From Sulfurovum sp. (lineage in GTDB: Bacteria > Campylobacterota > Campylobacteria > Campylobacterales > Sulfurovaceae): 39,951 nucleotides of DNA. The position numbers and the translations under genes are program-made. The notes beneath the pieces were generated by a model. That model was not told the DNA's origin, made no database searches, and saw only the letters and a program-made list of their open reading frames with translations. Positions 1 to 39,951 of the stretch are shown here, one piece after another. Each line of letters begins with the position of its first letter. The first letter of the stretch is position 1. The stretch is from contig JALWHT010000146.1 of assembly GCA_026983515.1 (NCBI GenBank), positions 1 to 39,951 of the forward strand, written 5' to 3'.

Positions 1-941
1 AGGTACAGAAGCTGCTGATGAACCGTCCGTTGCCAAAAGGCAGCATCAAAGAGCATGAATCGGATATCATTAAAGCCATTGAGGAAGCAGACGGTTTTGC
101 ACAGGTCTTCCCGGAAGACAAATACTTTATTGTCGACAAGCTCCAGAAAGCAGACCACATTGTCGGTATGACCGGAGACGGGGTCAACGATGCACCGGCA
201 CTGAAAAAAGCAGACTGTGGTATTGCCGTCAGCGGTGCAACCGATGCAGCACGTGCATCAGCAGACCTTGTACTGCTTGCACCGGGTCTGAATGTCATCA
301 ATAATGCCATTAAAATCGCACGTATCACCTTTGAACGGATGCAGAGCTATACGATCTACCGTATCACAGAAACGATCCGTGTCATCCTGCTCTTTACACT
401 GACCATTTCGATCTTCGACTTTTACCCCATCACAGCCATCGAGATCATCCTCCTTGCACTCTTTAACGACCTGCCGATTCTCGCTATCGCGTATGACAAT
501 ACCAAACTGCGAAAATATCCGGTACGGTGGGATATGAAAGAGGTACTGGTACTCTCAAGCTGGCTTGGTATTGCGGGTGTACTTTCATCGTTCCTGCTCT
601 TCTGGCTGGTCTATTATGTCTGGCAGGTCAATGCAGAACTGACACAGACGATCTTCTTTGCGAAACTGATCATCGCAGGACACGGTACACTCTACAATAC
701 AAGACGTGATGACTGGTTCTGGAAAAAGCCATGGCCAAACCCCATACTCTGGAATGCGTCACTCTGGTCTGCGGTAGCGGCAGTGATCATTGCTGTCTAC
801 GGCTTCGGGCTTATCTATCCGATGGGATGGGGATGGGCACTATTCCTCGTAGTCTACCTCTTTGTATGGTTCCTCTTCAATGACGCAGTCAAGATGCTGG
901 TACTCAACTATTACCGTAAACGCGGAAAACTGGATATTTAG
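1..941 (+). CDS. P-type (P3A-like, plasma-membrane H+-transporting) ATPase, C-terminal part, truncated by window edge
   Basis: Frame is open through the left edge (GTA CAG AAG CTG CTG ATG from position 3). Contains MTGDGVNDAPALKKADCGIAVSGATDAARASADLVLL hinge motif followed by several TM segments. Confidence 0.9.
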   Translation, partial: VQKLLMNRPLPKGSIKEHESDIIKAIEEADGFAQVFPEDKYFIVDKLQKADHIVGMTGDGVNDAPALKKADCGIAVSGATDAARASADLVLLAPGLNVINNAIKIARITFERMQSYTIYRITETIRVILLFTLTISIFDFYPITAIEIILLALFNDLPILAIAYDNTKLRKYPVRWDMKEVLVLSSWLGIAGVLSSFLLFWLVYYVWQVNAELTQTIFFAKLIIAGHGTLYNTRRDDWFWKKPWPNPILWNASLWSAVAAVIIAVYGFGLIYPMGWGWALFLVVYLFVWFLFNDAVKMLVLNYYRKRGKLDI

Positions 942-951
942 GGAGATTGAA

Positions 952-2334
952 ATGAAAAAAGAAACCAAACAGATGAACCGACGCCAGATGCTCAAACTGA
1001 CTGCCGCTACCGGAGCGGGAGTGGTGCTGATGGGAAGTGAGGCAAGTGCCAATGCTCCCAAGGCAAACAGCAAAGAGGCCATCAGTAAAAAAAATCCGCT
1101 GCACATTGCCATTATTGGCGGAGGAATGGCAGGAACAGCGCTCGCCTACCGTTTGAGCCGTGCCATTACCTACCCTGTCATTACGCTTTATGAACCCCAG
1201 GAGCGCAGCTGCTGGTACCAGCCCGGACTCACCATGCTTGGTACCGGATTGTGGCCAATTGCCGATCTTTCTTACGAGCGGAACAATTATATTCCAATGC
1301 ATGTCACTCTCAAAAAAGAAGCGGTCACTGCTATTGATCCTGAAAAACTGTGTGTTACAGAAGCAAACGGCAAAGAGGTGCATTACGACTACATTATTGT
1401 TGCTACCGGTTTGCAGCTTGATTTTGATGCCATAGAGGGTCTGGGGAGCAACATTGCTTCCCTTGAACGTATGGACACACTGCCGGCATGGATGAATGAC
1501 GAAGCCATTGGCAGTGTTTACTACCTGCACGGTGCTTTTCGTCTTTCACTCCAGCTTGACAAAGTTGTACAAAAAGCACAAAAGGCTTCAAAAAAAGAAA
1601 AACTGCATGTTTTCTTTACCCAGCCAGGTATTCGTACCAAATCACCGGCTGCTGCCAAAAGTGTTCTTTTGACCCTTACACAACGGCTTGAAAAAGCAAA
1701 CCTTCGTGACCGTGTTGCAATCAGTTTTATAACAGAAGACGGGAAATTTTCAGAAAATAAACACTACAACAAACGCTACCATACACTTATGAAAAAAGAG
1801 GGAGTTAGCCTCATCACTGACAGACTGACAGCCATTGATGCAACCAATCAGAAAGCGACGTTTGAAAAGCAGGGAACACTGCCCTACGACTTCATACACA
1901 TTACTCCGCCGATGAAAGCCTCCGACTTCCTGGAAACTGCCGGTCTGCTCAATGAGAACGGTCTGGTTAATGTTGATCCAAAAACGCTGGAACACAAAGT
2001 GTACCCGAAACTCTTCGCCATCGGTGATATTGCAGGATGCGATACCCTTAAAAGTGCTTCTGCCATCAATGAGCAGGTCAAGATCATCACCGATACCATC
2101 CGTGCAATCGATGAAGGCGAAAAACCCAAGGCCCACTATGACGGATATGGTTCAGACACGATGCTCTGTCCGGAAAAAAAGGCAGCCATGATAGAAGCTT
2201 GGAACTACAAGGGAAACCCCCTTTCACCCTTGATAAGCCTCGATCCGATGCAATGCCACGGTATCTACTGGTATACAACACTCTATCTTTCAAGAACCTA
2301 TATGATGCAGGGTGTCCTGCGCGGATGGGCATAG
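952..2334 (+). CDS. Tat-exported FAD-dependent oxidoreductase, sulfide:quinone oxidoreductase / flavocytochrome c sulfide dehydrogenase-like
   Basis: ATG at 952 preceded by GGGAGATTGAA; twin-arginine leader MNRRQMLKLTAATGAGVVLMG; Rossmann motif IAIIGGGMAGTALA; CWYQPGLTMLGTG; second FAD motif KLFAIGDIAGCDTLKSA. Confidence 0.8.
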   Translation: MKKETKQMNRRQMLKLTAATGAGVVLMGSEASANAPKANSKEAISKKNPLHIAIIGGGMAGTALAYRLSRAITYPVITLYEPQERSCWYQPGLTMLGTGLWPIADLSYERNNYIPMHVTLKKEAVTAIDPEKLCVTEANGKEVHYDYIIVATGLQLDFDAIEGLGSNIASLERMDTLPAWMNDEAIGSVYYLHGAFRLSLQLDKVVQKAQKASKKEKLHVFFTQPGIRTKSPAAAKSVLLTLTQRLEKANLRDRVAISFITEDGKFSENKHYNKRYHTLMKKEGVSLITDRLTAIDATNQKATFEKQGTLPYDFIHITPPMKASDFLETAGLLNENGLVNVDPKTLEHKVYPKLFAIGDIAGCDTLKSASAINEQVKIITDTIRAIDEGEKPKAHYDGYGSDTMLCPEKKAAMIEAWNYKGNPLSPLISLDPMQCHGIYWYTTLYLSRTYMMQGVLRGWA

Positions 2335-2343
2335 GAAAATAAA

Positions 2344-3102
2344 ATGAAAAAATCGATTTACAAAAAAGAGCTCTATGAACTACAGGTGGAACTGGTAAAG
2401 TTTCAAAAGTATGTCATTGAAAAGGAGATTGCCGTCTGTCTCCTCTTTGAGGGGCGTGATGCCGCAGGAAAAGACGGTACCATCAAACGCTTTACAGAAC
2501 ACCTCAGTCCAAGGGAAGCACGTACCGTTGCACTGGGAAAACCCAGTGACAAAGAGACGAAGTCGTGGTACTTTCAGCGCTATGTGCCGCATCTGCCAAG
2601 TGAAGGCGAAATTGTCTTTTTTAACCGTAGCTGGTACAACCGGGCCGGGGTAGAGAAAGTCATGGGATTTTGTACAGCCAAACAGTACAAAACCTTTATG
2701 GAAGAGGTAGGCAGTTTTGAACAGATGCTGACACATTCTGGTGTCCGTTTTTTTAAGTACTACCTCGATATTTCCAAAAAGGAGCAGAAAAAACGTCTTG
2801 ATGCACGCAAGACCGACCCGCTCAAACAGTGGAAACTCAGCCCTATTGACGCAAAGGCACAGGAGAAATGGAAAGCCTACTCCAAAGCCAGGGACGCAAT
2901 GTTCAACAAAACCTCGTTTGTCTACGCTCCCTGGTATGTTGTCCATACCGATGACAAAAAAGAAGCACGTATCAATGTGATGAAACATTTTCTCAGCCAG
3001 AACAACTATCCTGACAAACGTGAAGAGCTGCTTCTTTACGACCATAATGTCGTCTGCAAGTTTGATCCGGTCTGCTACGACAAAGGGATGATCGCACCAT
3101 GA
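2344..3102 (+). CDS. ppk2: Polyphosphate kinase 2 family protein
   Basis: FEGRDAAGKDGTIKRFTEHLSPRE Walker A, SWYFQRYVPHLPSEGEIVFFNRSWYNRAGVEKVMGF, typical PPK2 size of 252 aa. Confidence 0.93.
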   Translation: MKKSIYKKELYELQVELVKFQKYVIEKEIAVCLLFEGRDAAGKDGTIKRFTEHLSPREARTVALGKPSDKETKSWYFQRYVPHLPSEGEIVFFNRSWYNRAGVEKVMGFCTAKQYKTFMEEVGSFEQMLTHSGVRFFKYYLDISKKEQKKRLDARKTDPLKQWKLSPIDAKAQEKWKAYSKARDAMFNKTSFVYAPWYVVHTDDKKEARINVMKHFLSQNNYPDKREELLLYDHNVVCKFDPVCYDKGMIAP

Positions 3103-4352
3103 GTCTTTCTCCTGACCTCATTCATCTGGCAGTAACGATTGTTTTCAGTTTTCTGGTCGGTATGGAGCTTCGTACCTACCGGGAGCAGTACCATGCCAAA
3201 GAAGAAAATCTCTATTTCGGTACGGCACGCACCTATACCTTCATCGGTATTCTCGGCTATCTTTTCTACAAACTCGACCCCTCCAGCCTGAGTGCCTACA
3301 TAGCCGTATTACTTGGGCTTTCGGCACTTTTTGCCATGCTCTACTGGCACAAGCTGGGTGAGGGCAAGTCAAGTATTTTGCCTTATGTAGTGATGCTCTC
3401 GGTATATAGCTTTGGTCCACTGACCGAACGCTTCCCTCTTTGGATGCCTTCACTGCTGTTCGTACTCATTATCTTTCTGCTCAACGCCAAACAGTCTCTC
3501 CATCACTGGGGAGAAACAATCAATATGCATGAGTTTGAAACACTGGGAAAGATGGTACTGCTCTCTGCTGTTATCCTTCCTTTGCTCCCCAATACCAATA
3601 CCATTCCCTATCTGCCTATTTCACCTTTTAAAATATGGCTGGCGGTAGTGGTTATTTCAGGCATAAGCTATGGCGGCTACCTGGTGCAAAAATACCTTTT
3701 CCCCTCCAAAGGCTATTTTCTGACTGGCATTTTCGGCGGCACCTACTCTTCTACAGCAACAACCGTTGTCCTTGCGCGAAAAGCAAAATCAGGGGGAAAC
3801 AATCCGGTCATCGATGCTGCCATCATTGCCGCAACATCCATGATGTATCTTCGCCTTCTCGTTGTAGCCGGCGTCTTTAATTTCACTGTTGCCAAAACAT
3901 TGATCCTCCCTTTTACTACTATGGCATTGGCGGGACTTCTTTTCTCATTTTTCTATTTGATACAAAAAAAACAGCAGATCAAACATGCCGAATTTGTCGA
4001 CAAGAACCCACTGGAGCTGGGAACAGCCTTTCTCTTTGCCGGTCTTTTTGTACTCATGATGATCATTACCCACTTTGTCATCAGCCACTACGGAAACAAT
4101 GGATTGCAGGTACTCTCATTCGTGGTCGGGTTTACAGACATTGACCCTTTTATTCTCTCGCTTCTGACAGGAAAATATGCCGTTGGGCAGCATGAACTGG
4201 TCGCAGCCATTATGATCGCCGCAGGCAGTAACAACCTCCTTAAGGCACTGTATGCCGTCTGGTTCGGCGGCATCAAAGGCGGCATCCGTTCTGCTGTCTG
4301 GATTGGTCTACTGGGTGTAGCTACCATTGCCTGGGCACTGTACGGTATGTAG
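3099..4352 (+). CDS. MgtC/SapB-DUF4010 family membrane protein
   Basis: N-terminal FLVGMELRTYREQ...FGTARTYTFIGILGYL (MgtC-like) and C-terminal GISYGGYLVQKY...GYFLTGIFGGTYSSTATTVVLARKAK (DUF4010-like); many TM helices; ATGA overlap with PPK2. Confidence 0.8.
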   Translation: MSLSPDLIHLAVTIVFSFLVGMELRTYREQYHAKEENLYFGTARTYTFIGILGYLFYKLDPSSLSAYIAVLLGLSALFAMLYWHKLGEGKSSILPYVVMLSVYSFGPLTERFPLWMPSLLFVLIIFLLNAKQSLHHWGETINMHEFETLGKMVLLSAVILPLLPNTNTIPYLPISPFKIWLAVVVISGISYGGYLVQKYLFPSKGYFLTGIFGGTYSSTATTVVLARKAKSGGNNPVIDAAIIAATSMMYLRLLVVAGVFNFTVAKTLILPFTTMALAGLLFSFFYLIQKKQQIKHAEFVDKNPLELGTAFLFAGLFVLMMIITHFVISHYGNNGLQVLSFVVGFTDIDPFILSLLTGKYAVGQHELVAAIMIAAGSNNLLKALYAVWFGGIKGGIRSAVWIGLLGVATIAWALYGM

Positions 4353-4404
4353 TGTTCTCTACTACACCGTTCACTTTAAATGAAATCTTTGCAAGAGTGC
4401 CGGA

Positions 4405-5499
4405 CTATATCTCCCCTTGCAGAAAATACTCAAATATCTGTGTGACCAGCGCAATGCGCTCCTCAAAACTCTTTTTACCCGCTCGCTCATGCACCGTATG
4501 GTCACCGTCACCGTAAGGTCCCCAGCCATCGAGGGTAGGGACTCCCTGTGACGCGATGATGTTGGCATCACTCACACCGCCACGCTTTTCGGTAGGCAGG
4601 GTAGTATTGCAGAGGGTCTCTATCTTCTTGACAAAAGCAGCCTGCTCTGGAGTAGGCTGCATCACATCACGCTGGATGCCGCCGGAAAGTTTCGATTCCG
4701 TTCCCTCGACATAAGCGGTATTGACAATGGCATCAACGGCTTCAAGAACCCTGTCACGTTCGTCGGTCGTGGTGTAGCGCAGTTCAAATGTCAGTTTCGC
4801 CTTGGGTGAGATGGTGTTGGCACCGATGCCTCCTTCTATTTTGCCGACATTGACGGTGGTCTGCTTTTCAAGATCAGTCAGGGCAACAAGTTTTTGCAGT
4901 TTAATCGCCGCTTCAAGATTGGCATCTGCCCCCTTGTCGTAGTGGTTTCCCGCATGCGCGGCGATGCCCTCAATATCGATGAAGAAGGTACCGACCCCCT
5001 TGCGGCCAATGACTACTTCGTCATGTACGCCCGCCGCTTCGAACACCATGCAGTAATCATACGCCTTTGCCAGTTTGGCCAAGAGGTGTTTGCTGTCATC
5101 ACTGCCGGTCTCTTCGTCACTGACGAGCAGAAAGTCAATATTGTGGATTGCTCCAAACTTTTTATGGACATTGCGGAGTGCCTGGAGCGCAACATAGTTG
5201 CCCCCTTTCATATCACACACCCCCGGACCGTATATCCATTCGTCGTCCTCTTTGAATGTTTCGAAAGTGCCAGGAGGGAAAACGGTGTCAAGGTGTCCGA
5301 GCAGCAGCAGCTTTTTACCCTCTTTTTGAGAAGCGGTAAGGTGCAGGTGGTCTCCGATCTCTTCTCTGGGATATCGGGTAAGCGTATAGCCAAGTTCCTC
5401 TAACCAATAGCCAAAGATTTCGCCGTTTTCATCGACACCTTCCTTGTTTTTTGTCCATGAGTTGATCTCGATGATCTTTTTGAGTTCGTTAAAGTCCAT
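4405..5499 (-). CDS. M20 family metallopeptidase (glutamate carboxypeptidase / ArgE-DapE-like)
   Basis: LLLLGHLDTVFPPGTF, GPGVCDMKGGNYVALQAL, LLVSDEETGSDDS and RKGVGTFFIDIEGIAAHAGNHYDKGADANLEAAIKL dimerisation domain. Confidence 0.88.
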   Translation of the reverse strand: MDFNELKKIIEINSWTKNKEGVDENGEIFGYWLEELGYTLTRYPREEIGDHLHLTASQKEGKKLLLLGHLDTVFPPGTFETFKEDDEWIYGPGVCDMKGGNYVALQALRNVHKKFGAIHNIDFLLVSDEETGSDDSKHLLAKLAKAYDYCMVFEAAGVHDEVVIGRKGVGTFFIDIEGIAAHAGNHYDKGADANLEAAIKLQKLVALTDLEKQTTVNVGKIEGGIGANTISPKAKLTFELRYTTTDERDRVLEAVDAIVNTAYVEGTESKLSGGIQRDVMQPTPEQAAFVKKIETLCNTTLPTEKRGGVSDANIIASQGVPTLDGWGPYGDGDHTVHERAGKKSFEERIALVTQIFEYFLQGEI

Positions 5500-5604
5500 A
5501 CTGCCGCTGCCTTCTCTTCTAAATATTGTGATTTTGTTATGATTCTCTGAAGATATTTTAATAAAATATAGTAAAATAAGAGATTAAATAACAAGGATGA
5601 TCGA

Positions 5605-6516
5605 ATGGGTAGAAAGATCGGAATGTGGATGTATCAAAACGGCGGCGGTGACAAGATAGAGCAGAAAATGGTGAAAAAGCTCAAAGAGCGCGGTATCGAA
5701 ACGGTGACCGATATCAATCTGCGTCATGCTGTAGCCAAAAAAGGACATATCTATCACGGCAAACGCAAAGTCGACAAACTCGATCTTTTCTTCTCCTACA
5801 ACGCCGGCGAGCAGACACAGTATCAGGTCTTTTTGTATCAGGCGCTTGCACGCATCATCCCGACTGTCAACTCTTACGAAGCGTTCGCGTTGACCGAAGA
5901 CAAATTCCAAACCTCCTATCTGCTGCAGCAAAACGGTGTAGCCACACCGGAGTTTCAACTCTGCCACAGAGACGATACAGAGCATCTTCGGCGTATTATG
6001 AAAAAATGGAAAAAAATGGTTTATAAGCCGACCGACGGCTGGGGCGGTGTAGGGCTTACAAAAATAGAGAATGAAGAAACACTCAACATGCTGCTTCCGT
6101 TCCTCAACCAGACCGACCTGCGCTTTTTCTATGTTGAAAAATTCGTCGAGTATGACAATACCGACTTCCGTGTCGATATTGTAGACGGAAAGTTTGTCGG
6201 ATGTTATGGCAGAAAAGCGAGCAAAAGCGACTGGCGCACCAACGTCACAAGCGGCGGTTCGGTCTTTAAACGTGAGCCAAATGATGAGATCATCGAACTT
6301 GCGATCAAGGCAGCCGAAGTATGCGGTACGGACATTGCCGGAGTAGACATCATCTACGATCTCGAACGAGAGGAGTATGTGGTGCTTGAAGTCAACGGCA
6401 TTCCGGCCTTTGCAACACCGGAGCAGGAGAAGATGGGACTGGACTTCAACGACCTCAAGATCGAACTTATTGTTGACCTGATCGACCGCAAGACAAAGAA
6501 AAGAAAGAAAAAGTAG
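5605..6516 (+). CDS. RimK/glutathione synthetase-like ATP-grasp ligase
   Basis: MVYKPTDGWGGVGLTKI, FYVEKFVEYDNTDFRVDIVDGKFVGCYGRKA, TNVTSGGSVFK, DIIYDLEREEYVVLEVNGIPAF (D...EVN metal-binding signature). Confidence 0.85.
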   Translation: MGRKIGMWMYQNGGGDKIEQKMVKKLKERGIETVTDINLRHAVAKKGHIYHGKRKVDKLDLFFSYNAGEQTQYQVFLYQALARIIPTVNSYEAFALTEDKFQTSYLLQQNGVATPEFQLCHRDDTEHLRRIMKKWKKMVYKPTDGWGGVGLTKIENEETLNMLLPFLNQTDLRFFYVEKFVEYDNTDFRVDIVDGKFVGCYGRKASKSDWRTNVTSGGSVFKREPNDEIIELAIKAAEVCGTDIAGVDIIYDLEREEYVVLEVNGIPAFATPEQEKMGLDFNDLKIELIVDLIDRKTKKRKKK

Positions 6517-6577
6517 ACGTCTGACATATGTAGTAAAGTGTTAGTAACAAAAAACAACGAAACAAAAAGGGGACACC

Positions 6578-8008
6578 ATGGCAAAAAAGAACAAACAGCA
6601 AAAACTACCAAAACTCGGACTGCTCTATCTCGACCACGTATTGAGATTTTTCGACAAAAGCAACTTCAGAGGCTGGCCTGACAAAATAGAGACTGTCATC
6701 TACCATTGGAAGAATGACAAAGACCGCTTCATCAGAGAAGTCAAACGCAAAAAAATCGACGTACTCATCGGAAACATTCCCGCTACTGCATATGAAACGT
6801 TCCGTGAAATTGCAAGAGAGCTGCCACATGTACAGTTCATCCCCTCACTCGATACACAGTTTGCCAACAAGTCCAAAGAAAATGTAACCCGTTTTGCCTG
6901 GAAATATAACATCCCTGTACCCAAAACCTACATTTTCTATGACAGAGAAAAGGGAATGAAATTCATCGAAGAGACAACATATCCAAAGATCATCAAAAAA
7001 AGTTACGGCCCTTCCAACTACGGCGGATACTTTGTCCACAAGGTAGACTCTGCCAAAGAGGCAAAAGAGCTGCTTGAGAAGAAAAAGTACAACCCCATCT
7101 ATATGCAGGACTTCGTCCCTATGGAGGCAGATGTACGCGTGATGCTCATTGGCCACAAGCCGGTGTGTGCTTTCTGGAGACGTCCGCCCAAGGGTGAGTG
7201 GCTGACCAACACAAGCCAGGGCGGAAGCATGGACTACATGGACGTGCCAAAAGAGCTGCTCGACCTTGCTGTCAAGGTCTCCAAAGCGGCAAACGCCGAG
7301 TACTGGGCGTGTGACGTGGCTGTTGGTGAGGATGGCAAGTACCGCATTCTCGAGTGTGCGACAGCCTTTGCCGCCTTCCCGTATATTCGTGACTGGATTG
7401 GGCAGTATCTGATGTGGAAATTCTCCAACGGGCGTTTCCCGCTGCCGAACATCCCGCTTTACAACTGGGAAGAGCTTGGCAAGATGGATGCAAGTGTGCT
7501 GCGTACACTTCGCTACATTACTTTTGGACGATACACACAAAGCTACGACGGTGCTTTCTTCCTTGACAAAAAAACCAAAAAGACAGAAGAGGGTGAAATG
7601 TATCTGCATGAGCTTGACAGCCTTTACCCCATGCTCAATACTTATACCAGAACCAAAGAAGAGTGGCCGAGTGAGAAATGGAATTTCCAGGACAATTACG
7701 GGAAAACCATTGAGAAGGTAAGTGCAAAGAAAAACCCCAAATATGACGATGACGATGAGGGGGCTCAGAGTGAAGCACAGGAGAACATTATTGAACTTTC
7801 CGAGAAAAAAGTGAAAAAACTGCTTACATCCGTCGAGGGAATCGGTGAGAAGAAGGCAGAAAAGATCATGAAAAAGTTCGACACTGCCGAACTGGTACAT
7901 GCCCTTGAAACTGCTCCTGAAAAAATTGGAGAAGAGTTCTCCTGGTTCAAGGAAAAATTCACCAAAAGACTGCTTAAAGAGTGGAAATCATTCAAAGATA
8001 AGCTCTAA
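6578..8008 (+). CDS. ATP-grasp domain protein with C-terminal helix-hairpin-helix domain
   Basis: YPKIIKKSYGPSNYGGYFV, YMQDFVPMEADVRVMLIGHKPVCAFWRR, TNTSQGGSMDYM, ILECATAFAAFPYI; C-terminus LLTSVEGIGEKKAEKIMKKF is HhH-like. ATG at 6578 preceded by AAAGGGG. Confidence 0.8.
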   Translation: MAKKNKQQKLPKLGLLYLDHVLRFFDKSNFRGWPDKIETVIYHWKNDKDRFIREVKRKKIDVLIGNIPATAYETFREIARELPHVQFIPSLDTQFANKSKENVTRFAWKYNIPVPKTYIFYDREKGMKFIEETTYPKIIKKSYGPSNYGGYFVHKVDSAKEAKELLEKKKYNPIYMQDFVPMEADVRVMLIGHKPVCAFWRRPPKGEWLTNTSQGGSMDYMDVPKELLDLAVKVSKAANAEYWACDVAVGEDGKYRILECATAFAAFPYIRDWIGQYLMWKFSNGRFPLPNIPLYNWEELGKMDASVLRTLRYITFGRYTQSYDGAFFLDKKTKKTEEGEMYLHELDSLYPMLNTYTRTKEEWPSEKWNFQDNYGKTIEKVSAKKNPKYDDDDEGAQSEAQENIIELSEKKVKKLLTSVEGIGEKKAEKIMKKFDTAELVHALETAPEKIGEEFSWFKEKFTKRLLKEWKSFKDKL

Positions 8009-8031
8009 AGGTGTACACTTCGCCGATTTTT

Positions 8032-8076
8032 TCTTCTCTGCCCCGGCTTTCGGATTCAGAGAAGAGACCCTTTTTT
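8032..8076 (+). terminator. Candidate intrinsic terminator after the ATP-grasp-HhH gene
   Basis: Perfect 9-bp stem TCTTCTCTG (8032-8040) / CAGAGAAGA (8057-8065), then GACCC and TTTTTT (8071-8076). The long 16-nt loop weakens the call. Confidence 0.5.
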
Positions 8077-8108
8077 ATTTCAAACCACTACCGTAAAGGC
8101 TGCTAACG

Positions 8109-10688
8109 ATGAAGAACCAGTATATGTCTTATCAGGAGAGTCTTGACTTTCTGCACAGAATGGAAAAAGAGTATCCTGACCTGATAGAAGTCATCAAGAT
8201 CGGTACGACATACGAGGGGCGTGACATTGTCCTGGCCAAAATCTCCAAAGAGGTTGAAAAGGCAGATGAGAAACCAGCACTGCTCTACACCGGCACGATC
8301 CATGCCCGGGAATGGATCGGGCATGAACTTGCACTGGAGTTCATTAAACATGTGGCTGAAAACCAGGATGTCAACCCCGTACTTGAAAAGGCACTTCAAG
8401 AGTCGACACTCTACATGGTACCCTGTCTCAACCCGGATGGATATGAGTATTCCCGAAAACACTTCTCATTCTGGCGAAAAAATCGTAGAAAGAACTATGA
8501 CGGTACCATCGGTGTCGACTTGAACCGCAACTTTTCCATCGGATTTAAAAAGATCAGTAACACATCCTCCAATGTCTACGGAGGCGAAGAGCCCTTTTCC
8601 GAAGCCGAAACACGCGCTATCAAATCGTTTGTCGATGCACATGAAAACATCACCATTGCGCTGGACTACCACTCTCAGGGTAACGTTTTTTTCCCGGCAC
8701 ACAAGTTCAAACATGAAGCGGAGATCGACGGAACAGATATGAATGTCATCGCGGCGAACATGAATGATGAGATCGAGAAGATCACCGGACGCCGCTACGG
8801 TATCCACCGCGGCAAACCGCCTGCAGCACTCATCAGCGGAAGCGGACGGGAGTACTATTATTCCCGAGGCATCAAGGCACTGGTGGTGGAAGTAGGGACA
8901 AAGAATATCCCAGACTATATGAAAAGTATGAGCAGCAGTGTACACGAAAATATTCCCGCACTCATCCGCACCTTCTGTGAAGTGGTCAACTTTTCAGAGT
9001 ATGCACCGCGCCGTGTAGATGAATTCAGTGTAGAGTCAGTCTCCGATACAAGCGTGACACTGATGTGGAAATATGAAAAGCGTGACGATATTTTCTTTGA
9101 AATTTACCGTAGTACTAAAGACAAAGATGCCTGTGACGAGCGTACCAGAGTAGGCATTGCGGGGGATCACACGTTTACCGACACTGACCTCGAGAGTTCG
9201 ACGAACTACAACTACACCATTCGTGCCGTCAGCAAAAAGAGCGGCTATAAATCGGCATTTGCCCCAGTGGTCAAAGCGCGTACCGCACTGGCTGAAGATG
9301 AGTTCTTCCGTTTTCTCTTTGCAACCAAAGAGGGTACAGGCTATGTGGGGCAGTACACGCAGGAGACCAACCGCTCCCACTTTGGGAACAACTCGCTTTT
9401 TGTTGGCATTAACAAGTCCAAAGGCATCTGCGACTCTGTAGTCAGCTTCGATCTCAGCTCCATTCCGGACAATGCCGTCATCAAATCGGCACGCTTCTAT
9501 CTCTACCCGATGAACCGTGTAGGTGCAAAGATCGAAAAGTTCGGGCAGTGGGATCTCAGTCTGCTTGAACATGGCAGTTTCAGTGAGATCAGCGACTTCA
9601 ACGAGATAGAAAATGCCAAAGCCAAGGGAATCATCGGCCAGGCGATCAAGTCGCGTCAGCTGACACAGGGTATCTGGAACTTTTGGGAGTTTTCGCAGCG
9701 TGAGTGCCAGCTGCTTGAAGAGGAAATCGCCAATAAGCAGGCTGTATTCCGCATCGACGGGCCAAAGTACCTGCCTGACGGTGAAGACAGCCAGATGATG
9801 CAGTTTGATATTGGATATGGCAAATTTGGCGGCGGCATTCACTACCGTCCGATGCTTGACATCAAGTACACCATCGAAAATGAAAAAATCAAGCTTCCGA
9901 CTCAGGAGAGAGCGACCATCGCGCAAGAGGGTGTAGAGGAAAATGTACTAAAAAGCGGATTCGATGCCAGAGGTGAAAAGGTGTACGGATATCTAAACTT
10001 CGACCTTTCTCAGCTTCCGGAACATGACAAGACAATGATTACCCAGTGTGCACTGCGCATCCGAAACAAAAATATTTTCAAAAAGAAGTCTGATATACGT
10101 TTCTACGTCGAATTAGTAGAGCTTGACGAGGTAGGTACCTACGAGGATATCAAGAACAGAGAGAAGATCGAATATATCGGTTACGAAGTGGCCGAAAGCG
10201 ATCTTAATACCAAAGAGTGCCAGTACTTCAACTTCGACACCCTCTCAAAACAGGTACTTGACCAAATGCACCAGGAGGGTAAAACTCTCAAGCTGGTCAT
10301 TAAGCCAACCTCTGCATTGGGGGCAAAAAACCGTATTACTGAATGGACAGATGATGCCGAACTGGTGGTCAAGTACATTCCAAAACGCCGTCATCCTGTC
10401 GCACCTGTCGAGCATATTCAGATAAGCAAAGAGAAAAAAATGATCAAATTGACCTGGAACAAGGTTGATGACGAAGCACTCAAAGGCTACTATGTCGTAC
10501 GTAACAGTTTCCATCCTCCACGCCACTTTATGGACGGGGTGAAACTCTATGGAGGCAAAGATACCTGGACATACGATAACTTCGGATCCTTTGACAAAGA
10601 AAAATACTATGCTGTATTTACCTATGACGATGTACCCAACTTCTCAGAAGCGACTGTGGTACGTTACGATCCTCTGGAGAAGTATTGA
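8109..10688 (+). CDS. M14 zinc carboxypeptidase with FnIII and DNRLRE-like repeat domains
   Basis: HAREWIGHEL (HxxE zinc motif), CLNPDGYEYS, VDLNRNFS, ALDYHSQG, ALVVEVGTKN (catalytic Glu); FnIII-like SVTLMWKYEKRDDIFFEIYRST...YNYTIRAVSKKSGYKS; SVVSFDLSSIPDNAVIKSARFYLYP resembles DNRLRE. No obvious signal peptide. Confidence 0.85.
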   Translation: MKNQYMSYQESLDFLHRMEKEYPDLIEVIKIGTTYEGRDIVLAKISKEVEKADEKPALLYTGTIHAREWIGHELALEFIKHVAENQDVNPVLEKALQESTLYMVPCLNPDGYEYSRKHFSFWRKNRRKNYDGTIGVDLNRNFSIGFKKISNTSSNVYGGEEPFSEAETRAIKSFVDAHENITIALDYHSQGNVFFPAHKFKHEAEIDGTDMNVIAANMNDEIEKITGRRYGIHRGKPPAALISGSGREYYYSRGIKALVVEVGTKNIPDYMKSMSSSVHENIPALIRTFCEVVNFSEYAPRRVDEFSVESVSDTSVTLMWKYEKRDDIFFEIYRSTKDKDACDERTRVGIAGDHTFTDTDLESSTNYNYTIRAVSKKSGYKSAFAPVVKARTALAEDEFFRFLFATKEGTGYVGQYTQETNRSHFGNNSLFVGINKSKGICDSVVSFDLSSIPDNAVIKSARFYLYPMNRVGAKIEKFGQWDLSLLEHGSFSEISDFNEIENAKAKGIIGQAIKSRQLTQGIWNFWEFSQRECQLLEEEIANKQAVFRIDGPKYLPDGEDSQMMQFDIGYGKFGGGIHYRPMLDIKYTIENEKIKLPTQERATIAQEGVEENVLKSGFDARGEKVYGYLNFDLSQLPEHDKTMITQCALRIRNKNIFKKKSDIRFYVELVELDEVGTYEDIKNREKIEYIGYEVAESDLNTKECQYFNFDTLSKQVLDQMHQEGKTLKLVIKPTSALGAKNRITEWTDDAELVVKYIPKRRHPVAPVEHIQISKEKKMIKLTWNKVDDEALKGYYVVRNSFHPPRHFMDGVKLYGGKDTWTYDNFGSFDKEKYYAVFTYDDVPNFSEATVVRYDPLEKY

Positions 10689-10707
10689 TTTTACTTCCCC
10701 TTTGTAC

Positions 10708-10732
10708 AAATAGGAGTTTTTAACTCCTATTT
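10708..10732. repeat. Perfect 11-bp inverted repeat between M14 and LRV-like genes
   Basis: AAATAGGAGTT (10708-10718) / TTT / AACTCCTATTT (10722-10732); possible transcription terminator, but no clear T-tract. Confidence 0.6.
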
Positions 10733-10758
10733 AAAACCCACTATGCTATACTCACTCT

Positions 10759-12165
10759 ATGATGAACGAAAAACCGACACTCAAATCGCTGCTTGAAACT
10801 TCTGCAGGCAAAAAGTTGTTGCTGCTTGGCAAAGAGCAGATATTTACGCAAAAAGAGATCGAACGCTTTTTGAAGCGCTTTAAGGTCACACCGGTAAAGT
10901 ATCTGGAAGAGGACGTCATTGGGGTGGTCGAAAACCACCGCCTCAATCCGGTGGAGGAGGATATCTCAAACGAAGCCTACGAGCGGCATCTGCCCATCTA
11001 TAAACTCAGTGCATTTGAACAGCTGCTTTCCGAAGAGATAGATGATGATGCGCTGCTGATGGCAATCAAACTTGGCAACGACCAGGAACGTATAGTGCGG
11101 CTGCTTGGCAACGAACATCTTAGCAATGCACTCTTTGTACGTCTATTAAAACTCTACACATTTCATCCTGAGGAAGAGGACAACCGACAGGACAGAGATG
11201 TCATTATGTATACACTGCGCCGCTACATCGACATCAAACCCAATGAAGAGGACTTGCTCTACAGCTACCTGACACTGCGCCGCCTCGCCACCGAAGCAAC
11301 TGATCCGGAGCTGCTTAAAGCATTGTTGCATTTTCCAAATTTTGAGTTTCTCATCCGTGGCAGAGAGAAGATAACCCTGCAGGAGACGATTGCCAGAAAT
11401 CCGCATATTGATGAAGAAACGGTACGAAAACTTCTTGCAACACGCAAAGTTGCCATTGCACGTGCACTTGCAGGAAACAGTGTCATCAGCAATGAAGTAC
11501 AGAAACATCTACTTTCACATAAAGACGAAGCTATTGACAAGGCGCTTGCCGCAAACAGTGCCATTGACGATACTCTCTTCGAGGCACTCCTGACACGTGG
11601 GGATGATGCTGTATCACTTCTGCTGGTGCATCAGCCTGTCGATGTATCACGTTATGAGAAGGTACGCAAAGCGGGTATCGATGAAGAACACTTTGCACTC
11701 ATCGGTGCGAACGAAATGCTTGAAGCAGATGTCATAAAAGCACTTGCTACTACAGAGAATGAAACGCTGTGGCAGATGCTTGCCGAAAACAAAACGGTTC
11801 CTGCCCAAGTACTTGCATCACTGTACGAAAAAGGCGGAAGGGAAGTCTATTTGGCACTTGCAAAAAATCCGGCTGTGCCGGAAGCCATCCTTGAAAGTCT
11901 CTATGAGCGTGCAGCGGATGACACAGAGATGCTTGCCGCACTGGCACACAACCCCTCTCTGCCCGAAGCAAAACTGCGTGCGCTTTTTGAACATGACAAT
12001 TTCGAGATCAACCGCGGTCTTGCCACCAATGCTGCTCTGCCGCCTGAGCTGCTCGACGTTCTCAAAATTGACACGCGCCTGCAGCACGAACTGGCACAGA
12101 ATGAGCAGCTTGTAAAATCTTACGAGGCGGTACTAAAACAAAACAAAGCAATGATGAACGTGTAA
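10759..12165 (+). CDS. Leucine-rich-repeat-variant (LRV)/HEAT-like alpha-helical repeat protein
   Basis: Roughly 24-aa repeats: IARNPHIDEETVRKLLA, ALAGNSVISNEVQKHLLS, ALAANSAIDDTLFEALLT, ALAKNPAVPEAILESLYE, ALAHNPSLPEAKLRALFE, GLATNAALPPELLDVL. Confidence 0.7.
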   Translation: MMNEKPTLKSLLETSAGKKLLLLGKEQIFTQKEIERFLKRFKVTPVKYLEEDVIGVVENHRLNPVEEDISNEAYERHLPIYKLSAFEQLLSEEIDDDALLMAIKLGNDQERIVRLLGNEHLSNALFVRLLKLYTFHPEEEDNRQDRDVIMYTLRRYIDIKPNEEDLLYSYLTLRRLATEATDPELLKALLHFPNFEFLIRGREKITLQETIARNPHIDEETVRKLLATRKVAIARALAGNSVISNEVQKHLLSHKDEAIDKALAANSAIDDTLFEALLTRGDDAVSLLLVHQPVDVSRYEKVRKAGIDEEHFALIGANEMLEADVIKALATTENETLWQMLAENKTVPAQVLASLYEKGGREVYLALAKNPAVPEAILESLYERAADDTEMLAALAHNPSLPEAKLRALFEHDNFEINRGLATNAALPPELLDVLKIDTRLQHELAQNEQLVKSYEAVLKQNKAMMNV

Positions 12166-12192
12166 AGTTAGGCAGCAGAGAGGAAATATAGA

Positions 12193-12214
12193 TGGTGTGA
12201 TTGTTATCACACCA
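12193..12214. promoter_or_regulatory. CRP-like palindrome TGGTGTGA-TTGTTA-TCACACCA upstream of the MoxR gene
   Basis: Perfect 9-bp inverted repeat TGGTGTGAT/TGTT/ATCACACCA; its core TGTGA-N6-TCACA equals the E. coli CRP consensus arrangement. No T-tract follows. Confidence 0.5.
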
Positions 12215-12291
12215 ATAAAGGTATGAATATGGTGACAACGTCACCTGAGCCGATAGACGAAGCTTTGCTTTGTGAAAAGGAGAAAGAGTAT

Positions 12292-13296
12292 ATGAAAGCA
12301 AGCGATATCACAAAAGTCATAGACAAACTCATAGACCGTAAACTACCGGTATTTGTATGGGGCGCGCCAGGTATCGGAAAGTCCTCTATTGTCAAGCAGA
12401 TTGCCGAAAAGAAGAATCTGGAGTTTCTTGATCTTCGTCTCTCTCTGCTCGATCCTACTGACCTGAAAGGAATCCCATTCTTCAATGCCGAAACAAAAGA
12501 GGGAGTCTGGGCGAAGCCAAGCTTTCTTCCCGGAGATACTGACTCCAGAGGTATTCTCTTTCTTGATGAGATCAACACTGCACCTCCTGCGGTTCAGGCT
12601 TCCGCCTATCAGCTCATTTTGGACAGAAAAGTAGGGGAGTATGAACTGCCCGAAGGATGGAGCATCATAGCAGCAGGTAACCGTGAAAATGACCGGGGTG
12701 TCGTCTACAAGATGCCTCCGCCGCTTGCGAACCGGTTTGTCCACTTTGAGATGGAGGTCAATTTTGACGACTGGAAAGCATGGGCCTACCGCAGCGGCAT
12801 AGACCATAGTATCATCGGCTACCTTGCCTATGACAAGTCAATGCTCTTTACGTTTGATCCTACCTCCAATGAAAAAGCATTTGCCACCCCAAGAAGTTGG
12901 GAGTATGTCGACAGTATTGTCAAATCGGAGATAGATTCCGATTTGATATTAGATAGTATTAGCGGTGCTGTAGGCCGTGAAGCAGCTGTAGGCTACAGCA
13001 GCTTTGTCAAAGTTATGCAACAGTTGCCAGACCTTGCAGCAATACTTGACGGCACAATGGACAGATTTGCCGAAGAAGATCCGCGCGTGTTGATGGCGCT
13101 GGCAATTGGGCTCGTCAATGCACTGAGGGAAAGGCCCGATGATGATGCTATTGAGAATGTACTTGATTTTTCCCAGCATCTCCCCGGAGAATTCGCCATT
13201 ATGCTGGTCAAAGATTTGCAGCAAAACGGCATCGATGTGGAAGCTTCTGCGGCATGGAGCGACTGGGTACGGAAATTCGCATATCTTCTGGGGTAA
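12292..13296 (+). CDS. MoxR-family AAA+ ATPase
   Basis: VFVWGAPGIGKSSIVKQIA (Walker A), GILFLDEINTAPPAVQASAYQLILDRKVGEYELP (Walker B), IIAAGNRENDRGVVYKMPPPLANRFVHFE. Start chosen at the in-frame ATG (MKASDI) preceded by AAAGGAGAAAGAGTAT; the ORF extends upstream to 12223. Confidence 0.88.
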   Translation: MKASDITKVIDKLIDRKLPVFVWGAPGIGKSSIVKQIAEKKNLEFLDLRLSLLDPTDLKGIPFFNAETKEGVWAKPSFLPGDTDSRGILFLDEINTAPPAVQASAYQLILDRKVGEYELPEGWSIIAAGNRENDRGVVYKMPPPLANRFVHFEMEVNFDDWKAWAYRSGIDHSIIGYLAYDKSMLFTFDPTSNEKAFATPRSWEYVDSIVKSEIDSDLILDSISGAVGREAAVGYSSFVKVMQQLPDLAAILDGTMDRFAEEDPRVLMALAIGLVNALRERPDDDAIENVLDFSQHLPGEFAIMLVKDLQQNGIDVEASAAWSDWVRKFAYLLG

Positions 13297-13371
13297 TCAC
13301 AGACCGGAAGTAGATTTAGACGCGGGTAGAATAATCATGTATAATACCCAAAAGCCTTTTTGGAGCCATCA

Positions 13372-15003
13372 ATGGATCACGCCCTTTATATTCTTATTAT
13401 TACCATAGCCATTGCCACGGTACTTAACGTCGTACTCAAACGCTTCGATATCCCTACGATCATCGGCTATGTACTTGCAGGGTTTTTCATTACATCCATT
13501 TTCGATTTTGCCAAAGAATCAACAGAATTTTTAATGCATCTTGCAGAATTTGGCATCGTCTTTTTGATGTTTACCATAGGATTGGAGTTCTCTGTAACAC
13601 ACCTTAAAAGCATGAAGCGTGAAGTTTTTCTTTATGGTGGACTGCAGGTTGGTGTCACAGGGCTTTTCTTTACTGCACTGGCCTACTGGATCTTTGGTTT
13701 GGAGAGTACAGCATCCATTGTCATCGGCTTTGCCCTCGCACTCTCTTCCACAGCCATCGTACTGAAAATTCTCAACGAAAATAACGAAATATACTCAGGA
13801 TACGGACGCCTGACTCTCGGCATACTGCTCTTTCAGGATCTTGCTGTCATTCCTATTTTGCTGATGGTCTCCTTTTTTACCTCTTCAAACAATTCTCTTT
13901 CAACAATGCTGCTGGAGACGCTTGGGGGCGCGGTACTCATTTTTATTGTTCTTTTCATTCTCAGCCGCTATTTCATTGAACGTTTCTTTGACTGGATCGT
14001 TTCGAGTGACTCGGAAGAGATCTTTCTTGTCGCGGTACTCCTTGGGGTACTGAGTGCCTCTGTCTTTGCACAGGCGGTAGGATTCACCTACTCCCTGGGT
14101 GCTTTTTTGGCTGGGATGGTACTGTCGGAAACAAAGTACCGCTACCGTATCGAAGCCGACCTTGTACCTTTCCGAGATATTCTTCTCGGTATCTTCTTTG
14201 TCACCATCGGTATGCTTATCGACTGGCATTCTATTGTTGACTACATCTTCTACATTTTTGGGCTGCTTATCGGTATTATGCTTCTCAAAGCATTGATCAT
14301 CTTTGCCATTCTACGCAGCTGGGTACAGAAACGTACTGCCATCAAAACCTCACTGGCGCTCTTTCAGGTAGGAGAGTTTGCTCTGGCAGTCTTTGCACTG
14401 GCGCGCTCCAACGGTCTTATTTCTTCCGAAGTCAACCAGATTCTCATCATTACCGTCGTACTTTCCATGATTGTAACACCTTTTGTGCTTAAACATATCA
14501 AATACCTCGCCGACAGGATGATCAAAGAACCTGAAACCCTGCGTGAGCGTGCCATGCAACATACAGGATTTGAAAATCATGTCATTGTCTGCGGATACGG
14601 TCCCATTGGAGAACGGGTGGTCGAAACCCTAAAACAACATAACATGCTTTATGTGATTCTTGAACATGATGTCAAAATTGTCGACAGTGTTCTTGCGAAA
14701 GGGGAAGAGGCGATTTATCTGGCCAATGCTGCACAGAAAATGGTGCTTTCACATTTTAACATAGAGCGTTCTGCTGCCGTTGTCGTTACGGTTGAAAATG
14801 AACTGCAACGGTACCTCATTTGTGAAAACATTACTTCATTCAATTACAAAGTAAAGAGTGTAGTGAAAGTCAACAATGCCCAGGAAGAAAAGATTTATAA
14901 ACAAATGGGTATCGCTTCTGTCATCAATGCCAGAGATACCATTGCTGACATGCTTTCACAGGAAGTGCTGGTGTGTCACCTGCCCGAAAAGGTGACACAC
15001 TAA
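13372..15003 (+). CDS. KefB-type monovalent cation:proton antiporter-2 with C-terminal TrkA-N domain
   Basis: Multi-TM Na+/H+ exchanger-like region (EFGIVFLMFTIGLEFS, ALALSSTAIVLKIL, LFQDLAVIPILL) plus HVIVCGYGPIGERVVETLKQHN Rossmann/TrkA-N. Confidence 0.9.
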   Translation: MDHALYILIITIAIATVLNVVLKRFDIPTIIGYVLAGFFITSIFDFAKESTEFLMHLAEFGIVFLMFTIGLEFSVTHLKSMKREVFLYGGLQVGVTGLFFTALAYWIFGLESTASIVIGFALALSSTAIVLKILNENNEIYSGYGRLTLGILLFQDLAVIPILLMVSFFTSSNNSLSTMLLETLGGAVLIFIVLFILSRYFIERFFDWIVSSDSEEIFLVAVLLGVLSASVFAQAVGFTYSLGAFLAGMVLSETKYRYRIEADLVPFRDILLGIFFVTIGMLIDWHSIVDYIFYIFGLLIGIMLLKALIIFAILRSWVQKRTAIKTSLALFQVGEFALAVFALARSNGLISSEVNQILIITVVLSMIVTPFVLKHIKYLADRMIKEPETLRERAMQHTGFENHVIVCGYGPIGERVVETLKQHNMLYVILEHDVKIVDSVLAKGEEAIYLANAAQKMVLSHFNIERSAAVVVTVENELQRYLICENITSFNYKVKSVVKVNNAQEEKIYKQMGIASVINARDTIADMLSQEVLVCHLPEKVTH

Positions 15004-15461
15004 AGGGCATCAAGATCTTTTTCCGGAAGTGCTACAATACGCCGTTCCATAAGATTGATCTGATCGATAAGCTTTTTCGAAACTTCTTGCATAGAGGTAA
15101 AATACTCCTTGGCAAGTTTCAAAGCATCTTCACTGATTTTCTTCTTCTTGCCAAAAAGCTTGCTAAAGAAACCTTGTGACTCCATGTCATAGTAAATCTT
15201 GTATATATTCAAATAGATATCATGCAGTTCAAAATGCAATTTTTCAATCTCAGACATACAGTCAAAGGTATTGTTTGGTAACGTATTGAGTTTTTGGGCA
15301 TCGGAATAGAACCACTTGCCAAACTGGCACTGGGTAGAATTGACAGGAATGGCATCTTCTTCAACCTTGAGACCGGAAATCAGCATTTTTGCACGCTGTA
15401 CCCAGTTTATATGTGCCGCTTTTGCTGCTCTTAGCTGTTCCAATATGATATTTTTTTCCAT
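15000..15461 (-). CDS. Stand-alone CZB (chemoreceptor zinc-binding)-like protein
   Basis: AHINWVQR, CQFGKWFYSD and LHFELHDIY match the CZB His/Cys/His pattern; no MCP or GGDEF domain in the 153 aa. Confidence 0.75.
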   Translation of the reverse strand: MEKNIILEQLRAAKAAHINWVQRAKMLISGLKVEEDAIPVNSTQCQFGKWFYSDAQKLNTLPNNTFDCMSEIEKLHFELHDIYLNIYKIYYDMESQGFFSKLFGKKKKISEDALKLAKEYFTSMQEVSKKLIDQINLMERRIVALPEKDLDAL

Positions 15462-15694
15462 CGATTAGTCTCCATTATGATCATTTATAGTGTAAACACA
15501 TTATAAAGTAACAAAAATATTATAAAAATCTCTTTATTATCTCTTCTTTAATGTAATCTTTGCAAAAAATATACACGCATTATACACACAGACCGTTATA
15601 TGTAACAGGACTATCACTTTAATGATACTCAATAAGATTCAAAAAAACCATAAATATGGTATGATACCCCTTATTGACAAAGGAGTGTGTACAT

Positions 15695-16639
15695 ATGCAG
15701 TTGATTGTTATTGTTTTTTTGGGTGCGGCACTGGGTTTTCTCTATGGCAGCTATACTGACGGGTTTATCTTCAGCACCAACATCTGTCTTTTTGCAGGTC
15801 TAACACTCATTATGCCCTCACTCTTCAAATTCAAACTCAACGAGTTTACACTGATATGGGAGCATCGGAAACTGCTGCTCAAAGGTGCTCTTGTAAACTA
15901 TTTGCTACTTCCTCTTTTTGCCGTGGGCATAGGGCTTGTAAGCAAAGATTTCGGCGTAGCGGCCGGTCTCTTTCTCATCTCGGTACTCAGTGGCGGAGGG
16001 ATGGTCATGCATTGGATTAAACGCTCACATGGTGACACATCACTTGGTTTTCTGCTGCTTTTTCTAAACCTTCTGGGCATATCACTTTCCCTGCTGATGC
16101 TGCACCTTTTTGCCAAATACACTGCCGGCTACTTCGATATAACATACGATCAGGAAGTAACCATCAGACGTTTTGCGCAGCCGGTTATCATGTTATTGAT
16201 TGTCATTCCCTTTCTTGCAAGCAGGGTGCTTTTATGGTTCAAACCAGTCGTCACTTTCATTGAGAAGTATAAAAAGTTTATCAGTCAGGGGAGTATTTTT
16301 CTTATTCTCTTTTACCTCTTCGGGCTTCAAAGCTCGCAACAGCTGGTAGAGGTGTACGACTTTGAACCTGAACTTTTCTTTGTCGCACTTATTGCAGTAG
16401 TGGGATTTTACGCACTGGTGGCAGCAGCTTCCATGTTCATTTACAATCTCGATTCACCCCAGGAGCGTGCAGCCTTCTGGCACAGCGTCACACGCTACAT
16501 CACCCTTGCACTGGTCATCAGTACCTTCTCAGCAGGTACTTTCGGTGTATCCATGCTGCTGCCGATTATGTTCGCCTATCTTGTGCAGATACCGCTGTCA
16601 GTCATTATTGCCAACCGGTATATGCCAAAGTTGGACTGA
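15695..16639 (+). CDS. Bile acid:sodium symporter/ACR3-like (BASS superfamily) membrane protein
   Basis: About 10 hydrophobic segments; LLLPLFAVGIGLVSKDFGVAAGLFLISVLSGGGMVMHWI; ATG preceded by AAAGGAG. Confidence 0.6.
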   Translation: MQLIVIVFLGAALGFLYGSYTDGFIFSTNICLFAGLTLIMPSLFKFKLNEFTLIWEHRKLLLKGALVNYLLLPLFAVGIGLVSKDFGVAAGLFLISVLSGGGMVMHWIKRSHGDTSLGFLLLFLNLLGISLSLLMLHLFAKYTAGYFDITYDQEVTIRRFAQPVIMLLIVIPFLASRVLLWFKPVVTFIEKYKKFISQGSIFLILFYLFGLQSSQQLVEVYDFEPELFFVALIAVVGFYALVAAASMFIYNLDSPQERAAFWHSVTRYITLALVISTFSAGTFGVSMLLPIMFAYLVQIPLSVIIANRYMPKLD

Positions 16640-16740
16640 GCAGTGTGTACATGCTTGTTGTAGGGTGTTCTCCTCGACAACACCATTTTATTATATAGTT
16701 TGGAATATTTAGAGTTTTATTGCCAATGTTTAGGTATACA

Positions 16741-16761
16741 TTACCACGCAGAGCGTGGTAA
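16741..16761. terminator. Candidate terminator hairpin between convergent genes (BASS-like and trpB)
   Basis: Perfect 9-bp stem TTACCACGC/AGA/GCGTGGTAA; only a weak T-tract on either side. Confidence 0.4.
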
Positions 16762-16782
16762 GCAGGTTAATGGGAGGGAAGA

Positions 16783-18012
16783 CTACGCAAACTGCTCAGC
16801 CAAGATATCTTTCGCCTGCATCATATCCTTGTCACCGCGTCCGGAAAGGTTGACAAGAATAAGTTTCTCTTTTATCTCTTCAGGCTTCATCTTTTTAAGG
16901 TAGGCTACGGCATGTGAACTCTCAAATGCCGGGATGATACCCTCTTTTTGGCTCAGCCATACAAAGGCATCAAGCGCTTCGTCATCGGTAATATGGTTAT
17001 AGGAAACAACACCTTCATCTTTGAGGTAGGCATGTTCGGGACCGATACCAGGGTAGTCCAGTCCAGCGGAGATGGAATGCGCTTCCTGTATCTGTCCATC
17101 CTCATCCTGAAGCAGGTAGCTCAGCTGTCCGTGAAGCACACCCGGGCTGCCTTTTTCCAGGGAACAGCCGTGTTTGCAATCGAGGCCTTCACCACCCGCT
17201 TCAATGCCGATGCACTCTACCTCTTTATCTTCAAGGAAGTGATTAAAAACCCCCAGTGCATTGGATCCACCGCCGATACAGGCAATGACCTTGTCAGGCA
17301 ATCGTCCTTCGGCTTCCAGCAACTGTTTCTTGGCTTCCCAGCCGATAATACTCTGGATATCACGTACCATCATGGGGTAGGGGTGTGGGCCTGCGACGGT
17401 GCCTATGAGGTAGTAGGTATCACGGGCATGGGTCACCCAGTGGCGGATAGCGTCGTTCATGGCATCTTTAAGTGTTTTTGAGCCACTCTGTACAGCATGT
17501 ACTTTGGCTCCCAGCAACTTCATGCGGAAGACATTGAGCTCCTGACGTGCCACATCTTTGGCACCCATGAAGACCTCACACTCCAGTCCGAAGAGCGCTG
17601 CCACCGTTGCCGTAGCAACCCCATGCTGTCCTGCACCGGTCTCGGCAATGATCTTTTTTTTGCCAAGACGCTTTGCCAGTACCGCCTGTGCAACACAGTG
17701 GTTGATTTTGTGTGCACCTGTATGGTTAAGGTCTTCGCGTTTGAGGTAGACTTTTGCACCAATCTCTTCAGAAATATTGGCCGCATAGTAAAGTGCCGAA
17801 GGACGTCCAACATAATGCTTGTAGTAGTAATCGACCTCTTTCCAGAAATCTTCATCAAAGCGTACTGCTTCGTAGTCTTTGCGCAGCTGTTCAAGGGCAG
17901 GCATCAGGGTTTCAGGAACGAAACGTCCGCCAAATTTGCCAAAATGCCCTAATTCGTCAGGGTCAAAAGGGCTTGGCTTGGGTATATAAATTGCTTTATG
18001 TAAATCCATCAT
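16783..18012 (-). CDS. trpB: Tryptophan synthase beta chain
   Basis: GRPSALYYA..., [20 protein letters not shown] (PLP lysine), [35 protein letters not shown]. Confidence 0.97.
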
Positions 18013-18105
18013 TGTCTCTTTTTAAATAAGTGCTCAGATTATACCGCAGAGCAGGTTAGGAGCAGGATAGCCGGAAGGAAATCATCTCTGTTCCCAATCA
18101 CAAAT

Positions 18106-18663
18106 TTAATCTACCTGGAGTACCGAGTAGACCGGCATCTCAAATGCTTCACGCCCTTTAAGGAAGGTCAGCTCCATAATGAAGCACGCTTCCACACAGT
18201 CTGCCCCGACTTTGTCTATGAGGTTTGCCGCTGCTTTTGCCGTACCGCCCGTTGCCATCAGGTCATCAATAAGCAGCACCTTTGCCGGTGTGCCGTTACA
18301 CTGTCCGCTTTCGCCAAAGGCATCAATGTGTATCTCCACTTCGTCAAACCCGTACTCGAGCGAATACTTCTCGGCAACAGTCGTATAGGGAAGCTTGCCT
18401 TTCTTTCTAACAGGCACAAAACCTACTCCGAGTCTGTCAGCCAATGCTGCACCAAAGATGAAGCCGCGTGCATCGATACCTGCAACATAATCAAGATGAT
18501 ACGTCTTGTAGCGGCTTTCAAGATGATCCATTAACGTTCTGAATGCTTCCGGATTGGAGAGCAGGGTGGTAATGTCTTTAAAAACAATGCCGGGTTTGGG
18601 GAAGTCCGGAATGTCCCGGATGCTGCTTTCAACAATTTTTTTTGCTTCGGGTGTGAGTGTCAT
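18106..18663 (-). CDS. apt: Adenine phosphoribosyltransferase
   Basis: [49 protein letters not shown] (PRPP-binding motif). Confidence 0.95.
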
Positions 18664-18786
18664 GATGGTTCCTTGTTTTTCGGGATTGATACGATAATTG
18701 TAACATACAGAGAACTAAAAAGGGTTTGGTTAGTTTTATCTCAATATGTCATAATGGTGACCACTAAACTTTATAAGGATATACAT

Positions 18787-19161
18787 ATGGCATTAGAAAA
18801 CCTGACCGCAGCGAACTTTGAAGAGAGGGTACTCGCAAACGACATCGCAATTTTGGACTTTTGGGCACCATGGTGCGGCCCTTGTAAACAGTTCGCACCT
18901 ATTTTTGAAAAAGTGGCGGCAGAAAACCCTGACATTCTTTTTGGAAAGGTCAATACAGAAGAAGAGCAGGCGCTTGCAGGCCAGTTCCAGATCCGTTCCA
19001 TCCCTACCATTATGATCTTGAGAGAAGGCATCGGCATATTCCAGCAGGCAGGTATGCTCCCAGAAGAAGCGCTTAAAGATCTCATTGAGCAGGTACGAAA
19101 GCTTGATATGGATGAAGTAAGAAAAGAAGTTGCAAAACAGCAGGCTGAACAGCAGCAGTAG
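18787..19161 (+). CDS. trxA: Thioredoxin
   Basis: ILDFWAPWCGPCKQFAPIFEKVA, QIRSIPTIMILREG; ATG at 18787 preceded by AAGGAT. Confidence 0.93.
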   Translation: MALENLTAANFEERVLANDIAILDFWAPWCGPCKQFAPIFEKVAAENPDILFGKVNTEEEQALAGQFQIRSIPTIMILREGIGIFQQAGMLPEEALKDLIEQVRKLDMDEVRKEVAKQQAEQQQ

Positions 19162-19170
19162 TACTTTGTT

Positions 19171-19191
19171 ATCCCGTATGTAATACGGGAT
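19171..19191. repeat. Perfect 9-bp inverted repeat downstream of trxA
   Basis: ATCCCGTAT/GTA/ATACGGGAT; no T-tract on the + side, so terminator function is unclear. Confidence 0.5.
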
Positions 19192-19252
19192 CCTGACGTA
19201 TATCGTCTGATTGATATAAATAAAGATTCTTGCTTACGCAGGAATGGCAGCT

Positions 19253-19714
19253 TTACCCCAAATCCGCACCGAAACTGCATCCTTCCTCGATTTTACCAAT
19301 ACGGGTTGCATGTCTTCCGCCTTCAAATTCAGTATTGAGAAATGCTTCAACCATATCTTCTATAACGCCTTTGCCTACCACACGTTCCCCAAAACAGAGA
19401 ATGTTCGCATCGTTGTGCTGACGGGTAAGTTTTGCAGTGTAGTGGTCATGGCAGAGGCCTGCACGGATACCGGAAACCTTGTTTGCCGCAATGCTCATCC
19501 CGATGCCTGTTCCGCAGATAAGAATACCGAAACTTCCGGCATCGGAGGTTACCGCTTCCGTACACTTTTTGGCAAAGTCCGGATAGTCCACACGGTCGGC
19601 AGAGTCCGGTCCGAGATCGATAATCTCATGTCCAAGGTTTGTCACGATATCTTTGACATAGGCTTTGACGGCATAGCCGGCATGGTCAGTTGCAATATAG
19701 ATTTTTTTAGCCAT
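19253..19714 (-). CDS. rpiB: Ribose-5-phosphate isomerase B
   Basis: IYIATDHAGYAVKAYV, GPDSADRVDYPDFA, GILICGTGIGMSIAANKVSGIRAGLCHD. Confidence 0.95.
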   Translation of the reverse strand: MAKKIYIATDHAGYAVKAYVKDIVTNLGHEIIDLGPDSADRVDYPDFAKKCTEAVTSDAGSFGILICGTGIGMSIAANKVSGIRAGLCHDHYTAKLTRQHNDANILCFGERVVGKGVIEDMVEAFLNTEFEGGRHATRIGKIEEGCSFGADLG

Positions 19715-19738
19715 AAATATTCCTTTGAGGTAGTGTTG

Positions 19739-20383
19739 TTAAAGTAACCAGTTCACAATCCATTCAACCGGTGTGAAGAGGTAGGTTGAAAGCGGTGTGA
19801 AAAGCACCGCAACAAGAATCAGCATTCCGTATGGGTATATTTTATCATACCAAAGCGCAAAGTTTCGCCAGTGCATGCCTTCTGCAAGGTAGCGCAGTGC
19901 CTGAGCACCGTCAAGCGGCGGAATAGGCCAGAGGTTAAAGACACCAAGCAGTACGTTGATGAGTACACTCTGGTAGAGCAACAAGGCCATAAAAGCGCCC
20001 ACCGCAGAATCAGGGTGCAGGAAGAAAGGCAGAATCGCTGCACAGAATGCCGCAAGCAGAAAGTTATAGGTGATCCCGGCAAGTGATACAGCCACTGCCG
20101 CCTTTGCCCCGCCGTTTCGCATGACGGTATTGATATTGATCGGTACGGGTTTTGCCCAGCCGAATATAAAAGGTGCTCCTGAAAAAAAGAGTACGGCAGG
20201 TACCAAAATGGTGCCTACCGGATCGATGTGCACCAAAGGGTTGATCTTGAGTCTACCCATACTTTTGGCAGTCATGTCACCATATTTGTAGGCAACCCAG
20301 CCATGCATGATCTCATGTCCGATGATCGCTACAGCAAGGGCGATGACCATTGCCGTGATTTTGAGGATTTCTACTTCACTCAT
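19739..20383 (-). CDS. Site-2 protease family (M50) membrane metalloprotease
   Basis: AIIGHEIMHGWVAYKYGD (HExxH) and NLWPIPPLDGAQAL (NPxPPLDG-like) within a hydrophobic protein. Confidence 0.88.
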   Translation of the reverse strand: MSEVEILKITAMVIALAVAIIGHEIMHGWVAYKYGDMTAKSMGRLKINPLVHIDPVGTILVPAVLFFSGAPFIFGWAKPVPININTVMRNGGAKAAVAVSLAGITYNFLLAAFCAAILPFFLHPDSAVGAFMALLLYQSVLINVLLGVFNLWPIPPLDGAQALRYLAEGMHWRNFALWYDKIYPYGMLILVAVLFTPLSTYLFTPVEWIVNWLL

Positions 20384-21351
20384 TGGATGGGCTGCTGCAG
20401 TTCAAGTGTATCGATACGTCTGCCTACACGTCCCCATCTGACAGTGTAACGCTGCTTGTTCCACAGCTTTTCACATGCTTTCGACTTGATAGGAATGTCT
20501 CCACAGACACGCTTGAGACCGGCATGATCACGCCCGCCGCCAAACTTGTCACCGTTGAGAACCTGATCATAGGATCGATGTTCAATGCTCATATAGATCA
20601 GCCAAGGCTTGCCGACGATAAGGCGGTAGGGTACCGGCCCCCAGAAGCGGCTGTCATTGGAGTTGTCACGGTTATCGCCGATCATGTAAAAGTGGTCTTC
20701 CGGCACTTTGGTATAAAGCCCGTTGATCGCTTTGCCGTCAAGGTTGTAGATCGGAGCGTCAAGACCGTCGATCATCATCGGGATCATATCGATCTTTTTA
20801 TTGTAAGCATAATAGTTGAGCAGCGCTTCAAAAATGGTCATTCCCTCCGGTGCATACTGAATGCCCGGATATTTATCCATATAGGGATTCTCAACCCACA
20901 GTTTACCCCGAATATGTCTGATCTTTGCAGCAGGGTAGTGTTTTTGGATGTACGCATCTCCCTCATGGAAGTGGATGAGCAGTTTCTTGTTGGCATAGAT
21001 CAACTCATCGCCACCTACAGCAACACAGCGTTTGACGTAGTGTATCTTTTCATTTCCGGGGTAGCGGAAGATGACAATATCCGTACGCTTCGGACGTGGG
21101 CCGTCAATCAGGTGTCCATCACCGTTAAAATCTGGCAAAACCGGGATTTCAAGCCATGGCAAATGCGGTGTAGGGATACCGTAGGAGAACTTCTTGGCAA
21201 AAAGGAAATCGCCAATAAGCAGCGTGCGCTTCATCGATCCGCTGGGAATGACAAAAGACTGCGCGACAAAGAAAATGAGAAAGAGAACGATAATGATCGT
21301 CCCCGTCCATGAGCTGGAAAAACGGTAGAGTCTGTCTGCAAATTTTTTCAT
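20380..21351 (-). CDS. lepB: Signal peptidase I
   Basis: FVIPSGSMKRTLLIGDFLFAKKFSYG, VKRCVAVGGDEL, FYMIGDNRDNSNDSRFWGPVP. Confidence 0.95.
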   Translation of the reverse strand: MKKFADRLYRFSSSWTGTIIIVLFLIFFVAQSFVIPSGSMKRTLLIGDFLFAKKFSYGIPTPHLPWLEIPVLPDFNGDGHLIDGPRPKRTDIVIFRYPGNEKIHYVKRCVAVGGDELIYANKKLLIHFHEGDAYIQKHYPAAKIRHIRGKLWVENPYMDKYPGIQYAPEGMTIFEALLNYYAYNKKIDMIPMMIDGLDAPIYNLDGKAINGLYTKVPEDHFYMIGDNRDNSNDSRFWGPVPYRLIVGKPWLIYMSIEHRSYDQVLNGDKFGGGRDHAGLKRVCGDIPIKSKACEKLWNKQRYTVRWGRVGRRIDTLELQQPIQ

Positions 21352-22197
21352 TTATGCTCTCGCCTTTGCCGCTTTGAGCGTATTGCTAAGCAGCATCGCA
21401 ATGGTCATAGGTCCCACACCGCCGGGAACGGGCGTAATGTAAGAGCATTTTTTACTCACTTTCGGAAAATCCACATCACCGACAAGCGACCCGTCTTCGA
21501 TGCGGTTAATACCGATATCGATAACGACAGCACCCTCCTTGACCATATCTTCTTTAATAAGCCCCGGAACACCAACACCGACAACGACAATATCTGCCTT
21601 GGCGGTATGCGCTTTGAGGTCTTTGGTGTAGATGTGGGTAACAGTCACCGTGGCATTGGCATTGAGCAGCAGTGCCGCCATCGGTTTTCCGACAATATTG
21701 CTCGCACCTACCACACAGACATCTTTACCCTCAAGATCAATATCGTACGCTTCAAACATTTTCATAACGCCAAGCGGAGTACAGGGGACAAAGCTGTCGA
21801 GGTTGGTAACCAGACGCCCGACATTGTAGGCATGGAAGCCATCGACATCTTTTTTAGGGTCGATGACCTCCAGAATCTTATCTGTATCAATATGCTTTGG
21901 CAGCGGCAGCTGTACCAGAATACCGTCAATATGCGGGTTTGCATTCATCATTTCAATGATTTGGATGATCTCGCTTTGAGAGATGGTGTCGGGCATATTG
22001 TGGGTAATAGAATAGAAGCCGACCTTTTCACACGCTTTTGCCTTCATTTTGACGTAGGCATGACTGGCCGGATCGTCACCGACGAGAATGACAGCCAGAC
22101 CGGGAACGACATTCTTTTCCTGCTTGAGTCTTTCGACCTCTTCGGCCACTTCGGTCTGAACCTTGTTTGCCAGTGCTTTTCCGTCGATCAGTTGCAT
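21352..22197 (-). CDS. folD: Methylenetetrahydrofolate dehydrogenase/cyclohydrolase
   Basis: VGDDPASHAYVKMKAKACEKVG, GILVQLPLPKHID, VVGASNIVGKPMAALL, PVPGGVGPMTIAML. Confidence 0.97.
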   Translation of the reverse strand: MQLIDGKALANKVQTEVAEEVERLKQEKNVVPGLAVILVGDDPASHAYVKMKAKACEKVGFYSITHNMPDTISQSEIIQIIEMMNANPHIDGILVQLPLPKHIDTDKILEVIDPKKDVDGFHAYNVGRLVTNLDSFVPCTPLGVMKMFEAYDIDLEGKDVCVVGASNIVGKPMAALLLNANATVTVTHIYTKDLKAHTAKADIVVVGVGVPGLIKEDMVKEGAVVIDIGINRIEDGSLVGDVDFPKVSKKCSYITPVPGGVGPMTIAMLLSNTLKAAKARA

Positions 22198-22285
22198 GGT
22201 GGAACCTTATAATAATGATTTGAACCTTGTTGAACTCAGGTTTTTAGGGTAGTATTATAGCCAAATTAGTTTAGGAAATTATCGG

Positions 22286-22666
22286 ATGTGGAAACGACTG
22301 CTATTGACTCTGCCGCTGCTGCTTGGGGCTGATGAGGACTTTATTTCGCACTATGAGTACGGGCAGATGCTCTACAACAACCCCCGGGGGGTCAGCTGTG
22401 CCCAGTGCCACGGCAAAAGCGGGGAGGGGTGTACCATTGTCGAGTTCCGCGACATTCACGGCAAACAGGCACTCCGCGGCCCCGATATCCGTATGGAAAA
22501 CCTGAAGCGTATGATCGACAGTGTCAACAGCTATCACCCCGTCATGCCCCGCTACTATCTGACCGATGAAGAGGTCAAAGCCATTTATGATTTTCTCCAG
22601 CAGAAAAATGCCGACTACATCCGTACACACAAAAAGAACAACTCCGATACCAACCGTTCACAATAA
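22286..22666 (+). CDS. Small exported monohaem c-type cytochrome
   Basis: Signal-like N-terminus MWKRLLLTLPLLLGADE and haem motif CAQCHGKSGEG; distal candidate Met ligand in HPVMPRYYLTDEE. Confidence 0.8.
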   Translation: MWKRLLLTLPLLLGADEDFISHYEYGQMLYNNPRGVSCAQCHGKSGEGCTIVEFRDIHGKQALRGPDIRMENLKRMIDSVNSYHPVMPRYYLTDEEVKAIYDFLQQKNADYIRTHKKNNSDTNRSQ

Positions 22667-22683
22667 GCGTTATACTGTAAACT

Positions 22684-22987
22684 ATGAAAACGCGTATGTT
22701 ACTTCCTGTTCTCTCTTTGGCGCCATCCCTCCTGATTGCATCTCAGCTTTTTTCATGTATGCCGGTATACACCGAAATTTCAGATAGAGCAGCATCGCTG
22801 GAAATACTTTGAAAAAGGGAAACTTGCCAATGAAAAGGTAAAACTGCTGATGGTCAAAGGGGCAAAATATACGTTGAAAAAAGAGGGAAAAATAGTGATG
22901 CCTCTGACATTAAAACCACACGAGCATAAAGAGATAGAGGTATTGTTTGAACTGTCCTATGACAAGGATCTTAAAGTTTCTTACTGA
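22684..22987 (+). pseudogene. Small lipoprotein-like gene disrupted by an apparent frameshift
   Basis: MKTRMLLPVLSLAPSLLIASQLFSC in one frame stops at 22807-22809; a coherent basic C-terminal half (HRWKYFEKGKLANEKVKLLMVKGAKYTLKKEGK...SY) continues in another frame to 22987 with no signal or plausible start of its own. Confidence 0.4.
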
Positions 22988-23022
22988 GATAAATGGGGTA
23001 AGGAATAATTGGAAAATGAAGT

Positions 23023-23041
23023 TCCCGGCAAGATGCCGGGA
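23023..23041 (-). terminator. Candidate terminator of the cold-shock gene
   Basis: On the minus strand, perfect 8-bp stem TCCCGGCA/TCT/TGCCGGGA, followed by ACTTCATTTTCC, just after the csp stop. Confidence 0.55.
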
Positions 23042-23047
23042 GAGGTT

Positions 23048-23266
23048 TTAGCGTGCTGTAACGTTTTCAGCTTGAGGACCTTTTTGTCCCTCACCGATTT
23101 CGAAAGTAACTGCTTGACCCTCTGCGAGTGTTACGCGTCCACCTTCAGGATTATTAACCTGGCGGAAGTGTACAAATACATCGCTTCCTCCATTTTCTTG
23201 TTGAATAAATCCGTAACCTTTTTCATCGTTGAACCATTTTACTGTTCCATTTACTAATTCTGCCAT
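23048..23266 (-). CDS. CspA-family cold-shock protein
   Basis: [29 protein letters not shown] (RNP1 and RNP2). Confidence 0.96.
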
Positions 23267-23483
23267 TGTGTAGCCTTTTTATAATTTAAATTTGTGAAAA
23301 CATTTAAATAGAGAGTCTTTCGGGGGTCTTGCAGGGTTTTACACGCACATAACACTCAAAAGATGAACTCGATCCTCATCTTTCATCGGAACTATTGTAG
23401 CTGTTTTTTAGATACTTCCGCTTAGTTTTACACTATTTTCCAAAAAAAAGACAAATTTAGGCAAAAATAACGGAAAAACCTAC

Positions 23484-24092
23484 TCAAAGCCCATTAAATG
23501 GTCTTGGAATACGCCCCACCAACGGATAAAAACGGACTTTAATGACGTCCCATTTTGTAAGAATGGCATCATCAGGATGATGCAGCACAATAACATGATT
23601 CTCTATCAGCGGCGCTATCTTCGCATGCAGCGGGTTGAGCATCTGTTTCAGTTGGGCATTGCTCATACCGTAAAGCAGGGTAAGGTTGAAAATACCTTTT
23701 TCCTGTACCAGCACATTAAGCACCCCCCGCTTTGGCAAAATAATCTGATAGGCTTCAATGCCGCCAATAGAAGCGACAGCTTTTTTCTGAAAACTTTCAA
23801 AAACAATATCCAGCGTTCTTGCCACAGTCTGACGAAACTCATGATTACTGTCAAGTTCCGCATTTTCATATACCAACAGATTATCTGATTTTGTTTTAAG
23901 GATGGTCTGTGTCAGATAGAGTGAAGTAAAGCGAATATGTTTCTGCTTGATAGGCACAGCTTCAAGACGGCTTTGTGCCGTTTCAAGCGACAATGCTACA
24001 GCATTGTTCTCCATCTGCATCTGTGCATAAAGGGCACATCCGCTTAACAGAAAAAGGACAGCACACACAGTTGGCAGTAGATGCCGATGCAC
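23484..24092 (-). CDS. Hypothetical lipoprotein
   Basis: Lipobox-like LFLLSGCALYA after a basic/hydrophobic N-terminus; no family recognised. Confidence 0.6.
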   Translation of the reverse strand: MHRHLLPTVCAVLFLLSGCALYAQMQMENNAVALSLETAQSRLEAVPIKQKHIRFTSLYLTQTILKTKSDNLLVYENAELDSNHEFRQTVARTLDIVFESFQKKAVASIGGIEAYQIILPKRGVLNVLVQEKGIFNLTLLYGMSNAQLKQMLNPLHAKIAPLIENHVIVLHHPDDAILTKWDVIKVRFYPLVGRIPRPFNGL

Positions 24093-24571
24093 TACACGAT
24101 CTCACTGAGTTTCAGGTAGATCTCGCTTAATTCATGCAGCGCTTTTTTCGAAAGCTTCTCCGCTTCAATTTTTGACTTTGCATAGAGATGCTCAAACGCT
24201 TTCTCTTTTTCATCCCACATCTCCTGTGCTTCAAGTTTGGCAAGGTGTGCTTTGAGTGCCAGAAGGTCAAGCTCCTGTTCTCCTTTTCCTTCTAGTTTAT
24301 GCAAAATCTTTTCAAGGTCGCTGCGAATTTCCTCCATTCTATCACGTGCCTCTATCAGCATCAGCTTCGACTTGAGCTCTGCTTTCTGCTCATAAGATTC
24401 AACGGAAGATTCCAGCTGTTCTTCAGTCTTTGCAAGATAGCTTTTAAGGTCGTTCCAGTAGGCAACTGCCTCTTCACCGAGCTCTTCAACATAGTTTTCT
24501 ACTTTTGTTTCAATACTGTTAAGCGTCTGTTTAGCTCTTTCTGTGAGTTCTTTTAGATTGTTTTCCATCAT
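24092..24571 (-). CDS. Hypothetical coiled-coil protein
   Basis: Highly charged heptad-like sequence (LKELTERAKQTLNSIETKVENYVEELGEEAVAYWNDLKSYLAKTEEQLE); start at ATG 24571 preceded by AGAGGAGAATTG. Confidence 0.65.
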   Translation of the reverse strand: MMENNLKELTERAKQTLNSIETKVENYVEELGEEAVAYWNDLKSYLAKTEEQLESSVESYEQKAELKSKLMLIEARDRMEEIRSDLEKILHKLEGKGEQELDLLALKAHLAKLEAQEMWDEKEKAFEHLYAKSKIEAEKLSKKALHELSEIYLKLSEIV

Positions 24572-24609
24572 CAATTCTCCTCTGCTGTAATAAAACATTA
24601 TAGCACATT

Positions 24610-25107
24610 TCACTGCCTGCTGTGTAAATGTTCAAGGATTTCTTTACGCATTTCAATACCAAGCAGAGGACGCCGGGTGAGATCAGGATAGGTGCCGTGT
24701 GCCCCTTTGCCGTCGGTACCATGACATCCGGCACAGTTGCTTGTGTACAGCAGCGACGCTTCTTTGACGTAGTCACATTTTTCACCGGCAAGTGTCAACA
24801 CGTAGCAGGCGACTTTAGGCGCATCTTCTTTGGAAACAAACCCTTTTTCCATCATTTCATTCTTTTTGAAGTGCAAACTTCGAGAGCCGTGATTGATAAT
24901 ATCAGTGATGTATTGTCGGGTATATTCCGGCGTATCGATGCAGGAAAGCGCCTCATCTACATGAGGTACCGTATGTGTTGCCACATGCTGTGCATAGCTT
25001 TTTGAAACTGTATGTACCGGTTTAGAGGAGTGCTTTTTGAAATAGGCATTAAACATTGCATAAAAGAACACTGTCAGTATTGCTATATAGGGAATAATAT
25101 GTTTCAT
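24610..25107 (-). CDS. Membrane-anchored monohaem c-type cytochrome
   Basis: N-terminal hydrophobic anchor IIPYIAILTVFFYAMFNAYF; haem motif CAGCHGTDGKG. Confidence 0.8.
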   Translation of the reverse strand: MKHIIPYIAILTVFFYAMFNAYFKKHSSKPVHTVSKSYAQHVATHTVPHVDEALSCIDTPEYTRQYITDIINHGSRSLHFKKNEMMEKGFVSKEDAPKVACYVLTLAGEKCDYVKEASLLYTSNCAGCHGTDGKGAHGTYPDLTRRPLLGIEMRKEILEHLHSRQ

Positions 25108-25187
25108 AGGAAAAGAAAAAGTTTAAGAAAAGAAGTCATGAAAGGGGCAGAGAAGCTCACAGGAGCCTCTCTAAAAGGGAGGATGCA

Positions 25188-25799
25188 TTAATCATCTTCA
25201 CCTTTTGCCGCTTTTTCGATCATTTGATACATACCGTCTCTGACTTCATTAGCCAATTCGAGCAGATCTTTAGGCAATGTTTTACCACCGTTGATCATCA
25301 GTTCCATACTCATAGTATAGATATAAATATCACCCTTGTCATCTTCAACAAACCCGATTCTACAAGGCATGAAACCGATGAAGTACGGAGAGTAGTTGAG
25401 GAATTTGTCTGCAATTGTAGGAGAACAGTAAGAACGGATATGAGTCAGCTTTCCGCCATCTTTGAAAAGTTTTCCGCCTCTTGGCATTGTTTTGCTGTCA
25501 ACCATTGCAAGTCCGTGCTCACTGGCAACTTCGTCTGCAATTTCAATGGCGTTCTCGAATGCTTCCTGCTTGGTCATGCCTTCAGGAATTTCCATCTTGA
25601 CTCTACGTACCATACCTTTTGCAGGGTCACCTGTTTCAAGTACTTTGTCGAACATCTTCATGTACTCCGGCATTGCATGCGGATCAAGTGTCTTCACCTG
25701 TGCAATACGGGTACCCAGATCAAATTTCACGTACGCGAAAAGAAAGCCGATAACGACAATTGCGCCGATGAATGCGAGTAAACCTCTGATAAATTTCAT
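25188..25799 (-). CDS. DUF302-like exported/anchored protein
   Basis: N-terminal TM segment; CSPTIADKFLNYSPYFIGFMPCRIGFVEDDKGDIYIYTMSMELM resembles DUF302 proteins. Confidence 0.55.
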   Translation of the reverse strand: MKFIRGLLAFIGAIVVIGFLFAYVKFDLGTRIAQVKTLDPHAMPEYMKMFDKVLETGDPAKGMVRRVKMEIPEGMTKQEAFENAIEIADEVASEHGLAMVDSKTMPRGGKLFKDGGKLTHIRSYCSPTIADKFLNYSPYFIGFMPCRIGFVEDDKGDIYIYTMSMELMINGGKTLPKDLLELANEVRDGMYQMIEKAAKGEDD

Positions 25800-25910
25800 T
25801 GTGGTCCTTTGTGTGTAAATTGAGCTGTGATTATAGGCAAATAAAATTAAAAGAAACTAAGACAATGCGGCTCTCTTTGCCCAAAAAACAGACAATACGA
25901 AGCAAAATGG

Positions 25911-27806
25911 CTACTCCAGCATCTGTATCCAGGCTGCGACATCGGCATCACTCGGCATCTTCCAGTCTGCACGAGGACTGAGGGAAATAGTCCCCACTTT
26001 GGGGCCATCCGGCATACAGCTGCGCTTGAACTGCTGGGTGAAGAAGCGTTTCAAAAAGAGCTTCAGCCATTTTGTTACAGTCTCTTCATCATATTTGCCT
26101 TCAAAGGCCATCAACGCCAAATGCCTTATCTTTGGCGGTGTAGCACCGTATTTGATAAAGTGGTACAAAAAGAAGTCATGCAACTCATAGGGGCCTACGA
26201 TTGCTTCAGTCTCCTGCACAATTTTGTCGTTACTATGAGGCAGCAGCTCCGGGCTGATAGGGGTGTCAAGAATGTCATCGATGATCGGTGCAATCGCTTC
26301 ATTGTGCTTGAAATACCCGATAACGTAGCGGATGAGCGTCTTTGGTATACCGCTGTTAAGTGCATACATACTCATATGGTCACCATTATAGGTACTCCAC
26401 CCAAGTGCAATTTCACTCAAATCCCCCGTGCCAATAACAAGCCCGCCTTCCCTGTTTGCCATATTCATCAATATTGAAGTTCTTGCGCGTGCCTGCACAT
26501 TCTCGTAAGTAACAGAATGTTCATCAGGGTCATGTCCAATGGCCTTGAACTCCTTGAGCGAAAGATCAGTAACATCAACTTCTTTCAATGTCACGCCAAG
26601 TGCTTCACAGAGGGTTACAGCATTGTTCTTGGTACGGCTGGTAGTACCAAAGCCGGGCATCGTAACGGCAATGATGTTTTGTACATTCCACCCCATCAGG
26701 GTAAAGGCTTTGTGCGTCGAGAGGAGGGCAAGGGTCGAGTCGAGCCCGCCGCTGATGCCGATAACCACCTTTTGAATGTGCGCGTGCTGCATGCGCTTGA
26801 TGAGCCCGTGTGCCTGGATGTGTACTATCTCTTCACAGCGCTGCTGCTTGTCGGCAAACTGTGAAGGCACAAAGGGTGTCGCATCGATGTATCGGTCAAT
26901 TTTACTGAGTGTCGGAAGCGGTGCGAGAGTAATGGTACGTGTCTTCTTCCGTCTTCCGTCACCGTAACTTGTCTCGTTCAGGCGAAGCCAGCGCAGTTTT
27001 TCAAGGTCAACATCTGCACTAATAAGATGGCTCTGCATCGCAAAACGCTCATTTTTTGCCAGTAGGGAGCCATATTCTGCAATAAGTGCCTGACCGCCGT
27101 AAACAGTGTCGGTCGTACTCTCACCTACACCTGCTGACGCGTAGACATAGGCAGCCACACAGCGTGCACTCTGGGTACGTACCAGCTCTTCACGGTATGC
27201 ATGCTTGCCAATAAGCTCGTTACTTGCAGAGAGATTGAACAGAAGATTGGCACCATTGCTTGCCATATGGTTGCTCGGCGGTGTGACTGCCCAGAGGTCT
27301 TCACATATCTCCACGCCAAAAGTCATATCTCTACCATCGGTAAAGAGCAGGTCGACACCAAAAGGTAGCTCCTCACCAAGCAGTTGTATGGTTGTGCGTA
27401 CGATGTCGCGTCCACTGGTAAACTGCCGCTTGTCGTAGAACTCCTTTTTGTTGGGCAGGTACGATTTTGGCACAATACCAAGCACCTTTCCGTTTTGCAG
27501 CACCGCTGCGCAGTTGTAAAGTCTGTCAGCTTCAACCAGTGCAAGCCCAAGGATAATGACTGTATCTATTGTTTTGGTCTTTTCAAGAATCTCCGAAAGC
27601 GCTTCGTTCTGAGACTGCAGCAGTGTCTGGTTCAAAAAAAGGTCACTGGCGGTGTATCCGGTAAGGGTAAGCTCCGGGAATACGACGGCACTGACCTCTT
27701 TGTCTGCTGCTTCCTGAACAAGTGCAAGTACCTCTTTGGCATTGACCTGCGGGTTTGCTACAGTGGTATGGTTGACAGCAGCTGCGACACGGTAGAATCC
27801 GTACAT
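25911..27806 (-). CDS. nadE: Glutamine-dependent NAD+ synthetase
   Basis: N-terminal nitrilase domain (FPELTLTGYTASDLF, VEICEDLW) and C-terminal synthetase (VIGISGGLDSTLALL, IGTGDLSEIALGWSTYNGDHMSMYALN). Start set at MYGFYRVAAAVN. Confidence 0.94.
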   Translation of the reverse strand: MYGFYRVAAAVNHTTVANPQVNAKEVLALVQEAADKEVSAVVFPELTLTGYTASDLFLNQTLLQSQNEALSEILEKTKTIDTVIILGLALVEADRLYNCAAVLQNGKVLGIVPKSYLPNKKEFYDKRQFTSGRDIVRTTIQLLGEELPFGVDLLFTDGRDMTFGVEICEDLWAVTPPSNHMASNGANLLFNLSASNELIGKHAYREELVRTQSARCVAAYVYASAGVGESTTDTVYGGQALIAEYGSLLAKNERFAMQSHLISADVDLEKLRWLRLNETSYGDGRRKKTRTITLAPLPTLSKIDRYIDATPFVPSQFADKQQRCEEIVHIQAHGLIKRMQHAHIQKVVIGISGGLDSTLALLSTHKAFTLMGWNVQNIIAVTMPGFGTTSRTKNNAVTLCEALGVTLKEVDVTDLSLKEFKAIGHDPDEHSVTYENVQARARTSILMNMANREGGLVIGTGDLSEIALGWSTYNGDHMSMYALNSGIPKTLIRYVIGYFKHNEAIAPIIDDILDTPISPELLPHSNDKIVQETEAIVGPYELHDFFLYHFIKYGATPPKIRHLALMAFEGKYDEETVTKWLKLFLKRFFTQQFKRSCMPDGPKVGTISLSPRADWKMPSDADVAAWIQMLE

Positions 27807-27874
27807 TGCTTTTCCTTTAGATAGAAGATGATAAAGAGGAGCAGGGAGCATAAGGCTCCTGCCCCATTTTGGTT

Positions 27875-28402
27875 TTACGCCCGTTTGTCGTGAATTTCGA
27901 TGGTCTCTATCTCATCGTTCTGTTCGATCTTGTCGAGTACCATGAAACTCTCTGTATCATCCTCTTCGATACCGCCAAAGACAGTGTGCACGCCGTCAAG
28001 GTGCGGGCAGGGGACAAAACAGATGAAGAACTGGCTTCCACCGGTATTTGGTCCCGCGTGCGCCATGGAGAGTGAACCGCGTCTGTGTTTGTGGTGGCTG
28101 GTGTCAGTTTCACAGTCTATCTGCCAGTCCGGTCCGCCTGTACCTGCAAGTGCCGGGTTGCCTGTAGGGCCTGAGTGCGGACAGCCGCCCTGTGCCATAA
28201 AACCGGGAATGACCCTGTGGAACTTGAGGTTGTTGTAGAAACCTTCATTGGCAAGGTGTGCGAAGTTCGCTACAGTGTTAGGCGCCTCTTCAGGGTAGAG
28301 TTTTACCCAGATGTCACCTTTGCTTGTCTTGAGCTTTGCGTAGTTGTATGTTTCCATGACATCCTGAGGAATGTCATAACGTTTTGTCTTTTTTCCAAAC
28401 AT
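27875..28402 (-). CDS. Cyclophilin-type peptidyl-prolyl cis-trans isomerase
   Basis: [67 protein letters not shown]. Confidence 0.95.
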
Positions 28403-28470
28403 GCTGTTTTAGTCCTTGATTAGTTATTTTAGGCTATGATTATACCAACTATTCTATTAGGGGTCATACC

Positions 28471-29163
28471 ATGCAGCTGTGTATTGCGCTCGATCTTCCC
28501 TCGGCAGAAGCAAATCTTGCCCTTGCCGAGTCTCTCAAAGAACATAACGTTTGGATGAAAGTAGGCTTTCGAAGCTACATTCGTGACGGTAAAGCCTTCA
28601 TTGAAGCTCTCAAATCCATCAATCCCGATTTCAATATTTTTCTCGACCTCAAACTCTATGACATTCCCAATACTATGGCCGATGCAGCAGAAGAGATCGC
28701 CAGGATGGGTGTGGAAATGTTCAACATCCATGCTTCTGCAGGTGCAAAAGCGATGCAGACAGTCATGCAGCGCCTTGAAACATTCGACAAACGTCCTCTC
28801 GTACTGGCAGTAACCGCGCTGACATCGTTTGATGAAGAAGGATTCCGTAGCGTATATGGAAAAAGTATCGATGAGAAAGCCGAGGAGTTTGCGAAAATAA
28901 GTTATGAGAATGGTCTTGACGGCGTAGTCTGTTCTGCTTATGAAAGCAAGGCGATCAAAGCAGCTACTTCCAAAGATTTTTTGACACTCTGTCCAGGTAT
29001 CCGCCCCTTTGGGGAAGATGCCGGAGATCAGCAGCGTGTGGCCACACTTGAAGTCGCAGCAAAAGAGCTGGTCGACTTTCCGGTCGTAGGCCGCCCCGTC
29101 TATAAAGACCCGGATCCCGCAGCGAAAGTAGCGAAAATTCTCGAAGTCATGGAGAAACGTTAA
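28471..29163 (+). CDS. pyrF: Orotidine 5'-phosphate decarboxylase
   Basis: FLDLKLYDIPNTMADAAEEIARMGVEMFNIHASAGAKAM; CPGIRPFGEDAGDQQRVATLE. Confidence 0.95.
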   Translation: MQLCIALDLPSAEANLALAESLKEHNVWMKVGFRSYIRDGKAFIEALKSINPDFNIFLDLKLYDIPNTMADAAEEIARMGVEMFNIHASAGAKAMQTVMQRLETFDKRPLVLAVTALTSFDEEGFRSVYGKSIDEKAEEFAKISYENGLDGVVCSAYESKAIKAATSKDFLTLCPGIRPFGEDAGDQQRVATLEVAAKELVDFPVVGRPVYKDPDPAAKVAKILEVMEKR

Positions 29164-29166
29164 CCG

Positions 29167-29301
29167 CTACTTGGCGATTTTGACCTTTTTTGCCGTTTTT
29201 GGATCGGCAAGCTTGGTCGCATGATGCATCCCTTTAACCATAAAATAGGCGCCAATGGCAAAGAGTGCCAAAACAATAAGCGGTGCAATTTTCTGAAACA
29301 T
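29167..29301 (-). CDS. 44-aa single-TM small protein (not in supplied ORF track)
   Basis: Reverse-strand ORF MFQKIAPLIVLALFAIGAYFMVKGMHHATKLADPKTAKKVKIAK, with minus-strand AAGGAGTGTT directly before the ATG. Confidence 0.65.
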   Translation of the reverse strand: MFQKIAPLIVLALFAIGAYFMVKGMHHATKLADPKTAKKVKIAK

Positions 29302-29453
29302 AACACTCCTTTAAATGATTAGTCAGCTGATTCTATCTAAAAAGTATGAGAAAAAGCATAAATTACAGGCTATTTTTCAAAGATTAAGTAAATAAAATTG
29401 CTTTTGTATATATAATATTTACAATAACTTTTTAACAATGAAGGATAAATACT

Positions 29454-30023
29454 ATGGCGGAAAAGAATATGAACAATGTCGACCAGATCAGGGAGTTGAT
29501 CTTTGGTCCTCAGATGAAAGAGTTTGAAGAAAAGTTCGACACACTCGGAAAAACAGTCAAAGAGATCGAGAAGCGCATACTGAGCACATTCCGTGAAGCT
29601 CACAGCAAATTGCAAAAAGAGACCGAACGCTCTCTCGAAGCGCTTGAACAGAAAGTAGACAACCTTGCTACCGCAACACAGAAAGAGCGCACCAAACTTA
29701 AAGAGCTTATCGATACCACCGATGAGACGCTGCAAACACAGATTCACAATCAGAAAAATGAACTTTTGACAAAAATAAAGATCATGAAAGAGAACATTGA
29801 CGATGAAAACCTGAAAATGAATGAAAATCTCAGGGAAATGAAAGCAGAGCTTGAAGCATCTCTGAATGAAGGGTTGGCAAACCTCGGTCATGACAAACTT
29901 TCACGTGATGCCATGGCAGGCATGCTGCTGGATGTTGCTATGAAAATCCAGGGGACAGACGCCGGATCGATTTTGGATGTAGGATCCCTTCTGACAGAGG
30001 AGTCAAAACCTGAAACAAAGTGA
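29454..30023 (+). CDS. Coiled-coil protein, first gene of putative GTPase operon
   Basis: Long heptad-rich helix (FEEKFDTLGKTVKEIEKRILSTFREAHSKLQKETERSLEALEQKVDNLATATQKERTKLKELIDTTDETLQTQIHNQKNELLTKIKIMKENI); ATG preceded by AAGGATAAATACT. Confidence 0.8.
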   Translation: MAEKNMNNVDQIRELIFGPQMKEFEEKFDTLGKTVKEIEKRILSTFREAHSKLQKETERSLEALEQKVDNLATATQKERTKLKELIDTTDETLQTQIHNQKNELLTKIKIMKENIDDENLKMNENLREMKAELEASLNEGLANLGHDKLSRDAMAGMLLDVAMKIQGTDAGSILDVGSLLTEESKPETK

Positions 30024-31947
30024 CACAGAGCTTGAACAGCTGAAGTCACTGCTTCTGTCTGATGAGCTTAAACTACTTCAAAAACTGGTATCAAAGGTTG
30101 AGCACCTTGAGTTTGAAACACTCAATGAAGAAGCGATCAAAAATAAGCTTCTTCCGCTTTTTGACGAGGTACTGCTGACACGTTTGCAGGAAAAAGACGA
30201 AGAGACGATCAGCATACTCTCCCGGTATTTGGCGCAAATCATTTCCAAAAGTGCAACGCAAGATCCAAATGGGCTTGAACAGGCTCTGCAAAGCATCATC
30301 TCTCCGGTAATCGCCAAAGAGATCTCTGAGAACAAAGAGAAGATGATCGATGCACTTTACCCCATCATGGGCGGTATGATCTCCAAATATGTCGCTCAGG
30401 CCATCAAAGAACTGATGGAGACCATCAACAAAAAAATTGAACAGGGATTTTCGGTTGAACGTTACAAACGTAAGCTCAAAGCAAAACTAAGCGGCGTGAG
30501 TGAAACCGAACTGCTGCTTGAAGAGAGCGCTGATGCACACATTCTGGCAATGTTCATTATCCATAAAGAGAGTGGACTGCTTATTAGTGAGGCACATACC
30601 GAAGAGAGCAACATCGGTGACCCCCACATGGTTGCCTCCATGGCAAGCGCTATCAAAGATTTTATCAATGACTGGATATCCAGCAACAAAGCTGAAAAAG
30701 AAGAAGTCCAGATACTCAGTTACGGGAAAGATACGCTCTACATAGAGAGTGCCGGTTCAGTCTACCTGATCGCCTTTCTTGACAGTGACCCGGACTATGA
30801 AATGCGCTCGGACATCAACGATTTTTTTGCCTCCGTCGTAAAACGTTATGCCGACTTTTTTCAAAGCTTCAACGGCGATGATGCAGCCAAAGAGGTACAT
30901 GAACTTTCAAAAAAAATGTATACATACCTCATTTCCCATAATGACAGGCAGCCCGACGGCAATAATACAAAATCATTCAACCCGGCAAAATGGGGATTGA
31001 TACTCCTGCTGTCGGCTTTGCTTTTTTATGTCGGATATCGTCTGAAAATATACTATGATATGAGTATGCTTGAAAACCGTGTAACCGAGCAAACAGGAGA
31101 AATCGTTACCATTCAAAACAAAGAGGGTCACTATATACTCAAAGGTATTCTCAAAGAAGCTTCCCATTTCAAAACAATTCAGAACATTCTTTCACAAAGC
31201 CCGTATGCAAAGGAGGTCGGCGTAGACCTTTCTCTCTCCGTAGGAGGTGTCGAAAAACTGATCCAACGGCAGAAAAAAAAGCTTGAAGCGCAAAAAGAGA
31301 TGTTACTTAAGCTGGATAATGCATATCAGAACGATTTACAGACATTAAAGCACCAGATAGTACCCGAACTAGACACTCTGAAAAAAGAACAAACACAACT
31401 GAAAAAGTCACTTGAAAGCTACAAAAACGAAAAACGTAAGTTACAACAGCTTATGGAACTGGAAAAAAATCTCTATTTGGCATTGGATCATGCTTTTGCA
31501 AACAATCCTTACTATGAAAAAAGAACCCACAGCCTGAATTTTGCGCCGCTGCATCTCTTTGAGGAGGGAAAAGTCGAACCTATAGGCACCAAACTTCCAC
31601 TTGTTACCGCGTCGTTTAAAAAGTATCTTCATGTGCTTTCCCCATACAAGCCTTATATCAAGCGTATTCTTATTCTTTCGTTCAGTGATACAAAAGGAAA
31701 TGCTGCACATAATCAATTACTGACAGAGAAAAGAGCAAAAAATATGCTGTCCTATTTTTTGAAAGATCCTGCTATTGCCCATTCGTCCATGCGTCCCCTC
31801 ATCCAAACCAAAGGAGAAGGGGAGAAACTTCCTGTTATTGTCAACGGGCAGGAAGATATGAATGCCTCAAGAAGGATCGAAATTCAATTCACACTGGATC
31901 ATGACAAAATCAACAGTATGATCAACCATTATTTGGAGAAACAATGA
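30010..31947 (+). CDS. Trans-envelope protein: large cytoplasmic N-terminal region, single TM, coiled coil, C-terminal OmpA-like domain
   Basis: TM at FNPAKWGLILLLSALLFYVGYRLKIYY; coiled coil KKLEAQKEMLLKLDNAYQ...ELDTLKKEQTQLKKSLESYKNEKRKLQQL; OmpA-like ILILSFSDTKGNAAHNQLLTEKRAKNMLSYFL...MNASRRIEIQFTLD. Start tentatively CTG at 30010 with GAGGAG 7 nt upstream; the listed ORF start (TTG 30184) cuts off a coherent helical N-terminus. Confidence 0.75.
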   Translation: MKQSDTELEQLKSLLLSDELKLLQKLVSKVEHLEFETLNEEAIKNKLLPLFDEVLLTRLQEKDEETISILSRYLAQIISKSATQDPNGLEQALQSIISPVIAKEISENKEKMIDALYPIMGGMISKYVAQAIKELMETINKKIEQGFSVERYKRKLKAKLSGVSETELLLEESADAHILAMFIIHKESGLLISEAHTEESNIGDPHMVASMASAIKDFINDWISSNKAEKEEVQILSYGKDTLYIESAGSVYLIAFLDSDPDYEMRSDINDFFASVVKRYADFFQSFNGDDAAKEVHELSKKMYTYLISHNDRQPDGNNTKSFNPAKWGLILLLSALLFYVGYRLKIYYDMSMLENRVTEQTGEIVTIQNKEGHYILKGILKEASHFKTIQNILSQSPYAKEVGVDLSLSVGGVEKLIQRQKKKLEAQKEMLLKLDNAYQNDLQTLKHQIVPELDTLKKEQTQLKKSLESYKNEKRKLQQLMELEKNLYLALDHAFANNPYYEKRTHSLNFAPLHLFEEGKVEPIGTKLPLVTASFKKYLHVLSPYKPYIKRILILSFSDTKGNAAHNQLLTEKRAKNMLSYFLKDPAIAHSSMRPLIQTKGEGEKLPVIVNGQEDMNASRRIEIQFTLDHDKINSMINHYLEKQ

Positions 31948-32450
31948 TATCTCGTAAAATTGTGCTCATAGGCGATTTTGCCACGGGGAAAACCAGTCTT
32001 ATCAGACGCTTTGTGGACAACCAGTTCAGCGATACCTACTTGAGTACCATCGGCGTAAAAATATCCAAAAAGATCATACAACTTGAAAACACAACACTAC
32101 AGGGCATGATCTGGGATATCGAAGGCGGTACGGAGACCAAACCTGTCAACAAGACATACCTCATAGGTGCACATGGTGCCATTTTGGTTGCAGACGGTAC
32201 CCGGTATGAAACACTGGAACACATAGCAATGTACCGTACACTTCTGCACAAAAACAATGCGAAGACCCCCTTTGTACTGGTCATCAACAAGTGTGACTGT
32301 CTTTCGGATGAAGCCCGTCATACTATAACAGAAAAGGCAACATCGATGTATGGAGATGTGGTAAAAAACATTTTCCTTACTTCTGCAAAAACAGGTGAGG
32401 GGGTGGAAGAGATGTTCCTAACCATCGCTTCGGAAATGATGGGTCCATAA
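31944..32450 (+). CDS. Ras/Rab-like small GTPase
   Basis: G1 GDFATGKTSL, switch I YLSTIGVKI, G3 WDIEGG, G4 NKCD, G5 TSAKTGEGVEEMF; 168 aa. ATGA overlap with upstream gene. Confidence 0.9.
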   Translation: MISRKIVLIGDFATGKTSLIRRFVDNQFSDTYLSTIGVKISKKIIQLENTTLQGMIWDIEGGTETKPVNKTYLIGAHGAILVADGTRYETLEHIAMYRTLLHKNNAKTPFVLVINKCDCLSDEARHTITEKATSMYGDVVKNIFLTSAKTGEGVEEMFLTIASEMMGP

Positions 32451-33646
32451 TGCATGTACAGGAAATACTGAAAGCGATCTACGACAACCACCATTATGAA
32501 TATCTGATTATTGACAACAATATGAATATTGTTGAGTTTTCAGATAAGGTATTTGACTTTTGTGAAACAGAAAACAAAAACTGTGAGCAGGTACCGCTCG
32601 AAGATGCGGTATATGAGTTATGCGGCATGCAGGAGGAGATACGCCGGATTTTCCTGGGAAAAGAAAAAAAATTCACCCTGCCTTATGTTTTCAAGGCTCC
32701 AGACCGCTACGTACATATCCATGTCAGCCCGGGACGCAGGCACAGTGTACCTGATGCAAACGGGTACCTGTACGAAACCGTGATCATCCTTTTTGAAGAC
32801 ATTACCCAGTTGGCGAAAATGCAGCAACAGATGGTACAGGAGGGGAATGAAAAAGCACTACTGTTAAAAACCATTTCTGAACAGAACCATCAGCTGCAGC
32901 TTTTCAATGAAGAGATGCAGCGCCTTGTAGATGAAGAGATCAGAAAAAATCTTGAGAAGCAGAAAATGCTGGAGCTTCAAGAGAGACATTCCCAGATGGG
33001 AGAAATGATCAGCATGATCATCCATCAATGGAAACAGCCGCTGAATGCCATACAGCTTATTGCCCAGGTATTAAAGATCAAAACCGAAAACAATACCTGT
33101 ACACCAGAATTTCTACTTGAAAAGCTTGAGGGTATCTTCAAGCAGGTAAAATTTATGGACCAAACCATCTACGTCTTCCAGAACTTTTTCAAACCTGCCA
33201 AAGAAAAAGTAAAATTCAACGTGTATGAAACGCTTGAGTCGCTTCTTGAGCTCGTACGCTATGAATATGAATATAAACATATCAAAATCGTTTTGGAAGG
33301 AGAAAAAGACGTTATCGGATTTGGCTATCCCAACGAATTTACCCAGGTCATACTGACCTTAATGAAAAATGCAAAAGATGCGTTTGAAGAACACCCTTCA
33401 AACAATATGCGGATTACCCTTGAAGTCCGGTCGGAAAAGGGGAAAGCATGTATTTGTGTGCGGGACAATGCAGGCGGTATTCCTGAGGACTTGATAGATG
33501 ATATTTTTGAACTCTATGTGACAACAAAAGAGGACGGCACAGGACTGGGACTGAACATTGCCAAACGGGTCATTGAAAACAATATGAACGGGCGTATTAC
33601 AGTACAAAACACCGAAGAGGGTGCAGAATTCAGAATTTTGTTATAG
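32450..33646 (+). CDS. Sensor histidine kinase with N-terminal PAS-like region
   Basis: H-box MGEMISMIIHQWKQPLNAIQ; N-box LMKNAKDAF; G1 VRDNAGGIP; G2 GTGLGLNIAKRVIE; no receiver domain. TAATG overlap with GTPase stop. Confidence 0.9.
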   Translation: MHVQEILKAIYDNHHYEYLIIDNNMNIVEFSDKVFDFCETENKNCEQVPLEDAVYELCGMQEEIRRIFLGKEKKFTLPYVFKAPDRYVHIHVSPGRRHSVPDANGYLYETVIILFEDITQLAKMQQQMVQEGNEKALLLKTISEQNHQLQLFNEEMQRLVDEEIRKNLEKQKMLELQERHSQMGEMISMIIHQWKQPLNAIQLIAQVLKIKTENNTCTPEFLLEKLEGIFKQVKFMDQTIYVFQNFFKPAKEKVKFNVYETLESLLELVRYEYEYKHIKIVLEGEKDVIGFGYPNEFTQVILTLMKNAKDAFEEHPSNNMRITLEVRSEKGKACICVRDNAGGIPEDLIDDIFELYVTTKEDGTGLGLNIAKRVIENNMNGRITVQNTEEGAEFRILL

Positions 33647-33664
33647 AAATCATACTACAAAATA

Positions 33665-34336
33665 TCAGCCTTTTGGCTGCATCAATGCTTTCACTTTCTT
33701 AAGATCTTCGAAAACATCTTTTTTGGCACTGGGGTTTCGCAGCAAAAAACTGGGATGATACGTCGGAATAAGCGTGTAGCCGTTTTGCTGTACGATACTG
33801 CCGCGCACCTTGCTGATAGCTGTCTCGTCACCTGTCAGGTAGTGATAGGCGGTTGCACCCAGTGTAACGATCAGTTTGGGCTTGACAATGGCTATCTGCT
33901 TCAGCAAAAAAGGCTGGCAGGTATGCGCTTCGGTAGGGGTGGGGGCGCGGTTATTGGGCGGTCGGCATTTGACAATATTGGCAATGTAGACTTCTTTTCT
34001 TGGAATAAGCAGCACATTTTCGATCATTTTTGTCAGCAGTTCGCCCGAACGCCCTACAAAAGGACGTCCCATGCTGTCTTCTGTCGCCCCAGGTCCCTCA
34101 CCGATGAACATGATCTCGGCATGGGGATTGCCTTCTCCAAAGACTACATTGGTACGGCTTTTACTCAGATCGCAGAGGTGACACTTGAGCGCCTGTGCCT
34201 TGAGTGCTTCAAGATCATCAGGCAGTGTGAGCGCACTCTCGTCTTCTTTAAAAATAGAAACATCGGTATAGCGGTAGCCCAGCTGTTTAAGCTGGTAGAG
34301 CTGTTTGAGAAGCAGGGCGTTTTTAAGGTTTTTCAT
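33665..34336 (-). CDS. Uracil-DNA glycosylase family 4 (Fe-S type)
   Basis: [81 protein letters not shown]. Confidence 0.93.
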
Positions 34337-34339
34337 AGG

Positions 34340-35152
34340 CTATTGAATATCTTCAAGCAGCATTGGCGTACCAATCGCTTTGAGGTTGGCATGGGTATTG
34401 AGGAAATAGTCTTTCCAAAATGCGGTGAGACGTTCAAGACTTTTGGCATCACGATAGGCATTTTTGCTACCTGTCATACCCACTGCCATCATGTAGACAC
34501 GGGCATTGTCAAAGTCGGCAAGAAAACCGCTGTTTGCGACTTTACGAAGCTCTTTTTTACGGTCTATCTTTTTGATGCCCCCTTTATGATAGAAGGAGGT
34601 AATGGCAGAATGTTCCAAACCGTCAGAGACAATGAGCACAATCTTCTCACTCGCTTTGGAAGGTTTGACAACACGTTTTGAGAGGTCATGCAGAGAACGG
34701 AAAATATCTGAATGCGGCAGTTTTTTGTTCGCACCTTTAAGCACGCGTACCAGTGCTTTGGTTGCTTTTTTCTTGGCATAGCGGTACTGCCCGTTCATAC
34801 AGGCTTTGTATTTTCGAAGTTTCTTTTTGGCAATATCGTATTCAGAACGTTTTGCCAGCAGCGGTTCGACAAAGCCCTCGTAGGCAACATCGGCATACTT
34901 GCCGTTGGCATTGGCAGAAAAAGAGGCAATCGTAACCGCATTGCCGTTTTTGATAAACTTCATCATATTCTTGTAAATGTAGATCATCATCTTTTTGTCC
35001 ATCGGCGTAGTCTGGTCGACAAAGATGAAGAGCTCTTTGGAGGGGATATTATCTTCAAGTGCGATGTCAAGTGCCTTATAGCAGCTTGGTACATCGTTGC
35101 GTGCAGCAAGCAGCGTGCCGAGTGTCAGCAGTATCAAAAAAATGCGTTTCAT
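34340..35152 (-). CDS. Exported von Willebrand factor A-like protein
   Basis: Signal peptide MKRIFLILLTLGTLLAAR; LFIFVDQTTPMDKKM in MIDAS position; KIVLIVSDGLEHSA; beta/alpha alternation typical of VWA. Confidence 0.6.
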   Translation of the reverse strand: MKRIFLILLTLGTLLAARNDVPSCYKALDIALEDNIPSKELFIFVDQTTPMDKKMMIYIYKNMMKFIKNGNAVTIASFSANANGKYADVAYEGFVEPLLAKRSEYDIAKKKLRKYKACMNGQYRYAKKKATKALVRVLKGANKKLPHSDIFRSLHDLSKRVVKPSKASEKIVLIVSDGLEHSAITSFYHKGGIKKIDRKKELRKVANSGFLADFDNARVYMMAVGMTGSKNAYRDAKSLERLTAFWKDYFLNTHANLKAIGTPMLLEDIQ

Positions 35153-36508
35153 TTACTTATCCTCGAATTCAAGATATTTTTTAAAAGTTCTGTCTTTGTT
35201 GTTACGCAGCAGCAGTGTCGTTTCTGCATCGGTACCGGTATTGTCATTGATAATGTTCATTTTATGCTGCAGCTTCTGAAGCTGTCTTTGCGCCACTCTT
35301 GCAATATGCGTTTTGGCACGCTCGTAGTAGGAGAGGAAGGCTTTTTTGGTACTGAAACCGCGCAACAGATCATACGCTTCACGTGATTCCCGACCGGCAA
35401 AATCGTAGTGCATCCCGAAAAAGATACCCAGAATCTGAATGAAAACAAAGAGCAGTCCCAAAATCATAAAAGTTGCGTCTCCGCCACGCTGATTGGTTTC
35501 ATCTTCTATGTTTGCATCCGTTTGTTTCGAAGCAGCCGGTGAAGCTTTACTCTCTTCATCACCAAAGAGTGAAGAGAGATCCTCTTGTGTATCATCGCTG
35601 CCGCTGTCGCCAAAGAGTGCTCCTACATCGTCATCTCCTTTGGCATTAGTATCTCCAAACGGTGAGGCATCATCATTGAAAATATTCATGGCACTCTCAT
35701 GTGAAGAAGCAATCTCCTGGACGAGTACCTGATGGCGGATGTAGGTTGCCCCTACCGCTACAGCAAGGATGAACGCTAGCGTCAGAATGGTTTTGGTGTA
35801 AGTGGTCTTGACCTTGTCGTTAACATCGAGCCGGTTAAGCATACGAATGTAATTGGGAGAATCTTTGTCATCGAATGTATTGTCAATGGTAATAAGTTTT
35901 TCATCCGGCTTGAGATCACGCCAGTTGGTACCGCCCGCATTGTCGTTTTTATACCAGCGTCTGATCTTCTTGATGAGGGTATTTTTGTGCAGCTCCTGTC
36001 CGGTAAGATGCGTCAGCCATACCAGCAAAATGGCAAGCATTGCCGCAACCCCGATGGCGCCTTTTTCTTGTACCGATTCACTGGCACCGGGAATGGTAAA
36101 GCCCGCCAGTACATAGGCAAACCCGAACGCTTCCACAATCACCAGTACAAAGATCATGATCCAGATGAATGTCGGTGTAGGTTTTCGTCCCAGCTCTCCC
36201 GCAGCATGGAGATAGTCTTTGGCTTCATCATACGACTCATCATCAACATCGACTTTTTCGTAAAAGTTATAGTAGTCACGGCAGAGACGCTCTTCGGAGT
36301 AGAACCACTTGTGATGCTCGTCAAACCCTTCGATATCCCGTGCCAGAATAGACAGTTTTCCAATGAAAGGAAAATTGTACGTAAAATTGAGCCACCAAAA
36401 TTTCACCTCCTGCCAGTGTGTGATAATAAATGCCAGTACAATGACAGCAAAACCAAGCAGTAGTGTCTCTATCTGGTGTGCCAAAATAAATTGCCGTATC
36501 TCTTCCAT
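35153..36508 (-). CDS. Hypothetical polytopic membrane protein with acidic FGD-repeat linker
   Basis: TM segments LLLGFAVIVLAFIITHW, FIWIMIFVLVIVEAFGFAYVLAGF, AIGVAAMLAILLVWL, ILTLAFILAVAVGATYI, FMILGLLFVFIQILGIFFGM; linker SPFGD...ALFGD...SLFGDEE; directly abuts the VWA gene. Confidence 0.75.
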   Translation of the reverse strand: MEEIRQFILAHQIETLLLGFAVIVLAFIITHWQEVKFWWLNFTYNFPFIGKLSILARDIEGFDEHHKWFYSEERLCRDYYNFYEKVDVDDESYDEAKDYLHAAGELGRKPTPTFIWIMIFVLVIVEAFGFAYVLAGFTIPGASESVQEKGAIGVAAMLAILLVWLTHLTGQELHKNTLIKKIRRWYKNDNAGGTNWRDLKPDEKLITIDNTFDDKDSPNYIRMLNRLDVNDKVKTTYTKTILTLAFILAVAVGATYIRHQVLVQEIASSHESAMNIFNDDASPFGDTNAKGDDDVGALFGDSGSDDTQEDLSSLFGDEESKASPAASKQTDANIEDETNQRGGDATFMILGLLFVFIQILGIFFGMHYDFAGRESREAYDLLRGFSTKKAFLSYYERAKTHIARVAQRQLQKLQHKMNIINDNTGTDAETTLLLRNNKDRTFKKYLEFEDK

Positions 36509-36644
36509 ACGCTTTTTTCTCCTTCAGCTAAATTAAAAGACATTATAGCTAAAAATAATTTTGCGGGGTTTTAAAAACAGATTGCTGTTAACCTTCATTG
36601 TGCAATTGCATGATAGAATACACCATTAAATACAAGGAGTTGTT

Positions 36645-36842
36645 ATGCCTGAAAATCCGCAGAACATTACCATATCACTTACTTCAAAGCAGGTTAAAAA
36701 ACTTCAGGAACTCACCAAGATCACGGGGGATGACACCACCAATGTCCTTAGAAATGCACTTGAACTTTACTATCGCCTCATGATGGAAGACGAAGAGCAG
36801 AGGAATCTTGCAAAGATCAATGCTCTGCTTGATGTCCAATAG
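36645..36842 (+). CDS. Small ribbon-helix-helix-like protein
   Basis: NITISLTSKQVKKLQELTKITGDDTTNVLRNALELYYRLM resembles RHH/CopG; ATG preceded by AAGGAGTTGTT. Confidence 0.6.
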   Translation: MPENPQNITISLTSKQVKKLQELTKITGDDTTNVLRNALELYYRLMMEDEEQRNLAKINALLDVQ

Positions 36843-37440
36843 ATCCGGCCAAATGTGCAATCTGCCTGTCATGCAGGCGACTCAAGAACAGTAGGGCACT
36901 AACTGCGCCCACCAGGCACCATGCCATGTCTGTCTGCGTATCCCAGACATACCCCTGTGTTCCAAGAAAAGCATCGGCCGCTTCACCCGATAATACTGCC
37001 ACAGTCCACTCAAGCAGTTCATAGAATGCCGAAAAGGCCAGTACAATACTCAATACTATGTAATTCAGCCATAGACGGCTTTTTTTAACCACCTCTTTAC
37101 GAATAAGAATTTCACGGGCAAGAATCGCCGGTTCAAAGCCCTGAAAGAAGTGACCGAGCTTGTCATAGTTATTGCGGCTCTGATGCAGCACTTCTTTGAT
37201 CCAGTCAAAAAGGGGTACCTCCGCATACGTGTAGTGTCCGCCGACCATCAAAACTATCATATGGATTAATATTAACGTATAAAGCAGGGGAGTAAGCGGA
37301 AAAGTACGGTACGTTGCTACGATCAATCCGAAACCTATCAGTGCTGGGAAAACTTCCAAAAACCAGGTAAAGTACTCTTTAGGCTGCCACGCAGACCAGA
37401 GAAGGGCGGCAAGAAAAATACCTACCCATACAAAGCGCAT
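36817..37440 (-). CDS. DUF2238 (YjdF-like) membrane protein
   Basis: HMIVLMVGGHYTYAEVPLFDWI, NNYDKLGHFFQGFEPAILAREIL, SAFYELLEWTVAVLSGEAADAFLGTQGYVWDTQTDM. Confidence 0.85.
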   Translation of the reverse strand: MRFVWVGIFLAALLWSAWQPKEYFTWFLEVFPALIGFGLIVATYRTFPLTPLLYTLILIHMIVLMVGGHYTYAEVPLFDWIKEVLHQSRNNYDKLGHFFQGFEPAILAREILIRKEVVKKSRLWLNYIVLSIVLAFSAFYELLEWTVAVLSGEAADAFLGTQGYVWDTQTDMAWCLVGAVSALLFLSRLHDRQIAHLAGSIGHQAEH

Positions 37441-38057
37441 TATCCTGCCTTCTTGGCTGTCATGAGAAAGACCGTAAAGTTACGGTGCGGTTTTTCAATG
37501 CTTGAAGCTGTTTCAAAATGGATATCGGTAAAGCCGGAAGCTTCCGCAAATTTTTTCAGTGTTTCCCTGTCAAAACCATGATGAAATACACCGGTATTAT
37601 CACTGTGAAAACTGCCATCCTCGCTGTCAAGGTCGGCAATGGCAATAAAACCGTTGTCTTTGAGCAGTGTTGAAAGCCTATGAAAGAGGGCGGCGATATC
37701 TTCAACATGATGCATGGTCATGGAAGAGATAATACCGTCAAATATATGCCCCTCCACAGGATCTTTTGTAATATCTTTTAATATGGCTTCTGTTTCACAG
37801 GCAAATTCGTCACACTTGTTCTCAAACTCCAACAGCATGGAAGGGGAGTTGTCTACTGCAACGATCTTTTTGACAAACGGGGCAATAAAGTAGCTTAAAA
37901 GCCCTGTACCCGCGCCAAGATCCATCAGTTCCATCTCTTTATCAAGTTTAATATTTTTTACGATCAATTCCGCGATCGCTTTGGCGTTCTGCACACGCCT
38001 GGAGCTCATATCCCATTTTTTGGATTTATGTGCAAAAAGGTCAGTCTGTTTTTTCAT
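37440..38057 (-). CDS. Class I SAM-dependent methyltransferase
   Basis: ELMDLGAGTGLLSYFIAPFVKKIVAVDNSPSMLLEF, GIISSMTMHHVEDIAALFHRLSTLLKDNGFIAIADL. Confidence 0.9.
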   Translation of the reverse strand: MKKQTDLFAHKSKKWDMSSRRVQNAKAIAELIVKNIKLDKEMELMDLGAGTGLLSYFIAPFVKKIVAVDNSPSMLLEFENKCDEFACETEAILKDITKDPVEGHIFDGIISSMTMHHVEDIAALFHRLSTLLKDNGFIAIADLDSEDGSFHSDNTGVFHHGFDRETLKKFAEASGFTDIHFETASSIEKPHRNFTVFLMTAKKAG

Positions 38058-38097
38058 TGATATTTCCTAATATGTTTTAATATTTTTTACTATGTAC

Positions 38098-38751
38098 CTA
38101 AAAAAGGCTCTCTTTTTTCTCAATACGGATACTTTCCCAGAAGAATTCCACATGCTTTTCAAAGAGTGATACCACAGAAGAGGTCGATTTCCTGTCCTGT
38201 TTGAGCAGACTTACCTGCATCTGGTAAAAAAAGAGTGGTGCAAAGAACTCATTTGCAAGCATCAAAGGGTCTGAGGAACGTATGAGCTCTTCCTGCATCA
38301 TCATAAACAGGTAGGTTGAAAGCTTTTTAACGTTCTCCTGATAAAAATGCTCGTTATATATCTCTCTGACACGTTCGTTCCGGAACATCTCCTGCATCAA
38401 AAGCTTATAAAGCGCCTCATTTTGCCCATCAAAGCTTAAAAGTTTAAATTTGGTACCAATACCAGCCAAAAGTGCTTTTCCGCTCTTAGCGGCTTCCTGA
38501 GGATCTCTGTCATCGAACAGATGTACGATTGCAGAGGAGGTGAGATCACCTATGAGTGTCTCAAGTATCTCATCTTTGTTTTTAAAGTGGTTATAGAGCG
38601 CACTCTGCTTGACACCCATTGCACCGGCAATATCTCGTACGGTTGTTGCTTTGTAGCCCTTGGTAGAGAAGAGCTTGAGAGCTGTTTTCAGAATTTTCGC
38701 TTTTGTTCTACTTCCTTTAGATAGGGCGGAAGTGCCCTTGTCACCGTCCAT
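38098..38751 (-). CDS. TetR/AcrR family transcriptional regulator
   Basis: TKAKILKTALKLFSTKGYKATTVRDIAGAMGVKQSALYNHFKNKDEILETLI; minus-strand AAAGGAGCTACA before ATG. Confidence 0.94.
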   Translation of the reverse strand: MDGDKGTSALSKGSRTKAKILKTALKLFSTKGYKATTVRDIAGAMGVKQSALYNHFKNKDEILETLIGDLTSSAIVHLFDDRDPQEAAKSGKALLAGIGTKFKLLSFDGQNEALYKLLMQEMFRNERVREIYNEHFYQENVKKLSTYLFMMMQEELIRSSDPLMLANEFFAPLFFYQMQVSLLKQDRKSTSSVVSLFEKHVEFFWESIRIEKKESLF

Positions 38752-38769
38752 TGTAGCTCCTTTCGTGCA

Positions 38770-38798
38770 ATTATAGTGAACATTTGTTCATATGTCAA
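38770..38798 (-). promoter_or_regulatory. Perfect-consensus sigma70-type promoter of the tetR gene with embedded operator
   Basis: Minus strand TTGACA (plus TGTCAA, 38793-38798) - 17 bp - TATAAT (plus ATTATA, 38770-38775); operator TGAACA-TT-TGTTCA occupies 38777-38790 within the spacer. Confidence 0.85.
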
Positions 38799-38917
38799 GC
38801 GGCACGCACTATTGGAAGGTGAACAAATGTTCATTTTAAAAAATAGATGCTTTGCCTTAAATGAACATTTGTTCATTTAAATAGAACTCTATTCCCCAAT
38901 AAATGAACAAACGTTCT
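38777..38917. promoter_or_regulatory. Array of four palindromic TetR-type operators at about 42-bp spacing
   Basis: TGAACATTTGTTCA 38777-38790; TGAACAAATGTTCA 38820-38833; TGAACATTTGTTCA 38862-38875; TGAACAAACGTTCT 38904-38917 (degenerate). Confidence 0.85.
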
Positions 38918-38995
38918 CTAAATACTCGCAAGCTCCCTTATTTAGGGATCTTGGTGCATATTGATAGGGTTTACAACAGTGAGGGGACAAAGCAC

Positions 38996-39025
38996 AAAAG
39001 TTTATATTTTGAAATATAAACTTTT
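38996..39025. repeat. Perfect 14-bp AT-rich inverted repeat (bidirectional terminator or operator)
   Basis: AAAAGTTTATATTT / TG / AAATATAAACTTTT; AGATCTTTTT follows on the + side. Confidence 0.6.
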
Positions 39026-39143
39026 AGATCTTTTTGGCTGTGAAAATACATATTTTATAATATAATAGGGGATAAATGATATATCGTTATGGCTGAGAAA
39101 TATGGCGTTTTAAGGATCTAAGGCATAGAGAGAATCTCTGATT

Positions 39144-39389
39144 TTACTTCCATATGATTTCCCCGTACCATTCTTTATACCACTCTTTGAGCCATGCATA
39201 CCCTTTCTTGCCAAAAAAATCCTCAAGATCTTTTTCAGTGAGCGGGGTGTCTGTCTCGACAGCCTTTTGCAGCATCTCCCGGAAAGCCTGCTCCTCCTCT
39301 CCTTCGGCTGGGTAAAATATTGTGGCCGGGTTGCTCGGGAATTTTTTATCATACTCCTGTTCGAGATCTGTAATAAATCGAGGTACCAT
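39144..39389 (-). CDS. Small hypothetical protein, paralogue B (81 aa)
   Basis: MVPRFITDLEQEYDKKFPSNPATIFYPAEGEEEQAFREMLQKAVETDTPLTEKDLEDFFGKKGYAWLKEWYKEWYGEIIWK; minus-strand AAAGGAACAGTG before ATG. Internal start within the longer listed ORF 39144-39620. Confidence 0.7.
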   Translation of the reverse strand: MVPRFITDLEQEYDKKFPSNPATIFYPAEGEEEQAFREMLQKAVETDTPLTEKDLEDFFGKKGYAWLKEWYKEWYGEIIWK

Positions 39390-39420
39390 CACTGTTCCTT
39401 TATTTTTGCAATCAGCAATT

Positions 39421-39645
39421 TTACTTCCATGTAATCTCCATTTCGTACCATGACTCGAGGTGTGCTTTGATTTCATCATAGTTCTCTTTTCCAAGATATG
39501 CGACGACCTCCTCTTCGCTGATCGGCGTATTTGTCTCGATCGACCTCCTAAGCATCTCTTCGGCAGATACAAACAGGGTTGCCGGGTTGCCCGGGAAGAG
39601 CTTGTCGTAATCTTGTTCAAGTTTGGTAATGCGTCTTGGCATCAT
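39421..39645 (-). CDS. Small hypothetical protein, paralogue A (74 aa)
   Basis: MMPRRITKLEQDYDKLFPGNPATLFVSAEEMLRRSIETNTPISEEEVVAYLGKENYDEIKAHLESWYEMEITWK; clear similarity to the neighbouring 39144-39389 product. Confidence 0.7.
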   Translation of the reverse strand: MMPRRITKLEQDYDKLFPGNPATLFVSAEEMLRRSIETNTPISEEEVVAYLGKENYDEIKAHLESWYEMEITWK

Positions 39646-39655
39646 GACTGATCTT

Positions 39656-39850
39656 TTATTTTAGAAAAAGCGGAGCAAGAAGAAACATACCTTCAAGTAA
39701 TAGAAAGAGAGCAAGGCTCTGCGGAAGGTCAAGCACGAACATCACTGTTCCGACGATGATCGGGGTAAAAAAGAGATATGCCATAATAAAAGCGGCACCC
39801 ACAATATCAAGGATGAATGACTCGATGTTTTCTTTCATGTTTTCTTTCAT
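39656..39850 (-). CDS. Small two-TM membrane protein
   Basis: MKENMKENIESFILDIVGAAFIMAYLFFTPIIVGTVMFVLDLPQSLALFLLLEGMFLLAPLFLK; ends next to the paralogue pair on the same strand. Confidence 0.55.
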   Translation of the reverse strand: MKENMKENIESFILDIVGAAFIMAYLFFTPIIVGTVMFVLDLPQSLALFLLLEGMFLLAPLFLK

Positions 39851-39951
39851 TCTGGTATCCTTTTTCTTATAGTATAGCACAAAGGATACAGCATAGACAA
39901 ACTGATAACGCTTGTTGGTATTATTTTTATATGCAGTGTACAGTAATAAAA

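Follow-up and report, generated by a model that had tools for sequence, protein, structure and literature searches.

The window analysed here is a 39,951-nucleotide stretch of a Sulfurovum sp. contig. The four genes of the original prediction are all present in its sequence where they were placed (Table 1), as are the overlapping junctions described for them: an ATGA at 31944 joins the stop codon of the OmpA-domain gene to the start codon of the GTPase gene, and a TAATG at 32450 does the same for the GTPase and kinase genes.

Table 1. Genes and features of the four-gene operon (window positions)
Feature	Position	Strand	Description and evidence
Coiled-coil gene	29454..30023	+	ORF; product of 189 aa; N-terminal motif VDQIRE[LI][LI]FG conserved
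Envelope-spanning OmpA-domain gene	30010..31947	+	Pfam OmpA 4.2e-6; apparent CTG start
Order of parts in the OmpA-domain protein, N- to C-terminal			helical N-terminus, predicted roadblock/longin-fold domain, one TM helix, periplasmic coiled coil, OmpA-type peptidoglycan-binding domain
Predicted roadblock/longin-fold region of the OmpA-domain protein	30490..30870	+	about residues 161-287; AlphaFold, Foldseek, profile comparisons
Small Ras/Rab-like GTPase gene, Rup Group 1 type by sequence	31944..32450	+	Pfam Ras 5.2e-30
Cytoplasmic histidine kinase gene	32450..33646	+	N-terminal PAS, linker, HisKA-type H-box, HATPase

Of the domains in this operon, OmpA, Ras and HATPase are backed by Pfam. The product of the first gene is soluble (maximum hydropathy 0.78), its weak Pfam matches (Exonuc_VII_L and others) are below the cut-offs and represent coiled-coil noise, and almost every complete locus has a homologue of it directly 5' of the OmpA-domain gene. 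The first ATG, GTG or TTG of the OmpA-domain frame occurs only at 30184, and the gene likely starts at the CTG at 30010, 5' of which there is a Shine-Dalgarno-like GAGGAG; both the CTG and the GAGGAG are conserved in two relatives (L039 and L041). The encoded protein, called the receptor below, has the single transmembrane helix that had been predicted; the helix lies near residues 329-347, which makes the cytoplasmic part about 325 amino acids long rather than about 280. Its OmpA domain retains the Asp/Arg pair (D560 and R575) with which such domains bind peptidoglycan, so attachment of the receptor to the cell wall is reasonable. The H-box of the kinase is HQWKQPL, starting at residue 192. 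The Zorya defence system (ZorAB) was considered because PADLOC reports a ZorB match, which spans only the coiled-coil/OmpA end of the receptor, and was rejected because there is no gene for a ZorA-like MotA-type motor; the neighbouring gene encodes the soluble coiled coil.

Gene order and output enzymes in other genomes

All true relatives recovered by the homologue search, which belong to the same taxonomic order, are accompanied by the GTPase gene. A scan seeded with the GTPase only, over genomes of 85,462 species, gave 35 loci, which come from Campylobacterota and Desulfobacterota and from one Bdellovibrionales and one cyanobacterial genome, and the receptor gene is directly 5' of the GTPase gene in 28 of the 32 that have more than 1.5 kb of upstream flank. 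Over both seed sets the figure is 52/58, these loci having been partly selected for the receptor. The receptor-seeded search finds the unit in cyanobacteria as well, and places the module in 8 of 299 Campylobacterota genomes, 19 of 147 cyanobacteria and 4 of 198 genomes from the phylum of a Desulfobulbus relative. The linkage of the GTPase and receptor genes is far beyond chance, and the homologues adjoin one another in other genomes in an order kept over several phyla, which bears out the original grouping of these genes as a unit. In some genomes the receptor and GTPase lie apart (L042/L092 and L050/L091).

A signalling enzyme is encoded directly 3' of the GTPase in 52 of 60 cases: 34 GGDEF diguanylate cyclases, the commonest output in the sample, 16 kinases and 2 class III cyclases (types labelled in part with small home-made profiles). 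The gene after the GTPase gene is thus a swappable output, which may be a histidine kinase, a diguanylate cyclase or a class III nucleotide cyclase, and several cyanobacteria carry two outputs in tandem, for example a kinase and then a cyclase. Whether the output is a kinase, a GGDEF protein or a class III cyclase, it often begins with a domain of the same PAS subfamily (38 cases). The N-terminal domain of the output models as PAS (pLDDT 84), so the earlier description of the window gene as a PAS histidine kinase agrees with structure prediction, while Pfam finds no PAS domain in it. The subfamily has 23 matches in 13 genomes, 19 of them inside these clusters; in the flanks of four cyanobacterial PAS-output genes (about 3-5 kb) no Rup-family GTPase was found. 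The PAS domain may not be the only possible point of contact for the GTPase, since at ten GTPase loci the N-terminus of the diguanylate cyclase is unlike this subfamily. On a quick tree of the GTPases, which includes near-copies, output type requires at least 5 changes, against 16.5 when shuffled, and 0 of 200 shuffles gave a number as low.

We consider it very unlikely that the operon is conserved merely because its genes are co-regulated, with no direct contact between the GTPase and the OmpA-domain protein: the gene order is identical over several phyla, the genes overlap, GTPase subtype co-segregates with output, and the OmpA-domain protein has a predicted GTPase-platform fold (see below). 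Another arrangement would run from the inside outwards: the GTPase, with the kinase or cyclase, would dictate which state a wall-anchored scaffold is in or where it sits, for polarity or cell-wall control, instead of responding to the wall. Such control would be in keeping with the role of MglA and MglB as polarity regulators (e.g. PMC2907295), and Pfam recognises no periplasmic ligand-binding domain beyond the coiled coil and OmpA. It nevertheless seems unlikely, as it is the enzyme that changes from locus to locus while the receptor, coiled coil and GTPase stay the same, which is what one would expect if one input were fitted with exchangeable outputs.

Three further observations concern relatives of these genes. 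In L193 (920-10267) a receptor homologue lies within an open frame of 3116 amino acids, mostly without Pfam match, and a coiled-coil gene precedes it. The cyanobacterial loci L125 and L129 encode receptor paralogues of about 1204 amino acids, with no Rup GTPase in the 15 kb region; Pfam finds BON and OmpA domains in that of L125. Finally, Sulfurimonas-type loci (L043, L047-L049, L052, L053, L055, L056, L058 and L072) have a divergent short histidine kinase gene 5' of the operon, and at L047, where this was checked, it adjoins the gene of an OmpR-type response regulator.

The GTPase and the cytoplasmic domain of the receptor

The window GTPase has G1 GDFATGKTS, G3 WDIEG, G4 NKCD and G5 SAK motifs, and its closest solved relative is Rab1. 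Its G3 motif, WDIEGG, has no Gln after the WDIEG, and only 6 of the 62 homologues surveyed have a Gln there (about 90% do not); the G3 Asp (Asp58) is invariant in alignment A2. In the MglA family this Asp is replaced by Thr (PMC3000849). The window protein keeps the Asp and is for that reason not a member of the MglA family, so MglA, with which the original prediction had compared it, is the wrong reference; judged from its motifs, it carries the signature of Rup Group 1. Group 1 was delineated by Wuichet & Sogaard-Andersen 2014 (PMC4316618), who describe the G3 Gln as missing and propose an unknown GAP.

The same paper suggests where the missing residue might come from, namely that the N-terminal domain of the output enzyme is the GAP and supplies a catalytic Gln in trans, which would leave the OmpA-domain protein as an anchor only. 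The general loss of the G3 Gln fits this, and Q130 of the window kinase lies immediately past the PAS domain, in the best conserved Gln column. Of 44 sequences, however, only 34 have Q in that column and the others have K, H or R, and the position may differ from the invariant Gln meant in PMC4316618. The receptor's predicted roadblock/longin domain is a better candidate for the GTPase regulator, and we regard supply of a Gln by the enzyme as improbable.

No Pfam domain was found in the cytoplasmic part of the receptor. Robl_LC7 (PF03259) has no match in it even at an E-value of 1, nor any match in the window operon, and PDB sequence searches with the region gave nothing useful. The AlphaFold model, built from 8 aligned sequences, has a mean pLDDT of 59 and reaches confident values only beyond about residue 150, with block-mean pLDDT of about 62-91 over residues 161-287. 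Its Foldseek matches at E<=0.001 are mainly MglB, Mon1-Ccz1, TRAPP, Ragulator and adaptor longin-type chains, the first four being platforms that bind GTPases; MglB ranks first by E-value, and the query coverage is larger for Mon1-Ccz1 and TRAPP. Two sequence tests, each weak alone, make no use of the model. Profile comparison with Pfam roadblock proteins gave 23.1, against at most 17.8 in 40 shuffles and 15.7 for unrelated families. The Pfam longin family PF19036 (Fuz_longin_1; Fuz/MON1/HPS1) matches 4 of 52 members (best 6e-5), and in the reverse search of 32 whole genomes the receptor domain provided the best match and the only two near-full-length matches, the best score there being 24.4 bits, under the curated cut-off of 26.1 bits. 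The prediction for the domain that precedes the transmembrane helix is therefore a roadblock/longin fold, as found in regulators of GTPases. Among proteins of this kind MglB is a GAP, active as a dimer, and Mon1-Ccz1 a RabGEF.

We note that the window's genome encodes one free-standing Robl_LC7 protein (124 amino acids). Behind its gene come two genes for unassigned proteins and one for a hybrid histidine kinase (L190, G000 contig C93:3867-7629 for the whole group), and no Rup-family GTPase was detected there; at L191 and L192 a similar kinase is likewise encoded near a Robl_LC7 protein.

Relation to known systems and proposed mechanism

The four-gene set, which had not been recognised as a described system, was in fact already published as the Group 1 Rup neighbourhood predicted in PMC4316618. 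That neighbourhood and the window share a GTPase without the G3 Gln, a coiled-coil protein, a protein with an unknown domain, a transmembrane segment and OmpA, and an output module whose N-terminal region is conserved; both also have no coupling to an MglB homologue (Robl_LC7) in the operon, in line with the paper's prediction that MglB homologues are not partners of Rup proteins. The outputs are described there as 'typically' a diguanylate cyclase/phosphodiesterase or a kinase, the Group 1 taxa as Bacteroidetes, Chloroflexi, Cyanobacteria and Gammaproteobacteria, and the eukaryotic Ras superfamily is proposed to have arisen from the Rup family. Relative to the passages of PMC4316618 used here, the present analysis adds members in Campylobacterota, Desulfobacterota and Bdellovibrionota, class III cyclase outputs, the roadblock/longin and PAS assignments, and a case of one receptor with two GTPases. 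Thus the gene set itself was known, and what seems to be newly recognised is the putative GTPase-handling domain.

Three other systems resemble parts of the unit. MglA/MglB of Myxococcus xanthus likewise combines a small GTPase with a roadblock-fold partner and a link to two-component signalling, but the window GTPase is of the Rup and not the MglA family, and its putative roadblock/longin partner, in which Pfam Robl_LC7 finds no match, forms one protein with a membrane and wall anchor. The actinobacterial conservons (Cvn) are also operons of a kinase, a roadblock protein, a further protein and a small GTPase; they differ in having an MglA-family GTPase and a free-standing MglB homologue, with no OmpA domain described, and in that PMC4316618 takes the GTPase to be the output of the conservon, a place that we propose for the kinase or cyclase in the present unit. 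Mon1-Ccz1 and related longin-domain RabGEFs provide the closest sequence profile (PF19036) and some of the best structure matches, and they have a Rab GTPase partner; they are eukaryotic, act in vesicle traffic and have no wall anchor, and a GEF role for the bacterial domain would be by analogy.

We think it probable that in the Group 1 Rup unit a wall-anchored receptor sets the nucleotide state of the GTPase, and that the GTPase in turn targets its enzyme at the PAS domain. The OmpA-domain protein would be held to peptidoglycan in the periplasm and cross the inner membrane once, with its roadblock/longin domain in the cytoplasm. Together with the coiled-coil protein it may build a platform at the membrane and there switch the Ras/Rab-like GTPase from one nucleotide state to the other, working as a GAP (like MglB) or as a GEF (like Mon1). 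In one of its states the GTPase would contact the PAS domain of the enzyme encoded by the adjacent gene and switch that enzyme on or off, a histidine kinase here and a diguanylate cyclase or class III nucleotide cyclase elsewhere. Wall sensing, both contacts and the direction of signalling are what we infer. The predicted roadblock/longin fold, the conserved gene order and the outputs that usually share one PAS subfamily strengthen the original idea of envelope sensing passed through a GTPase to a phosphorelay, which stands as the best-supported model, with the qualification that either of two other output types can take the place of the kinase.

In the open-access literature that was searched, we found neither experimental follow-up of Group 1 Rup after 2014 nor a regulator or effector contact assigned to it since then. 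The present reading offers two concrete contacts that can be tested separately, the roadblock/longin domain in the wall-anchored partner and the common PAS subfamily of the outputs. If it is right, several phyla use Ras/Rab-type GTPases together with longin-type regulators to connect the cell wall with c-di-GMP, cyclic nucleotides or phosphorelays. More tentatively, and with less than even confidence, the wall-anchored longin/roadblock regulator could switch a Rup GTPase that directly drives second-messenger cyclases or the kinase through a dedicated PAS effector, with one receptor serving two GTPases. Such a unit would be the bacterial equivalent both of Mon1-type GEF-Rab pairs and of the coupling of Ras to adenylate cyclase.

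Two GTPase-output pairs and a single receptor are encoded in the genome of the window. The second pair (L185, G000 contig C142:5271-6937) consists of a Rup-type GTPase gene followed by that of a PAS-GGDEF diguanylate cyclase, with no receptor gene beside them, and it probably shares the single receptor of this genome. One wall-linked input may therefore feed both a phosphorelay and c-di-GMP. In the relative L041 both GTPase-output pairs are found within one operon.
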